A DNA stretch of 64,000 nt, from the NCBI RefSeq assembly GCF_000787395.1, contig NZ_JRAA01000001.1:806001-870000 (forward strand), read 5' to 3'. The notes beneath the pieces were generated by a model that was not told the DNA's origin, searched no databases, and saw only the letters and a program-made list of their open reading frames with translations. Source of the stretch: Solemya velum gill symbiont. GTDB lineage: Bacteria; Pseudomonadota; Gammaproteobacteria; Chromatiales; Chromatiaceae. A program made the position numbers and the translations under genes. This document shows, one piece after another, positions 1 to 64,000 of the stretch (within the stretch, counting starts at the first letter, position 1; every line of letters starts with the position of its first letter).

Positions 1-2
1 AG

Positions 3-2222
3 GGAATCTTTATTCCTGAAGGCGTCGAGGTAACTATCACACGCAACTACGGTGAGACAGCTGATCACAAGGCACGCAAACTGATTACCAAGCTGATTTT
101 TGCAACCCTGTCGGTCATCGGCCTGATTGTTATTGCGCTTGGCTGGCGCGAGGCACTGATTGTCGGCGGGGCAGTTGCCATTACCCTGCTGATCACCCTG
201 TTCGCCTCATGGGCGTGGGGCTTCACCCTCAACAGGGTTTCACTCTTCGCGCTTATTTTCTCAATCGGTATTCTTGTCGATGATGCCATCGTGGTTGTAG
301 AGAATATCCACCGCCACCTGGCGATGGGAGCAGAGAACCTTCTGGAGGCTATACCCAAGGCTGTCGATGAAGTGGGTGGGCCCACCATACTGGCTACCTT
401 CACGGTAATCGCCGCACTGCTGCCAATGGCTTTTGTCAGTGGGCTCATGGGCCCCTACATGTCGCCGATTCCGATTAATGCCTCGATGGGCATGCTGATC
501 TCGTTGGCCGTCGCTTTTATTATTACGCCATGGTCTGTTAACAAGGTTCTGGGTAACAGTCATCACGCTCATGCTGTTGCCGACGAGTCACAGGAACACA
601 AGCTGACGCCCTTCTTTGCACGAATCATGTCACCTTTTCTGGATGACTCCCGCGGTCGTGCAAACCGCTGGAAACTGCTGATAGCCATCCTGCTGTTGAT
701 CGCAGCTTCTGTCTCGCTGGGCTTCTTCAAGCTCGTCGTACTGAAAATGCTGCCATTCGACAACAAGTCCGAGTTCCAGGTTGTTCTCGACATGCCGGAG
801 GGAACTGCACTTGAACAGACCACGCGCGTTCTCAGCGAAATAGGCGACTTTATCGCTACCGTACCAGAGGTAACTAACTACCAGGTCTATGCGGGTACTG
901 CGTCACCGATCGGTTTCAATGGACTGGTGCGCCAGTATTATCTCAGGGAGGGTGCCCACCTTGGTGACATCCAGGTCAACCTGGTCGACAAGAGTGAACG
1001 CGATCGTAAAAGCCACGAGATCGCCCGCTCGGTTCGCGAGCCTGTACAGGCTATCGCACGTCAATTTAACGGTAATGCGAAAATTGTCGAGGTACCACCC
1101 GGGCCACCGGTGATGTCACCATTGGTTGCCGAAATTTACGGTGTCGATTATGCCGGTCAGATCAGGACCGCCAAGGATGTACGCACTCATTTTGAGTCAA
1201 CTGCAGATATTGTCGATGTCGACGATATGATTGAGACACCGTCTGAAAAACGCATCATTATTATCGATCGCGCCAAGGCTGCTCGCCTCGGCATTGCACA
1301 GAGCAGTGTCGCGGCAGCGCTTGCCACCGTACTTGATGGTGAAGACGTGACTTATATGCACGGCGCCAACCTCAAGTACTCTGTACCTATCCGGCTCGAG
1401 TACAGCGAGGCTGACAAGGCGAATCTTGATGAGGTGATGTCGTTGAAAGTCCGCAGCCAGAGTGGCGCCCTGGTGCCCATTTCCGAGATCACCACGGTTG
1501 TCAGTGGCGCACGCGAGTTCACCATCTACCATAAGGACCTGCTGCCGGTCGTCTATGTTACCGGTGATATGGCGGGTGATTTAGACAGCCCGCTATACGG
1601 CCTGTTTGATATTGCTGGAAAAATTGATGAGCATGACGAATTTGAACAGTGGTACCTGACGCAGCCTGACAATCCCTATAACTACAGCCTCAAGTGGGAT
1701 GGGGAATGGCAGGTCACCTATGAGACTTTCCGCGACATGGGCGCTGCCTATGCTGTTGGCCTGGTTCTGATTTACCTGCTGGTGGTCGCACAGTTCCGTT
1801 CCTACCTTGTGCCACTGGTCATCATGGCGCCGATACCTCTGACCATTATCGGCATCATGCCGGGTCACGTGATAGCACAGGCACAGTTTACTGCGACCTC
1901 TATGATCGGCATGATCGCTTTGGCCGGTATCATCGTGCGCAACTCGATACTGCTGGTTGACTTTATCAATCAGCAGGTCCGGGAAGGTGAGGATTTCAGG
2001 AAAGCCGTGATTAACGCAGCTGCGGTACGTACACAACCTATCGTACTGACTGCAGTTGCAGCGATGGCAGGTGGCTTCTTTATTCTGGACGACCCGATTT
2101 TCTCTGGTCTTGCCGTGTCGCTGATCTTCGGCCTGCTGGCCTCGACCATACTCACGCTAGTGGTGATACCGGTCGTCTACTTCGCAGCGATGCAGAACAA
2201 GTTGCAGCGTCTGCGCGCCTGA
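3..2222 (+). CDS. RND-family efflux transporter permease (5' truncated)
   Basis: Inner-membrane pump of the resistance-nodulation-division superfamily, which uses the proton gradient to expel drugs, metals or lipophilic compounds through a tripartite complex. The reading frame is open from the left edge of the window, so the N-terminal part is missing; about 739 residues are visible. The proton-relay helix is recognisable as GILVDDAIVVVENIH, with the adjacent aspartates expected in TM4. A long periplasmic loop follows, then a second hydrophobic bundle (LLVVAQFRSYLVPLVIMAPIP and IALAGIIVRNSILLVDFI). The C-terminus ends in a last TM with VIPVVYF. The substrate cannot be read from the sequence; the lack of a metal-pump signature favours an AcrB/HAE1-like or uncharacterised RND clade. 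The stop lies only 3 nt from the end of the convergent ggt. Confidence 0.93.
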   Translation, partial: GIFIPEGVEVTITRNYGETADHKARKLITKLIFATLSVIGLIVIALGWREALIVGGAVAITLLITLFASWAWGFTLNRVSLFALIFSIGILVDDAIVVVENIHRHLAMGAENLLEAIPKAVDEVGGPTILATFTVIAALLPMAFVSGLMGPYMSPIPINASMGMLISLAVAFIITPWSVNKVLGNSHHAHAVADESQEHKLTPFFARIMSPFLDDSRGRANRWKLLIAILLLIAASVSLGFFKLVVLKMLPFDNKSEFQVVLDMPEGTALEQTTRVLSEIGDFIATVPEVTNYQVYAGTASPIGFNGLVRQYYLREGAHLGDIQVNLVDKSERDRKSHEIARSVREPVQAIARQFNGNAKIVEVPPGPPVMSPLVAEIYGVDYAGQIRTAKDVRTHFESTADIVDVDDMIETPSEKRIIIIDRAKAARLGIAQSSVAAALATVLDGEDVTYMHGANLKYSVPIRLEYSEADKANLDEVMSLKVRSQSGALVPISEITTVVSGAREFTIYHKDLLPVVYVTGDMAGDLDSPLYGLFDIAGKIDEHDEFEQWYLTQPDNPYNYSLKWDGEWQVTYETFRDMGAAYAVGLVLIYLLVVAQFRSYLVPLVIMAPIPLTIIGIMPGHVIAQAQFTATSMIGMIALAGIIVRNSILLVDFINQQVREGEDFRKAVINAAAVRTQPIVLTAVAAMAGGFFILDDPIFSGLAVSLIFGLLASTILTLVVIPVVYFAAMQNKLQRLRA

Positions 2223-2225
2223 TTG

Positions 2226-3929
2226 TCAGCGTACGCCGGCGATTCCGCTGACACGCGGGTCGCTGGCAGCACTGACCTCTCCTGTCAGCTTGTCCAGCGT
2301 CACCGCCTGCATATTGCCGTAGACCGGATTCTCTTCGCCATAGGAACCCATGCGCTCAGAAAATTGATGCCCCATTATGCCGAGTTCCCAGTGTGCATCC
2401 TCGCTGATCGCATCTTCTTCATAGGTAATGGAATCGGGCAGGTACTGGTGATGAAAACGTGGTTTACTGACGATGGCATGCGCATCACCACCTTTCATGA
2501 ATTCCAGTGCACCAAGTAATACCATTGTGATAATCCTGCTACCACCTGGTGTACCCAGTATCGCCAGTCGCTGATCATTTTCAACGAATGCCGGGGACAT
2601 GCTCGACAGCGGACGCTTGCCGGGAGCGATGGAATTCGCTTCAGCACCAATTAGCCCGTAGACATTGGGCGAACCGGGTAAAGCGGAAAAGTCATCCATC
2701 TCGTCATTCAGAAGTACACCGGTCCCCGCTGCCACGTAACCGGATCCGAATGGATAGTTAATGCTGAGAGTTGCAGCAACACGGTTCCCCTCTTTGTCGA
2801 GTATGGAGAAGTGTGTTGTATCACGCCCCTTTGCACTCTCGGCGGTTGCAACAGGCAGAAAATCACTGGGCGTTGCTATCTCTTCCTTGATCCACTCTTT
2901 TCTCAGCGAAGCTGCATGACTCTTGTTAATCAGCTTGCTGACAGGCACATCAACAAAATCAGAATCTCCCAGGTACTCGGCCCGGTCACGGTAGGCCAGG
3001 CGCATCGCTTCGACAATCAAATGTGTGCGCATAACCTCATCCAGACTGTCGAGGTCATACGGCTCCAGAATATTGAACATGGTTGCCAGTGCCACTCCCC
3101 CGGATGAAGGAGGCGCTACAGTGGTCACTTTCCAGCCCCTGTAATCAAAACTGATCGGCTCCCGTTCAATAACCCTATAGTTTGAGAGATCCTGCAGGCG
3201 CCAGATGCCACCATTGCGGCGTACCTCTCTGACCAGCGCAGTGGCAATCCTGCCACCATAAAATCCCGCCCTGCCCTGCTCCGCCAGCGCACCAAGCGTC
3301 TGTGCCAAATCGCGCTGTATAACCAGGTGACCAAGTGGTGGAACCTCTTTGTTATGCAGGAAAATTCTTGCGCTCTCACTATCGCGCGTCAACAGTTTGA
3401 GACGCATCGATGCCATGCGTTGATAGTGAGCATCAACCTCAAAGCCTGCTTTCGCAAAAGCGATTGCAGGAGCTAGCGTCTGCTTCAGCGGTAACTTTCC
3501 ATACTCCTGTGCGAGCTTCGCAAGGGCCGCAGGGATACCAGGAATTCCAGCCGACAGCGGTCCCTCCAGCGAGTCAGATGTCGGCTTGCCATCTTCACCC
3601 AGATACATGTCACGTGTTGCTTCGAGTGGCGCTGTCTCACGCGCGTCCAGCATCACCTGACGATCATCACTCGCCCTGTGCAAGAGGTAAAAACCCCCCC
3701 GCCAAGTCCGGATGAGTAGGGTTCGACAACCGCCAGTACCGCAGTCACGGCCACTGCTGCATCAAAGGCATTGCCGCCATCACGAAGAATCTGCAGGCCC
3801 GTGGCAGTTGCATAGGGATGAGCCGAAGCGACAGCCACCGAGTTAACAATAACGGGGGGGTGCAACAGGCTCTTTAGCAGAGATGCCACTGCTTACGAGA
3901 AGAACACACAACGATACAAGCAAACGCAT
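2226..3929 (-). pseudogene. ggt: gamma-glutamyltransferase with two compensating frameshifts
   Basis: Periplasmic gamma-glutamyltranspeptidase, which cleaves glutathione and transfers the gamma-glutamyl group; the precursor cuts itself before a conserved threonine. Evidence: the N-terminal block [20 protein letters not shown], the self-cleavage site DTTHFS, and a small-subunit tail with PLSSMSPAFV and GTPGGSRI. The start is ATG at 3929, which overlaps the dacB stop as TAATG and encodes a signal peptide ([18 protein letters not shown]). Reading is broken twice: a G7 run on the plus strand (3854-3860) must lose one base, and a C7 run (3694-3700) must gain one, to restore the family sequence GLGGGGFYLLH. 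The first and last segments share a frame, so the two shifts cancel. Corrected length is about 567 residues, normal for the family. Homopolymer sequencing error is the likeliest cause; a true decayed gene is the alternative. Confidence 0.88.
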
Positions 3930-5149
3930 TAGCAATCCTTTCCACACAGCGCTGTGGGAAGACGATGACGAGTAGAGAGCGCCTCGGCGACGCGTACCCT
4001 GAAGTAATAATCTGACGGCTGGTTGATCAACAGGCTGAATGGCTGCCAGCTTCCATCGCGCTTGAGAAAGCCCGCATAACAGCTAATGCCACGCAATGTA
4101 CCTGTTTTTGCCAACACCTTGCCTTTATGGTTCGGAAGCAGTTCACGATAAGGCTTAAACTCCTTGACCACTTCCAGCAACTGCCTGGCACTGAGGTGAT
4201 TTTCACGTGATAGTCCAGCCCCTTCAACCACCTTGAACTCCTTCCATTTAAACCGCTTCCTGATCCATTTTTGCATCCGTTGCTGGGCTTTGTTCATATC
4301 CAGCGGACCCTTGTCACCAGCCATCAGCAGGAAGAGTGAATTGGCAATGAAGTTGCTCGAATGCTCCATCATTGCAGCCACCACCGTACTCAGGGTGCGG
4401 CTGTTTTTGTGAGTATAGATCGGTTTGAGTCCATGCGGAACCTGTCCGGCAGAGAGTCTGTTTTTAACAGCAACTCCAGCGAGACGTAACTTGGCTGCCA
4501 GTAATTCTGCGAAATAGCGCGGCCCGTTCTCCTCGCTGATGAGATTGACGCGTCCGCGACTCTTCTTTTTTGCATATCGCCTGGCAATTTTTTTGCCAAG
4601 CGCCGTCATGGGTGTTTGCGGCTCTGCCGAAATGATTTTATTTGCTGATTTCTTGTAGCTTACGGTATTGAAATTGGCCGCGAGTGAAGAGATCGGTGCA
4701 TCGTAGGGATTATCGCTGCTTGAGCGCCCACCAATCTTCAGGTCACTATCGAAAAGCGTTGCATCGGTACTGATGCCATCAAGCTTGTGAACGCCCTGTT
4801 CCTGCAATGCTGTAACAATCAGATCGAGCTCTTCGGAAACCAGGAAGGGATCACCGCCACCCCGAACCCAGAGGATATTATCCTGAAGATAAAAACGGGT
4901 TTCGAAACGATGCTCTTCACCCCAGTGCTCAAGTGCAGCAAGCCCTGTCAGAAGTTTCAGTGTCGAGGCTGGAATCATCTGGCGACCGGCCAGTTTGCTG
5001 GCAACTGTTTTACCATTCTCTTCGAGCAACAGGCTCGCATTCGGCATGGCCGCAAGTCTGACCAGCGGATCCTTCTGGGCAGCCTGTAGTGGCTGACATA
5101 ACAAGAGCAGCAAGAAAGGAAGGAGAAGGCGTGAAAAAAGAGACAACAT
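3929..5149 (-). CDS. dacB: D-alanyl-D-alanine carboxypeptidase/endopeptidase (PBP4)
   Basis: Penicillin-binding protein 4 class enzyme (peptidase family S13), a periplasmic DD-carboxypeptidase and endopeptidase that trims peptidoglycan cross-links. The 406-residue product begins with a hydrophobic signal peptide ending near LQAA. All three active-site boxes are visible: SxxK as ASTLKLLTG (Ser62, Lys65), SxN as HSSNFIANS, and KTG as LAKTGTLRGIS. The start ATG overlaps the ubiA stop (TGATG), and its stop overlaps the ggt start (TAATG), so the four-gene set ubiC-ubiA-dacB-ggt appears translationally coupled. The association of a peptidoglycan peptidase with glutamyl-peptide turnover is plausible but is an inference from position. 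Confidence 0.95.
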   Translation of the reverse strand: MLSLFSRLLLPFLLLLLCQPLQAAQKDPLVRLAAMPNASLLLEENGKTVASKLAGRQMIPASTLKLLTGLAALEHWGEEHRFETRFYLQDNILWVRGGGDPFLVSEELDLIVTALQEQGVHKLDGISTDATLFDSDLKIGGRSSSDNPYDAPISSLAANFNTVSYKKSANKIISAEPQTPMTALGKKIARRYAKKKSRGRVNLISEENGPRYFAELLAAKLRLAGVAVKNRLSAGQVPHGLKPIYTHKNSRTLSTVVAAMMEHSSNFIANSLFLLMAGDKGPLDMNKAQQRMQKWIRKRFKWKEFKVVEGAGLSRENHLSARQLLEVVKEFKPYRELLPNHKGKVLAKTGTLRGISCYAGFLKRDGSWQPFSLLINQPSDYYFRVRVAEALSTRHRLPTALCGKDC

Positions 5150-6021
5150 CAGGAGCCTGCGAGATAGTCCAGAAACAGGCCGGCAAAGACAATCGCACCG
5201 AACCAGTTGTTATTCAGGAATGCCTGGAAACAGGCTTTTGGCTCGCGCTCACGTATCAGCCACTGTTGATAGATAAACAGGGCTGTCGCCACCGAGATAC
5301 CGGCAACATAAAATGCATCTCGCCCGGTAATGAGGCCGACCCACATCAGCAGAATAATCATCAGCCCCTGTAGCACGCCGATAATCAGGCGATCGTACTC
5401 GCCAAAAAGGATTGCACTCGACTTGAGGCCGATCTTTAGATCATCTTCACGATCTGCCATCGCATACATGGTGTCGTAGATCAGCGCCCACAAAACAGTA
5501 GCCAGGAAGAGCAGCCAGGCCGCCAGCGGGATCTCCTCTCGCAAGGCCATGTAGGCCATCGGAATCGCCCAGCCAAATGCGATGCCAAGCACCAGTTGCG
5601 GGAGGTTGGTGTAACGCTTCATGAAAGGGTAAACAGCTGCTGTTACAACTGCGGCAAAGGAGAGCAGAATGGTTCCGGCATTGAGAAACAGCACCAGGAA
5701 GAAAGCAGCCAGGGAAAGGACCGCAAAGACCTTTAGCGCCTCGTTTGGCGTGATTTTACCTGCCGCCAATGGCCGCTGTTTTGTGCGCTCCACATGGCCG
5801 TCGAAATCACGATCGGCATAGTCGTTGATTGCGCAGCCGGCCGAGCGCATCAGGACAGTTCCAGCAACAAAAATCAGAACAACGAACCAGTGTGGTGAAC
5901 CCTCGCCTGCAAACCACAGTGCCCACAGTGCAGGCCACAGCAACAGCAAAATACCGATTGGCCGGTTAATCCTGATCAGTTCGCCATACAGGATCAGCTT
6001 GTTGCGGATTTCGGGGTTCAT
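5149..6021 (-). CDS. ubiA: 4-hydroxybenzoate octaprenyltransferase
   Basis: Integral membrane prenyltransferase that attaches the polyprenyl tail to 4-hydroxybenzoate, the second committed step of ubiquinone synthesis. The 290-residue protein is a multi-TM UbiA-fold protein. It shows both magnesium/diphosphate-binding aspartate motifs: NDYADRDFD around residues 66-74, and YDTMYAMADREDD further on, followed by the family sequence IGLKSSAILFG. The stop overlaps the dacB start and the start overlaps the end of ubiC, which makes the 4-hydroxybenzoate used here. That ubiC-ubiA pairing is the classical arrangement and fixes the assignment against other UbiA-family members such as heme O synthase. 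Confidence 0.97.
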   Translation of the reverse strand: MNPEIRNKLILYGELIRINRPIGILLLLWPALWALWFAGEGSPHWFVVLIFVAGTVLMRSAGCAINDYADRDFDGHVERTKQRPLAAGKITPNEALKVFAVLSLAAFFLVLFLNAGTILLSFAAVVTAAVYPFMKRYTNLPQLVLGIAFGWAIPMAYMALREEIPLAAWLLFLATVLWALIYDTMYAMADREDDLKIGLKSSAILFGEYDRLIIGVLQGLMIILLMWVGLITGRDAFYVAGISVATALFIYQQWLIREREPKACFQAFLNNNWFGAIVFAGLFLDYLAGS

Positions 6022-6572
6022 GCCTTTTCACTCACGATCGTGGGAAGAAATATTTCATGTACCAACAGGGGCTGACCCGCATAACGGAAACGCGTTCTGC
6101 GCCCCCAGAGTATATCGGCCGGTTCAGCAAGCGCCTGGTTTGCGCGCCGGAACAGACGATTGTTATTACGCAACTCGGCCACCTCGAATAGCTCCCTTTG
6201 TGTCGATCTGTCATTAAAAAGGACCGCGCCGAGTGGACGATTCCCCAGCACAGTTAACCCACGAACCCGTCCCTTCATGCTACTGACGGGAATCACAGTC
6301 CTGGCAAACACCAGCGGCGTTGAATCACACCACAGCTCTACCTCGCGTACAAGTCCACGTTCACCCATCGCCATCATTAATACCTGGCGTTCGGATTCAA
6401 GCGGCCGTGTCCACTCCTGGTTCAACAGGCGCACATGAAAACGTCCACTGCAATAATCTGTCAGTCGCTGTGTCAGTGAGTCCGGATCGCTCAGCCATGC
6501 CTCGACATTCCCCGGCACTGATCTCAGGTGCAGACGCCTCATTGGCATCCACACTGCTTCACGTTTGCTCAT
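6018..6572 (-). CDS. ubiC: chorismate pyruvate-lyase
   Basis: Converts chorismate to 4-hydroxybenzoate and pyruvate, the first step of ubiquinone synthesis. At 184 residues it has the usual family length. Family features include the central block with MAMGERGLVREVELWC and FARTVIP, and the conserved LGNRPLGAVLF segment near the C-terminus; a glutamate near the end (VHEIFLP) fits the product-binding region. It is the first gene of a coupled minus-strand unit, its stop overlapping the ubiA start by 4 nt. The 136 bp upstream are shared with a divergent gene beginning at 6709, so promoters for both directions should lie there. Confidence 0.93.
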   Translation of the reverse strand: MSKREAVWMPMRRLHLRSVPGNVEAWLSDPDSLTQRLTDYCSGRFHVRLLNQEWTRPLESERQVLMMAMGERGLVREVELWCDSTPLVFARTVIPVSSMKGRVRGLTVLGNRPLGAVLFNDRSTQRELFEVAELRNNNRLFRRANQALAEPADILWGRRTRFRYAGQPLLVHEIFLPTIVSEKA

Positions 6573-6666
6573 TTATCAAACAGCCCGGGCAGTCATCGCT
6601 ATATTCATGCGTACATCTTATCGCACTACGGCAATAGCAGACAGTGAAAGCAACCAGTGCACATCA

Positions 6667-6675
6667 TGGTAAAAT
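6667..6675 (+). promoter_or_regulatory. putative extended -10 promoter for the gene at 6709
   Basis: The sequence TGGTAAAAT matches an extended -10 element (TG, one base, then TAAAAT) and lies about 33 nt before the start codon at 6709. No good -35 hexamer is visible, which is tolerated for extended -10 promoters. A GAAGG ribosome binding site sits about 11 nt before the ATG. Confidence 0.4.
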
Positions 6676-6708
6676 CACACCAGAATTTTAATTTGAAGGC
6701 TGAAAAAC

Positions 6709-7479
6709 ATGTTTAACCTGCTGAGACTGCTGCTCCTCGCCATAATTGCTCTTGCTGTCGTGATTTACCTGCGCCCTGACCTGCTTGAACAGGTCGGCAT
6801 CCAACTCCCGCAACAGCAATCGACTCCGCAGCCCACTGCACCACCTGTTGCTGAAACCGAACAGGCACCAGCTCCTGCTCCAGCACCTGTTGAACCCCCT
6901 GCTCCCGCGGTTCAGGCCACAGTGACAGAAACACCGCGTGAATCTATTCCACAGGAACAACCTCAGGAGAGCGAGCCAGTCGCACCTGCCGAACCGGCTG
7001 CTTCCCAGGCAAGTGACGCAACTGCTGTTGCCGCACCGGACACCATCGAGCAAGAAGCAAGCCAGGCAGCTGATTCCGCTGTAGAAGCCACCCTGGAGCC
7101 AAATGCAATGACTGAAGTTCCTGCAAATGAAGTAATCCCACAGCAAGTACCTGCTGAGGCAACTGCTCCAGTCACGGAACCCATGACTGAGGCGGCTGAA
7201 CCTGTTGTTCCGGTTTCTGAAACTGCAATCGAACAAGTGGCTGCTCCAACAGAATTTACTACGGAACCAGCCGTACAGGATGCTGTTACCGAGACCCTGA
7301 CTACGGAGGTTCAGGCCACAGAAACCCGGACCACTGACACCCCGGCTGCTGAGGTCCAGGCTACTGAGCCAGAGCCTGCCACGGAAGAGCTGAAAGAAAA
7401 AGCGATGGAACAGCTGCTTGAGTCATTCGGCAGCGAGCCTGAAAAGCCAGCCATGCAATTCAGACCACTCGAAGAGTGA
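6709..7479 (+). CDS. membrane-anchored Ala/Pro/Glu/Thr-rich protein of unknown function
   Basis: Family not recognised. The 256-residue product starts with one hydrophobic segment (LLRLLLLAIIALAVVIYL), probably a single N-terminal transmembrane anchor. About 190 residues of low complexity follow, dominated by Ala, Pro, Glu, Thr and Val, with Pro-Ala alternation near residues 45-70 and loosely repeating TEVQATE-type units near 195-225. It ends with a short charged, helix-like tail containing KEKAMEQLLESFG. The composition suggests an extended, disordered acidic periplasmic or cytoplasmic linker, as in TonB-, FtsN- or ZipA-like spacers, but no globular domain is seen. It converges on spoT with 15 nt between the stops. 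A ribosome binding site and in-frame coding across the repeats support a real gene. Confidence 0.75.
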   Translation: MFNLLRLLLLAIIALAVVIYLRPDLLEQVGIQLPQQQSTPQPTAPPVAETEQAPAPAPAPVEPPAPAVQATVTETPRESIPQEQPQESEPVAPAEPAASQASDATAVAAPDTIEQEASQAADSAVEATLEPNAMTEVPANEVIPQQVPAEATAPVTEPMTEAAEPVVPVSETAIEQVAAPTEFTTEPAVQDAVTETLTTEVQATETRTTDTPAAEVQATEPEPATEELKEKAMEQLLESFGSEPEKPAMQFRPLEE

Positions 7480-7494
7480 ACCCTTTGGCCCGGG

Positions 7495-9702
7495 CTAGCC
7501 GATCATACGCGTCAACCTGTTGACGACAGGAACATGTCGCAGGTTTTTCATCAGGCGCGAAAGGTGGCGCCTGTCGTGAACACTGAGAGTAACGATCAGT
7601 ACCGAGATGCGTCCATCATAGTCATCGGTACGGATTGATTCTATATTTGATCCCGCATCGGCAATTGCCGATGCGACGGTCGCCAATACTCCGGGCTGGT
7701 TGCTCGCCTCGACGCGCAGCACGACTGGAAAACTACCCGTGATACTGGATTCCCACGCGACATCAACCCAGTTTTCCGGGTACTTGCGCATATCCGAAAT
7801 ATTCGGGCATGTCGCATGATGAACAACGATGCCACGCCCGGGGTGAAAAGTACCGATGATCGGATCTCCCGGAATCGGATGGCAACAACGTGCATAACTG
7901 ACCACCATACCCTCAGTGCCACGTATATTGACGCGCTGTGCTGCCAAAGGCTGCGCCTCACCACCTGATCCGGCATCACCCTCTTCTACGACGCCATCAG
8001 CGAGGCGTTTTGCCACCAGGCGTGCCGGGCGATTGCCCAGCCCCACGTCAGCGAGGAGATCATCAAACTCGCTATAGCCGAGCTCTTCGCGTATCTCCTC
8101 TATTGCCTGTTGTCCGTACTTTTCCAGGGTCCCTCCATAGAGCTGCAGCTCGGCAGCAAGCAGTTGCGCACCAAGTTGTACGGCATCCTGACGCTGCAGG
8201 TTTTTCAGGTAGCTGCGAATCGAGGCACGCGCCTTGGAAGTCACTGCGAAATCAAGCCAGCGCGGGTTGGGTCGACTCTTTTCCGCAGTATGGATCTCGA
8301 TGGTCTCACCATTATGCAGGCGGGTCTTTAACGGCACCATGCGCTGATCGATACGCGCTGCGACACAGTGGTTTCCGACTTGCGAATGTACTGCGTAGGC
8401 AAAATCGATTATCGTCGACCCTTTAGGCAGCACGATAATCTTGCCCTTTGGAGTGAATACGTACACCTCGCCCGGGAACAGGTCGAGCTTGACGTTTTCG
8501 AGGAACTCCATCGGATTCGCCGAATCTTTCTGCACATCGAGCAGGTTTTTCAGCCAGTCAATACTGTTGCGTGCGGTACTGCTACCCGCTTCACCACTCT
8601 TGTAATTCCAGTGTGCAGCAACCCCGCTCTCTGCGACCTGGTCCATTGCCTGGGTGCGAATCTGCACCTCGATCGGGCCACCGTGCGGACCAACCAGCAC
8701 TGTGTGCAAAGCCTGGTAGCCACTCGCCTTGGGTATTGCAATATAGTCCTTGAAGCGCCCCGGTCTCGGTGCATAGACATGGTGTACGCTGCCAAGTGCC
8801 CGGTAGCAGGCATCGACGTCATCAACAATAATGCGGAAACCGACCACGTCGGCAATCTCGGAAAAGGGAACCTTGCGATCACGCATTTTCCTGTAGACAC
8901 TGAAAAGATGTTTCTCGCGATAGACCACATCGGCATGAATCTTCTCACGCATCAGCTGGCCACGTATCGCGGCAAGCGTACCGCTGGTTAACTCCTTGTG
9001 GAAACCATGGTGCTTGACAACCGCCTCCCTCAGGATGCGATATCGCATCGGCCAGTGTGCCTGGAATGCCAAATCCTCAAGCTCATGGCGCAGGCGGCTA
9101 ATGCCGAGACGCTGTGCAATCGGCGCATATATTTCCAGCGTTTCACTGGCGATACGCCGTGCCTTTTCGGGACGCATCACTCCCAGTGTGCGCATGTTAT
9201 GCAGTCGGTCGGCCAACTTGATCAGAATGACCCGAATATCCTTGGTCATCGCGAGAATCATCTTCTGAAAACTCGCTGCCTGGGCCTCTTCGCGCGAACT
9301 GAAATCGAGTGATGTCAGCTTGGTCACACCATCGACCAGTTCTGCCACCTCTTCATCAAACTGCTCATGGAGCTGTGATTTTGCAGTCGGCGTATCCTCT
9401 ATAACATCATGCAACATGGCCGCCATAATGCACTTGTGGTCCATGCGCATGGTCGCAAGGATATGTGAGACTGCAATCGGGTGATAGATATATGGCTCAC
9501 CGGAAAGGCGCTTCTGGTTGATGTGTGCATCTGCGCCAAACAGGTAGGCGCGGTAGATTTCACTCACCTGTTTTTGCGGGAGATATGTCTCAAGATAAGA
9601 GGTCAGATCACTGATCAGAAAGCGCAGGTCCGGCTGCCTTTTCTCATTGTGGAGAGGCATATCGAGCTGGGTATCCCCGATCGAAGGCTTGGGCTCACTC
9701 AA
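7495..9702 (-). CDS. spoT: bifunctional (p)ppGpp synthetase/hydrolase
   Basis: Makes and degrades the stringent-response alarmone (p)ppGpp. About 735 residues in the standard order: an HD hydrolase domain with MAAMLHDVIEDT (intact His-Asp pair), a synthetase domain with GRFKDYIAIPKASGYQALHT, a TGS domain starting near VYVFTPKGKIIVLPKGST, and a C-terminal ACT domain (VEASNQPGVLATVASAI). The RFKD form of the synthetase motif is the bifunctional (RXKD) type rather than the RelA-only (EXDD) type. The longest start is TTG at 9702; an internal ATG at 9660 is also possible, and neither has a good ribosome binding site. A terminator separates it from rpoZ, so it probably has its own promoter in 9703-9868. 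Confidence 0.96.
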   Translation of the reverse strand: MSEPKPSIGDTQLDMPLHNEKRQPDLRFLISDLTSYLETYLPQKQVSEIYRAYLFGADAHINQKRLSGEPYIYHPIAVSHILATMRMDHKCIMAAMLHDVIEDTPTAKSQLHEQFDEEVAELVDGVTKLTSLDFSSREEAQAASFQKMILAMTKDIRVILIKLADRLHNMRTLGVMRPEKARRIASETLEIYAPIAQRLGISRLRHELEDLAFQAHWPMRYRILREAVVKHHGFHKELTSGTLAAIRGQLMREKIHADVVYREKHLFSVYRKMRDRKVPFSEIADVVGFRIIVDDVDACYRALGSVHHVYAPRPGRFKDYIAIPKASGYQALHTVLVGPHGGPIEVQIRTQAMDQVAESGVAAHWNYKSGEAGSSTARNSIDWLKNLLDVQKDSANPMEFLENVKLDLFPGEVYVFTPKGKIIVLPKGSTIIDFAYAVHSQVGNHCVAARIDQRMVPLKTRLHNGETIEIHTAEKSRPNPRWLDFAVTSKARASIRSYLKNLQRQDAVQLGAQLLAAELQLYGGTLEKYGQQAIEEIREELGYSEFDDLLADVGLGNRPARLVAKRLADGVVEEGDAGSGGEAQPLAAQRVNIRGTEGMVVSYARCCHPIPGDPIIGTFHPGRGIVVHHATCPNISDMRKYPENWVDVAWESSITGSFPVVLRVEASNQPGVLATVASAIADAGSNIESIRTDDYDGRISVLIVTLSVHDRRHLSRLMKNLRHVPVVNRLTRMIG

Positions 9703-9851
9703 TTGAAGCTGCCACTATGGAGTCTCGATGATCATCTATAAAGAATAACACCAGATTGCTGTTAAACAACAGCAGGTTGTGGAATGAAATACTTAAACCA
9801 GTAATATTCATCCCACTCGCCGCTCCATGACATCTGCATCATCACCAGGTA

Positions 9852-9868
9852 ATGTACATCCTGTACAT
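9852..9868. promoter_or_regulatory. 17-bp perfect inverted repeat upstream of spoT
   Basis: Two 7-bp arms, ATGTACA and TGTACAT, flank a 3-bp spacer immediately beside the T-run of the rpoZ terminator and about 150 bp upstream of spoT. Symmetry of this size could be an operator half-site pair, but no regulator is identified and it may simply extend the terminator region. Confidence 0.3.
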
Positions 9869-9897
9869 AAAAAAACCGCCACTCAAATGAGTGACGG
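9869..9897 (-). terminator. rho-independent terminator after rpoZ
   Basis: On the minus strand a 10-bp stem (CCGTCACTCA pairing with TGAGTGGCGG, one G-T wobble) is followed by seven T. It lies 34 nt beyond the rpoZ stop and should end the long secE-to-rpoZ transcription block, separating it from spoT. Confidence 0.85.
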
Positions 9898-9930
9898 CTT
9901 GTCAGGATTGTTACGAAAACACCCGATCTG

Positions 9931-10209
9931 TTACATTCCGGCAAGTTCCTCGCCAAGTGCAAAAATTAGGTCTTCCTCGTTGATCTCCTCGGTCACTTCC
10001 TCAACTGCAAGAGCAGCATCAAGTGATTCGTTAGAAACCAACCCCTCTGCGATCTCACGCAGGGCGATAACGGTTGGCTTGTCGTTCTCTTCCGGCAGCA
10101 GCGGCTCAACACCCTCTGACAACTGGCGAGCTCGCCTGGTTGCAAGAAGTACCAGGTCGAAACGGTTATCGACATGCTCAAGGCAGTCTTCTACTGTTAC
10201 ACGTGCCAT
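9931..10209 (-). CDS. rpoZ: RNA polymerase omega subunit
   Basis: Small subunit that helps fold and assemble beta-prime into RNA polymerase. The 92-residue product has the family N-terminus [20 protein letters not shown] and the helix RRARQLSEG, followed by [15 protein letters not shown]. The start codon lies only 3 nt after the rpoC stop, so it should be co-transcribed and probably translationally coupled with the subunit it chaperones. In most gammaproteobacteria rpoZ follows gmk and precedes spoT; here the spoT neighbour is kept, but gmk has been replaced by rpoC. A strong terminator follows the gene. Confidence 0.96.
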
Positions 10210-10212
10210 TGG

Positions 10213-13200
10213 TTATTCTCCTGTGCCTTTTTCATCAGACTCTTCGGAAACGCTGAGCGCCTCCTTGATTGCCGCCTCGACTTCCTGCGCCGCAAGCGTT
10301 GTATCGACTTCAGTCTCTTCTACCACGCGGTTATCTTTGCGAGTCCTGTGATAGGAGAGGCCTGTTCCCGCAGGAACCAGGCGACCAACGATAACATTCT
10401 CCTTGAGGCCGACAAGATCATCAGATGCACCGCGAACGGCTGCTTCCGTGAGTACTCGTGTGGTCTCCTGGAAAGATGCTGCAGAGATGAAAGACTCTGT
10501 TGCCAGCGATGCCTTGGTAATACCAAGCAGTACCGGATCATAGAGTGCAGGCTGCTTACCTTCTGCAACCAGCTTCTCGTTAGCTTCAAGTACGCGTGAA
10601 CGCTCTGCCTGTTCGCCCTTGATAAAGCGTGAATCTCCGGAGTCGGTAATCTCAACCTTACGCAGCATCTGGCGAATGATGACCTCGATGTGCTTGTCGT
10701 TGATTTTTACACCCTGCAGACGGTAGACGTCCTGAATCTCCTTAACCAGGTATTCAGCAAGATCTGTGACTCCACGCAGGCGCAGAATGTCGTGCGGTAC
10801 GAGTTCGCCATCAGCAATAATCTCACCACGTTCAACATGCTCACCCTCGAACACATCAATACGACGCCATTTCGGGATCAGTGTCTCGGTTGTTTCACCG
10901 TTCTGATCAGTGATGACCAGGCGCTGCTTACCCTTGGTCTCCTTGCCGAAACCGATGGTTCCGGAAGACTCAGCAAGAATCGCAGGCTCTTTCGGTTTAC
11001 GTGCCTCGAAGAGGTCAGCAACACGTGGAAGACCACCCGTGATATCACGAGTCTTGGAAGATTCCTGCGGGATACGTGCAAGGGTGTCACCAATCTTAAC
11101 CGCGGCACCATCCTTAACGCTAACAACCGAACCTGACGGCAGGAAGTAGGAAGCCGGAATATTGGTATGTGCAATATTGACGTCCTTACCCTTGTCGTCG
11201 ACCAGTTTCACCATCGGACGCAGATCTTTGCCTGCAGCCGGACGCGCTTTCGGATCGATAACTTCAAGTGACTTCAGACCGGTAATGTCGTCAGTACGGC
11301 TTGCAACTGTGACGCCTTCGACAAAATCGACGAACTGCAGAATACCGGCAACCTCGGTAATAACCGGATGCGTATGCGGATCCCATGTTGCAATCAGTGC
11401 ACCGCCTTCGATTTCCGATCCATCCTTGACCAGCAAGGTGGCACCGTATGGCAGCTTGTAGCGCTCACGCTCACGACCAAGCTCGTCAAGTACGTGGACT
11501 TCACCGGAACGCGAGGTAACAACCTGGTTACCTGACTCCTGCTCAACATACTCGAGGTCACTGTAGCGAACCTTACCGCCATTCTTGGCGTCGATGCTGT
11601 TCGCAGCAGCAGCTCGTGATGCAGCACCACCGATGTGGAAGGTACGCATGGTCAGCTGGGTTCCCGGCTCACCGATACTCTGTGCAGCGATAACACCAAC
11701 AGCCTCACCGGTATTGACCTGGTGTCCGCGTGCGAGGTCACGTCCATAACACTGGGAGCAGACGCCGACGCGTGCATCACAAGTGATTGCAGAACGTACC
11801 CACACCTGGTCGACACCGTTATGGTCGAGCGTATCGACCCAGCGCTCATCAAGCAGCGTGCCGGCTTCACACAACAGCTCTTCAGTTGTTGGATGATAGA
11901 TATGCTGTGACACGACACGACCGAGGATACGCTCACGCAGTGGTTCGACAACGTCACCACCCTCGATGATCGGAATCATCAGGATGCCGTTTTCTGTTCC
12001 ACAATCATCCTCGAGGATAACCATGTCCTGTGCAACGTCGACGAGACGACGTGTCAGGTAACCGGAGTTCGCAGTTTTCAGGGCGGTATCCGCAAGACCC
12101 TTACGAGCACCGTGAGTTGAAATAAAGTACTGCAGGATATCGAGACCTTCACGGAAGTTTGCCGTGATTGGCGTTTCAATGATTGAGCCGTCCGGCTTGG
12201 CCATCAGGCCACGCATACCGGCAAGCTGACGAATCTGAGCTGCCGAACCACGAGCACCGGAATCGGCCATCATGAAGATCGAGTTGAACGAGTTCTGTTC
12301 AACGTCTTTGCCTTCAGCATCGGTAACAGTCTCTTTACCGAGCTTGGTCATCATCGCCTTGGCAACCTGGTCGTTGGTATGTGACCAGATATCGATAACC
12401 TTGTTGTAACGCTCGCCCTGGGTAACAAGACCTGATGCGTACTGATTCTGAATCTCCTTAACCTCTGCTTCTGCAGACGCAAGAATACTCTCTTTCTCTG
12501 GCGGAACCACCATGTCGTTTGAACAGATGGAAACAGCCGCGCGGGTTGCATAACGGTAACCCGTGTACATCAGCTGGTCAGCAAAAATAACTGTCTCTTT
12601 CAGTCCGACACGACGATAGCAGGCGTTGACCAGGCCGGATATGGCGCGCTTGCCAAGCTCCTTGTTCATCAGTTCGAAAGAGAGCCCTTCAGGCAGGATT
12701 TCTGCAAGCAGTGCACGACCGACTGTTGTATCGATAATGGTCGTGGTGGTTTCGCTATCACCATCGTCATCATTAATCGTCTGGGTAATACGAACCTTGA
12801 CCTTGGCCTGCAGGTCGGCATTTCCTGAATCATAAGCGCGACGCACTTCATGAATATCAGAGAAGACCATGCCTTCACCCTTGGCATTAACTCTTTCGCG
12901 GGTCATGTAATAGAGACCCAGGACCACGTCCTGTGAAGGAACGATGATCGGCTCACCATTCGCAGGCGAGAGAATGTTGTTGGTCGACATCATCAACGAG
13001 CGCGCTTCGAGCTGTGCTTCCAGCGACAGGGGTACGTGTACCGCCATCTGGTCACCGTCAAAGTCGGCGTTGAACGCGGTACAGACGAGTGGGTGCAGCT
13101 GAATCGCCTTGCCCTCGATCAGAACCGGCTCAAATGCCTGGATACCGAGACGGTGAAGTGTTGGTGCACGGTTGAGCATGACCGGGTGCTCGCGGATAAC

Positions 13201-14439
13201 CTCTTCAAGGATATCCCAAACTTCCGGATCACCACGTTCAACCATCTTCTTGGCAGCCTTGATGGTGTTGGCAAGTCCACGCCACTGCAGCTTGCTGAAG
13301 ATAAATGGCTTGAACAGTTCCAGTGCCATCTTCTTCGGAATACCACACTGGTGCAGGCGCAGTGTCGGGCCGGTTACGATAACCGAACGGCCAGAGTAGT
13401 CGACACGCTTACCAAGCAGGTTCTGACGGAAGCGACCCTGCTTGCCCTTGATCATGTCTGCAAGCGATTTCAACGGACGCTTGTTTGAACCTGTAATGGC
13501 ACGGCCACGACGGCCATTGTCGAGCAGCGCGTCGACAGATTCCTGCAACATGCGCTTTTCGTTACGTACGATGATATCCGGAGCCATCAGCTCAAGCAGT
13601 CGCTTGAGACGGTTGTTACGGTTGATAACACGACGATAAAGATCGTTGAGATCAGATGTTGCGAAGCGGCCGCCATCGAGCGGTACCAGTGGACGCAGTT
13701 CAGGTGGCAGTACTGGCAGTACTTTCAGGATCATCCACTCGGGACGGTTACCTGAACTCTGCAGGGACTCAAGCAGCTTGAGACGCTTGCTGAGCTTCTT
13801 GATCTTGGTCTCGGACTTGGTCGCGCCCATCTCTTCGCGCATGCGATCGATCTCTTTGGAGATATCGATAGTGCGCAGCAGTTCGAAAACGGCCTCGGCA
13901 CCCATGCGAGCGTCGAATTCGTCAGCATACTCTTCGACTGCTTCAATGTACTGCTCATCAGAGAGCATCTGGTTGCGCTCGAGCATGGTCATGCCCGGCT
14001 CGATTACCACGTATGACTCGAAGTAGAGTACGCGCTCGATATCCTTCAGCGTCATGTCCAGCAGCAGACCGATACGTGATGGCAGCGACTTCAGGAACCA
14101 GATGTGTGCACAGGGCGCAGCCAGTTCGATATGTCCCATACGCTCACGACGTACTTTTGACAGCGTGACTTCAACGCCACACTTCTCACACACCACACCG
14201 CGGTGCTTGAGACGCTTGTACTTTCCGCACAGGCACTCGTAGTCATTGACCGGGCCAAAAATCTTGGCACAGAAAAGACCGTCGCGCTCCGGCTTGAAGG
14301 TACGGTAGTTGATTGTTTCAGGTTTTTTGACCTCTCCGTATGACCACGAACGGATCATCTCCGGAGACGCCAGGCCAATGCGGATTGCATCAAACTCTTC
14401 TACCTGGTCCTGTTTCAGGACATTCAGCAAATCTTTCAC
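10213..14439 (-). CDS. rpoC: RNA polymerase beta-prime subunit
   Basis: Catalytic subunit of RNA polymerase, 1408 residues, close to the usual proteobacterial length. The active-site loop [15 protein letters not shown] holds the three magnesium-binding aspartates. The N-terminal zinc site appears as [19 protein letters not shown], and the second zinc cluster as [18 protein letters not shown] chose GTG at 14439, giving the family start [12 protein letters not shown], over a longer open frame from 14565. The GTG has a GGGAG site 7 nt upstream, the extension would overlap rpoB, and the extra residues look unlike any RpoC. It follows rpoB after 19 nt and is followed by rpoZ after 3 nt. Confidence 0.98.
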
Positions 14440-14458
14440 AATTGATCTCCCGGCGTGA

Positions 14459-17400
14459 TTACTCTTGTTCCAGCTCGATATTGATACCGAGTGAACGGAT
14501 CTCTTTAACAAGGACATTGAAGGATTCCGGCATACCCGGCTCCATGCGATGATCGCCATCGACAATATTCTTATAGATACGTGTACGTCCGTTGACGTCG
14601 TCCGACTTGACCGTCAGCATCTCCTGCAGTGTGTAGGATGCGCCATAGGCCTCGAGTGCCCAGACCTCCATCTCACCGAAGCGCTGGCCACCGAACTGTG
14701 CTTTACCACCAAGTGGCTGCTGGGTAACCAGGCTGTACGGACCGGTTGAACGTGCATGCATCTTGTCATCAACCAGGTGGTTGAGTTTCAGCATGTACAT
14801 GTAGCCAACAGTGACCGGACGTTCAAATTCTTCACCTGTGCGACCGTCGGTGAGAGTCATCTGACCACTCTCCGGCAGACCTGCAAGTTTCAGCATGCCG
14901 CGGATCTCATCCTCGTGCGCACCGTCGAATACAGGTGTCGCCATTGGTACACCACCACGCAGGTTGCCGGCCATCTCGAAAATCTCGTCATCACTGAAGC
15001 TGTCGAGGTCTTCTTTCTTGCCACTGGTGTTGTATACCTTGTCGAGGAATCCACGTACTTCACTGGCATTCTTCTGTGCATCAAGCATCTCGCCGATTCT
15101 GTCACCAAGTCCCTTGGCAGCAAAACCGAGATGGGTCTCAAGTACCTGTCCGATATTCATTCTAGACGGTACACCCAGCGGGTTGAGTACGATATCGACA
15201 GGAGTACCATTCTCGTCGAAAGGCATATCCTCGACCGGAACAACCTTCGAAATAACACCTTTGTTACCGTGGCGTCCCGCCATCTTGTCACCTGGCTGGA
15301 TACGACGCTTGACGGCTACATAGACCTTAACCATCTTCTGTACGCCTGGAGCCAGGTCATCACCGGTTGTCAGCTTGAGGCGCTTCTCTTCAAACTTTTC
15401 GCGATAGTCTTCACGCTGCTTCTTGACCTGCTCTGCAACCATCTCGAGTTGCTTGGCAGCACCTTCGTTGTGCAACCTGATTTCGAGCCACTGATCCTGC
15501 TCCAGCTCTGCGAGATACGCCTTGGTGACCTTGGTGCCCTTCTTGATCTTGTTTGGACCGCCATCAGCAACCTTTCCGATCAACATCTTCTCAACACGTG
15601 CGAAGGTGTCGAGTTCCATAATGCGCAACTGGTCGTTGAGGTTCTGGCGGACACGTTCGAGTTCGGCTTCTTCGATCTCCAGTGCACGTGCATCTTTCTC
15701 GACGCCGTCACGGGTAAAGACCTGTACATCGATAACGGTTCCGCTGATGCTTGATGGAACACGCAGTGAAGTATCTTTAACATCAGATGCCTTCTCACCG
15801 AAGATTGCACGCAGCAGTTTCTCTTCCGGAGTCAGCTGGGTTTCACCTTTCGGCGTAACCTTACCGACCAGGATGTCGCCATCCTTGACCTCGGCACCGA
15901 TGAATACAATTCCTGACTCATCAAGGCGGCCGAGTGCAGACTCACCGACATTCGGGATATCCGCTGTAATCTCTTCTGAACCCAGCTTGGTATCACGCGC
16001 CATGCAGGTCAGTTCTTCGATATGAATCGTGGTAAAACGATCTTCCTCGACGACACGCTCCGAAATCAGGATGGAGTCCTCGAAGTTGTAGCCGTTCCAC
16101 GGCATGAAAGCGACTCGCAGGTTCTGACCCAGTGCCAGCTCGCCCTTGTCTGTTGACGGGCCGTCGGCAAGTACGTCACCACGTGAAATCTGATCACCGG
16201 TACGTACCAGTGGACGCTGGTTGATACAGGTGTTCTGGTTTGAACGCATGTACTTGGTCAGGCTGTAGATATCAACGCCTGACTCACCAGCAATCGCCTC
16301 GTCGTCATTAACACGAATAACGATACGCATTGCATCAACTGACTCGACATGACCGCCGCGACTAGCAACCACACCAACACCCGAGTCGATGGCAACAACA
16401 CGCTCGATTCCTGTACCGACCAGTGGCTTGTCTGCCTTCAGGGTTGGTACTGCCTGGCGTTGCATGTTTGAACCCATCAATGCACGGTTTGCGTCATCGT
16501 GCTCGAGGAATGGGATCAGTGCCGCAGCAACAGATACGATCTGTTTCGGCGATACGTCCATGTACTCGATTTTATCTGGTGTCGAGAGTGTAAATTCGTT
16601 CTGGAAACGGCATGAGACAAGCTCTTCCGTCAGCGCACCCTTGTCACTCAGCACGGCGTTCGCCTGTGCGATCATGTAGCGACTCTCTTCGATTGCGGAG
16701 AGATAATCAATGTCATCAGTGACCTTGCCATCCTTGACAACACGGTACGGAGTCTCGAGAAAACCATAGTCATTGGTACGCGAATAGACTGCGAGCGAGT
16801 TGATCAGACCAATGTTCGGTCCTTCAGGAGTCTCGATCGGGCATACACGACCATAGTGGGTTGGATGCACATCGCGCACCTCAAAGCCTGCACGCTCACG
16901 TGCCAGACCGCCCGGGCCCAGTGCAGAAACACGACGCTTGTGCGTGATCTCAGACAGCGGGTTGTTCTGGTCCATAAACTGTGACAGCTGGCTTGAACCG
17001 AAGAACTCCTTGATTGCAGCCGAAACCGGCTTGGAGTTAATCATCTCCTGCGGCATCAGGCCTTCACTCTCTGCGAGGCTGAGACGCTCCTTGACCGCAC
17101 GCTCGACACGTACGAGGCCAACGCGGAACTGGTTTTCTGCCATCTCGCCGACACTACGGATACGACGGTTACCGAGGTGATCGATGTCATCGACCATGCC
17201 GTTGCCGTTACGAATATCGATCAGTGTCTTGAGGACTTCGACGATATCCTCATTTGAGAGAACGCCCGAACCTTCAGATTCTTCACGACCGAGACGACGG
17301 TTGAATTTCATGCGACCGACCGCTGAAAGGTCATAGCGATCAGGTGAGAAGAAGAGGTTGTCGAACAGGTTCTCGGCTGCGTCTTTTGTTGGCGGCTCGC

Positions 17401-18532
17401 CCGGACGCATCATGCGATAGATCTCAACCTGGGCAGCAAGCTTGCTGTCGGTTGGGTCTATACGCAAGGTATCAGACAGGAAAGGACCGTGGTCAAGATC
17501 GTTGGTGAAGAGAGTCTTGATCTCTTTAACACCATTCTCGATCATCGCCTCGACCATCTCTTCTGTAATCTCGTCATTGACGTTAACCAGGATTTCACCT
17601 GTCTCCTTGTCAACCACGTCATGCGCGATCGTACGACCGACAAGGTAGTTGAGAGGCACGTCCAGCTTGGTGATGCCTGCCTTGTCGAGTTCATTGATGT
17701 GGCGCTGGGTAATACGGCGACCGGCTTCAACCAGTACCTTGCTCTTGATCTTTATATCAAGATCGAGGGTTTCACCACGCAGACGCGCAGGAACCAGGTC
17801 GGCAGTCAGACCCTTCTTTGACAGATTGAAAGTATCTGTCTCGAAGAACATATCGATCATTTCGCTTGTTTCGTAACCGAGTGCACGCAGCAGAATGGTT
17901 GCTGGCAGCTTGCGACGACGGTCGATACGGACGAAAACACAATCCTTCGGATCAAATTCGAAATCGAGCCATGAGCCACGGTATGGAATCACGCGTGCAG
18001 AAAAGAGCAGCTTGCCCGAAGAATGGGTCTTGCCCTTGTCATGGTCGAAGAAAACGCCAGGCGAACGGTGCAACTGGGAGACGATAACACGCTCGGTACC
18101 ATTGATAACAAAGGTGCCGGTATCAGTCATCAGAGGCATTTCGCCCATGTAGATTTCCTGCTCGCGAACCTCTTTTACACGGTTCTTCTCTTTGCTTTCC
18201 TTGTCGTAGATGACGAGCTTGACGAGCACACGCAATGGTGCAGCGTAGGTCGAACCACGCAGCTGACATTCGCGCACATCGAATGGCGGCTCGCCGAGAC
18301 GGTAATTGACGTACTCGAGAACAGCACTGCCTGAATAACTCTCGATTGGAAAGACAGACTTGAAAGCTGCATGAAGACCTTTGTCATCACGCTCGTCGGG
18401 ATTCGCATCAAACTGAAGAAAATCACGGTATGAGTCTATCTGGGTAGCCAAAAGAAATGGCACTTGCAGAATACTTTCCTGCTTGCCAAAGTCTTTACGG
18501 ATACGCTTCTTTTCTGTGAAACTGTACGCCAT
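14459..18532 (-). CDS. rpoB: RNA polymerase beta subunit
   Basis: The 1357-residue beta subunit of RNA polymerase, with the family start [18 protein letters not shown]. The rifampicin region is recognisable as [22 protein letters not shown] followed by [14 protein letters not shown], with the residues expected of a rifampicin-sensitive wild type. The C-terminal half shows [21 protein letters not shown] and the terminal clamp segment [19 protein letters not shown]. It sits in the canonical rplJL-rpoBC order. The 183 bp between rplL and rpoB hold an attenuator-like hairpin, as in other proteobacteria, where partial termination sets the ratio of ribosomal stalk protein to polymerase. Confidence 0.99.
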
Positions 18533-18647
18533 CTTTTCCGTCCCTCGGGATTATTCGGAACACTCCCGCATTGCGGGAAACCACTGGGCTTTCGCCCGTC
18601 ATATCGCCGGCGGATCACGCCGGACTATATGCCAATTCAGAAGCGGG

Positions 18648-18677
18648 AAAAGGCCGGTGACCTTCCGGTCACCAGCC
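18648..18677 (-). terminator. rplL-rpoB attenuator hairpin
   Basis: On the minus strand an 11-bp stem (GGCTGGTGACC with GGTCACCGGCC, one wobble, GGAA loop) is followed by TTTT. It lies 38 nt beyond the rplL stop and 116 nt before rpoB. The short T-run suggests partial rather than full termination, fitting an attenuator between ribosomal protein and RNA polymerase genes. Confidence 0.7.
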
Positions 18678-18715
18678 TGTCCGCTCAAGAGTCGGCAAAC
18701 TTACCGTACAAGATC

Positions 18716-19087
18716 TTACTTGATCTCTACGGTAGCGCCTGCTTCTTCGAGCTGCTTCTTGAGGTCTTCTGCTTCGGCCTTCTCGACGCCTTCTTTCAGC
18801 GGAGTGGGTGCACTCTCTACTGCTTCTTTGGCTTCTTTCAGACCCAGACCTGTTACGCCGCGGACTGCCTTGATAACGGCAACTTTGTTGTCGCCGAAAC
18901 CAGTCAGAACTACGTCGAATTCAGTCTGTTCTTCTGCAGCAGCGCCACCTTCGGCACCAGGTGCAGCAACAGCAACTGCTGCAGCGGCAGCAGAAACACC
19001 AAACTTCTCTTCCATTGCTTCGATGAGCTCAACAACTTCCATTACGCTCATGCTGGCAATCGCTTCGAGGATATCTTCTTTACTCAC
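18716..19087 (-). CDS. rplL: 50S ribosomal protein L7/L12
   Basis: The multicopy ribosomal stalk protein that recruits translation GTPases. The 123-residue product has the dimerisation domain ([20 protein letters not shown]), an Ala-rich hinge near residues 35-55, and the C-terminal factor-binding domain with [20 protein letters not shown] and [11 protein letters not shown]. It lies 56 nt downstream of rplJ, whose product anchors it to the ribosome. As is typical for this gene, it is followed by a hairpin before rpoB. Confidence 0.98.
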
Positions 19088-19143
19088 AATATTTACTCCT
19101 GAATACGCTTCAACACACTAAGGTGAATCAGCCAATTAATCGC

Positions 19144-19671
19144 TTAAGCCGCTTCTTTTGCGTCTTTAACCGCTGCAACGGTGCGTACCAGCTTGCCCGG
19201 GACCTCGTTCATGGTGCGTGCCAGTTTCTCAACTGGTGCTTTCATGACGGCCATCAGCATGCTGACTGCTTCGTCGTAAGTCGGCATTTTTGCCAGGGTT
19301 CCAATCTCGCTCGGATCAAGCATCTGTCCACTAATGGAAACCAGCTTGACTTCAAGTAGATCGTGCTCCTTGGCAAAGTCTTTAATGACGCGAGCAGCAG
19401 AACCAGGATCTTCCTGGGAGAATGCCAGCAGCAGCGGACCGGTAAGGCCTTCCTGCATACATTCAAAATCAGTACCTTCTACGGCACGGCGAGCCAACGT
19501 ATTCTTGACAACACGAAGATAGACACCATTATCACGCGCCTGTTTGCGCAATGCTGTCATCTCGTCAACGCCAAGACCACGGTACTCGGCCGCGATCGCA
19601 GAAAATGCACTTCCTGCTACTTCAGCAACTTCGGCGACAATGGCTTTTTTCTGCTCAAGATTAAGAGCCAC
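19144..19671 (-). CDS. rplJ: 50S ribosomal protein L10
   Basis: Ribosomal protein L10, which carries L7/L12 dimers at the stalk base and, as the L10-L12 complex, represses its own messenger. The 175-residue product has the family N-terminus MALNLEQKKAIVAEV and the block GLGVDEMTALRKQAR, followed by VVKNTLARRAVEG. The start is GTG at 19671, supported by a strong AGGAGGT site 5 nt upstream. The 255-nt leader between rplA and this gene is the expected site of L10 autoregulation. Confidence 0.97.
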   Translation of the reverse strand: MALNLEQKKAIVAEVAEVAGSAFSAIAAEYRGLGVDEMTALRKQARDNGVYLRVVKNTLARRAVEGTDFECMQEGLTGPLLLAFSQEDPGSAARVIKDFAKEHDLLEVKLVSISGQMLDPSEIGTLAKMPTYDEAVSMLMAVMKAPVEKLARTMNEVPGKLVRTVAAVKDAKEAA

Positions 19672-19926
19672 TAGTCACCTCCTGACTACGGTGGAATCAA
19701 TGATTCCGTTAAACAAATTCAACCCGGCAAATGCCAAGTTGACGTTAACGTGACCGCTATCAGGTTTTCTGGTCGTAACCAGGGTATCCTGACATGGCCC
19801 GTCTGCGCGGGAAATTAAGCAGCAATCGCTTGCCGCACCTGCGGTCTTTGACGGCCACGACCGGTAAACCGGTCATTGCCACAAAGTTCTTTTTTCAGTG
19901 CACAAATGCACTGGAATTCACAGCTG
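19672..19926 (-). promoter_or_regulatory. rplA-rplJ intergenic region, presumptive L10 leader
   Basis: This 255-nt gap contains no gene. On the minus strand it holds hairpins such as CAGTGCA...TGCACTG and GACCGG...CCGGTC, then a long structured stretch ending in AGGAGGTGACTA before the rplJ GTG. Position and structure fit the known L10 leader, where L10-(L12)4 binds to repress rplJL. The binding motif itself was not folded or aligned here. Confidence 0.5.
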
Positions 19927-20622
19927 TTAGAGGGTTAGAGAGCCCTGGTCCAGCGTAAGACCCGGTCCCATGGTGGTGGAAACCGACATCTTCTTCAAAT
20001 AAATACCCTTTGCAGCACTTGGCTTGGCCTTCTTCAGGTCAACAATCAGTGCTTCAAGGTTCTGCTGCAGCGCGCTCGGTTCGAAATCAACCTTGCCGAT
20101 CGAGCAGTGAATGATGCCGTTCTTGTCGGCACGGAACTGTACCTGGCCAGACTTGGCATTCTTGACCGCTTCTGCGATGTTAGGTGTTACAGTGCCAACT
20201 TTCGGGTTAGGCATCAGGCCGCGTGGACCGAGAATCTGTCCCAGCTGACCAACAACACGCATTGCATCCGGTGAAGCAATGACAACATCAAAATCCATGT
20301 TGCCCTTTTTGACTTCTTCTGCGAGATCATCCATACCAACGATGTCCGCACCGGCTTCTTTAGCAGCATCTGCATTCGGACCCTGGGTAAATACCGCAAC
20401 GCGGACATCTTTACCAGTGCCGTTTGGCAGAATGCTTGATCCACGTACAACCTGGTCAGATTTACGTGCATCGATACCGAGGTTGATTGCAACATCAACA
20501 CTCTCGGAGAATTTGACTGAAGAGAGCTCTTTCAACAGGCTGAATGCTTCTTCAGCAACATAGAATTTGCCGAGCTCAATCTTCTCGTTAATCGCCTTCT
20601 GGCGCTTTGACAGCTTAGCCAT
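19927..20622 (-). CDS. rplA: 50S ribosomal protein L1
   Basis: Ribosomal protein L1, which binds the mobile L1 stalk of 23S rRNA and represses translation of the rplK-rplA messenger. The 231-residue product has the usual length and family blocks: [20 protein letters not shown] at the start, [31 protein letters not shown], and a C-terminus with TMGPGL. It starts directly after the rplK stop with no gap, the standard coupled arrangement. Confidence 0.98.
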
Positions 20623-21054
20623 TTACACACCCTCCGTGTCGAGACCCATGCTGCGCGCGCTGCCAGCAATAGTACGTACGGCTGCATCCATATCTGCAGC
20701 AGTCAGGTCAGGCATTTTCATGGTCGCAATCTCTTCGAGCTGCGCACGATTGACCTTGCCAACCTTGTTTGTGTTGGGCTCGCCACTGCCAGACTTGATA
20801 CCTGCAGCCTTCTTCAGAAGAACTGCCGCTGGCGGCGTCTTCATGATGAAGGTGAATGAGCGATCAGCGTAAACCGTGATCACTACAGGTACAGGCATGC
20901 CTTTCTCGATACCCTGGGTCTGTGCGTTGAACGCCTTACAGAACTCCATGATATTGACACCGTGCTGACCCAGTGCCGGACCAACAGGTGGACTTGGATT
21001 CGCTTCCTGTGCAGGAACCTGAAGCTTGATATAAGCTTCGATCTTCTTAGCCAT
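20623..21054 (-). CDS. rplK: 50S ribosomal protein L11
   Basis: Ribosomal protein L11 of the GTPase-associated centre, target of thiostrepton and needed for RelA activation. The 143-residue product carries the hallmark proline-rich segment [20 protein letters not shown], the linker with [14 protein letters not shown] and the C-terminal RNA-binding domain ending [19 protein letters not shown] site precedes the ATG. The 91-nt gap to nusG would hold the L11-L1 leader used for autoregulation by L1. Confidence 0.98.
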
Positions 21055-21145
21055 ATTTTACTCCTGCGGGTAATGACGCAAGGGACTGGTTACCTTTGCT
21101 CCCCGACAATAAATTAAACAACAGCCGTTTAAGGCTGGTTAATGA

Positions 21146-21679
21146 TCAGCTCTTTTCGACCTGACCGAATTCGAGATCCACAGGAGTGGATCGTCCAAAA
21201 ATCATGACAGAAACACGTAAACGGCTCTTGTCGTAGTCGACTTCTTCTACAACACCGCTGAAATCGTTGAACGGACCATCTGTGACACGTACAACTTCGC
21301 CCGCTTCGAACAACACCTTTGGACGCGGCTTGTCGACGCCTTCCTGCACACGCTGCAGAATCGCATCGGCTTCCTTTTCAGTGATCGGTGCAGGACGGTC
21401 TCCCGTTCCACCGATAAAGCCCATTACCTGGGGTACATTCTTCACCAGGTGCCAGGTCTCATCCGTCAGTTCCATGTTCACCAGCACATAACCGGGAAAG
21501 AACTTGCGTTCACTGCGTCGCTGTGACCCGCTGCGCATTTCGACAATCTCTTCTGTCGGGACGAGAATCTCACCAAAGAAATCCTGCATGCCTGCGCGCT
21601 CAATGGCGTCTTCCAGCGAACGTTTGACACGACCTTCATAGCCCGAAAAGGCATGTACAACATACCAATGCTTAGCCAT
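21146..21679 (-). CDS. nusG: transcription termination/antitermination protein NusG
   Basis: Elongation factor that binds RNA polymerase and links it to Rho or to the leading ribosome. The 177-residue product has the N-terminal NGN domain ([20 protein letters not shown] and [13 protein letters not shown]) and the C-terminal KOW domain ([20 protein letters not shown]). I chose the ATG at 21679 because it gives the standard family start and lies 1 nt after the secE stop. The open frame continues upstream into secE, but that extension is not NusG-like. Confidence 0.98.
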
Positions 21680-21680
21680 A

Positions 21681-22058
21681 TCAGCCCCCGGTGCCAACGA
21701 TTGAACGAAGGATCCAGCCCAGTATGCCGTCAACGGCCCACAGGAACAGCCCAACCAGCAATACGACAAACAGAACGATCAGTGTCGTCTGCAAGGTTTC
21801 CTGGCGACTCGGCCATACAACCTTGCGTACCTCGGTACGCGCCGAAGTGGCAAAGCTCCAAAGCGACTTGCCTTGTGCCGATGTCAATGCAACAGCCGTA
21901 GCAACGCCCGTAATTACCAGCAAGGCAATCACGCGCAACAGGGTTGATTGCGCCTCGAACATATAAAATGCTGCGATTTCGCCAATCAGAATTGCAATAG
22001 CCGCCATCAACTTGATGGTATCCATTGCTGTAGTTTGTTGTTTTGCCTTTACGTTCAT
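21681..22058 (-). CDS. secE: preprotein translocase subunit SecE
   Basis: Membrane subunit of the SecYEG protein export channel. The 125-residue product has three predicted membrane segments, as in the long gammaproteobacterial form: two N-terminal ones ([18 protein letters not shown] and [19 protein letters not shown]), and the conserved C-terminal one after the amphipathic signature [19 protein letters not shown]. It lies between tRNA-Trp and nusG, the canonical position, and is separated from nusG by a single base. Confidence 0.96.
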
Positions 22059-22074
22059 CCTGCCAACTTAAAAG

Positions 22075-22150
22075 TGGCAGGCCAGGAGGGACTCGAACCC
22101 CCAACCTGCGGTTTTGGAGACCGCTGCTCTACCAATTGAGCCACTGGCCT
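22075..22150 (-). tRNA. trpT: tRNA-Trp (CCA anticodon)
   Basis: A 76-nt cloverleaf on the minus strand starting AGGCCAG and ending CTGGCCTGCCA, with an encoded CCA end. The anticodon loop CTCCAAA reads CCA, and the T-arm contains GGTTCGAGTCC. It lies between tuf and secE, as in many gammaproteobacteria. Confidence 0.97.
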
Positions 22151-22239
22151 GTAATTACCCTGATCCCAGGGAATACAAACAATTTCTCTTCCATGAAGCA
22201 CCGCTTCTGGCGATGCATATTTCCTATCTTGCGAAACGA

Positions 22240-22273
22240 CGAAAGAGGTGGCGCAATGCGCCCGCCTCTTTCG
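22240..22273 (-). terminator. strong hairpin between tuf and tRNA-Trp
   Basis: A near-perfect stem (about 15 bp, CGAAAGAGGTGGCGC with its complement) lies 20 nt downstream of the tuf stop. The run after it on the minus strand is only TCGTTT, so it may be a weak terminator, a messenger-stabilising structure or a processing site ahead of tRNA-Trp. Confidence 0.55.
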
Positions 22274-22292
22274 CGTCACGATAGAGTATCGA

Positions 22293-23483
22293 TTACTCGA
22301 CAATCTTTGCTACAACACCGGCGCCAACAGTACGGCCACCTTCGCGAATCGCGAAACGCAGGCCTTCTTCCATTGCGATCGGTGCAATCAGCTTCACGGT
22401 CATCTTGACGTTATCGCCAGGCATAACCATCTCTACGCCTTCCGGCAGGTCACATGCGCCAGTTACGTCCGTGGTACGGAAGTAGAACTGGGGACGGTAA
22501 CCGTTGAAGAATGGCGTGTGACGGCCACCTTCGTCCTTACTCAGGACATAAACTTCTGCTTCGAAGTATGTGTGAGGCGTGATTGAGCCCGGCTTCGCCA
22601 GAACCTGACCACGCTCAACATCTTCACGCTTGGTACCACGCAGCAGGACACCAACGTTATCGCCAGCTTCACCCTGATCGAGCAGCTTGCGGAACATCTC
22701 AACACCTGTACATGTAGTCACCTCGGTGTCCTTGATACCAACGATTTCGATCTCTTCACCAACTTTAACCACACCACGCTCTACACGGCCGGTTACGACG
22801 GTTCCACGACCGGAGATTGAGAAGACGTCCTCAATCGGCATCAGGAATGGCTGGTCAATCGCACGCTCTGGCTCAGGAATGTATGAGTCCAGTGCTTCTA
22901 CCAGCTTGATCACTGATGGTGCGCCAATGTCTGACGTGTCGCCTTCCAGCGCCTTCAGTGCAGAACCAATGATGATTGGAGTATCGTCACCCGGGAATTC
23001 GTAGTCGCTCAGCAGCTCACGGATTTCCATCTCAACCAGCTCAAGCAGCTCTTCGTCATCAACCATGTCGGCCTTGTTCATGTAAACAAGGATGTATGGA
23101 ACGCCAACCTGGCGTGACAGAAGGATGTGCTCACGTGTCTGCGGCATGGGGCCGTCAGCAGCGGAACAGACCAGGATCGCGCCGTCCATCTGCGCCGCAC
23201 CGGTAATCATGTTCTTGACGTAGTCCGCGTGTCCGGGGCAGTCAACGTGTGCGTAGTGACGCGTTGGTGACTCGTACTCCACGTGCGAGGTCGCAATGGT
23301 GATACCGCGCTCACGCTCTTCCGGTGCATTATCGATCTGGTCGAAAGCTTTCAGCTCTCCACCCCAGGTCTCTGCACACACTCGAGTCAGTGCCGCTGTC
23401 AGTGTTGTTTTACCGTGGTCAACGTGGCCAATTGTACCAACGTTCACGTGCGGTTTCGTACGTTCGAATTTTTCCTTAGACAT
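22293..23483 (-). CDS. tuf: elongation factor Tu
   Basis: GTPase that carries aminoacyl-tRNA to the ribosome. The 396-residue product has the usual length. The G-domain motifs are all present: P-loop [29 protein letters not shown], and [12 protein letters not shown] for guanine specificity. Domains 2 and 3 show [15 protein letters not shown] and a C-terminal [14 protein letters not shown]. It follows tRNA-Tyr, Gly and Thr on the same strand and so corresponds to the tufB locus. A second tuf copy, usual in this class, is not in the window. Confidence 0.99.
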
Positions 23484-23554
23484 GAAATCGCCCCAATAAC
23501 ATTAATATAGATAAGTCAAATTCGCGCGCTTACCGCACGCCACTACAAATAAAA

Positions 23555-23630
23555 TGGAGCCCAGAAGCGGATTTGAACCGCCGACCTCACCCTTACCAAG
23601 GGTGTGCTCTACCAACTGAGCTATCTGGGC
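23555..23630 (-). tRNA. thrT: tRNA-Thr (GGT anticodon)
   Basis: A 76-nt minus-strand cloverleaf starting GCCCAGATAGCTCAG and ending in an encoded CCA. The anticodon loop CTTGGTAA reads GGT, and the T-arm is GGTTCAAATCC. It is the last tRNA before tuf. Confidence 0.97.
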
Positions 23631-23655
23631 CTGGCTTTTACAGCGCCAAGCTGAT

Positions 23656-23729
23656 TGGAGCGGGTGATGGGAATCGAACCCACATAGTCAGCTTGGAAGG
23701 CTGAAGTTCTACCATTGAACTACACCCGC
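23656..23729 (-). tRNA. glyT: tRNA-Gly (TCC anticodon)
   Basis: A 74-nt minus-strand cloverleaf starting GCGGGTGTAGTTCAATGG and ending CCCGCTCCA, with CCA encoded. The anticodon loop CTTCCAA reads TCC. Confidence 0.97.
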
Positions 23730-23754
23730 TAAATTTTTTACCACTGCGCTTCAG

Positions 23755-23797
23755 TTCATCCTGAAGCCTTGCCCAGCTCGGCCATCCACGGCCTCGC
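23755..23797. repeat. dispersed repeat in the tRNA-Tyr/tRNA-Gly spacer
   Basis: This 43-bp block matches 32302-32345 over nearly its full length, with an identical core of 27 bp containing GCTCGGCCATCCACGGCC. The core includes a short imperfect palindrome (GGCCATCCACGGCC). The other copy lies beside tRNA-Gln. No coding frame explains it. The rest of the 152-bp spacer (23730-23881) shows nothing I recognise. Confidence 0.8.
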
Positions 23798-23881
23798 ATT
23801 GCTATTCGCGCAAAAACAGCAGACGCAAGCGACTACTGTACTACCAGAGCCAACAAATCGGTCGGCTACTGCCTTTTAATA

Positions 23882-23966
23882 TGGTGGAGGGGGGAGGATT
23901 TGAACCTCCGAAGGCTGAGCCGTCAGATTTACAGTCTGATCCCTTTGACCACTCGGGAACCCCTCC
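23882..23966 (-). tRNA. tyrU: tRNA-Tyr (GTA anticodon)
   Basis: An 85-nt class II tRNA with a long variable arm, on the minus strand, starting GGAGGGGTTCCCGAGTGG and ending in an encoded CCA. The anticodon loop CTGTAAA reads GTA. It is the first gene of the tRNA-tuf transcription unit. Confidence 0.97.
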
Positions 23967-23981
23967 AAAAAAGAGGTGCGC

Positions 23982-24010
23982 ATTTTGCTACAAGCAGCAT
24001 GCCGTGTCAA
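23982..24010 (-). promoter_or_regulatory. promoter of the tRNA-Tyr-Gly-Thr-tuf unit
   Basis: On the minus strand a perfect -35 (TTGACA, 24005-24010) is followed after 17 nt by a -10-like CAAAAT (23982-23987) and then a GC-rich discriminator, GCGCACC. The spacing places the transcription start just before tRNA-Tyr at 23966. A GC-rich discriminator is typical of stable-RNA promoters under stringent control. Confidence 0.7.
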
Positions 24011-24086
24011 CAACAATGTTCGACCGAACTCCGCAAAAGACGACATAAGCTTATACTGATATAAATTTGCAAGATGCCGATAAAGA

Positions 24087-24116
24087 TTGACATATTACAA
24101 TTAATGCAACAATATT
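24087..24116 (+). promoter_or_regulatory. putative sigma70 promoter of the FadL-like gene
   Basis: A perfect -35, TTGACA (24087-24092), and AATATT (24111-24116) are separated by 18 nt in an AT-rich stretch upstream of the gene at 24225. The rest of 23967-24224 is AT-rich non-coding DNA with no other recognised element apart from the opposing tRNA promoter. Confidence 0.45.
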
Positions 24117-24224
24117 CCGGTAATTCGATCGATCAATAATAATAACCGGCGAATTAACTAGTTAATAAAACAATATATTCAGGAATCTATTCCCTGAGCA
24201 TTCATACTCAAGTTTTGGAGGAGC

Positions 24225-25592
24225 ATGAAAAAATCTTTAACGGCGCTGGCGATCAGCGCTGCACTCGTCGCACCGGCTTTTGCGACCAACGGTATGGCAC
24301 CAGTTGGTCTAGGCCAGGCAGCAAAAGGTATGGGCGGCGCAAGTATTGCATACCCACAAGACACACTGCAGGGTGGTAACAACCCGGCCGGTATGGTCCA
24401 TCTTGGCAACCGGATGGATGTCGGTATTGAGATCTTTATGCCAGATCGTGGATTTAACGTAGGGGAATATGGATCTGAAGGCGGAGGCGAGGCTGCAGAA
24501 GCCGCTGGCATGTTAAATGAGATAGAAGCTTATTCATTTGACGGCACTGGTAGCGGCGTAATGGAATCATGGTTCCCGATTCCTGAATTCGGCTACAACC
24601 GCATGATAAACGACAATCTCTCTGTTGGTGTTTCTGTCTTCGGCAACGGCGGCATGAACACTACATATGGAAATAATCATCCATTTTCACACCTTCTTAC
24701 GGCCGTCCCAGCTGAGGAGGGAGGACCTTGCGAAGGAAATCTATTTGCGTGTCCTGATGTCGGAATCGACCTGATGCAACTCTTCGTTGCACCAACAATT
24801 TCATACAAGGCCAATGATAAGCTTTCAATCGGTGCTAGCCTCAACCTGATCGCTGCTCGTTTCTCTGCTGAAGGCCTGTATATGTTTGGTGGTCAGTCAT
24901 CAGACATGTCAGCTCTCACAAATAACGGTAACTCTTATGCCTATGGTGCCAGCCTGCGTGTTGGTATGCAGGCTCAACTGAGCGACGCAATCACAGTTGG
25001 TGCCACTTACCAGACAAAGGCCAACATGAGCGAGTTCGATGAATATGCTGGTCTTTTCCCGGACCAGGGAACGATGGACATTCCTGCCAACTGGGGTGTC
25101 GGTATTGCTATCAAGGCAACCGACAAGCTGGATATCGCCATGGATGTTATGCAGATTATGTATGGTGAAACCAATGCCATGGGCAACAGCCCGAACTCTC
25201 TCATGACTGGAGCACAACTTGGCAACTCAAATGGTCCGGGATTCGGTTGGGAAAATCAAACCGTATATAAACTTGGAATGGCATACCAGTATAGCGATGA
25301 CCTGACCCTTCGTGCAGGCCTCAACTACGGTGAAACTCCGGTTAATACCGAAGGCCTTGGGTTTGCATTTAACACTCTTGCACCTGGCGTCACCGAGAAG
25401 CACGTTACCCTCGGCTTCACCAAAGGCCTGGGTGATGGCGCGTCAATCACTGGATCCTATATCCGCACAATGAGTAAGTCTCAGGATGGCTTGTTTATGC
25501 TTGGATTCCCGGATCATACTGCACTAGCAAGTGATGGTGAAATCGAAATGGACCAGCATGCCTTCGGTATCAGCTACAACAAAAAATTCTAA
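24225..25592 (+). CDS. FadL/OmpP1-family outer-membrane transport protein
   Basis: Outer-membrane beta-barrel of the FadL/OmpP1/TodX family, whose members pass long-chain fatty acids or hydrophobic aromatics across the outer membrane. The 455-residue product starts with a signal peptide (MKKSLTALAISAALVAPAFA). It continues with the family N-terminus TNGMAPVGLGQAAKGMGGA and a NNPAGM box, which form the hatch region. The C-terminal half is strand-like with alternating Gly and aromatic residues and ends in ISYNKKF, a terminal phenylalanine expected for barrel insertion. A TTGGAGGAG site precedes the ATG and a clear terminator follows. A secreted SCP2-like protein lies 76 nt downstream. The substrate is not determinable. 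Confidence 0.9.
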   Translation: MKKSLTALAISAALVAPAFATNGMAPVGLGQAAKGMGGASIAYPQDTLQGGNNPAGMVHLGNRMDVGIEIFMPDRGFNVGEYGSEGGGEAAEAAGMLNEIEAYSFDGTGSGVMESWFPIPEFGYNRMINDNLSVGVSVFGNGGMNTTYGNNHPFSHLLTAVPAEEGGPCEGNLFACPDVGIDLMQLFVAPTISYKANDKLSIGASLNLIAARFSAEGLYMFGGQSSDMSALTNNGNSYAYGASLRVGMQAQLSDAITVGATYQTKANMSEFDEYAGLFPDQGTMDIPANWGVGIAIKATDKLDIAMDVMQIMYGETNAMGNSPNSLMTGAQLGNSNGPGFGWENQTVYKLGMAYQYSDDLTLRAGLNYGETPVNTEGLGFAFNTLAPGVTEKHVTLGFTKGLGDGASITGSYIRTMSKSQDGLFMLGFPDHTALASDGEIEMDQHAFGISYNKKF

Positions 25593-25612
25593 AAACAACA
25601 ATAACGATTATT

Positions 25613-25636
25613 GGCCCGCCTAGCGCGGGCCTTTTT
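25613..25636 (+). terminator. rho-independent terminator after the FadL-like gene
   Basis: Stem GGCCCGC with GCGGGCC (7 bp, 5-nt loop) followed by TTTTT, 20 nt past the stop codon at 25592. Confidence 0.88.
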
Positions 25637-25668
25637 CCCTCTGTAATTTCTCTGTTGGAGGAGAACAC

Positions 25669-26208
25669 ATGAAAAAAACACTGATTGCTGCAGCACTGAT
25701 TGCGGCACCACTGACAGCAAACGCCGAATTCATGGACGCCGACTGGGCAGCCATGGCCTGTGATGCTTGGAATGCTAACTCCACCCTCACCAACGAACTC
25801 GGCGGTGACTGGGCTGGCAATAATGGCGGACGCGGCTATAAGCTGATCCTCTCCTATCGCGGCAAAGACAGCGGCGGAGCAGCTCCTTGTGGCCAGGCCT
25901 CAAGAGTCCAGATGACCATCGAGGACAAGGGTGGCAAGGCTGTCTGCACCTATGGCGGCGCTCCGGATGCCAAGGCGGCTGTTTTCGACAAAAGCATGGA
26001 CTACGAGATGCATGCCAGCGACAAGAACTGGGCCAAAATGGGCACTGGTGAAACTGGCGCGATGGGTGCCATGATGTGGGGCAAGCTCAAGTTTAATGGC
26101 CCCAAGATGGAGGCCATGAGCGTCATGGGCCCATTTAATGCCTACCTGCAACTGGTTGACGATGTTCGTGAAGATGCCGCTACCATTTCAGCTGGTAGCT
26201 GTAACTGA
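25669..26208 (+). CDS. secreted SCP2-like (sterol carrier) domain protein
   Basis: A 179-residue exported protein. It has a signal peptide (MKKTLIAAALIAAPLTANA) and a GGAGGAG site before the ATG. The mature part resembles the SCP2 lipid-binding fold: a strand-rich first half, then YEMHASDKNWAKMGTGE, a helix, and the characteristic MMWGKLKFNGPKMEAMSVMG with a C-terminal helix. SCP2-fold proteins bind lipids or other hydrophobic ligands in a tunnel. Four cysteines are present in the mature region, which could form disulfides in the periplasm. It sits directly downstream of the FadL-like pore but behind its own ribosome binding site and between two terminators. A periplasmic carrier for the FadL cargo is an inference. 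Confidence 0.75.
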   Translation: MKKTLIAAALIAAPLTANAEFMDADWAAMACDAWNANSTLTNELGGDWAGNNGGRGYKLILSYRGKDSGGAAPCGQASRVQMTIEDKGGKAVCTYGGAPDAKAAVFDKSMDYEMHASDKNWAKMGTGETGAMGAMMWGKLKFNGPKMEAMSVMGPFNAYLQLVDDVREDAATISAGSCN

Positions 26209-26237
26209 TTCAAGCGGTTAAATTCTAAAAACCATAA

Positions 26238-26263
26238 AGGGAGTGATTTTCACTCCCTTTTTT
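26238..26263 (+). terminator. rho-independent terminator after the SCP2-like gene
   Basis: Perfect 9-bp stem AGGGAGTGA with TCACTCCCT, 3-nt loop, followed by a T-run, 30 nt past the stop codon. Confidence 0.9.
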
Positions 26264-26282
26264 ATTGCATTGCGAAATATCA

Positions 26283-26311
26283 TTGACTTCCAGATAGAAC
26301 TTTACTATATT
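26283..26311 (+). promoter_or_regulatory. sigma70-type promoter for the small membrane protein
   Basis: TTGACT (26283-26288), a 17-nt spacer, then TATATT (26306-26311). It lies 64 nt before the ATG at 26375 and downstream of the terminator at 26238, so it also rules out an earlier in-frame start at 26243. Confidence 0.6.
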
Positions 26312-26374
26312 AGCAATAACTTATATTGTAATGACAAACCATCCCGGTTGTTTCCTGGGAGGGAAGTGGAAAAT

Positions 26375-26635
26375 ATGTTTTGCTCACACTACAGAAGCGA
26401 ATTTGCTCGCAATAACAGAACACCGATCGCTGTTACTTTCGGCTGGGCTCTGCTTGGCCTCGCCCTTATTCTCAGCTTCAATTTCTGGCTGACCAGCCTG
26501 ATAGGACTGGGACTGTTAACATTCAATGGCTACCACCTGGTGAAAAGCGCTGTTGCAGTCGCCTGCTGCATGCGCCAGCGCAAGCGCGAGAAAAAAAGGA
26601 CCGGAATCGATCCGGGCCAATGCGCCATCAACTAA
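26375..26635 (+). CDS. small two-helix membrane protein of unknown function
   Basis: Family not recognised. The 86-residue product begins MFCSHYRSEFARNNRTP. It then has two hydrophobic stretches (IAVTFGWALLGLALILSF and LTSLIGLGLLTFNGYHLV) separated by a short turn, and ends in a basic cytoplasmic-type tail (MRQRKREKKRTG). The layout suggests an inner-membrane hairpin with both ends in the cytoplasm. Five residues are cysteine or histidine near the ends, but no metal motif is clear. I chose the ATG at 26375 because a promoter lies between it and the earlier possible start, and a GGGAGGGAAG purine tract precedes it. Downstream lie two inverted repeats before the next gene. Confidence 0.65.
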   Translation: MFCSHYRSEFARNNRTPIAVTFGWALLGLALILSFNFWLTSLIGLGLLTFNGYHLVKSAVAVACCMRQRKREKKRTGIDPGQCAIN

Positions 26636-26676
26636 CATTCTAACCGGTACGGGCTTGACTCCCGTACCTACCAACC

Positions 26677-26710
26677 AATTGTCGGAGTCTTGTTCAAGTA
26701 TCCGACAATT
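26677..26710. promoter_or_regulatory. 10-bp inverted repeat upstream of the TPR/ATP-grasp gene
   Basis: AATTGTCGGA and TCCGACAATT form perfect 10-bp arms around a 14-nt loop. A -10-like TATACT follows at 26715-26720. A second hairpin, GGTACGGG with CCCGTACC (26646-26668), lies just upstream without a T-run. The arms could be an operator overlapping a promoter or part of a weak terminator. Confidence 0.4.
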
Positions 26711-26795
26711 AATCTATACTATCTGGGTAAGCCCTGCTGCCCATCATCATGTATCATTAAAGCAATCCGCCGGCAATAGAGCGGAGAACGGATAA

Positions 26796-28517
26796 ATGAT
26801 GATGAAAAAAACAGATACCGCCGCCAGTGTGGCTGCGAACCAACTCCAAACAGCAAAAGTACTACTCTCTTCAAAAAACTTTACCCGGGCAGAACAACTC
26901 CTGAAAGAGATTCTGCAAGTCGAGAGCAAAAACCCTGAAGCGCTCGACCTGCTTGCAAAGATTCTCTACCTGCGCGATGAAAAGAAGGCAGCAAGGAACC
27001 TGTGGAAGCAGTCGCTGAAACATGCAAAACAACCCGAGGTCTTATTTTCGAATTTGCATACATTCCTGCATGTGCTCCGCAAGGAGGGGAACCTCGAAGC
27101 TGCTGCCAAGCATGCCTCCATGAAGCTGCCTGAATGGCCTCAAAACCACACACCCAACAAGCAAGAGCGGGACAGAATAATTGATCTCGCAAATTTGCTG
27201 GCAAAATCAGGGCAGTATGAATCTGCACGGAACCTGCTGGAACAGATCGCCACCACTCTTCACGACGATGTCGAGGTCATGGCCTCGATAGGCATCATCC
27301 AGATGCTTGAAGAGCAGTACACAGAAGCACTCGAGACATTTACCACGGTTGACCGCGCTATCCAGCCAAGATCAGACCTGAGCCTGCTTGCGAGAATCTA
27401 CCAGGCAGCAGCCGGGGTGGGCAACCTAGAGCTCATGACTTCCATCGCAGAACGTGCCACTGATGAACACCCCACACATAATATTCCAAAGCAACCGGAA
27501 CACTCAAAAAGCATTCTCATTCTTTATGGACACCCCGACCTTTCAGGCACAACCCAGGCAGATGAACGGGGGTCTCAATTTAAAGGCAACTATCCGGGCC
27601 AGCTGAGAGAGCAACTGGCAGATGAATTTCACTTTTCATCCATCTTCACTGCAACAGAGACCAGCAGGAATGCTGTAAAAGAACTTCCCAGGCCCGACTT
27701 GATTATCAACAACCAGACAAATGCCGAAACCCTCGCCGGACAGCAAGACCTGCCTCTGCTTTGCGACTTTATAGACAGCTTTGGTGTACCTGTCGTCAAC
27801 CATCCGAACAAAGCCCTCTCAACAAGCAGGGAAGAGACGGTAAGGCTCATTAGAGACATTCCGGGCGTCATCGCCCCGGGAACAACACGCTTTTCAACGC
27901 TCAATAGATCTCGCGATGACATTGTCGAAGAGATCGAATCCCAGGTCAAATACCCGTTTATCATCCGGACTCTCTCCGCCCAAGAGGGAAAAGGCATGGT
28001 GGTGGTAAATGACAGGGAGTCACTGTACCAGTCGCTTGACGATAAGCCGGGTAACTTCTATACCACTGAATTTATCGAAAGCCGGCACGAATCGGGCCTG
28101 TTCCGAAAAGTCAGGGCAGCTATCGTCGGTGACGAGGTTCACATTGTTCGTGTTGACCACAGCCCCGACTGGAAAGTCCATGGACGAATGTCAAACGCCC
28201 CGCATAGAATCGAATTTTATCGCCAACACCCTGAACTCCTTGCAGCAGAAGAGCGTATTTGCGCCAATCCATCCGAAGAACTTGGCGAGTCGACCATGCA
28301 TATTCTGGAAGAAATCAGAAAGAGAATTCCCCTGGAAGTATTTGGTATCGATTTTGACGTCACCAGCGATGGGGAAATTCTCTTCTTTGAAGCCAACGCC
28401 ACCATGCTGCTGTTATCATCTGCTGATAAATCAATGCCTCACCCCGTGGAGGCGGAAGAGCGTCTTGCCTCCTCGTTCAGGCGCTATATCAACGAACAGA
28501 CAGAGAGTAATTCCTAA
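26796..28517 (+). CDS. TPR-repeat protein with C-terminal ATP-grasp domain
   Basis: A 573-residue cytoplasmic protein of unknown role. Residues about 15-225 are helical TPR-like repeats (for example KNFTRAEQLLKEILQVESKN and GQYESARNLLEQIATTL). Residues about 238-345 look like a pre-ATP-grasp Rossmann-like segment (SILILYGHPDLSG and RPDLIINN). Residues about 345-565 form an ATP-grasp fold: KYPFIIRTLSAQEGKGM for the nucleotide loop, TEFIES, and IDFDVTSDGEILFFEANAT with the metal-binding Glu532 and Asn534. ATP-grasp enzymes form amide, peptide or thioester bonds from a carboxylate and ATP, so a ligase activity is likely, with TPRs holding a protein partner or substrate. It converges on serC. No obvious precursor peptide or oxygenase lies next to it. 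Confidence 0.8.
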   Translation: MMMKKTDTAASVAANQLQTAKVLLSSKNFTRAEQLLKEILQVESKNPEALDLLAKILYLRDEKKAARNLWKQSLKHAKQPEVLFSNLHTFLHVLRKEGNLEAAAKHASMKLPEWPQNHTPNKQERDRIIDLANLLAKSGQYESARNLLEQIATTLHDDVEVMASIGIIQMLEEQYTEALETFTTVDRAIQPRSDLSLLARIYQAAAGVGNLELMTSIAERATDEHPTHNIPKQPEHSKSILILYGHPDLSGTTQADERGSQFKGNYPGQLREQLADEFHFSSIFTATETSRNAVKELPRPDLIINNQTNAETLAGQQDLPLLCDFIDSFGVPVVNHPNKALSTSREETVRLIRDIPGVIAPGTTRFSTLNRSRDDIVEEIESQVKYPFIIRTLSAQEGKGMVVVNDRESLYQSLDDKPGNFYTTEFIESRHESGLFRKVRAAIVGDEVHIVRVDHSPDWKVHGRMSNAPHRIEFYRQHPELLAAEERICANPSEELGESTMHILEEIRKRIPLEVFGIDFDVTSDGEILFFEANATMLLLSSADKSMPHPVEAEERLASSFRRYINEQTESNS

Positions 28518-28569
28518 CAAGCATGCACTGCCCCATCGATGGAAACACTCTCTTTTCAGGCTCCGAATA

Positions 28570-29643
28570 TCAGCCTCGACGGCGTTCAAATTCCGCGATG
28601 AATTCTGCCAGGCTTTTAACATCGTCCGGTTCCACGGCGTTGTAAATACTTGCCCTGAATCCACCTCGAGAACGATGACCATCCAGGCCGATCAATCCGG
28701 CTTCACGCGCTTCCCGTGAGAAGCTTTCAGACAATGCCTGGTCGGCCAGGTCAAAAACCACGTTCATCAGAGAACGCGAATCCGGCTCCACATCACAATT
28801 AAACAAGCCCGAATGATCCAGACAGCTATATAAAAGCTCCGCCTTGCGTTTATTACGCTCTTCCAGGGCAACCATGCCGCCCATCTCTTTCTCTATCCAG
28901 TCGAGCATGCATTCAACCACGTAAATCGCAAATACAGGTGGCGTATGGTAATTCGAGGAGGCTGCATTGTGGGCGCGATAATCGAAGAATGGAGGCAACC
29001 CATCCGGAATCCGCTCGAGTGTAGCCTGGGGCACAATGACAACTGTAACGCCTGCCGCACCAATCGTCTTCTGCGCATGTGCATAGATAAGCCCAAATTG
29101 GGAACTGTCAATTCGACGGCTCAGAATATCGGAACTCATATCTGCAACCAGGGGGGCATCCACTTCGGGAAAGTCATGCCACTGGGTGCCAACCACTGTG
29201 TTATTTGAACAGATGTGGAGATATTTCGAATCAGGGCGCGTGTCGAAGTCACTTGGAATTGCACCATGATCACGGGCAACAATACCTACGTCACGACCCA
29301 TTGCCTGCGCAGCATTGATGGCCTTGGTCGTCCAGTAACCTGTATCGACATAGTCGACAGCATCACCCTCTTCTGACAAGTTCATGGGCACCATGTGGAA
29401 CTGCATTGAACCACCGCCCTGCAGAAACAGTACAGCATCAGTATCTGCCAGTCCCATGAGGCGTCGGATTTTTTCTTTTGTCCGTTCCAGCAACTCAACC
29501 ACCGGAGGAGCCCGATGACTGATCTCCATGATCGACATACGTGTATTCCGATAGTCGTATAACTCGTTCTCGATTCGCTCCAGAACTGACAGGGGCAATT
29601 TCCCTGGTCCTGCATAGAAGTTATGAATCTCGCTGTTATTCAC
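28570..29643 (-). CDS. serC: phosphoserine aminotransferase
   Basis: PLP-dependent transaminase of serine and pyridoxal phosphate synthesis (3-phosphohydroxypyruvate to phosphoserine). Family features: the N-terminal NFYAGPGKLPLSVLERI, SIMEISHRAPPV, the glycine loop FLQGGGSMQFHMVPMNL, and the PLP lysine in YAHAQKTIGAAG. The C-terminus has SRGGFRASIYNAV. I chose GTG at 29643 (about 357 residues) because GGGAG lies 7 nt upstream; an in-frame ATG at 29670 would add nine residues but has no ribosome binding site. It is a single gene convergent with the ATP-grasp gene; pdxA/pdxB partners are not in the window. Confidence 0.94.
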   Translation of the reverse strand: MNNSEIHNFYAGPGKLPLSVLERIENELYDYRNTRMSIMEISHRAPPVVELLERTKEKIRRLMGLADTDAVLFLQGGGSMQFHMVPMNLSEEGDAVDYVDTGYWTTKAINAAQAMGRDVGIVARDHGAIPSDFDTRPDSKYLHICSNNTVVGTQWHDFPEVDAPLVADMSSDILSRRIDSSQFGLIYAHAQKTIGAAGVTVVIVPQATLERIPDGLPPFFDYRAHNAASSNYHTPPVFAIYVVECMLDWIEKEMGGMVALEERNKRKAELLYSCLDHSGLFNCDVEPDSRSLMNVVFDLADQALSESFSREAREAGLIGLDGHRSRGGFRASIYNAVEPDDVKSLAEFIAEFERRRG

Positions 29644-29758
29644 TGATACGCTCCCGGATACCGGACTCATCCCGGCAAGTGTTCTAATTCAAATTCTACC
29701 TTCGAATCCTGACCCGTGTCAGCTTGATGTCGAGGCTCGTGGTAAATGCTGGGGAGTT

Positions 29759-30340
29759 TTACACCTGGTGCAAACGATTCATTGCCTGCGCCATATCACC
29801 CGCAATGATCGCAGGCAGTTCATCAAGCGCACGATCGAGTGCGCGCTCGATCTCGATGGAATCCTCTTTCGAGGCGGGTTTGAGGACGTAATTCACCACC
29901 TGTCGTTTATCGCCCGGATGACCAATACCGACGCGCAGACGCTGGTAATCAGGCCCCAGTACCTGGTGAAGATCACGCAAGCCATTATGGCCGCCGTGGC
30001 CGCCGCCCGACTTCAGACGGATCACACCCGGATCCAGGTCCAGCTCATCATGAACGACCAACACTTCCTCGGGTTTAATCTTGTAGTAATGACACAGGGC
30101 ACCAACCGCCTGTCCGCTGCGATTCATGAAGGTTGCAGGCTTAAGCAACCAGCACTCGTTGCCACCAACACTGACCTGCGCGGCCATACCATGGAAGCGC
30201 GACTGCTCACGAAAACTGGCATGGTATTTTGAAGCAACAGCATCAGCAAACCAGAAACCGGCATTGTGACGCGTATTGGCGTATTTTTCGCCCGGGTTGC
30301 CAAGGCCGGCAATCAGACGGATGGGGGAATTGTTACTCAC
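29759..30340 (-). CDS. pth: peptidyl-tRNA hydrolase
   Basis: Releases tRNA from peptidyl-tRNAs that fall off the ribosome. Family features: IRLIAGLGNPGEKYANTRHNAGFWF with the catalytic histidine, KPATFMNRSGQAVG, VVHDELDLDPGVIRLK with the catalytic aspartate, and GGGHGGHNGLRD. The start is uncertain. GTG at 30340 gives about 193 residues, the family norm; GTG at 30355 is also open but lies inside the terminator hairpin of rplY. It follows rplY, the common rplY-pth order. The gene usually next in line (ychF) is not here; serC takes its place. Confidence 0.94.
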   Translation of the reverse strand: MSNNSPIRLIAGLGNPGEKYANTRHNAGFWFADAVASKYHASFREQSRFHGMAAQVSVGGNECWLLKPATFMNRSGQAVGALCHYYKIKPEEVLVVHDELDLDPGVIRLKSGGGHGGHNGLRDLHQVLGPDYQRLRVGIGHPGDKRQVVNYVLKPASKEDSIEIERALDRALDELPAIIAGDMAQAMNRLHQV

Positions 30341-30351
30341 TGGAGGAAAAG

Positions 30352-30378
30352 GCACCGGAAGCCGAACGCTTCCGGTGC
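30352..30378 (-). terminator. hairpin after rplY, before pth
   Basis: Perfect 11-bp stem GCACCGGAAGC with GCTTCCGGTGC and a 5-nt loop, followed on the minus strand by CTTTTCC. It lies 10 nt beyond the rplY stop. The short T-run suggests partial termination, leaving pth expressed by read-through or from another promoter. Confidence 0.6.
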
Positions 30379-30388
30379 ATATACCGAA

Positions 30389-31048
30389 TTACTCTTCGGT
30401 CTCTTCTTCACCGCCTTCAGCAGCAGCCTCTTCGCCGCCTTCAACAGCTTCTTCTTCAGGCTCCACTTCCTTACGGGCAGCGACGAAGGCAAAGATTGCC
30501 TGGTCGTGATCCTCGCCAAGTGCCAGTGCAGGAATTTCCACACCTTCAGGCAACTTGACCTCGGAAAGGTGAACAGAATCGCCAATTTCGAGCGCACCGA
30601 CATCGATAGAGATGTACTCAGGCAGGTCTTTCGGCAGACAGCTAACCTCGACCTCTGTAACGTGCTGAGAAGCGATACCGCCAGCCTTCGCGCCTGGTGC
30701 AGTCTCCATGTTCTCGAAGTGCAGAGGAACAGACATCTTGAGCTTCTCGCCAGATTTGACGCGCAGCAGGTCAAGATGCATGACAAAAGGCTTAGCCGGA
30801 TGACGCTGCAGGTCCTTGAGAACAACCTTCTGCGTCTTTCCGTCGACAGTGACGGTAAGGATGTGCGAATAGAAGGCCTCATTATCGAGGTGAAGCACAA
30901 GTTCATTGTGATTAACTGAAATCATCTCCGGCTCTTTGTCAGAACCGTAAATAATCCCAGGTACCAAACCCGTGCGACGCAGGCGGCGGCTCGCACCCTT
31001 TCCTGTATCGCTGCGGGATTCCGCATTCAAATTAAAATCTTCAGCCAT
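30389..31048 (-). CDS. rplY: 50S ribosomal protein L25/general stress protein Ctc
   Basis: 5S rRNA-binding ribosomal protein of the long L25/CTC class. The 219-residue product has an N-terminal L25 domain (SRSDTGKGASRRLRRTGLVP, VLKDLQRHPAKPFVMHLDLL) and the C-terminal TL5/CTC beta domain (VPLHFENMETAPGAKAGGI, KDLPEYISIDVGALEIGDSV). It ends in an acidic tail rich in glutamate. The ribosome binding site is GGGAGAAAACC before the ATG. It lies between prs and pth, the standard gammaproteobacterial order, but a terminator separates it from prs. Confidence 0.97.
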   Translation of the reverse strand: MAEDFNLNAESRSDTGKGASRRLRRTGLVPGIIYGSDKEPEMISVNHNELVLHLDNEAFYSHILTVTVDGKTQKVVLKDLQRHPAKPFVMHLDLLRVKSGEKLKMSVPLHFENMETAPGAKAGGIASQHVTEVEVSCLPKDLPEYISIDVGALEIGDSVHLSEVKLPEGVEIPALALGEDHDQAIFAFVAARKEVEPEEEAVEGGEEAAAEGGEEETEE

Positions 31049-31071
31049 GGTTTTCTCCCAAATTTGCTGAT

Positions 31072-31111
31072 AAAAAACATCCTCTCTTCCCGCGACCAGG
31101 AAAGAGAGGAT
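31072..31111 (-). terminator. rho-independent terminator after prs
   Basis: 10-bp stem ATCCTCTCTT with AAGAGAGGAT around a 13-nt loop, then G and six T on the minus strand. It lies 31 nt beyond the prs stop and 23 nt before the rplY start. Confidence 0.85.
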
Positions 31112-31142
31112 TCCAGTTACGAGCCTTTCGACCCGTTAAAAA

Positions 31143-32090
31143 TCAATCCACAAACAGTGAACTGACAGATTCTTCGTTGCTGATGCGACGCATTGTCTCC
31201 GCCAGCAGCCCTGCAACATTCAGCTGTCGGATACGTTCGCATTTACGCGCCTGCTGTGACAGCGGTATTGAATTCGTTACCACCAGCTCATCCAGCACCG
31301 ACGCCTCAATCTTATGTACCGCCGGTCCGGACAGTACCGCGTGCGTACAGTAAGCCAGCACCTTGGTTGCGCCATGCTCCTTGAGAGCACCAGCAGCCTT
31401 GCACAAGGTTCCCGCTGTATCAACCAGGTCATCGATCATGACGCAGGTGCGTCCTTCGACATCACCGATGATATTCATGACCCGCGCCTCATTGGCACGC
31501 GGACGGCGCTTGTCGATAATCGCCAGTTCAGCGTCATCAAGTCGTTTCGCCAGTGCACGGGCACGTACCACACCGCCGACATCGGGCGACACAACCATCA
31601 GGTCCGGATACTCACGTAGCCAGATATCCTGCAGCAGCACCGGCGACGCATAGACGTTATCCACCGGTATATCAAAAAAGCCCTGAATCTGGTCAGCATG
31701 CAGATCCATTGTCAGCACACGATCTGCACCTGCGGCACTGATCATTTTCGCAGCCAGTCTCGCCGTAATCGGCACTCGTGCCGAACGTGGGCGTCGATCC
31801 TGCCTGGCGTAACCGAAATAGGGCATCACCGCGGTGATGCGTCCTGCCGATGAGAGCCTCAGAGCATCAATCATCACCAGCAGTTCCATCAGGTTGTCAT
31901 TGGTTGGCTCGGAAGTCGGCTGCACGATAAAGACATCGCGTCCGCGGACATTCTCCTGGATCTCAACCATAATCTCGCCGTCACTGAACTGACCAACAAC
32001 CGCCTTGCCAAGTGGCTGGTTCAGATGCTGCGCGATTTTGCTCGACAGTTCCGGGTGAGCATTCCCGGCAAACACCATCATGCCACTCAC
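31143..32090 (-). CDS. prs: ribose-phosphate pyrophosphokinase
   Basis: Makes phosphoribosyl pyrophosphate from ribose 5-phosphate and ATP, for nucleotides, histidine, tryptophan and NAD. At 315 residues it equals the enterobacterial enzyme. Key segments: [67 protein letters not shown], and the PRPP loop [19 protein letters not shown] chose GTG at 32090, eight nt after AGAGG, rather than the GTG at 32099, which touches that site. It lies directly downstream of tRNA-Gln, the usual ispE-tRNA-Gln-prs order. Confidence 0.96.
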
Positions 32091-32150
32091 AACAATCACC
32101 TCTCTCGGTTGATGTTCAAGTCAGTTACTGCTAACAGGTACTTCTTAATA

Positions 32151-32225
32151 TGGCTGGGGCGGCAGGACTCGAACCTGCGATGCCGGAGTCAAAGTCCGGT
32201 GCCTTAACCACTTGGCCACGCCCCA
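32151..32225 (-). tRNA. tRNA-Gln (TTG anticodon)
   Basis: A 75-nt minus-strand cloverleaf starting TGGGGCGTGGCCAAGTGG and ending CGCCCCAGCCA, with CCA encoded. The anticodon loop CTTTGAC reads TTG. The unusual first base U is normal for tRNA-Gln. A broken copy of its 5' end lies upstream at 32407-32424. Confidence 0.97.
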
Positions 32226-32301
32226 ATAAAACTTCTCTTTGAATTTCGAATCCTGCCATTTGCAGTTATTCAAAACTCGCTATCTCTACTTGTTCGGGCG
32301 A

Positions 32302-32345
32302 TTCATCCATGAAGCATCGCCCAGCTCGGCCATCCACGGCCTCGC
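32302..32345. repeat. dispersed repeat upstream of tRNA-Gln
   Basis: Second copy of the repeat at 23755-23797, with one indel and three mismatches in the left part and 27 identical bases in the right part. The left part also forms a hairpin here (GGGCGAT with ATCGCCC). It lies within the 199-bp segment between the two copies of the tRNA-Gln 5' end. Confidence 0.8.
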
Positions 32346-32355
32346 GTTCACTGTT

Positions 32356-32382
32356 ACAAAAGCCATGTTAAATGGCTTTTGT
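32356..32382. other. perfect 11-bp hairpin between tRNA-Gln and the tRNA fragment
   Basis: ACAAAAGCCAT pairs perfectly with ATGGCTTTTGT around a 5-nt loop. A second short hairpin (GTTCGGC with GCCGAC) follows directly. The T-tract inside the arm could allow weak termination in either direction; no coding frame is present. Confidence 0.55.
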
Positions 32383-32406
32383 TCGGCTGCGCCGACCTCA
32401 GTTCAC

Positions 32407-32424
32407 CCACTTGGCCACGCCCCA
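32407..32424 (-). pseudogene. truncated tRNA-Gln 5' end
   Basis: The first 18 nt of tRNA-Gln (TGGGGCGTGGCCAAGTGG) plus 5 nt of flank are repeated exactly here, upstream of the intact gene in the direction of transcription. The rest of the tRNA is missing, replaced by GTGAACTGAGG and the repeat region. It looks like the remains of a second tandem tRNA-Gln or a duplication made during element insertion. Confidence 0.75.
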
Positions 32425-32437
32425 ATAAATCTTTCTC

Positions 32438-33277
32438 TCAAACCGCATACAGCGGCGAACGGTTCACACCCCGGGCAACAAAATAGTCTAGCCCTTGCGG
32501 GAGTTTCGTCGCGGCATCCTGCGCGCGCTTTTCATCTTCAAAAGCGATAAAAAGGCAGGAACCAGTTCCCGTCAATTTTACATCGCCAAGAGCCGAGAGC
32601 CTATCGACAATTTCAGCAACCGCCGGATAGCGTCTTTTTACCACTGGAAAAAAGACATTTTCGCCCGATCCCGCGAGAAAGTCGGCTATTGTGATGGGAT
32701 GACAATTCCTTGTCAATTCAGAATCATGAAATAATTTGTGCGTCTCGATGTGAATATCGGGTCTGACAACCAGAAACCAGCGTTCAGGAAGCTCGATTCG
32801 GGTCAGTTTTTCACCCACTCCCTCACCCCATGCGGCTTCGCCATGGACGAAGATTGGCACGTCTGCGCCCAACTGCAAACCGAGGTCAGCAAGTTGCTGT
32901 TTCGAGTATTCGAGCCCCCACAAGCGGTTCAGTGCAACCAGGGTGGTAGCGGCATCTGAACTGCCTCCGCCGAGCCCACCGCCCATTGGCAATCGCTTGT
33001 CGAGTTCAATCCTGGCTCCCAGCCTGGTTCCGCTGTCACTTTGCAGTAAGCGCGCTGCCTTGACGATAAGATCATCATCGTGTGCTACACCTGCTGGCGG
33101 AGTGGAATTTTCAATCTCTCCACTCTCGAGTACCTCGAAACCAAGCTCGTCTCCGTAATCGAGGAACTGGAATACCGTCTGCAGAAGATGATATCCGTCA
33201 TCACGCCGTCCGGTGATGTGCAGCATCAGGTTGAGTTTGGCAGGAGCAGGAAAGCGGTTCACTGCAAGGTTCATCAT
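32438..33277 (-). CDS. ispE: 4-diphosphocytidyl-2-C-methyl-D-erythritol kinase
   Basis: GHMP-family kinase of the non-mevalonate (MEP) isoprenoid pathway. The 279-residue product has FPAPAKLNLMLHITGRRDDG, the GHMP glycine-rich ATP loop LPMGGGLGGGSSDAATTL, and the C-terminal LTGTGSCLFIAF motif. Its start overlaps the stop of the upstream TPR gene by 4 nt (ATGA), indicating coupling. It precedes tRNA-Gln and prs, the standard order, but the lipoprotein-localisation gene lolB that normally lies just upstream is absent. Confidence 0.96.
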   Translation of the reverse strand: MMNLAVNRFPAPAKLNLMLHITGRRDDGYHLLQTVFQFLDYGDELGFEVLESGEIENSTPPAGVAHDDDLIVKAARLLQSDSGTRLGARIELDKRLPMGGGLGGGSSDAATTLVALNRLWGLEYSKQQLADLGLQLGADVPIFVHGEAAWGEGVGEKLTRIELPERWFLVVRPDIHIETHKLFHDSELTRNCHPITIADFLAGSGENVFFPVVKRRYPAVAEIVDRLSALGDVKLTGTGSCLFIAFEDEKRAQDAATKLPQGLDYFVARGVNRSPLYAV

Positions 33278-34983
33278 TTCTGAAGCCGTTTCATCGCCTC
33301 AACTATATGCTTGTTGTCAGGCTCGCGTTCAAGCCCGCTTTTCCAAACGCTCATCGCCTCCTCGCGCTTGCCGCTGTGCCACAGAACCTCGCCGAGGTGT
33401 GCGGTAATTTCACCATCACTGTTTATATCAGCCGCCTGCTGAAGATAGGAGATCGACTCATCTAAACGCCCCATGCGAAACAGCACCCACCCCATACTGT
33501 CGAGTATTGCCGGGCTTTTCGGCATCAGCTCCAATGCCCTGGTGATTAATTCGAGCGCTTCCTCGTACCTGTCAGTCTCATCAGCAAGCGTATATCCGAG
33601 TGCATTGAGTGCCAATGCATGGTCAGGGTTTGCCGCAATGATTTCACGCATGCGTTTCTCAAGCGTGACAATGTCGCCGTTATCTATCGACAGCATGCCG
33701 TGTGAATAGAGCAGGTCCAGATCATCGGGATAGATTTTGATTGCCGCAGCCAGTAATTCAAGTCCCTCATCGATGTAATCAGCCAACTTGAGTAGCTCAG
33801 CTTCTGCCAGGTAATAGGCGATTGCCTCATCAGGCTCCGCAAGCCGCTGCTGATCAAAGAGCTTGTGTCCGGATTCAATTCTGCCTGCTTCAAACTCGAT
33901 TTTCGCCAACTGAACAATAGCCTCGCCCTGCAATTCGCCCTTGACGCTGTTGAAGTAGTCACTCGCGGCATCCATGTCTCCAAACCCGAGTTCGACCTTG
34001 CCGAGAAGCAAGCGGGCATGATCACGCATCTTCGGGTATTCAAGGAGCTTCTCCAGGTAGAGTCTGGCTTCAGGCCACAGGTTAAGTTCAATTGCCAATA
34101 CACCAGCAATCTGCAGCAAGTCGGGATCATCGGGCTCGGCCTTCAGCATGTTCCTGTAGACTTCGAATGCTGCCTGGTATTTATTATGCGTAACCAGGCT
34201 GCCAGCATATGCGAGTTGCATAACACGATCTTCCGGATGGTGTGAAACTGCCTGCGAAAGCACCTTCTCTGCCTCTTCGAATTGATCTTGAACCGACAGC
34301 AGGCGACTCAACAATATCCAGTAACGTGCATCATCCTTGTTCAGCTCGATCGCCTGACGCAATGCAGACTCAGCCCTTACGTACTTCTTCATGCCGAAAA
34401 GTGCGACACCCAGTGCATAGTGTGAACCGGGGTCTTCGCTGTTTTTCTGCGCCACTGTCTCAAGCAATATGACAGCCTCGTCGACATCACCCAAAGCCGT
34501 CGCAACTGCCGCAATTTCAAGATAGCCGTCCTTGTCAGCGATTGCCGCCGAGCGCATCAAGGTCTCTGCCGCCGCCAATGCATCCTCCTGCCGCCCTTCC
34601 TTCAAATGCAGCAACAGCAGTGCCTGGTGCGCATCGATAGCATCAGGAGAAACACGCACCCACAATTCAACAGCCTGCAGCGCCCGCTCTGAAGAGAGAT
34701 GCAGGGCAATACGTGCCGTACGGCGAACCACCATGGGATCCAGCGATGCCTGGGCTACAATCCAGTAGTCATCCAGCGCCTCCTCAAGCCTGCCGCGATG
34801 GGCATTGATCTCGGCGGCAAGGTAACGACTCATAAGATCCGGGGAAGCAAATACCGGTGAGCGCGAAGCTGATATATCCGCACTTTTCTCGGACATTGCA
34901 GGAGAGGCCAGGATGCTCAGAAGAATCAGGCAACAGGCATGGAGAGATCGCCGCGAACGCGTCAGTAATTTCGAATAGTGCAT
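33274..34983 (-). CDS. exported tetratricopeptide-repeat protein
   Basis: A 569-residue TPR protein of the type encoded next to ispE and divergently from hemA in many proteobacteria. It begins with a signal peptide (LHACCLILLSILASPAMSEK). About fifteen TPR-like units follow, with typical motifs such as GSHYALGVALFGMKKYVRAE, ALNALGYTLADETDRYEEAL, LDSMGWVLFRMGRLDESISY and ITAHLGEVLWHSGKREEAM. I chose the ATG at 34983, because the open frame upstream would overlap hemA and lacks a signal sequence. The exact role is unknown; TPR proteins of this type scaffold envelope complexes. It is coupled to ispE by an ATGA overlap. Confidence 0.88.
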   Translation of the reverse strand: MHYSKLLTRSRRSLHACCLILLSILASPAMSEKSADISASRSPVFASPDLMSRYLAAEINAHRGRLEEALDDYWIVAQASLDPMVVRRTARIALHLSSERALQAVELWVRVSPDAIDAHQALLLLHLKEGRQEDALAAAETLMRSAAIADKDGYLEIAAVATALGDVDEAVILLETVAQKNSEDPGSHYALGVALFGMKKYVRAESALRQAIELNKDDARYWILLSRLLSVQDQFEEAEKVLSQAVSHHPEDRVMQLAYAGSLVTHNKYQAAFEVYRNMLKAEPDDPDLLQIAGVLAIELNLWPEARLYLEKLLEYPKMRDHARLLLGKVELGFGDMDAASDYFNSVKGELQGEAIVQLAKIEFEAGRIESGHKLFDQQRLAEPDEAIAYYLAEAELLKLADYIDEGLELLAAAIKIYPDDLDLLYSHGMLSIDNGDIVTLEKRMREIIAANPDHALALNALGYTLADETDRYEEALELITRALELMPKSPAILDSMGWVLFRMGRLDESISYLQQAADINSDGEITAHLGEVLWHSGKREEAMSVWKSGLEREPDNKHIVEAMKRLQK

Positions 34984-35033
34984 ACCAGTGAGTATAAGGG
35001 CCGCGCCTATATTTTCCAATCCAGCGCCGACCT

Positions 35034-35042
35034 TGCTAGAAT
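35034..35042 (+). promoter_or_regulatory. putative extended -10 promoter for hemA
   Basis: TGCTAGAAT is a good extended -10 element 38 nt before the hemA start; no strong -35 is visible. The 97-bp intergenic region is shared with the divergent TPR gene. Confidence 0.4.
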
Positions 35043-35080
35043 AGGCAGCGATATGCAACCGAAACAGATCAGTTCCTGAG

Positions 35081-36340
35081 ATGCTGCTCAACCTGGGCAT
35101 CAATCACAAAACAGCTCCCGTCGACATACGGGAGAAGGTCGCGTTTGGCCCGGATATTGTCGTAGCAGCCCTGCGTGGCTTGCGCGAACAGGCTGGTGCA
35201 GAGGAAGCAGTCATCCTCTCAACCTGTAACCGCACCGAGATTTACGCCTCTGTTAACGACTCCAGCGTTGATGCGCTCAGCGAGTGGATAAGCGATTTTC
35301 ATGGCATCGACAAATCTCAGCTGACACCTTATCTCTATGCACATACAGACAAGGACTGTGTCACTCACCTGATGCGCGTCGCCAGCGGCCTCGACTCACT
35401 GGTACTCGGTGAACCGCAAATTCTCGGCCAGGTGAAAGATGCCTACCAGGTCTCAGTATCAACAAAATCGAGCGGCAAGATGCTCGACCGCCTCTTCCAG
35501 CACAGCTTCTCCGTTGCCAAGCAAGTGCGCACCGATACGGCGATAGGCTCCAGTCCGGTCTCGGTTGCTTTTGCCGCGGTCAATCTCGCAAAACAGATTT
35601 TTGCAGACCTCAGCGAGCAGACAGCCCTGCTGATTGGTGCAGGCGAAACCATCGAACTGGCAGCACGCCATCTGCACCAGCAGGGTATCAAGCACATCAT
35701 CATCGCCAACCGCACCATCGAGAAGGCAGCTGCGCTCGCCTCGGAATTCGAGGGTTATGCGATTGGCCTGCAGGACCTTCCGGCACACCTCGCCGAGGCC
35801 GATATCGTGATTGCCTCGACAGCAAGCCCGTTGCCGATTCTGGGCAAGGGCATGGTTGAGAGCGCCCTCAAGGCACGCAAGCACCAACCGATCTTCATGG
35901 TGGATATCGCCGTGCCACGAGATATCGAAACCGAGGTCGGCAAGCTGGATGATGTCTACCTCTACACGGTTGATGATCTCGAAACTGTTATCGAAGAGAA
36001 CAAGCAGTCCCGCTTGCTGGCAGCCGAAGAAGCCGCCGAAATCATCGAACAGCAGACACACAATTTCCTGGAGTGGCTCAAGTCACTCGATGCCGTATCC
36101 CTGATTCAATCGTTCCGCACACAGGCAGAGAGTGCTCGTGACGAGGTGCTTGAACGCGCCATCAGGCAGGTTGAAAACGGAAAAAATCCACAGGAAGCAC
36201 TGCAGTTCCTTGCCCACACCCTGACAAACCGCTTGCTGCATACACCTTGTGCCAAGATGCGTGAAGCAGGCAGTAACGGCCAATCGGAACTACTTGATGC
36301 GGCCGACAAGCTGTTTGCCATCGGCGTCGATAAAAAATAG
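35081..36340 (+). CDS. hemA: glutamyl-tRNA reductase
   Basis: Reduces glutamyl-tRNA to glutamate-1-semialdehyde, the first committed step of tetrapyrrole synthesis by the C5 route. The 419-residue product has the catalytic cysteine (Cys49) in VILSTCNRTEIYA, the glutamyl-tRNA recognition block GLDSLVLGEPQILGQVKDAY, and the NADPH-binding loop LLIGAGETIELAARHL. A C-terminal dimerisation helix contains ALQFLAHTLTNRLLHTPC. The N-terminus MLLNLGINHKTAPVDIRE is standard. It is followed immediately by prfA with no intergenic gap, the conserved hemA-prfA-prmC operon. Confidence 0.98.
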   Translation: MLLNLGINHKTAPVDIREKVAFGPDIVVAALRGLREQAGAEEAVILSTCNRTEIYASVNDSSVDALSEWISDFHGIDKSQLTPYLYAHTDKDCVTHLMRVASGLDSLVLGEPQILGQVKDAYQVSVSTKSSGKMLDRLFQHSFSVAKQVRTDTAIGSSPVSVAFAAVNLAKQIFADLSEQTALLIGAGETIELAARHLHQQGIKHIIIANRTIEKAAALASEFEGYAIGLQDLPAHLAEADIVIASTASPLPILGKGMVESALKARKHQPIFMVDIAVPRDIETEVGKLDDVYLYTVDDLETVIEENKQSRLLAAEEAAEIIEQQTHNFLEWLKSLDAVSLIQSFRTQAESARDEVLERAIRQVENGKNPQEALQFLAHTLTNRLLHTPCAKMREAGSNGQSELLDAADKLFAIGVDKK

Positions 36341-37423
36341 ATGAAGTCCTCAATTCGTCACAAGCTGGAGCAGGTCAGTGACCGCTTCCAGGAGATCACT
36401 GCGTTGCTCTCGGAACCTTCTGTACAGAGTGATCAGAACCAGTTCCGCTCCCTTAGCCGCGAGTACTCGCAAATCGAACCACTGGTCGACACCTACAGGC
36501 GTTTTACCGAAACCGAGGCCGAAATCGACGGCGCCAGGCAGATGCTTGATGACCCCGAGATGGCTGAACTGGCACAGGAAGAACTTGATGATGCCAGTGC
36601 GCGTCTCGCCGATCTTGAACCTGAACTGCAACTGCTGCTGTTACCAACCGATCCCAACGACGAACGCAATATCTTTCTCGAAATTCGCGCCGGAACCGGC
36701 GGCGCAGAAGCGGCGCTATTTGCAGGCGCACTGCTGCGTGCTTACCTGCGCTATGCCGAAACACGTGGCTGGCAGGTAGAGACTATCAGTGAAAGCGAAG
36801 GCGACCAGGGCGGCTGCAAGGAAGCTGTTGTGCGCATCACCGGCAACGGTGTCTACTCACGCCTCAAGTTTGAATCCGGCACCCATCGCGTACAGCGTGT
36901 GCCAGAAACTGAATCACAGGGCCGCATTCATACCTCTGCCTGTACTGTTGCAATTCTGCCTGAAGCCGATGAAATCGATGCAGTCGACATCAACCCGGCA
37001 GACCTGCGTATTGATACCTACCGTGCCTCCGGAGCCGGTGGACAGCACGTCAACAAAACCGATTCAGCTGTACGCATCACGCACTTGCCGACAGGCATCG
37101 TCGTCGAGTGCCAGGATGAACGTTCGCAGCACAAAAACAAGGCGCGTGCGCTGTCACTGCTTTCATCACGCATGCTCGACCAGGTGCAGCAAGCACATCA
37201 GAGCGAAGTGGCCGCAGACCGCAAACTGCAGGTCGGCAGCGGTGATCGCTCCGAGCGTATTCGCACTTACAACTTCCCGCAGAACCGCATCACCGATCAT
37301 CGCATCAACCTGACCCTCTACAAGCTCGACGAGGTAATGAATGGCGCTTTCGACCAGGTGATCGATCCGCTGATACAGGAGCAACAGGCGGAACTGCTTG
37401 CATCGATGGCCGAATCCGCGTGA
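36341..37423 (+). CDS. prfA: peptide chain release factor 1
   Basis: Class I release factor that reads UAA and UAG stops. The 360-residue product has the GGQ hydrolysis motif in [20 protein letters not shown] and the PxT stop-codon motif as [16 protein letters not shown]. The PET variant also occurs in other bacterial RF1 proteins. The N-terminal helical domain and the [20 protein letters not shown] block are typical. It starts at the hemA stop and its own stop overlaps the start of prmC, which methylates the glutamine of the GGQ motif. Confidence 0.98.
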
Positions 37424-38259
37424 TGCAGGTAAAGGAGCTGTTGCAACAGGCAACAGCCCGGCTCGAAGAAGTGACAGACACACCGGCCCTCGAAGCTCGG
37501 CTGCTTCTCGCTCACCTTCTGGACAAATCTGAAAGCTGGCTCATCGCCTGGCCAGAGCATCAACCGACTGCTGATCAGCAAGCCCGCTTTGAACAACTTC
37601 TTGAACAGCGTCTGCAGGGCAAACCGATTGCTCACCTGCTCAGTCATCGCAGCTTCTGGACGCTTGAACTCAAGGTAACTCCGGATGTACTGATTCCACG
37701 GCCTGACACGGAAACAGTGATCGAGACCCTGCTCAACCTGTTTGATGATCAATCCCGGCTACGCATCCTCGATCTGGGCACGGGTACCGGGGCAATTGCT
37801 CTTGCACTCGCCAGCGAACGTAAACAGTGGGAAATCCACGCCTCGGACATCTCGGACAAGGCGCTGGACGTGGCACGTGAGAATGCTGCCAGGCATCACC
37901 TGGACATCCGGTTTCACCAGGGAAGCTGGTTCGAAACGATTCCCGATGAACTCCGTTTTGACCTGCTGGTCAGCAACCCCCCATACATTTGTGAAAACGA
38001 CCCGCACCTGGTGCAGGGCGATGTCCGTTTCGAGCCACAACTGGCCCTCACCTCCGGTCCTGACGGCCTCAATGCCATCCGGCAACTGGTTCGGGAGGCT
38101 CCAGCCCACCTGGCACCAGGCGGCATGCTGATGTTTGAACACGGCTACGACCAGGCCGAAGATGTCACACAACTATTTGATAGTGCAGGATTTAATCAGA
38201 TAGAGACCTGCCTCGACCATGGCGGCAACCAGCGCGTCACATTCGGCACTCTTGCCTGA
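37420..38259 (+). CDS. prmC: release factor glutamine methyltransferase
   Basis: SAM-dependent N5-glutamine methyltransferase that modifies the GGQ motif of release factors 1 and 2. The 279-residue product has the small N-terminal helical domain and [13 protein letters not shown]. The SAM loop is [14 protein letters not shown], and the catalytic NPPY motif is [13 protein letters not shown]. The start overlaps the prfA stop by 4 nt (ATGA). A short hairpin near 38268-38287 follows the gene. Confidence 0.97.
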
Positions 38260-38307
38260 CGAACAAAACCCGCTTGCAAGATGCGGGATTTTCGATAGCA
38301 TGTGTGA

Positions 38308-38715
38308 ATGGAGGATAAAAAGAACAACTTCAAAGTGCGCGAACTCGCCTTCGATCCGGCTCACCCAGATCCGGACCAGGTACAGGCTGCAGCACTGAGT
38401 CTTGCCGATATCACGGGTATCCTCGAAGTACATGTCACCTCAACGCAGAGCCTGCGCGTCCATTATGAACTCCTTGAGATCAGTCTTGAACAGATAGAGA
38501 CCGGCCTGATCGATGCAGGCTTCCACCTCAGCAACAAGCTGATGCATAAAATCAAACGCGCACTCCACTACTACACCGAAGAGGTTGAACGCGCCAACCA
38601 GGGCTGCGCCAAGGGCAACAGCAACTGCACTCGCAAAGTATTTATTGAACATTATCGCCATGGCCAGCACGGCTGTCGCGACCATCGCCCGAACCACTGG
38701 CGACACTATCTCTGA
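38308..38715 (+). CDS. small protein with HMA-like N-terminal fold
   Basis: Unknown function. The 135-residue product has an N-terminal half with the strand-helix-strand pattern of heavy-metal-associated (ferredoxin-like) domains: VRELAFDPAHPDPDQVQAAA, then GILEVHVTSTQSLRVHYE and SLEQIETGLIDAGF. It lacks the CxxC metal site. The C-terminal half is basic and contains ALHYYTEEVERANQGC and a His/Arg-rich end (HGQHGCRDHRPNHWRHYL). An overlapping antisense frame (38440-38706) encodes hydrophobic residues but has no ribosome binding site and opposes the local gene direction. The plus-strand reading fits the operon-like spacing between prmC and the methyltransferase at 38737. Copper- or thiol-related roles would be speculation. 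Confidence 0.6.
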   Translation: MEDKKNNFKVRELAFDPAHPDPDQVQAAALSLADITGILEVHVTSTQSLRVHYELLEISLEQIETGLIDAGFHLSNKLMHKIKRALHYYTEEVERANQGCAKGNSNCTRKVFIEHYRHGQHGCRDHRPNHWRHYL

Positions 38716-38736
38716 ACCTTTTCCGGAAAGAAACTA

Positions 38737-39330
38737 TTGGCGCCACTCGACCGCAACACCATTGACCGTTTGCGTCAGGATATTCATTTCAGCGAAACCC
38801 TGAATGGCCACACACTGGTATTTCATACCACCTGGGGCATTTTTTCACCTCGCGCAATCGATGAAGGCACACGCCTGCTACTTGAACATCTTGAAATTCG
38901 TGAGAACGACAGGGCGATTGATCTCGGCTGCGGTTACGGTCCTCTCGGACTAACGATAGCAAAATCAGCACCACAAGGTGAATGCCTGATGGTCGACAAG
39001 GATTTCGTTGCTGTCGAGTATGCTAATGCCAACGCAGCGCGCAATCACATCGATAACGCTTCCGCCATGCTCAGCGATGGCCTCAAGCATATCGACCGGC
39101 AACAGAAATTCACTCTCGCAGTCACCAATCTGCCTGCGAAGACAAGCAACGAGCACTACTATCTCTTTTTCCAGGATATCTATGAGCACCTTGAACCGGG
39201 TGGACGTATCTATGTCGTCGTGATTTCGGGTTTGCGCCAGTTCATCAAGCGTGCTTTCATTGAAGTGTTTGGTAATCACAAAAAAATCAAACAGAGTAAG
39301 AACTACACGGTCGCCATGGCAACCAAATAA
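38737..39330 (+). CDS. class I SAM-dependent methyltransferase (RsmC-like MTS domain)
   Basis: A 197-residue Rossmann methyltransferase of the MTS/small-domain RsmC-like family, which often methylates guanine in rRNA. Motif I is AIDLGCGYGPLGLTIA; the acidic loop is CLMVDKDFVAVEYA. In place of NPPF it has VTNLPAKTSNEHYYLFFQD, so the base-flipping motif is NLPA, a shift seen in relatives of unknown target. The C-terminus has GGRIYVVVISGLRQFIKR. The start is TTG at 38737, supported by a GGAAAG site 6 nt upstream. The N-terminal RsmC duplication is missing. The substrate is not determined. Confidence 0.82.
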   Translation: MAPLDRNTIDRLRQDIHFSETLNGHTLVFHTTWGIFSPRAIDEGTRLLLEHLEIRENDRAIDLGCGYGPLGLTIAKSAPQGECLMVDKDFVAVEYANANAARNHIDNASAMLSDGLKHIDRQQKFTLAVTNLPAKTSNEHYYLFFQDIYEHLEPGGRIYVVVISGLRQFIKRAFIEVFGNHKKIKQSKNYTVAMATK

Positions 39331-39360
39331 CAACAGGGCACAAGCCCAAGGGAGAAACCG

Positions 39361-40713
39361 ATGCAACAGACCAAAATCCTGCTGGATGAGAAAGACCTGC
39401 CAGATCACTGGTACAACGTCGTCGCGGACATGCCAAATGCCCCGGCTCCCTACCTAGGCCCTGACGGCAACCCCGTTCCTCCTGAAGCAATGATGCAGAT
39501 TTTCCCCGAGGCACTGGTCATGCAGGAAGTCTCGGCTGAGCGCTGGATCCCGATCCCGCAGGAAGTGCGTGAAGCACTCACCATGTGGCACCCATCACCA
39601 CTGGTTCGTGCCCACAGGCTTGAAAAAGAGCTTGGAACACCGGCAAAAATCTATTTCAAAAACGAGTCGATCAGTCCTGCAGGATCACACAAGCCCAACA
39701 CCGCTGTAGCACAGGCCTATTACAACAAGGAAGCTGGTATCAAACGCCTGACCACGGAAACCGGTGCGGGCCAATGGGGCTGCTCACTGGCACTCGCCGG
39801 TCAGATGTTTGGCATTGACGTACGTGTCTTCATGGTCAAGGTCAGCTATGAGCAGAAACCCTATCGCCGCTCCCTGATGCAGACCTGGGGCGCAGAGGTT
39901 TTCCCAAGTCCGACTGACATGACCGAGGCTGGCAGAACAATTCTTGCCCAGCACCCGGACTCGCAGGGCTCGCTCGGCATCTCCATTTCTGAAGCGGTTG
40001 AGGAAGCTGCAGGCCGTGATGACACCAACTATGCGCTCGGTTCAGTACTCAATCACGTCTTGTTGCACCAGACCATTATCGGCCTTGAAGCAAAGAAACA
40101 GCTGGAAATGGTCGGAGACTATCCGGATATGATTTTCGCGCCTTGTGGTGGCGGATCAAACTTCGGCGGTATCGCCTTCCCCTTCTTTGCTGACAAGGCA
40201 GCCGGCAAGAAAATTGACCTGGTCGCGGTTGAGCCAAGCTCGTGCCCGACCCTCACCAAGGGCGTCTACGCCTATGATTTCGGCGACACTATCGGACTGA
40301 CTCCACTCATGAAGATGTTCACGCTCGGACATGACTTCATGCCACCGGGAATCCACGCAGGCGGCCTGCGCTACCATGGCGACTCGGCACTGGTGAGCCA
40401 ACTCTACAAGGAAGGTTTGATCGATGCGGTAGCAGTTCCCCAGCTGGAAACATTTGAAGCAGGCGTCCAATTCGCACGAACCGAAGGCATTGTTCCGGCG
40501 CCCGAGTCCTGCCATGCAATCGCAGGTGCGATTCGTGAAGCAAAACGCTGTAAAGAGACCGGTGAAGCCAAGACCCTGCTGTTCAACCTCTCTGGACATG
40601 GCCATTTCGACATGACTTCCTATGAGCGTTTCATCGCCGGTGAATTGTCTAACTTCGATTATCCGGAAGAGGCAATCAAGGAGTCACTGCAGCACCTACC
40701 GAACGTGGGTTAG
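39361..40713 (+). CDS. trpB: tryptophan synthase beta chain, TrpB2 type
   Basis: PLP enzyme that condenses indole and serine to tryptophan. At 450 residues, with the long N-terminal extension (DEKDLPDHWYNVVADMP) and the insertion typical of TrpB2, it belongs to the TrpB2 rather than the TrpB1 class. The PLP lysine is in SPAGSHKPNTAVAQAYY, with TTETGAGQWGCSLALAG and FAPCGGGSNFGGIAFPF for the phosphate loop. It has an AGGGAG site and stands alone, with no trpA or other trp gene nearby. TrpB2 enzymes usually work without TrpA, for indole salvage or as a second synthase. Confidence 0.92.
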   Translation: MQQTKILLDEKDLPDHWYNVVADMPNAPAPYLGPDGNPVPPEAMMQIFPEALVMQEVSAERWIPIPQEVREALTMWHPSPLVRAHRLEKELGTPAKIYFKNESISPAGSHKPNTAVAQAYYNKEAGIKRLTTETGAGQWGCSLALAGQMFGIDVRVFMVKVSYEQKPYRRSLMQTWGAEVFPSPTDMTEAGRTILAQHPDSQGSLGISISEAVEEAAGRDDTNYALGSVLNHVLLHQTIIGLEAKKQLEMVGDYPDMIFAPCGGGSNFGGIAFPFFADKAAGKKIDLVAVEPSSCPTLTKGVYAYDFGDTIGLTPLMKMFTLGHDFMPPGIHAGGLRYHGDSALVSQLYKEGLIDAVAVPQLETFEAGVQFARTEGIVPAPESCHAIAGAIREAKRCKETGEAKTLLFNLSGHGHFDMTSYERFIAGELSNFDYPEEAIKESLQHLPNVG

Positions 40714-40786
40714 GACAGAATTCCCCATCAGTGGCGTCAATGAGCAACACAGGGCGCCATAGGAGAACTAAAAACCGATGAGGATT

Positions 40787-40863
40787 CGTCACCCCGGGCT
40801 TGACCCGGGGTCCATCAGGAACAGTACGCAGAGTTGAATGCCGGCTCAAGGCCGGCATGATGG
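40787..40863. repeat. dispersed palindromic repeat element
   Basis: Contains two palindromes, CCCCGGGCTTGACCCGGGG and TGCCGGCTCAAGGCCGGCA, ending CATGATGG. The CCGGGCTTGACCCGGG type of unit is a well-known intergenic repeat in many proteobacteria. It lies in the 201-bp gap between trpB2 and dat; the remaining sequence on either side shows no gene. Confidence 0.7.
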
Positions 40864-40914
40864 AAGGCAGTTCAGGGTAACCAGGGCTCCCAATATGTCG
40901 CGCAGCGACACCTA

Positions 40915-41769
40915 CTACTCGGTGCGCAACGCCATATCAATATAGATCTCACGCAGTTTACCTGTCATCTCCCCTGGCAAGCCATTCCCGATAGCCGCAG
41001 CATCAATCTTTACGACAGGCATAACAAATGTCGTCGCCGATGTAACAAAGGCCTCCGCCGCCTCGTATGCTTCTGCCGGAGTGAAGGGACGTTGTTCGAC
41101 ACTGAAGTCATTCTCTCCAGCCAGTGCCATAACAGCTTTGCGCGTGATGCCATGCAATATATCGTTGCTCAATTGACGTGTGACGATTGTTCCCTCTTGC
41201 GTGATAATCCAGGCATTATTGGAAGTTCCCTCTGTCACATAGCCATCCGCATCAAGCATCCAGGCATCCTTGGCCCCCGCCATCTTTGCCTCCATCTTCG
41301 CCATGCAGGGATAGAGCAGACCAACGCTCTTGATATCACGACGCTGCCAGCGCAAGTCCGGAACAGTAATCACATCGATTCCCTGCTCGGCATTCGGGTC
41401 ATCAAGCAGGTTCTTTGACTGGGTGAACATCACCAGGGTGGGTGAAGGGTTTTCCGGGTAGAAGAAGTCCCGGTCTGCAGCACCGCGTGTAATCTGCAAA
41501 TAGACCAATCCCTGCTCAACACTGTTTTCAGCGACCAGTTTTTTCACTATCGACTCTATCTCGACTGCACTACAAGGCGCTGCCATATCGAGTTCGCCAA
41601 GTGAACGATTCAGTCGCAGCATGTGCCCCCGGGTGTCGATCAGCTTTCCGTTGAGAACCGAGATAACCTCGTAGACACCATCAGAGAAGAGAAAGCCCCG
41701 GTCAAAAACCGAAATCTTTGCCTTCTCTTCCGGCAGGTATTCACCGTTGACGTAAACAATACGACTCAT
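40915..41769 (-). CDS. dat: D-amino-acid aminotransferase
   Basis: Fold-type IV PLP aminotransferase that interconverts D-alanine, D-glutamate and other D-amino acids. The 284-residue product begins MSRIVYVNGEYLPEEKAKIS, with the family sequence VFDRGFLFSDGVYEV. The PLP lysine is Lys147 in DIKSVGLLYPCMAKMEA, followed by YVTEGTSNNAWII and the phosphate-binding GITRKAV segment. The D-specific enzyme and branched-chain aminotransferase share this fold; the start sequence and length favour the D-amino-acid form. I chose the ATG at 41769, with AAGGAT upstream, over an upstream frame that enters ubiB. Confidence 0.87.
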   Translation of the reverse strand: MSRIVYVNGEYLPEEKAKISVFDRGFLFSDGVYEVISVLNGKLIDTRGHMLRLNRSLGELDMAAPCSAVEIESIVKKLVAENSVEQGLVYLQITRGAADRDFFYPENPSPTLVMFTQSKNLLDDPNAEQGIDVITVPDLRWQRRDIKSVGLLYPCMAKMEAKMAGAKDAWMLDADGYVTEGTSNNAWIITQEGTIVTRQLSNDILHGITRKAVMALAGENDFSVEQRPFTPAEAYEAAEAFVTSATTFVMPVVKIDAAAIGNGLPGEMTGKLREIYIDMALRTE

Positions 41770-41809
41770 TATGACTATCCTTTTTCGGATTGTTCGAAAG
41801 AGCGCCTGA

Positions 41810-43462
41810 TCAGCCTGACTTCCAGGCAAACAGCAGCATAACAGCACCAACTCCCGCCAACGCAGCAGACACGACCTGGCCAGCCATGAGTGTCAATGCG
41901 GCAGGCGGCATACCGGCCACAACGGCAGCCGTTATCAGCAATGTACCGCCTGAAACAGCCGCTTTTGTCTTACGGTTGGAACGTGCAATCTGCTCACGCA
42001 TCTTCTCCAGTTCGGCAGACTGCCACTGGATTTTCAGCTTGCCCTGGTCGGCATCCTTTAACACTTTGTAGGCAAGCAGGGGGATCTCCGGCAACTGCTC
42101 GGAAACTTGTGGGAAGTTCTCTTTCACACGTCGCAGAAGTGCTTTTGGCCCGACCTGCTCTTCCATCCAGCGCTCGAGGAAGGGCTTGGCCGTTGTCCAC
42201 AGATCGAGCTCGGGATAGAGCTGCCGGCCCAGGCCCTCGATATTGAGCAGGGTTTTTTGCAGCAAGACCAGCTGCGGCTGGACTTCCATGTCGAAACGAC
42301 GCGCTGTCTGGAACAGGCGCAGCAGGAAATGGCCAAATGAGATTTCGGCAATCGGCCTGTCGAAAATCGGCTCGGAGACAGAACGGATTGCCGACTCGAA
42401 TTCATCAACACGGGTATCAGGTGGCACCCAACCCGATTCGACATGCAGTACTGCAACACGATTATAGTCACGGTTGAAAAAGGCCAGCAGGTTCTCGGCA
42501 AGGTAGCGCTGATCCTCGGTCGTCAGGGTGCCCATAATGCCGAAGTCGACACCGACATAGCGCCCGTCATCTTCAACAAAGATGTTGCCCGGATGCATAT
42601 CTGCATGGAAAAAGTTGTCACGGAACACCTGTGTGAAGAATATCTCGACACCGCGCTCACCAAGCATCTGCATACTGATGCCCTTGACCTGCAGAGTTTC
42701 AACTTCACTCACCGGGGTACCGTAGATACGCTCCATGACCATCACGTTGGGACGGCAATACTCCCAGTGCACCTGCGGTACGTAGAGCATCTCCGAGTTG
42801 TCGAAGTTGCGCCGCAACTGTGAAGCATTGGCTGCCTCGCGCATCAGGTCTAGCTCATCGAAAATGGTCTTTTCATACTCTTCGACCACTTCAACGGGAC
42901 GCAGGCGTCGTGCCTCTTTCGAATATTTCTGTGCAAGACGTGCTATCAGGAACAGCAGGTCGATATCACGACGAATGGTTTTCTCGATACCTGGACGCAC
43001 CACCTTGACGACAACATCCTCACCACTGAGCAATGTTGCCGTGTGTACCTGTGCAATTGAGGCTGATGCCAGCGGTTTACGCTCAAAGCGGGCAAAAACA
43101 TGATCGACCGAGTCACCAAGCGCTTTCTCAATCAGGCGCGTGGACTGTGCTGCCGGAAAAGGCGGTACCTGGTCCTGCAACTTGGCAAGCTCATCGGCAA
43201 TATCATCAGGCAGCAGGTCTCTGCGCGTTGAGAGAATCTGCCCGAACTTGATAAAAATAGGCCCGAGATCTTCCAGTGCACGCCGGATACGATAGCCGTA
43301 GGGTGCAGATGTTTCGGAACGAAACCAGAAAAATGGCGAAAAATACTTGAGAAACCGGAGCGGCCGGAGCAAGTGTGCAGAGAGCACAATCTCATCCAAA
43401 CCATGGCGTAACAGCACCCAACTGATGTGCGCAAGACGCACACCTTCACGTATACCAATCAT
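41810..43462 (-). CDS. ubiB: ubiquinone biosynthesis protein kinase-like UbiB
   Basis: ABC1/ADCK-family atypical kinase required for ubiquinone synthesis, probably as an ATPase that helps extract lipid intermediates from the membrane. The 550-residue product has the KxGQ motif [16 protein letters not shown], the Ala-rich loop [15 protein letters not shown], the invariant glutamate and the metal-binding [20 protein letters not shown] segment. It ends with two hydrophobic helices ([20 protein letters not shown] and [15 protein letters not shown]) that anchor it in the membrane. Its start overlaps the ubiJ stop by 4 nt, giving the standard ubiE-ubiJ-ubiB operon. The tat genes that follow it in enterobacteria are replaced by dat. 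Confidence 0.97.
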
Positions 43463-44085
43463 GCAGTTCCGCCCTGTTTTATCTTGCTTGCGAGCAGGTC
43501 AATACGCGCTTGCAAACGCTCAACCGCATCTCGCGTCTCATCGACCGCATCTCGCCACTCATCGACTTCGAATGCAGTCGGCAGTAGTTGTGCCTCCTCG
43601 GTCAGATATTCGCCAAGTGCGGCATTCAGATGACGCCTGCCGCGCCATGCCCACTTGGCAACACCGCGTAAATTGTTGCCCAACTGGTGCGCCACCAGGT
43701 CGCCGGCAATTTTCGAGAGCGCCTCTTCCCAGTCAAAATCAAAATCGGCAAGAATGTTGGAGAATGCCTCGGCAAGATGGATATCACCCCGCAGGCGAAT
43801 CTTGCCTTTGAAAACCTGGTCCTCGCGACGGTCTGCCATTGCAGTCTCGGCAAAGTTGAACGGCGTTGCCGAAATGACTGCTTCCGCCTCTTCTACCGGT
43901 GCGCTGAAAATCTGCAATGCACCCCTGCCATCGGGTACGCAATGCAGTGTCACCCATCCAACCAGTTCAATGGCGATACGACGGCCGTGCAATTTTGCCA
44001 GACGCTCCCTGGTAACCTGGTCTTTCTCCAGCACCTGGTTAACAGCAGACTCCAGTCCCACCAACAGGGTATTGGAGACTTCCAT
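43459..44085 (-). CDS. ubiJ: ubiquinone biosynthesis accessory factor UbiJ (SCP2 domain)
   Basis: Lipid-binding accessory factor that, with UbiK, holds ubiquinone intermediates in the soluble Ubi complex. The 208-residue product has an N-terminal SCP2 domain ([51 protein letters not shown]). After this come a helical middle and a C-terminal coiled coil ([20 protein letters not shown]). It is coupled to ubiB downstream and lies 2 nt after ubiE. Confidence 0.93.
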
Positions 44086-44087
44086 GA

Positions 44088-44837
44088 TCAGAGTTTGAAA
44101 CCGCGGTGAATAGCGACCACACCACCTGTCAGGTTGTGATAATCACAACGCTCGAAACCCGCATCTTCTATCATCTGCTTGAGCGTTTCCTGGTCAGGAT
44201 GCATGCGAATCGACTCCGCAAGGTAACGATAGCTGTCAGCATCCTTTGCCACCAACTTGCCCATCAGGGGCAGTGCCTTGAAAGAGTAGAAATCGTAAAT
44301 CTTCTCAAGCGGCTTGTTGACCGGTTTTGAGAACTCAAGCACCAGCACCCGGCCACCCGGCTTGATGACGCGAAACATCTCGCGCAGCGCCTTGTCCTTG
44401 TCGGTCACGTTACGCAGGCCGAAACCGATAGTGACACAATCGAAACTGTTGTCCGGAAATGGAATCTCCTCGGCGTTGATCTGCAGGTATTCAACATTAC
44501 CGACATGGCCTGAGTCGACCATGCGTTTTCTGCCCTCTTCGAGCATTGCGAGGTTAATGTCGGACATCACCACGCGGCCCTCGGGGCCCACCAGTCCGGC
44601 AAAACGAGAGGCAAGGTCTCCGGTGCCCGAGGCAAGATCAAGCACATGCTGGCCGTTTCGAACTGCAGAAAGATCAATCGCAACGTGCTTCCACAGGCGG
44701 TGGACGCCGAGCGACATCAGGTCATTCATGATGTCGTAATTCGAGGCGACCGAATCGAACACCTCGCGGACGCGGCCAGCCTTCTCCTCTGCCTTGACAG
44801 TCTCGAAGCCGAAATGGGTGGTTTTGTCGCTATTCAT
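44088..44837 (-). CDS. ubiE: ubiquinone/menaquinone C-methyltransferase
   Basis: SAM-dependent C-methyltransferase that adds the ring methyl group in ubiquinone (and menaquinone) synthesis. The 249-residue product begins [19 protein letters not shown], with [20 protein letters not shown]. The SAM loop is [16 protein letters not shown], followed by [20 protein letters not shown] and [13 protein letters not shown]. The C-terminus [15 protein letters not shown] is characteristic. It is the first gene of ubiE-ubiJ-ubiB. Confidence 0.98.
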
Positions 44838-44904
44838 GCCTTGCCCCTGCTGGATACCTCTTCAGCCTCAAAGTATACCCAATTACGGCCCGCATGACCC
44901 GGTT

Positions 44905-45270
44905 TCAGGAGTCTGCCTTTCTCTCTTTCCCGGCAGCTTCGAGTTCGGAGAGATACTCTTGCCACATCTCGTCATAGTTAGCGCCCATGGTGTAGAGCGT
45001 CTCCCATGAATAGATACCGGTGTTGTGTCCGTCATCAAAATGCAGCGCAACAGCATAATTGCCGACCGGTTCAATACGCTCGATATTGACAGCCTCTTTA
45101 CCAACCTGCAGCACGCGCTGGTCAGGAGTATGTCCCTGTACTTCGGCTGAGGGCGAATAGACACGCAGAAATTCACACGGCAGCGAGAACTTGTTGCCAT
45201 CGTCAAATGCAACCTCGAGTACCCGCGACTGACGGTGCAGGTTAAGCTCTGTTGGCATTGGTCTGGACAT
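44905..45270 (-). CDS. DUF971 protein (gamma-butyrobetaine hydroxylase-like N-terminal domain)
   Basis: A 121-residue stand-alone domain homologous to the N-terminal domain of gamma-butyrobetaine hydroxylase. Family sequence: LEVAFDDGNKFSLPCEFLRV, YSPSAEVQGH, and VGNYAVALHFDDGHNTGIYS with WETLYTMG. In other bacteria this gene often lies beside hslVU and ubiE, as here. The function is unknown; a role in iron-sulfur or metal handling has been suggested for relatives but cannot be inferred from this sequence. It lies 67 nt upstream of nothing coding on its 3' side except ubiE, and 77 nt after hslU. Confidence 0.88.
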   Translation of the reverse strand: MSRPMPTELNLHRQSRVLEVAFDDGNKFSLPCEFLRVYSPSAEVQGHTPDQRVLQVGKEAVNIERIEPVGNYAVALHFDDGHNTGIYSWETLYTMGANYDEMWQEYLSELEAAGKERKADS

Positions 45271-45347
45271 GATAAAAACCTCGAAAATCGATTCAATGGC
45301 GGTATTGTAACGCCATCTTCTGCGGAGATTCCGCAGTGTGTCTGATG

Positions 45348-46688
45348 TTAAAGGATGTAGCGCGTCAGATCTTCATCCTGCGCCAGCTCGCCAAGACTCT
45401 CGTCAACATAGGCCGCATCAATTGTGACACTGTCTCCCGCCCTGTCCGAGGCTTCATACGAGAGGCTTTCGAGCAAACGTTCCAGCACGGTGTGCAGACG
45501 GCGTGCACCGATATTCTCTGTCTTCTCGTTAACCTGCCATGCGATCTCGGCAATGCGCTGGATGCCACTCGCTTCGAACTCTACCGAAACACCCTCGGTC
45601 TGCATCAGAGCCTGGTACTGCTCTGTCAGGGATGCATCCGGCTCGGTCAGAATACGTGAGAAATCCTCAACACTAAGTGCCGAAAGCTCAACCCGAATCG
45701 GCATACGCCCCTGCAGTTCAGGAATCAGGTCAGATGGCTTGGCCAGGTGGAAAGCGCCCGAGGCGATGAAGAGGATGTGATCTGTTTTCACCATGCCCTG
45801 CTTGGTGGAGACGGTACATCCCTCGACCAGCGGCAGTAAATCACGTTGCACTCCTTCGCGGGAGACGTCAGCACCACTTGCCTGGGCGCGTGAACAGACC
45901 TTGTCGATCTCGTCGATAAAGACAATGCCATGCTGCTCAACATTATCTATTGCCTGCAGCTTCATCTCTTCCTCGTTGACCCGTTTGGCTGCCTCTTCAT
46001 CCTCAATCAGCCTGAGGGCTTCCTTGATATGCAGCTTGCGCCGTTTTGAACGACCTGAGCCGCCCATGTTCTGGAACATCTCCTGCAACTGGCCGGTCAT
46101 CTCCTCCATGCCCGGTGGCGTCATGATCTCGACACCGACCTTCTGTGCAGCAACCTCTATCTCGATCTCCTTGTCATCCAGTTCGCCGCGACGCAGCTTG
46201 TAACGAAACTTGGTACGTGTCGACGACTCTTCAGGTGTTTCCTGGCTCTCCTGCTCCCATGTCGTGGGGGTGGCTGACGGCAACAGGGCATCAAGCACAC
46301 GTTCCTCGGCTGCTTCGCGCGCCTTGTCGCGCACTTCTTCCATCGCCACTTCACGTGCCATTTTGGTGGCCGAATCGGCAAGGTCACGAATGATACTGTC
46401 AACTTCGCGTCCGACATAGCCAACCTCGGTAAACTTGGTTGCCTCAACCTTGATGAAAGGCGCATTGGCCAGCTTTGCCAGGCGACGTGCGATCTCGGTT
46501 TTTCCGACACCGGTCGGACCGATCATTAGAATATTCTTTGGTGTGATCTCGGCACGCATCTCCTCGTCAACCTGTGAACGACGCCAGCGATTTCGCAGAG
46601 CAATCGCCACGGCGCGCTTCGCCTCGGCCTGACCAATGATATGTTTATCGAGTTCTGCGACGATTTCGCGGGGAGTAATTTCAGACAT
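45348..46688 (-). CDS. hslU: ATP-dependent protease ATPase subunit HslU
   Basis: AAA+ unfoldase of the HslUV (ClpYQ) protease. The 446-residue product has the N-terminal [20 protein letters not shown] and Walker A ([20 protein letters not shown]). The substrate pore motif region is near [15 protein letters not shown], and Walker B is [13 protein letters not shown]. The C-terminus RYIL inserts into HslV. An I-domain rich in charged residues fills the middle. It follows hslV after 8 nt in the usual hslV-hslU order. Confidence 0.98.
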
Positions 46689-46696
46689 GGTACAAA

Positions 46697-47245
46697 TCAG
46701 GAGTCCTGGATTTCAAGTTCTTCGATGACGAGATTGTGATTGGTATAGACACAGATATCTGCCGCAATATGCAGCCCCTTCTCGACAATCCCGCGTGCAT
46801 CAAGCTCGCTGTTGTCTAGCAGGGCACGGGCAGCAGCCTGGGCATAAGCGCCACCGGAACCGATCGCCATGAGGTCGTCTTCCGGCTGAATGACATCACC
46901 ATTACCGGAAAGAATCAGCGATGCTGAATGATCAGCAACACACAAGAGCGCTTCGAGCTGGCGCAGCATTTTGTCGGTACGCCAGTCTTTTGCCATCTCT
47001 ACAGCGGCACGCGTCAGGTGCCCCCCATGCTGTTCAAGCTTGCCTTCAAAACGCTCAAACAGGGTAAACGCATCGGCTGTTGCACCGGCAAATCCGGCAA
47101 TCACACGATCCTTGTAGAGACGGCGCACCTTGCGCGCATTACCTTTCATGACGGTGTTGCCAAGGCTCACCTGGCCATCACCACCGATAACAACTTTGCC
47201 GTTTCGACGTACAGATAGGATTGTTGTCCCGCGATATTCAGGCAT
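46697..47245 (-). CDS. hslV: ATP-dependent protease peptidase subunit HslV
   Basis: Threonine peptidase that forms the proteolytic core of HslUV. The 182-residue product has a six-residue prosegment (MPEYRG) before the catalytic [10 protein letters not shown], a form common in betaproteobacteria but longer than the single Met of the E. coli enzyme. It is followed by [20 protein letters not shown] and [18 protein letters not shown]. The start overlaps the stop of the upstream flavoprotein gene (TAATG), so the two may be translationally coupled. Confidence 0.97.
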
Positions 47246-48267
47246 TAGGAAACCTCTTGTTTCTCTTTGGCCGCAGCATATTCGAATACATCTGAATACA
47301 TGTGGTCTCGTGACAGCCCTTTATCCGCAAAAGCGTTTGCACACGCCTCGACCATGACCGGCGGACCTGCCATGTAGACATCATAATCGGCAATATCCTC
47401 GATGTCTTCAACCACTGCCTCGTGAACGAAGCCCGAACGTCCTTGCCAACCTTCATCCGGTTCTGACAGTACGGGTACAAACTCGACATTAGCATTTTCG
47501 TCGGCCCACTTCTGCGGCATATCCGGAAGGTAAAGATCACGACTGGAGCGCACACCCCAGTAAATTTTCATTGGCCGCTTCTCACCGACATACAGGGCGT
47601 GTTCGACCATCGCCTTGATCGGCGCAAAACCGGTGCCACCGGCAACAAACAGCATCGGACGGTCTGAGTGTTCACGCAGGATAAACGATCCCAGTGGCGC
47701 CTCGATACGCAGTATTGTCTTCTCCTGCAGGGAGTTGAATACAGTCTCGGTGAACTCACCACCCGAAACATAGCGCACATGCAGTTCGATGACTTCATCA
47801 TCGTGCGGCGCATTGGCGATCGAGAAGGCACGACGGTGGCCGTTCGGCAGGATGATATCAAGGTACTGACCAGCCAGAAAACGCAAACGCTGGCTGTCCG
47901 GCAGCTTGAGATGCAGACCCATGACGTCATGGCACAGCTGCTCCATGTGCTCAAGCTTGCATGGCAACGCCTTAACCTCGATCTCCTCGATAGTTTCGAG
48001 CACTTCGGCACGAATTGTCACATCCGACAGGGGCTGGGCCTGGCAAGTAAGGCATGCACCCTCCTCATCAGGCATTGCACCCGGGATTCCAAATGGATAC
48101 TCGACTTCGCCCTCGACCAGGGTAACCGCACAAGAGCCACAACTGCCGCTGCGACACCCATAGGGCAAAATAACATTCTGGTGCAGAGCTGCATCAAGGA
48201 TGGCTTCACCCTTGTGAACGGTAAATTGCTGCCCATTTGACTCGATTGTGACCTGAAAATCAGACAT
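47245..48267 (-). CDS. 2Fe-2S ferredoxin-type NAD(P)H:flavin oxidoreductase
   Basis: A 340-residue electron-transfer flavoprotein. The N-terminal 90 residues are a plant-type 2Fe-2S ferredoxin with cysteines 38, 43, 46 and 75 ([10 protein letters not shown]). A FAD-binding domain ([11 protein letters not shown]) and an NAD-binding domain ([30 protein letters not shown]) follow. This layout is often labelled CDP-6-deoxy-delta-3,4-glucoseen reductase, phenol hydroxylase reductase or benzoate dioxygenase reductase, but no sugar or aromatic pathway gene is nearby. A partner could be any oxygenase or quinone-modifying enzyme. The stop overlaps the hslV start. Confidence 0.9.
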
Positions 48268-48330
48268 AAACTTGCTTGAATCCGTAAAAATTGCGAAATT
48301 GTCCCGTATTTCGGGCCGAATTAAAACCTA

Positions 48331-49209
48331 ATGACTGCAACGTTAATCGTTGGCTGCGGCGACCTCGGGCGCCGAATTGCCGCAAAACTGCTCCGGCAAG
48401 GTGCTTCTGTTACGGGTCTAGTACGCTCAGACAAGAGCGCACAACAACTTGCCCATGAAGGCGTTACGCCTTGCATCGCAGACCTCGACACTGCTATTGC
48501 ACCCATCAATATCGATGCCAAACACCTGCTCTATCTTGCGCCGCCACCTCCACAGGGGAGTGTCGACACACGCATGCAACATTTTCTCGATGCCGTGTCA
48601 GGCACGCCGAAAAGCCTTATCTACTTAAGCACAACTGGCGTCTATGGCGACTGCCATGGAGCATGGATCGACGAAACTGCAACTGTCGCACCCAAAGCCG
48701 AGCGTGCAAAGAGACGTCTCGATGCGGAACAGCAGATCAGACAAAAGGCGACACGGGAAGGCTGGCCCCATATCATCATTCGTGTTGCCGGCATCTATGG
48801 CCCGAACCGGCTGCCATTACAGCGCCTCGAGAGTCAGGAGCCGCTATTATGTGCCGATCAGGCGCCATTTACCAACCGTATTCATGTCGACGATCTTGCC
48901 AGCATCATTCTCGCCCTGGGTGAAAAGGGCCGTAACGGGGAAATCTATAACGTGACTGACGGTCAGCCGGGCAATATGACTGACTATTTCATGCGCGTTG
49001 CCGATTTTGCTGGATTACCGCACCCGCCGACAATCAGCATGGCAGAAGCACAGGGGGTGCTCAGCAAGGGTCTGCTGAGCTACCTGAAAGAGTCGCGCCG
49101 CCTCTCCAATGCAAAACTGATGGCAGACCTCGAACTCGAACTGGAGTACCCTACGCTTGACGACGGCCTGGCCGCCATATTCAACCGATCACCAGAGGAT
49201 CTTCAGTGA
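48331..49209 (+). CDS. NAD(P)-dependent SDR-family epimerase/dehydratase-like protein
   Basis: A 292-residue atypical or extended short-chain dehydrogenase, related to the YeeZ type of nucleoside-diphosphate-sugar epimerase. The NAD-binding loop is LIVGCGDLGRRIAAKLL. The region LIYLSTTGVYGDCHG provides the active-site Ser and Tyr-like residues, and IIIRVAGIYGPNRLPL and TNRIHVDDLASIILA are typical of extended SDRs. The substrate is unknown. Its stop overlaps the GTG start of engB (GTGA), so the two are translationally coupled. Confidence 0.86.
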   Translation: MTATLIVGCGDLGRRIAAKLLRQGASVTGLVRSDKSAQQLAHEGVTPCIADLDTAIAPINIDAKHLLYLAPPPPQGSVDTRMQHFLDAVSGTPKSLIYLSTTGVYGDCHGAWIDETATVAPKAERAKRRLDAEQQIRQKATREGWPHIIIRVAGIYGPNRLPLQRLESQEPLLCADQAPFTNRIHVDDLASIILALGEKGRNGEIYNVTDGQPGNMTDYFMRVADFAGLPHPPTISMAEAQGVLSKGLLSYLKESRRLSNAKLMADLELELEYPTLDDGLAAIFNRSPEDLQ

Positions 49210-49811
49210 ACCCTTTTTTCTACCAGGCTAAATTTGACATGAGCGCTGCCGCACTGGAGCAACTACCCAGCTGCGAAGATGCCTACGAGGTCGCTTTTGC
49301 CGGCCGTTCAAACGCAGGCAAGTCGAGCGCCATCAACACACTGACAAACCAGAAGAGTCTGGCACGCACCAGTAAAACCCCCGGCCGCACCCAGCTGATC
49401 AATCTCTTCTCCCTTGATGAGAATCGTCGACTTGTCGATCTGCCCGGGTATGGATTTGCCAAGGTACACAGCTCAATTCGCGAACAGTGGCGTGGATTGT
49501 TATCCAATTACATCGAACAGCGTGAGTGCCTCAAGGGCGTCGTAGTCATGATGGATTGCCGCCACCCGATGAAGGATCTCGACATGCAAATGATTGAATG
49601 GTGCGTTCATCTCGAACTGCCGGTTCATATCCTGATGACCAAGTCGGACAAGCTCAAAAACGGTCCCGCCACCGCCGCCATGCTCAAGGTTCGCAAGCGC
49701 ATCGCAGAGTACCCCGATGTCACCGTACAACTCTTCTCCGCACTCAAAAAACGCGGCGTTGATGAAATCCATGCCAAGCTCAACGAGTGGTACAACATAC
49801 AGGCTGAATGA
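49206..49811 (+). CDS. engB: ribosome-biogenesis GTP-binding protein EngB/YsxC
   Basis: Small GTPase needed for 50S subunit assembly and cell division. The 201-residue product has the P-loop FAGRSNAGKSSAINTL (residues 32-47), the switch TSKTPGRTQLINLFSL and the G3 motif RLVDLPGYGFAKV. The G4 motif is ILMTKSDKLKNG. The start is GTG at 49206, overlapping the upstream stop. Polymerase I (polA) often lies next to engB in this class and is found 1.5 kb downstream here, on the other strand. Confidence 0.97.
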   Translation: MNPFFYQAKFDMSAAALEQLPSCEDAYEVAFAGRSNAGKSSAINTLTNQKSLARTSKTPGRTQLINLFSLDENRRLVDLPGYGFAKVHSSIREQWRGLLSNYIEQRECLKGVVVMMDCRHPMKDLDMQMIEWCVHLELPVHILMTKSDKLKNGPATAAMLKVRKRIAEYPDVTVQLFSALKKRGVDEIHAKLNEWYNIQAE

Positions 49812-49821
49812 ACTCGCTGAC

Positions 49822-51291
49822 ATGACTGAAGAGTGGAAAAAACAGGGATACATCGCTGCGAGACAATTAATCGATAGCGAAACCATCGATTACCTCGCAT
49901 CTCTGGACGTAGACTCAGGTGATCTAAGCAAACCCAATGAGCTGAAGCGACTGTGGATGACAGATACGCAAGTGCGACAGCTTGCTACCAGCCAAACCAT
50001 CCGTCACCAGCTGGACTCACTTTTCGAAAACAGCGATTACTATTTATGGGGCGCCCAAATTATTGATCGCGAGCCTGACCAGATCCATCTCTGGCATTCA
50101 GACAACGAAACCAGCCGGCCTGAAGGTGGCTTCGTTTCACTCTGGATCGGCATCTCCGGTGTTGATGAGAACAGCACCTTGATGGCGATTCCCGGCAGCC
50201 ATACATATGGGGTGCCTGTGCAGAAATTCTTTGCCTATGAAGACCCGGCAAGATATGACCCCGATGGCGTGGCCGTACTTGAAAAAGCGCTTGAATACGA
50301 TTCTGAAGCCAGCATTATGGCCCCATCCTGCAATGATGGAGATGGCATATTCTTTGACGGCCGCTTGTGGCATGGCACTTTCAACCATAACAGGCTTCCA
50401 CGACGTACCCTGTTACTGCAGTATGGCAAACGTGGCATACCGATCAGGTTCGCTAAGGACTATATGTCTTACCCATTTGTTTATAATGACGGCCATGCAA
50501 GTGCCCCTCCAGTGATGCCAGTCCAGGGAAAACCTGACCCCTTGGTCAATCACAATGTTCTGGAAAAGAACGGACAACTGACCTATACGGCAGCATCTAT
50601 TGCCGTACAGCCTGAACTTGCAAACAAGAAACAGTTGAACTGGGCCGCCTTCCCTTACTTCAACACGCCGACCCGGATTTTCAGAAAGTTCTCGTGTCAT
50701 GCTTCAGAACTGCTGCCGGGATGCATGCCGCATATGCCACATGATCATGATGACGAGGAGATCCTGCTCGTCCTCTCAGGCACAGCAACCATCTTCATCA
50801 ACGAACCGGGCAAGGGAGCACTTCGGGCATATCCATCCCTCGCCGGAGATTTTTTCTATTATCCTTCAGGGCAAACACATACGATCTACAACGGCAGTGA
50901 AGAACCGATTCAATACCTCATGTTCCGCTGGAGCGCACGGGCAGCGCAATCCAGGCCAGCAAAAACTGTCGGATATAAAAAATCCTTCTATGATGCAGGA
51001 AACAATCGGCTTTCAGTCAACCACCAGAGTTCCGGGCTAAAACATCTGCACATGCATTTCACCCGACTGCAACCTGGCCAATCATTCAAGCGGCATGTCG
51101 ATCAATACGACACTGCAATTATTGTTCTTGAAGGTGAATTAAGCGTACTCAATCAACGACTTGGCCGTGGTGGTGTCTTTTTCATCCGGGCCGGTGAACT
51201 GCATAACACGCACAATGAGGGAACAGAGCCGTGCGCCTACCTGGTGTTCGAATTTCATGCTGACACAGCGACAACCATCAAGGCGGTCTGA
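49822..51291 (+). CDS. PhyH-like dioxygenase fused to two cupin domains
   Basis: A 489-residue multidomain protein of unknown substrate. Residues about 1-205 form a phytanoyl-CoA dioxygenase-like 2-oxoglutarate/Fe(II) domain with the facial triad HSD (His92, Asp94) and His184 in GRLWHGTFNHN, plus RRTLLLQYGKR for 2-oxoglutarate. Residues about 285-370 are a cupin with HMPHDHDDEEILLVLSG and YYPSGQTHTIYN. Residues about 400-480 are a second cupin with QSFKRHVDQYDTAIIVLEGE and FIRAGELHNTHN. All three modules keep metal-type histidines. The start is ATG at 49822, 10 nt after engB; an upstream extension would overlap engB. No biosynthetic cluster adjoins it. Confidence 0.82.
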   Translation: MTEEWKKQGYIAARQLIDSETIDYLASLDVDSGDLSKPNELKRLWMTDTQVRQLATSQTIRHQLDSLFENSDYYLWGAQIIDREPDQIHLWHSDNETSRPEGGFVSLWIGISGVDENSTLMAIPGSHTYGVPVQKFFAYEDPARYDPDGVAVLEKALEYDSEASIMAPSCNDGDGIFFDGRLWHGTFNHNRLPRRTLLLQYGKRGIPIRFAKDYMSYPFVYNDGHASAPPVMPVQGKPDPLVNHNVLEKNGQLTYTAASIAVQPELANKKQLNWAAFPYFNTPTRIFRKFSCHASELLPGCMPHMPHDHDDEEILLVLSGTATIFINEPGKGALRAYPSLAGDFFYYPSGQTHTIYNGSEEPIQYLMFRWSARAAQSRPAKTVGYKKSFYDAGNNRLSVNHQSSGLKHLHMHFTRLQPGQSFKRHVDQYDTAIIVLEGELSVLNQRLGRGGVFFIRAGELHNTHNEGTEPCAYLVFEFHADTATTIKAV

Positions 51292-51306
51292 TAAACCGGC
51301 CTTTAC

Positions 51307-54021
51307 TTAGTGTGCCTCGTCCCAGTTATCACCAATACCAACATCAACAACAAGCGGTACTTTCAGTTCTGCAGCCTGTGACATTCTGCTGCTGATTTGC
51401 TCAACCGCAGAATCGAGCTGGCCTTCAGCAACCTCGAACACAAGCTCGTCGTGCACCTGCATGATCATGCGTACATCAGGCTTGTCATTGCGAATCCAGC
51501 CATCAACATCCAGCATTGCCAACTTGATGATATCTGCTGCTGTTCCCTGCATCGGTGCATTGATCGCGGTACGTTCAGATGCTGCACGACGCATGCCGTT
51601 GCGTGAATTGATCTCCGGCAGGTAGAGGCGGCGTCCAAACACTGTCTCGACATAACCGTTCTGATGCGCATCGGCACGGATTGAATCCATGAACTCCCGA
51701 ACGCCCGGGTAGCGTTCGAAATAGAGATCGACATACTCCTGCGCCACAGAGCGCTCAACGCCCAGTTGCTTGGCCAGCCCGAATGCCGACATGCCGTAGA
51801 TCAGGCCAAAGTTGATCGCCTTGGCAGAACGACGCTGATCAGGTGTCACCTCATCAAGCGTGACACCAAACACCTCTGCTGCAGTGGCACGGTGAACATC
51901 CATGTTGTCGGAGAATGCACCCATCAGAGCCTTGTCGCCTGACAGGTGCGCCATGATGCGCAACTCGACCTGCGAGTAGTCAGCAGCCACCATGCGATAA
52001 CCATCCTCAGGCACAAATGCCTGACGAATTCTGCGTCCCTCTTCGGTGCGCACAGGGATGTTCTGCAAGTTTGGATCCGATGAACTGAGGCGTCCGGTCG
52101 CAGCCACTGCCTGATGATACGAGGTGTGTACCCTGCCAGTGTCGGGATCAACCATCTCCGGCAGCTTGTCTGTATAGGTTGAGCGTAACTTGGCAAGACC
52201 GCGGTGCGACAGGATCACCTGCGGAAGCTCATGTCCCTGCTCGGCCAGTTCCTGCAACACGGACTCTGCTGTCGATGGTGCCCCCTTGGGAGTCTTGGAG
52301 ATTACCGGCAGTTCGAGTTCCTCGAAGAAGATCTGCCCAATCTGCTTGGGTGATCCCATATTGAAGGAGCGTCCTGCAATTTCGTACGCCTGCTCCTCGA
52401 GCTTGTGCATACGGGTTGCCAGTTCGCCGCTCTGCTTGACCAACATCGCCGAATCTATGCGCACACCTGTGCATTCGATGCGCGACAGCACAGGCACGAG
52501 TGGAATTTCGATTGTTTCGAAAACCGATTTAGGGCCACTCTCTGCGGAAAGTTTTGGCCAGATCGCCTGATGCAGGCGCAATGTAATGTCGGCATCTTCC
52601 GCTGCATAGGGAGCAGCCTGCTCCAGCGGCACCTGGTCAAATGTCAGTTGCTTTGCACCCTTGCCGGCAACCTCTTCATACTTGATTGTTTTGAGGTTCA
52701 GGTAGGTCTGCGCAAGCGAATCCATGTCATGCCGTGTCGCGGTCGAGTTGAAGACGTAGGATTCAAGCATGGTGTCATAGGCAACACCCTGCAGGTTAAT
52801 TCCGGCATTCGCCAGTATGTTCATGTCATATTTGAGATGCTGCCCCACCTTGGCGATGTTCGCATCCTCGAGCAACGGCTTGAGAGTCGTCAGCACCATC
52901 TCCCGGTCGAGCTGATCCGGTGCACCCGGGTAGTTGTGGGCAACGGGAATATAGCAGGCCTCTCCCGCCTCGACTGAAAACGACAGGCCGACAATTTCTG
53001 CCTGCATATAGTCGAGACTGGTGGTTTCCGTATCAATACAAATCAGCTCGGCACTGGAGAGCTTTTCGAGCCAACGCTCAAAATCATCCTGTGTCAGAAT
53101 GGTTTCATATTTCAGCTCTGCAGGTGCTTCAGCCTCGGGCGTCTCTGCATCTGCCACTCCAGCCTCTTCATCAAGCGTTGCCAGCAGGCGGTTTGATTCA
53201 ATGTGCCGATACCACTCACGCAGTTTTTGCGTATCTGCTGGTGTGGCAACAAGATCGGGAATCGACTCGTGCAATTTCACATCTGTCTTGATCGTGGTGA
53301 GTTCACGCGACAGCGGTATCTGCTCCATTGAGGCACGCAGGCTTTCACCAATCTTGCCCTTGATGCTGTCAGCATTGGCAAGCAGGTTATCAATGTCACC
53401 AAACTCAGACAGCCACTTGGCAGCAGTCTTGGGGCCACACTTTGGCACGCCGGGAATATTGTCCGAGGTATCGCCAACCAGTGCCAGGTAATCGATGATC
53501 TGCTCAGGTGCGACACCGAACTTGTCGATCACACCCTGGCGGTCGCTTTTTGTCTCCGACATGGTGTTAACCAGGGTGACGTGATCGCTAACCAGCTGTG
53601 CGAGATCCTTGTCGCTGGTGGAGATCACCGTCTCAACACCATCACGCGTTGCTTCTGCAGCAAGCGTTCCAATCACGTCATCTGCCTCTACACCAGACTC
53701 GATAATCACTGGCAGGCCCATGGCACGAATGATCTCGTGCAACGGCTTTATCTGCTCACGCAGGTCATCCGGCATCGGTGGGCGATTGGCCTTGTATTCT
53801 GCGTAGAGATCGTTGCGAAAGGTTTTACCCGGCGCATCGAAAACAACGCCGATATTACTCGGCTGGTAGTCGGCAATCAGCTTGCGCAACATGTTAATCA
53901 CACCAACCAGCGCACCTGTCGCCTCGCCTTTCGAATTCGTCAGTGGCGGCAATGCATGGTAAGCGCGGAACAGGTAGGAGGAGCCATCGACCAGTACCAG
54001 TAGTGGTTTTTGTTCACTCAT
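51307..54021 (-). CDS. polA: DNA polymerase I
   Basis: Repair and primer-removal polymerase. The 904-residue product has all three activities. The N-terminal 5'-3' exonuclease begins with LLVLVDGSSYLFRAYHALPP and contains STSDKDLAQLV. The 3'-5' proofreading domain keeps its DxE motif in ELICIDTETTSLDYM and appears active. The polymerase domain shows AADYSQVELRIMAHLSGD, NFGLIYGMSAFGLAKQLG and MQVHDELVFEV. The start overlaps the stop of the thioredoxin-like gene (ATGA), so it closes a coupled cutA-dsbD-tlpA-like-polA unit, an unusual set of partners for polA. Confidence 0.98.
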   Translation of the reverse strand: MSEQKPLLVLVDGSSYLFRAYHALPPLTNSKGEATGALVGVINMLRKLIADYQPSNIGVVFDAPGKTFRNDLYAEYKANRPPMPDDLREQIKPLHEIIRAMGLPVIIESGVEADDVIGTLAAEATRDGVETVISTSDKDLAQLVSDHVTLVNTMSETKSDRQGVIDKFGVAPEQIIDYLALVGDTSDNIPGVPKCGPKTAAKWLSEFGDIDNLLANADSIKGKIGESLRASMEQIPLSRELTTIKTDVKLHESIPDLVATPADTQKLREWYRHIESNRLLATLDEEAGVADAETPEAEAPAELKYETILTQDDFERWLEKLSSAELICIDTETTSLDYMQAEIVGLSFSVEAGEACYIPVAHNYPGAPDQLDREMVLTTLKPLLEDANIAKVGQHLKYDMNILANAGINLQGVAYDTMLESYVFNSTATRHDMDSLAQTYLNLKTIKYEEVAGKGAKQLTFDQVPLEQAAPYAAEDADITLRLHQAIWPKLSAESGPKSVFETIEIPLVPVLSRIECTGVRIDSAMLVKQSGELATRMHKLEEQAYEIAGRSFNMGSPKQIGQIFFEELELPVISKTPKGAPSTAESVLQELAEQGHELPQVILSHRGLAKLRSTYTDKLPEMVDPDTGRVHTSYHQAVAATGRLSSSDPNLQNIPVRTEEGRRIRQAFVPEDGYRMVAADYSQVELRIMAHLSGDKALMGAFSDNMDVHRATAAEVFGVTLDEVTPDQRRSAKAINFGLIYGMSAFGLAKQLGVERSVAQEYVDLYFERYPGVREFMDSIRADAHQNGYVETVFGRRLYLPEINSRNGMRRAASERTAINAPMQGTAADIIKLAMLDVDGWIRNDKPDVRMIMQVHDELVFEVAEGQLDSAVEQISSRMSQAAELKVPLVVDVGIGDNWDEAH

Positions 54022-54575
54022 GAGGAGGTTAATACTGCCAGAAGATTATTGAGACGTTCACGCGGCACCTCGCCAACAACTGTTGCAACCAGTTTGCCGG
54101 CACGATCAAAAACAGCCGTAAAGGGAAGTCCACCGTTTTTATTACCCAGAGATTTGGACAAGGTCATACTGTCCGGATTTCCCATGAGTATCTCATAGCC
54201 AATCTCTTTCTCCGTGATGAATGTTTCGACATCTGCCTGGTTATCAATTGCGATACCCACAAATTTCACGCCGGCTTCTTCGTATTCATCTTGCAAAGCA
54301 TCGAACATCGGCATTTCAGCAGTGCATGGCGGACACCAGGTTGCCCAGAAGTTGAGTACCACCACATTATCCTGCCACTCGCTGCTACTGTGCAGTTCAC
54401 CCTTAAGGTCAGACAATGAAAATTCAGGCATGTATTGACCGAACAGCTTGATCGTCAGCGTATCGAATCCCCTCTGCAGGGAACCATTCTGCTGCATCAC
54501 ACCCAGGCCAATACCTGCACCCAGTGCGACAATCAGCAATCCGGCCAACAGCCCATGTTTTTTCACTGCAGTCAC
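54018..54575 (-). CDS. TlpA/ResA-like periplasmic thiol-disulfide oxidoreductase
   Basis: A 185-residue membrane-anchored thioredoxin-like protein. An N-terminal hydrophobic segment (LLAGLLIVALGAGIGLGVM) anchors it to the inner membrane. The thioredoxin fold shows VVVLNFWATWCPPCTAEMP, with redox cysteines 81 and 84, and a cis-proline region (GGLPFTAVFDRAGKLV). It may reduce disulfides in cytochrome c maturation or other periplasmic targets. The GTG start overlaps the dsbD stop (GTGA); DsbD, the transmembrane electron supplier, is therefore its likely reductant. Confidence 0.92.
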   Translation of the reverse strand: MTAVKKHGLLAGLLIVALGAGIGLGVMQQNGSLQRGFDTLTIKLFGQYMPEFSLSDLKGELHSSSEWQDNVVVLNFWATWCPPCTAEMPMFDALQDEYEEAGVKFVGIAIDNQADVETFITEKEIGYEILMGNPDSMTLSKSLGNKNGGLPFTAVFDRAGKLVATVVGEVPRERLNNLLAVLTSS

Positions 54576-56827
54576 ATGCCCGCCGCGTTCAGACGTTCGA
54601 GCAACTGGTCGACGGTCACGTTACCGATCATGCGATAGTTGCACAGCTCGGTACCCTCCGCATCAAACAGCAGTATTGTCGGTGGTGCCACCAGGCCAAA
54701 CTCATCCATCAGCTCGGTGTTGGAAGTAACATCAGCCTGCAGCAGCAGTTTGCCCTCGAACTTCTCCTGCACCAGCGGGTGCGGGAAGATTTCGCGTTCC
54801 ATGGTTTTACAATAGACACACCAGTCGGCATAGAAATCGAGCACGACCGGCTTGCCTGCCGCACGCGCTGCAGCCAGTTCGGCATCAAGCTGCTCCACGG
54901 TAGTAATTCGCTTGAACTCCACATGCTCTGTATGAACCAGTGGCTGCAATGGATCATCCTTGCCGCTGGCAGCGCCGATCAGAACAACGGCACCCCAGGC
55001 AATAAAGGCGATACCGAGGGCTTTCCACAGTTTGCGCCATCCGGAAGCGCCTTCAGGCAACTGCTCAAGTGCGCCCATGTAGATTGCCGATGCAATCAGC
55101 AACAGCCCCCACAGGATCATCGGCAGGTAAGCAGGAATAAAGGTCGGTGCGAGACGTTCCAGCATGGTGATACCGATCGCCAGCATGACAACGCCAAAGA
55201 CAGCCTTGACCGCATCCATCCAACCGCCTGCACGAGGCAACAGCTTGCCTGCCGAGGCACCAAGTGCCAGCAGCGGCAGACCCATACCGATCGACATGAC
55301 AAACAGGGCTGTTCCGCCAAGTACCACGTCACCAGTCTGGCTGATATAGGCAAGCGAAGCTGCCAGTGGCGGTGCAACACATGGTCCGACAATGAGTGCC
55401 GAGAGGAAACCCATGATGGCAACGCCAGTATAGCTACCGCCTTTCTGCTTGTTGCTGAACTCGGTCAGCTTGCTCTGCAGGCTGGAAGGCAGCTGCAGTT
55501 CATAAAAACCGAACATTGACAGCGCCAGCAACACAAACAGTCCGGCAAACAGTGAGAGTGCGATCGGGCTTTGCAGCGCGACCTGCAGGTTCTCACCCGA
55601 CTTGGCTGCGATGATACCTGCCAAAGTGTAGGTAACCGCCATCGCCAATACGTAGATCACCGAGAGCATGAAGCCCTTCGCCGGCGTCATCTTTCCGCTA
55701 TGCCCGGTAATGATTCCTGACAGGATCGGAATCATCGGGAAGACACATGGTGTCAGCGACAAGAGCGCACCGATGATGAAAAACGACAGGATAATCGTCC
55801 AGAACCCCTTGTTGCCAAACGTGGCATTGGCACCTGAAACATCATCGCACAGCGGCCCCATTGGTTTGACATCGACTGTTTGAGGAACAGGGGTCGGTTC
55901 AACCGGCTGAGCCACCGCTGCCATTGATGCATCAGCTGTCGAGAAAGGAAAGCTCAGCTGTTTTTTCTGTGGCGGGTAGCAGATACCAATCTCTGCACAC
56001 CCCTGGTAACCGGCATTCAGTACAACGGGATCATTACTCACGCGATTGAGCGGTACATCGACAGTCACTAAACCGTGGTAGACATCCAGTTCGCCTTCGG
56101 TACCATCCGGTGCCAGTCCCCACTTTTTCTCTGGAGCCGGAAAAGTGAATTCTCCTGCCGTTGCGCCACCGCTGACGGCAAGCTTCATCTTGTCGGCATA
56201 GAGGTAAATGCCATCTGCCACGTTCCAGTTCACGCGCAACGTGCTGTCATCGACAAGCTGCGCATCAAAATTGAACGCCTGTTCTGGCGGCAACAAATCA
56301 TCATCAAAACCGAGTGAATCACCAATAGCGGCGATCTCTTGTACCGGGTCATTCGCAGGTGCAGCCTGTGCGGGCGTAGCAAGCGCTGCAAGCACCACAG
56401 GGAACACCTTGCGCTGTGGCGGATAACAGAGACCCTTTTCTGCACAACCCTGGTAGGTGACGCGCACCTCGGCATCTCCACTGCCCTGCTCCACCGGCAG
56501 GCTCGCGATCAATGCATGGTAATAAACCTCGGTGTTTCCGAAATTGGGATCGTTCTTGGTCTTGGATTCAGGCAGCTGCGGTTCGCCCAGCACCACGCCG
56601 TAAGTCAGGCTTTCAAACTTGAGCTTGTCGCGATAGAGATAATAGCCGTCAACGATTTGCCAGCGTGCCTCGAGCCGTCCATCAACCTCGACAAGGTCTG
56701 CCTTGAACGCCTCGTCGGGCATCAGGAATTCGTCCTCCTCAAACAGCGCAAAGGCCGAGGTGGACATCAATGCCACACCAGCTGCAAGCAGTAAAGTCAG
56801 GACTTGGTAAGCTCGTTTGTAATCCAC
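54572..56827 (-). CDS. dsbD: thiol:disulfide interchange protein DsbD with duplicated alpha domain
   Basis: Inner-membrane protein that moves electrons from cytoplasmic thioredoxin to periplasmic thiol proteins. At 751 residues it is far longer than the usual 560-600. After a signal peptide there are two tandem DsbD-alpha domains, each with its own redox pair: YQGCAEKGLCYPP (Cys128, Cys134) and YQGCAEIGICYPP (Cys277, Cys283). The membrane domain has LTPCVFPMIPILSG and VGPCVAPPLAAS. The C-terminal thioredoxin domain has DWCVYCKTMERE (Cys670, Cys673). Its start lies inside the end of cutA (31-nt overlap) and its stop overlaps the tlpA-like gene. Confidence 0.95.
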   Translation of the reverse strand: MDYKRAYQVLTLLLAAGVALMSTSAFALFEEDEFLMPDEAFKADLVEVDGRLEARWQIVDGYYLYRDKLKFESLTYGVVLGEPQLPESKTKNDPNFGNTEVYYHALIASLPVEQGSGDAEVRVTYQGCAEKGLCYPPQRKVFPVVLAALATPAQAAPANDPVQEIAAIGDSLGFDDDLLPPEQAFNFDAQLVDDSTLRVNWNVADGIYLYADKMKLAVSGGATAGEFTFPAPEKKWGLAPDGTEGELDVYHGLVTVDVPLNRVSNDPVVLNAGYQGCAEIGICYPPQKKQLSFPFSTADASMAAVAQPVEPTPVPQTVDVKPMGPLCDDVSGANATFGNKGFWTIILSFFIIGALLSLTPCVFPMIPILSGIITGHSGKMTPAKGFMLSVIYVLAMAVTYTLAGIIAAKSGENLQVALQSPIALSLFAGLFVLLALSMFGFYELQLPSSLQSKLTEFSNKQKGGSYTGVAIMGFLSALIVGPCVAPPLAASLAYISQTGDVVLGGTALFVMSIGMGLPLLALGASAGKLLPRAGGWMDAVKAVFGVVMLAIGITMLERLAPTFIPAYLPMILWGLLLIASAIYMGALEQLPEGASGWRKLWKALGIAFIAWGAVVLIGAASGKDDPLQPLVHTEHVEFKRITTVEQLDAELAAARAAGKPVVLDFYADWCVYCKTMEREIFPHPLVQEKFEGKLLLQADVTSNTELMDEFGLVAPPTILLFDAEGTELCNYRMIGNVTVDQLLERLNAAGM

Positions 56828-57114
56828 GTTAAATACTCCGGGTGACCGGCCGCGACCGGGACACCTATTATTTCTGGGAGATCATAGGGGTGCTGCGCCA
56901 TAATCGCCTCCCTGAGGGATTCAAAATGCGCAACATCACTCTTGATCAGCAGCAAAATCTCATCATCATGTTCTATCTGACCCTGCCAGCGGTAAATCGA
57001 TTGCACCTGCGGCAATATATTGACGCAAGCGGCAAGCCGCCGTTCAACCAGCATCTCTGCAATTGTTTCAGCAACACCCTTGTCAGGGCATGTACAGTAA
57101 ACGATCAGCTTCAT
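56797..57114 (-). CDS. cutA: divalent-cation tolerance protein CutA
   Basis: Small trimeric PII-like-fold protein linked to copper tolerance; its biochemical role is still debated. The 105-residue product starts MKLIVYCTCPDKGVAETIAE and has the family sequences LVERRLAACVNILPQVQSIY with RWQGQIEHDDEILLLIKS. It ends with HPYDLPEIIGVPVAAGHPEY followed by LTWI. It is the first gene of the cutA-dsbD-tlpA-like-polA run; cutA-dsbD adjacency is conserved in many proteobacteria. Confidence 0.96.
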   Translation of the reverse strand: MKLIVYCTCPDKGVAETIAEMLVERRLAACVNILPQVQSIYRWQGQIEHDDEILLLIKSDVAHFESLREAIMAQHPYDLPEIIGVPVAAGHPEYLTWITNELTKS

Positions 57115-57238
57115 CAGCGAGACAATGCTCTTGTAATTCTTTTATAGCGGCCCTATTTTAGGGCTAATAACGGCTGCGCGTCCATGACAACCGAAATCGG
57201 CCGTAGCCATCCATTCAACTGACACCAGAAAAGCCCCT

Positions 57239-57721
57239 ATGCCCCTACTCTTCCTGCTGTTTTTTGTTGCCGTTCCCGCAACTGAACTCTACATTATGAT
57301 AGAGGTCGGTAGCGAGATTGGTGCTTTTGCGACCATCTGGCTGGTCATCCTGACAGCCGTCATCGGTGGCTGGCTGGTTCGCCAGCAAGGCATTTCGACC
57401 ATTTTCCGTATGCGCCAGCAACTCGATCAGGGTGAGGCCCCGGCATTCGATATGCTGCAGGGCATCCTACTTGCGGTCGCTGGCATCTCCCTTCTGCTGC
57501 CGGGTTTCGTCACCGACACCATCGGCTTTCTGCTGCTGATACCACCATTGCGCCACCTTCTTGTTTTGCGCTGGCTGAAAAATAGTCAAATCATCACACC
57601 GGCAGGTGAAAAACCGGATGTCACCATCATTCGCGAAGAGATTCGATACTCACGTGAGGGTGATATTATCGAGGGCGAATTCAAAAGGAACGGTCAGGAT
57701 GACAGCAAGCCACAAAGTTAA
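57239..57721 (+). CDS. fxsA: FxsA membrane protein
   Basis: Inner-membrane protein of the FxsA family; in E. coli overproduction relieves F-plasmid exclusion of phage T7. The 160-residue product has the family start MPLLFLLFFVAVPATELYIM and IEVGSEIGAFATIWLVILTA. Further on come GGWLVRQQGISTIFRMRQQL, a pair of helices (GILLAVAGISLLLPGFVTD) and a charged tail. Its position a short way upstream of groESL matches the E. coli arrangement. Its end overlaps the start of the next gene by 23 nt. The physiological role is unknown. Confidence 0.94.
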   Translation: MPLLFLLFFVAVPATELYIMIEVGSEIGAFATIWLVILTAVIGGWLVRQQGISTIFRMRQQLDQGEAPAFDMLQGILLAVAGISLLLPGFVTDTIGFLLLIPPLRHLLVLRWLKNSQIITPAGEKPDVTIIREEIRYSREGDIIEGEFKRNGQDDSKPQS

Positions 57722-59315
57722 ACCGTACGTAAAGAAATCCTTGAAAAAGAGAGTCAGCGCAGCACTCCTGCTGTCTGCCTGCACACTCCAGCCAGCCCTG
57801 CTCCAGGCAACCGAAGAGAAACCTGCTGTACAGCCAGATGCCATTGCAACTCCGAAGCTGACCGTTGTTCCAGCCACACCGGGCTCGCAGGAAGAGATGG
57901 TTCTGAAAGCCCTTGTTGGTTCACTGAAATCTGCACATGGCGTCCCGCGCGAACTCTCCCTGCAGGTCGGCAAGCCGATCGAGGCTGTACGCAAAGGTGA
58001 AATCATAGAAGTTGCCTTGCTCGACACCCGACTTACTGATCCCGCAGGAAATGGCATTCAATTCGGCGATTTTGTCTACCGGACAACACCCGGTGAAGAT
58101 GAAAAATTCAGCTATCAGCTCACAATTCCGTCCCAGTGGATCATCCTCGACAAGGGCAAGCCACTGCTGACAGTCGATATTGCCGATCAACATTGTAATG
58201 GAAGCTATTGGCAACTACTCAGCACAGGTACGGATTGCCGCCTTGAATCAATCACCGTACAGACTATTGAAAAGATAAATCTCCGCAAGGGGCCCTACCT
58301 GACAATCAACTCTGTCAGTTTCCAGCAGGCAGTCACAGAGCAGGATGGTGTGATCGGTGGAAAATCAGATTTCAATGCCAGCGGAATCCACTTCGATAGC
58401 GGCAGTGGCCAGCAAGTGGAAGTGGAAAAAATCATCTCCAACGCAAGCCTTGAGAAATTTTCACTCCCTCTGTTGCTTTCGCTGATGGAGCAGATGGATG
58501 CATTAGTGAATATTGAGCAGGAAGAGCTGGACAAGGCAGAGAATCAGAAACTGGTTCTCAACTACATTCTTGGCCTCTTGCGCACGGCATCCGGTTCCTC
58601 CCTGACATCCGATGGCCGCATTGTGAACCTGACTTACAGCGAGGATGGTCTGCAAGTTGCCAGCCTGGATGAGATTGGTAGCCTGGCGAGTTACACAGGA
58701 CAAGAAGAACTCAGTGATCTGCGCGGGAGCTTCCATTTCAGGAATCTCCACCTTTCCCTGCCGCAAGTTACAGCCGAACTGCAGCCCATCAGCCTGCAGC
58801 TGGATATAACCGTGGCCAGGTTGCCGCTGATACGCTTTCTTGAGAGCCTGGCAACACTCCTCCCGGTTGGTGAAAGCGACCGCCAACTGATTGGCCAGTT
58901 GCTGCAGAAAATCCTTCTGCAACAGCCCCCGCTATTAAAAATCAACAAGTTACAAATTGCTGGTGGTAAATTTGACCTGCAGTTCATTGGCACGGTCGAA
59001 CCCCTGCTGCCGCCTGACAGCGATCCAAAACAGTTTCTTGCCAACAGCGACACGCCACTCGATTTTCTCGACGGACACCTCAAGGGAACGATCAACGGAC
59101 TCGACTTTATCTCCACCCAGGCCGCGCAAAGGTCGCAGCAGCAGCCCGAGCTGATGCAAGTGGTGCTGGTAACGTCACTCATCAGGGGGTTCGGCGAGGC
59201 GATCGAAAAGGACCAGTATGCCTACGATATTGTCTTCTCCCCCGAGAAGGGCCTCGTCATTAACGGCAAGGATATGTCGATGCTGCTGATGGGTCTTCAA
59301 GCACCACAACCCTAA
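57699..59315 (+). CDS. putative lipoprotein of unknown function
   Basis: A 538-residue exported protein, family not firmly recognised. The N-terminus is strongly basic (KPYVKKSLKKR), followed by a hydrophobic stretch ending in LLLSAC; LSAC fits a lipobox with Cys28 as the lipidated residue. The mature protein is rich in beta-type segments (LQLDITVARLPLI and INKLQIAGGKFDLQFIGTVE), recalling DUF945/YdgA-like or AsmA-like envelope proteins, but this is a weak resemblance. I chose the ATG at 57699, with an AAGGA-CAGG purine tract upstream; it overlaps fxsA by 23 nt. It precedes the groE promoter. Confidence 0.8.
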   Translation: MTASHKVKPYVKKSLKKRVSAALLLSACTLQPALLQATEEKPAVQPDAIATPKLTVVPATPGSQEEMVLKALVGSLKSAHGVPRELSLQVGKPIEAVRKGEIIEVALLDTRLTDPAGNGIQFGDFVYRTTPGEDEKFSYQLTIPSQWIILDKGKPLLTVDIADQHCNGSYWQLLSTGTDCRLESITVQTIEKINLRKGPYLTINSVSFQQAVTEQDGVIGGKSDFNASGIHFDSGSGQQVEVEKIISNASLEKFSLPLLLSLMEQMDALVNIEQEELDKAENQKLVLNYILGLLRTASGSSLTSDGRIVNLTYSEDGLQVASLDEIGSLASYTGQEELSDLRGSFHFRNLHLSLPQVTAELQPISLQLDITVARLPLIRFLESLATLLPVGESDRQLIGQLLQKILLQQPPLLKINKLQIAGGKFDLQFIGTVEPLLPPDSDPKQFLANSDTPLDFLDGHLKGTINGLDFISTQAAQRSQQQPELMQVVLVTSLIRGFGEAIEKDQYAYDIVFSPEKGLVINGKDMSMLLMGLQAPQP

Positions 59316-59332
59316 ATTAGCCACGATTCGGG

Positions 59333-59361
59333 CTTGACCTGAGAAATTTTGCCCCTATTAT
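59333..59361 (+). promoter_or_regulatory. groESL promoter with overlapping sigma70 and sigma32 elements
   Basis: TTGACC (59334-59339), a 16-nt spacer and TATTAT (59356-59361) form a sigma70-like promoter. The same region reads CTTGACC (59333-59339), a 12-nt gap, then CCCCTATTA (59352-59360), close to the heat-shock sigma32 consensus. It ends exactly where the CIRCE operator begins. Confidence 0.7.
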
Positions 59362-59387
59362 TAGCACTCACAATTAACGAGTGCTAA
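59361..59387 (+). promoter_or_regulatory. CIRCE operator (HrcA binding site) of groESL
   Basis: Perfect 9-bp inverted repeat TTAGCACTC and GAGTGCTAA around a 9-nt spacer, matching the CIRCE consensus. It overlaps the -10 region and lies 54 nt upstream of groES. HrcA binding here would repress groESL at normal temperature. No hrcA gene is in the window. Confidence 0.95.
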
Positions 59388-59440
59388 CAGCACACGACTT
59401 GTTTTAACCACAAACTAATAAGTTTCAGGAGATGTCCTCA

Positions 59441-59731
59441 ATGAACATTCGTCCTTTACATGATCGCGTCGTCGTACGCCGCATGGAAGAAGAACGCACC
59501 AGCGCAGGCGGTATCGTGCTGCCAGACAGCGCTACAGAAAAACCTGCCGAAGGCGAAATCCTCGCTGTTGGCAACGGCAAAATCCTTGATAGCGGCGAAG
59601 TCCGCGCCCTCGACGTTAAAGTCGGCGACAAGATTCTGTTCGGCAAATACTCGGGCACCGAAGTGAAGGTTGACGGTGAAGAAGTACTCGTGATGCGCGA
59701 AGAAGACATCATGGGCGTTATCGAAGGCTAA
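59441..59731 (+). CDS. groES: co-chaperonin GroES
   Basis: 10-kDa lid of the GroEL chaperonin. The 96-residue product begins [20 protein letters not shown]. It has the mobile loop [19 protein letters not shown] and the roof and body sequences [20 protein letters not shown] and [16 protein letters not shown] chose ATG at 59441, placed 9 nt after an AGGAG site; an in-frame ATG at 59432 touches that site directly. It lies 28 nt before groEL and is preceded by CIRCE. Confidence 0.98.
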
Positions 59732-59741
59732 GCAAACTTAA

Positions 59742-61412
<1,671 letters not shown>

Positions 61413-61511
61413 TTTAAGCCCCGGGAGCGGGTCTGGAGTCTGTCTTGATCTTGAGCACCATCCCTCGCCCCTGGAACTTAAATACAGATTCATGGCTGCA
61501 CAATGCCGTAC

Positions 61512-61541
61512 AAAAAAGCCCCGCAAATGCGGGGCTTTTTT
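61512..61541. terminator. bidirectional terminator after groEL
   Basis: 8-bp stem GCCCCGCA with TGCGGGGC, flanked by AAAAAA on one side and TTTTTT on the other, so it can stop transcription from groEL and from the opposing small gene at 61588. The gap 61413-61511 shows no other element. Confidence 0.92.
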
Positions 61542-61587
61542 ATGCAGGAAAAATGGCTAATTCAATCAGCCACTTTCATCTCTGAAA

Positions 61588-61833
61588 TTAATCGCAATCA
61601 GGCTCGGGCTCGGGCTCGCCTTCCTTTTTAGCTGCTGCCTCGCCTTCCTTCGCTGCTTCACCTTCCTTTGCCTTGTCACCTGTACCGGTCATATCTTTAG
61701 CGGTATCAGCAGCAGCGCCCATGGCACCTGCCATGGTATCAGCCATTTTACTCATTGGATCAGCCGCAAAAGACGCTCCTGAGATCAGCAGGGCAAACAA
61801 CAGAGCGAGTGTAGCGCTTAAAACTTTATTCAT
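61588..61833 (-). CDS. small secreted Lys/Glu-rich protein of unknown function
   Basis: An 81-residue exported peptide, not recognised. It has a clear signal peptide (MNKVLSATLALLFALLISGASFA). About 58 mature residues follow, with an Ala/Met-rich helix (MADTMAGAMGAAADTAKDM), then repeated KEGEAA units and an acidic end (EPEPEPDCD) with one terminal cysteine. I chose ATG at 61833, which has AGAGGA 7 nt upstream. It has its own upstream region and ends at the shared bidirectional terminator. The low-complexity tail suggests an unstructured periplasmic protein. Confidence 0.72.
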   Translation of the reverse strand: MNKVLSATLALLFALLISGASFAADPMSKMADTMAGAMGAAADTAKDMTGTGDKAKEGEAAKEGEAAAKKEGEPEPEPDCD

Positions 61834-61979
61834 TCTCAAATCCTCTCCATATACAACATGGTATTAAAAAAATTATGGCCGTTACTTCCGTCGGCTCCCG
61901 ATGCGAAATCCCACATCAGGGATGCATTGTTCTGGGTTATTATTAGTCAACACTATTATTACGAAGCAGATGCAGAATA

Positions 61980-64000
61980 ATGTCAAGCCACCCTCGCCTC
62001 GATAGCTACCTGGAAGAATGGAAAAACTCGACAACTCACGCACACCTTGCTGCAGATCCCGACTTCAACTCTTCACTTGAGACGGTTCTTGCAGGCAGTG
62101 AATACGTGCTCGCTCAACTGGAACGAAACCAGGCGCTGCTCGATGCCTTGATCGATGGAGAACTGATCCTCAAGCCTCGTTCCCAGCAACAGATGGACGA
62201 CTCCCTTGCAGAGGCACTGTCTGAAGTAGACAGTGAAGATCAACTCAACCAGGTTCTCAGACAGTTTCGCCACCGCCACATGATTCACATCATCTGGCGC
62301 GACCTCGGCATGTCGGCAGACCTCAATGAAACCCTTGAGTCGCTGTCAGCACTGGCTGATGTCTGCATACAGCAGGCCGCACGTGTTCATTACAAGTGGC
62401 TCGTAGAGAAACATGGAGTCCCGCGTGACGAGAACGGAATACAGCAGCACCTGGTTGTCATCGGCATGGGCAAGCTTGGCGCCCGTGAACTCAACATGTC
62501 CTCGGATATCGACCTGATCTACACCTATCCGCATCGAGGTCAGACCGATGGCGATCGCTCACTCGACAACGAGACTTTCTTCACCCGCCTGTGCCAAAAA
62601 CTGACCCAGGCACTCAATAGCCAGACGATTGACGGCTTCGTCTTCCGTACCGATACACGCCTGCGCCCCTACGGCGATTCAGGCCCATTGGCGCCCAGTT
62701 TTGATTTCATGGAGATCTACTACGAATCACAGGCACGTGAGTGGGAGCGCTACGCAATGATCAAGGCACGCATCATCTATTCAGAAGATGGTGCAGGCCA
62801 GGAACTGATGACCATGCTCAGGCCTTTTGTCTATCGCCGCTATCTCGACTTCGGTGCAATCGAATCCCTGCGCAGTATGAAACAGATGATCAGCGACAAC
62901 CTCAAAATGAAAGGTATGCGCGACAATGTCAAACTCGGCCCCGGTGGTATCAGGGAGATCGAATTTATCGGCCAGGTATTCCAGCTGATGCGCGGTGGAC
63001 GTGATCCGGAACTTCAGATTCGTCCTATCCAGCAGGTTCTCGAACGACTTGCCGAGAAAGAGCTGGTTCCTCATGCTGCTGCAGATGACCTGCTGCAGGC
63101 ATACCGTTTCCTGCGCCTGACCGAAAACCGCATCCAGGCGTGGCGCGACGAGCAGACACACCTGCTACCCGAAGACCAGGAGGGTTTGCAACGTCTCGCT
63201 ACCCTGATGCAGTTCGATTCGGTTTCTGCCTTTATCGAAACACTCTCCATGCATCGTAACCGCGTGCAGCAGCAATTCGAGGCACTCTTCAACGCAGACA
63301 CCACGGAAGAGGAACCGGAGGATGCACCCCTGGCGCGCCTGTGGCGTAATGCAATTGACGATGAGCAGCGCATCCCGCTGCTGGAATCAATCGGCTGTAA
63401 AGAGGCGCAGGCTGCCGACGACGCCATCAGAAAATTGCAGGAGAGTCGCACACTACACGCTGCCGGACCGCGCGGTAGCGACCTGATTGCTGAAATCGTC
63501 CCGCACATGCTGGGGTTGGCGCTGCCGCTCGAGAATTCAGCGGAAACGATTGAGCGACTGGGTCTCATCCTCGAAACAATTGCTCGCCGAACCACCTATC
63601 TTGCGCTGCTAAAGGAAAACATCTCGGCCATGCAGGGACTGGTCAAACTACTCTCTGCCAGCCCATGGTTCGTCCACTGGATCAGCCGCCAGCCGATTCT
63701 GCTCGACAGTCTCATCGATCCGCGTCAGCTGTATCAACCATTAACCAGGGCAGATCTGAAAGAGGAACTCGAACAACAGCTCGTCACGGTCAGCGGTGAC
63801 CTCGAACAGGAGATGGAGGTATTACGGCAGTTTGTCGCAACCAACCGTTTACGTGTTGCGGCTGCGGATGTCAGTGAAATCGTGCCGCTGATGATCGTCA
63901 GTGACTACCTCACCGAAATTGCCGAGGTCACACTTGAAGCCGCACTCGATCTCGCCTGGCGTGATATGACAGAACGTCACGGCAAACCCTCGGATACCGG
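61980..64000 (+). CDS. glnE: glutamine synthetase adenylyltransferase/adenylyl-removing enzyme (3' truncated by window)
   Basis: Two-headed enzyme that adenylylates and de-adenylylates glutamine synthetase in response to PII. The frame is open from ATG at 61980 to the right edge, giving about 673 of the usual 930-960 residues. The N-terminal adenylyl-removing nucleotidyltransferase domain has VVIGMGKLGARELNMSSDID, with the catalytic DxD (LIYTYPHRG following), and FVFRTDTRLRPYGDSGPLA. The helical linker shows FVYRRYLDFGAIESLR and KLGPGGIREIEFIGQVFQL. The C-terminal adenylylation domain lies beyond the window. The ribosome binding site is weak. Confidence 0.96.
   Translation, partial: MSSHPRLDSYLEEWKNSTTHAHLAADPDFNSSLETVLAGSEYVLAQLERNQALLDALIDGELILKPRSQQQMDDSLAEALSEVDSEDQLNQVLRQFRHRHMIHIIWRDLGMSADLNETLESLSALADVCIQQAARVHYKWLVEKHGVPRDENGIQQHLVVIGMGKLGARELNMSSDIDLIYTYPHRGQTDGDRSLDNETFFTRLCQKLTQALNSQTIDGFVFRTDTRLRPYGDSGPLAPSFDFMEIYYESQAREWERYAMIKARIIYSEDGAGQELMTMLRPFVYRRYLDFGAIESLRSMKQMISDNLKMKGMRDNVKLGPGGIREIEFIGQVFQLMRGGRDPELQIRPIQQVLERLAEKELVPHAAADDLLQAYRFLRLTENRIQAWRDEQTHLLPEDQEGLQRLATLMQFDSVSAFIETLSMHRNRVQQQFEALFNADTTEEEPEDAPLARLWRNAIDDEQRIPLLESIGCKEAQAADDAIRKLQESRTLHAAGPRGSDLIAEIVPHMLGLALPLENSAETIERLGLILETIARRTTYLALLKENISAMQGLVKLLSASPWFVHWISRQPILLDSLIDPRQLYQPLTRADLKEELEQQLVTVSGDLEQEMEVLRQFVATNRLRVAAADVSEIVPLMIVSDYLTEIAEVTLEAALDLAWRDMTERHGKPSDT

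Follow-up and report, generated by a model that had tools for sequence, protein, structure and literature searches.

In the gill symbiont of Solemya velum, an oxygenase of the PhyH type is fused to two cupin domains in a single chain encoded between engB and polA, which raises the question of what this protein does and how its gene came to stand there. We analysed the gene within a 64,000-nucleotide stretch of contig NZ_JRAA01000001.1 (positions 806,001 to 870,000, forward strand), here called the window; features are given in window coordinates in Table 1. The open reading frame (ORF) is intact, with 489 codons and a stop, and occupies exactly 49822-51291 on the forward strand, where the first-pass annotation of this DNA had placed it; that annotation was right on location and, in outline, on the reading. 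The N-terminus, MTEEWKKQGY, is kept in the gill symbiont of S. elarraichensis, the nearest named relative of the window genome. An in-frame ATG upstream, at 49717, was rejected as the start; it falls within engB, and the MTEEWKK start is the one kept in the sister species.

Table 1. Features of the PhyH-bicupin gene and its neighbours in the window.
Feature	Position	Strand	Basis
NAD-dependent epimerase/SDR	48331..49209	+	Pfam Epimerase; overlaps engB by 4 bp
engB / yihA ribosome-biogenesis GTPase	49206..49811	+	TIGR03598 240.7 bits, above cut-off
PhyH-bicupin fusion gene, 489 aa	49822..51291	+	Open ORF; Pfam PhyH and two Cupin_2 stretches; dN/dS
PhyH-type Fe(II)/2OG oxygenase domain, residues 1-215	49822..50466	+	Pfam match 43-189; ligand residues
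Linker, residues 216-264	50467..50613	+	Alignment with sister species: strong conservation
Cupin 1, about residues 265-383	50614..50970	+	Sequence, Pfam, profile matches
Cupin 2, about residues 384-489	50971..51288	+	Cupin_2 match 414-475; degenerate metal motif
polA, convergent	51307..54021	-	PRK05755 1233 bits

The oxygenase domain

The PhyH-cupin-cupin order described in the first-pass annotation was supported by Pfam, which matched PhyH (PF05721) at residues 43-189 (51.1 bits against a cut-off of 22, E 2.7e-13) and Cupin_2 (PF07883) in two stretches (protein total 82.5 bits against 27.2, E 1.7e-23). The predicted Fe ligands, H92, D94 and H184, were all found at the positions named earlier, and a predicted 2-oxoglutarate (2OG) arginine, R195, could be added at H184+11. 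Residue roles were assigned from the structure paper of the ectoine hydroxylase EctD, in which the spacing of Arg-259 and Ser-250 relative to His-248 matches that of R195 and T186 (H184+2, at the Ser-250 position) (PMC2871039). By these sequence features, the domain is a member of the PhyH Fe(II)/2OG oxygenase superfamily. With the fusion protein alone, phmmer matched the ectoine hydroxylase structure 4mhr at E 0.0012. A profile search of the domain matched MysH, phytanoyl-CoA hydroxylase, leucine hydroxylase and other solved PhyH enzymes, with E-values that overstate the closeness to EctD because one row of the profile alignment (L009) carries the full EctD motif.

The likeness to EctD comprises an HxD...H Fe site in a WHSD-x-ET context, a GSH motif, the 2OG arginine at +11 and a hydroxyl residue at +2; the stretch WHSDNET..EGG at the Fe site is similar to WHSDFETWH-X-EDG of EctD. 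However, the window motif, WHSDNETSRPEGG, lacks the WH-x-EDG-M/L-P of the EctD signature (PMC2871039), and EctD has no cupins attached. Identity as an ectoine hydroxylase was rejected, as the EctD equivalog TIGR02408 scored 13.6 bits against a cut-off of 336.5 and the signature is incomplete. MysH, phytanoyl-CoA hydroxylase and leucine hydroxylase share the superfamily and the active-site layout, but they are stand-alone domains of low identity whose substrates are not transferable. The window genome has one other PhyH gene (L130, G000:C3:639089-639550), which immediately follows a transposase-like (integrase-core) ORF, overlaps an acetyltransferase-like ORF and is probably truncated at its N-terminus (TTG start, about 207 aa).

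The bicupin half

Cupin 1 carries both canonical motifs, G(X)5HXH(X)3E and G(X)5PXG(X)2H(X)3N, with a complete predicted 3-His-1-Glu ligand set (H307, H309, E313 or E312, and H353), and its profile matches include the metal enzymes oxalate decarboxylase (OxdC) and Sll1358. In cupin 2 the pattern is H425-x-D427-xx-D430 with H461; its first motif lacks both the second His and the Glu, so that two of the four ligand positions are degenerate. The earlier claim that each cupin has metal-type histidines thus holds in full for cupin 1, whereas cupin 2, an H-x-D...H variant, had been over-read. Such a pairing of an intact with a reduced barrel is ordinary, because the characterised bicupin dioxygenases for quercetin and gentisate hold metal in one barrel or in both (PMC4019311). 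Among the roles that the first-pass annotation had offered for the cupins (further enzyme sites, sensor domains or dimer scaffolds), the intact site predicted in cupin 1 speaks for a metal site rather than for scaffolding alone.

The bicupin also showed a weak whole-length profile similarity (E 4e-9) to proteins that NCBIfam names as (S)-ureidoglycine aminohydrolases, which are catalytic bicupins. Like OxdC, these enzymes have two tandem cupins with a 3-His-1-Glu site in one barrel; unlike the window protein, neither has an oxygenase fusion. Identity as an (S)-ureidoglycine aminohydrolase was rejected (TIGR03214, 16.1 against a cut-off of 200), and the OxdC-type bicupin model TIGR03404 scored 15.1 against 254.2, which leaves the window protein, with its degenerate cupin 2, far under the equivalog and subfamily cut-offs. 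An AlphaFold2 model of the fusion protein, built on a two-row alignment of the window protein and its S. elarraichensis counterpart, had a pLDDT of 27.7.

Distribution of the fusion and of the bicupin

The full protein was searched against overlapping sets of 55 relatives and of 369 class, 399 phylum and 210 order genomes. Full-length relatives outside the genus were found in none of roughly 900 sampled Pseudomonadota genomes, and within the 210 genomes of the order the gene was confined to the two of its genus. The first-pass annotation had not recognised the three-domain order from any characterised enzyme; the searches bear this out, since within the searchable data they turned up no protein of this architecture beyond the genus, whether characterised or uncharacterised. 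Nothing turned up in viral contigs, whether the query was the protein, the bicupin profile or a single relative; phage records gave none, and plasmids yielded single cupins only. Phyla beyond Pseudomonadota were covered by one pattern scan of genome contigs, sensitive to close relatives only, and the rarity of the fusion therefore applies to the Pseudomonadota samples. A literature search gave no described case of a PhyH-cupin fusion or of PhyH/sulfotransferase polysaccharide clusters, and the main text of the S. velum symbiont genome paper mentions neither phytanoyl nor cupin. The protein is built from common domains, and the fusion itself appears to be undescribed.

A bicupin profile was searched against the 399 phylum and 369 class genomes, plus 48 genomes of the class to which genome G438 belongs. 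It found one strong relative, a 1351-aa protein of G438 (L032:2201-6256) that is 27-28% identical over the bicupin (E 2.6e-18), the closest bicupin outside the genus in our searches. This protein is arranged as bicupin, radical SAM, bicupin and sulfotransferase, and its gene adjoins a glycosyltransferase gene. Copy A of its bicupin has lost the cupin-1 ligands and kept cupin 2, while copy B has kept cupin 1 and lost cupin 2. The reduced H-x-D-xx-D...H motif of the window cupin 2 recurs in one of the copies, but the G438 protein has no PhyH domain and its partners are different. The fusion to radical SAM and sulfotransferase domains fits a bicupin that is a module reused beside catalytic domains.

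The engB-polA locus

The gene starts 10 bp past engB and ends 15 bp from the convergent polA, both identified by family models (Table 1), so its reported place between the two was confirmed. Between engB and the gene, no promoter- or terminator-like sites were found above chance, which is compatible with one transcript and is not proof of it. We infer that engB and the PhyH-bicupin gene probably share a transcript; the epimerase, engB and the PhyH-bicupin gene, in that order, are presumed to form a single one.

Loci around engB were fetched from 20 relatives, 19 of which were testable and one of which lay on a contig too short. In 10 of the 19, polA was the direct convergent neighbour of engB at a distance of 176-573 bp, in agreement with the statement that the two are near neighbours in many relatives; it stood 4 kb away in one (G016) and was not within about 7 kb in the other eight. 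The PhyH-bicupin gene was present in none of the 20 loci, and its GC content is 50.1% compared with 53-55% in most of its neighbours. On this comparison of gene order and composition, the gene was inserted into a long-standing engB-polA neighbourhood, as the first-pass annotation had suggested. The insertion is probably older than the divergence of the two Solemya-symbiont species, because the gene lies in the same place in both and its dS (0.51-0.57) is of an order comparable to that of engB (0.32-0.41).

Two further observations concern this neighbourhood. In both Solemya symbionts the SDR/epimerase gene and engB share 4 bp, but the SDR/epimerase gene was not found beside engB in the loci of the 20 relatives; the genus thus differs from them on either side of engB. 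In G016, a member of the family, about 4 kb of other ORFs lie between engB and polA (L082:3055-7084), indicating that the interval accepts insertions elsewhere too.

Selection and disruption in the sister species

The window gene and its S. elarraichensis homologue (L002, NZ_MPRK01000088.1) share 79% amino acid identity over 310 codons, with a dN/dS (omega) of 0.20-0.23. The shared codons have evolved under purifying selection; identity of about 79% and a dN/dS well below 1 across two species show that the ORF is not a chance one. Omega was 0.11-0.17 for residues 216-310 (the linker and part of cupin 1) and 0.09-0.12 for engB and the epimerase, which are under tighter constraint than the PhyH-bicupin gene (0.20-0.27).

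In the S. elarraichensis symbiont, the homologous frame is 78% identical to the window gene as far as codon 311. Exactly there it breaks off, inside the cupin-1 metal motif, with H309 before the junction and E312/E313 beyond it, and runs into sequence beginning CAAGCGTGTC. The end of the disrupting repeat (L002:6598-6694), CAAGCGTGTCTTTGATCTCGTGATG, had about 40 matches, mostly at contig ends, in the 380-contig draft, and other copies have the same start and unrelated flanks. We read the break as a mobile-element insertion mapped to the base; no transposase was traced for the repeat. An assembly error at the repeat keeps a residual probability as the cause, because the draft lacks the far side of the break, with the remainder of the gene and the 3' portion of polA. 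As an extra gene at a housekeeping locus that is broken in the sister species, the PhyH-bicupin gene looks like a lineage-specific, dispensable enzyme gene.

Function of the fusion protein

The reading that we tentatively prefer, at somewhat under an even chance, is a soluble two-step enzyme. Its N-terminal domain would be an EctD-like Fe(II)/2OG hydroxylase whose substrate is small and polar, such as an osmolyte, an amino-acid derivative or a sugar/glycan precursor; this substrate class is suggested by the local motif similarity to EctD. Cupin 1, with its intact site, would most likely process or bind the hydroxylated product, which would couple two consecutive steps in one chain, and cupin 2 would probably be a modified or structural partner barrel. 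On this reading, the ancestor of the Solemya-symbiont genus would have gained the gene between engB and polA, at the end of the epimerase-engB transcript. Purifying selection would then have held it, although it was dispensable enough for a mobile element to knock it out in one species. We consider this the best explanation because the Fe/2OG and cupin-1 sites are complete, the gene is under purifying selection and the bicupin is reused beside catalytic domains. Against it count the housekeeping flanks, which offer no metabolic neighbour genes, the failure of our searches to find a characterised homologue of the fusion protein, and the break in the sister species; the incomplete EctD signature and the low TIGR02408 score count against its EctD-like part. 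A bolder form, in which the O2-activating Fe/2OG centre and the second, cupin metal centre perform consecutive steps on one metabolite in a bifunctional enzyme invented in or acquired by the Solemya symbionts, and perhaps put to use for an osmolyte or a surface molecule related to the symbiosis, is unlikely.

Cupins with intact 3-His-1-Glu sites can also bind ligands without catalysis. It is possible, if somewhat doubtful, that catalysis is confined to the PhyH domain and that the bicupin serves to gate or position the oxygenase, either as a module that binds or senses a ligand or as a scaffold for oligomerisation. The degenerate half of the cupin-2 site, the match of the cupins to the ligand-sensing Pfam family AraC_binding (E 6.8e-14) and the single intact barrel in each G438 copy all suit such a role, but the fusion protein has no DNA-binding or signalling domain, and the retention of every catalytic-type ligand in cupin 1 is unexpected under selection for a scaffold only. 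Tailoring of a surface glycan or peptide, with hydroxylation by the oxygenase and isomerisation or epimerisation of a sugar-like substituent by the bicupin, would draw on the glycosyltransferase, sulfotransferase and radical SAM context of the G438 relative and on the SDR/epimerase gene of the presumed transcript. This is distinctly unlikely: the window genome has no glycan genes beside the PhyH-bicupin gene, the G438 bicupin is a distant one by its percent identity, and the SDR matches the Epimerase family only at a general level. Least probable of all is a recently acquired gene that is being lost and has no current selected role. The break at codon 311, the weaker constraint relative to engB and the epimerase, and the absence of the gene from every other sampled genus of the order point that way, but the window copy is intact with all of its ligands present, and omega has stayed well under 1 over the 310 codons since the common ancestor.

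If both metal centres of the preferred two-step enzyme act in sequence, the protein would be a compact two-step oxygenase with no counterpart in the libraries of solved structures and curated families that were searched, and its gene would be a metabolic one specific to the genus of a model chemosynthetic symbiont. If they do not, the protein would be a fused member of its family, and the gene a case of lineage-specific gain at a housekeeping locus and of later loss through mobile-element insertion.
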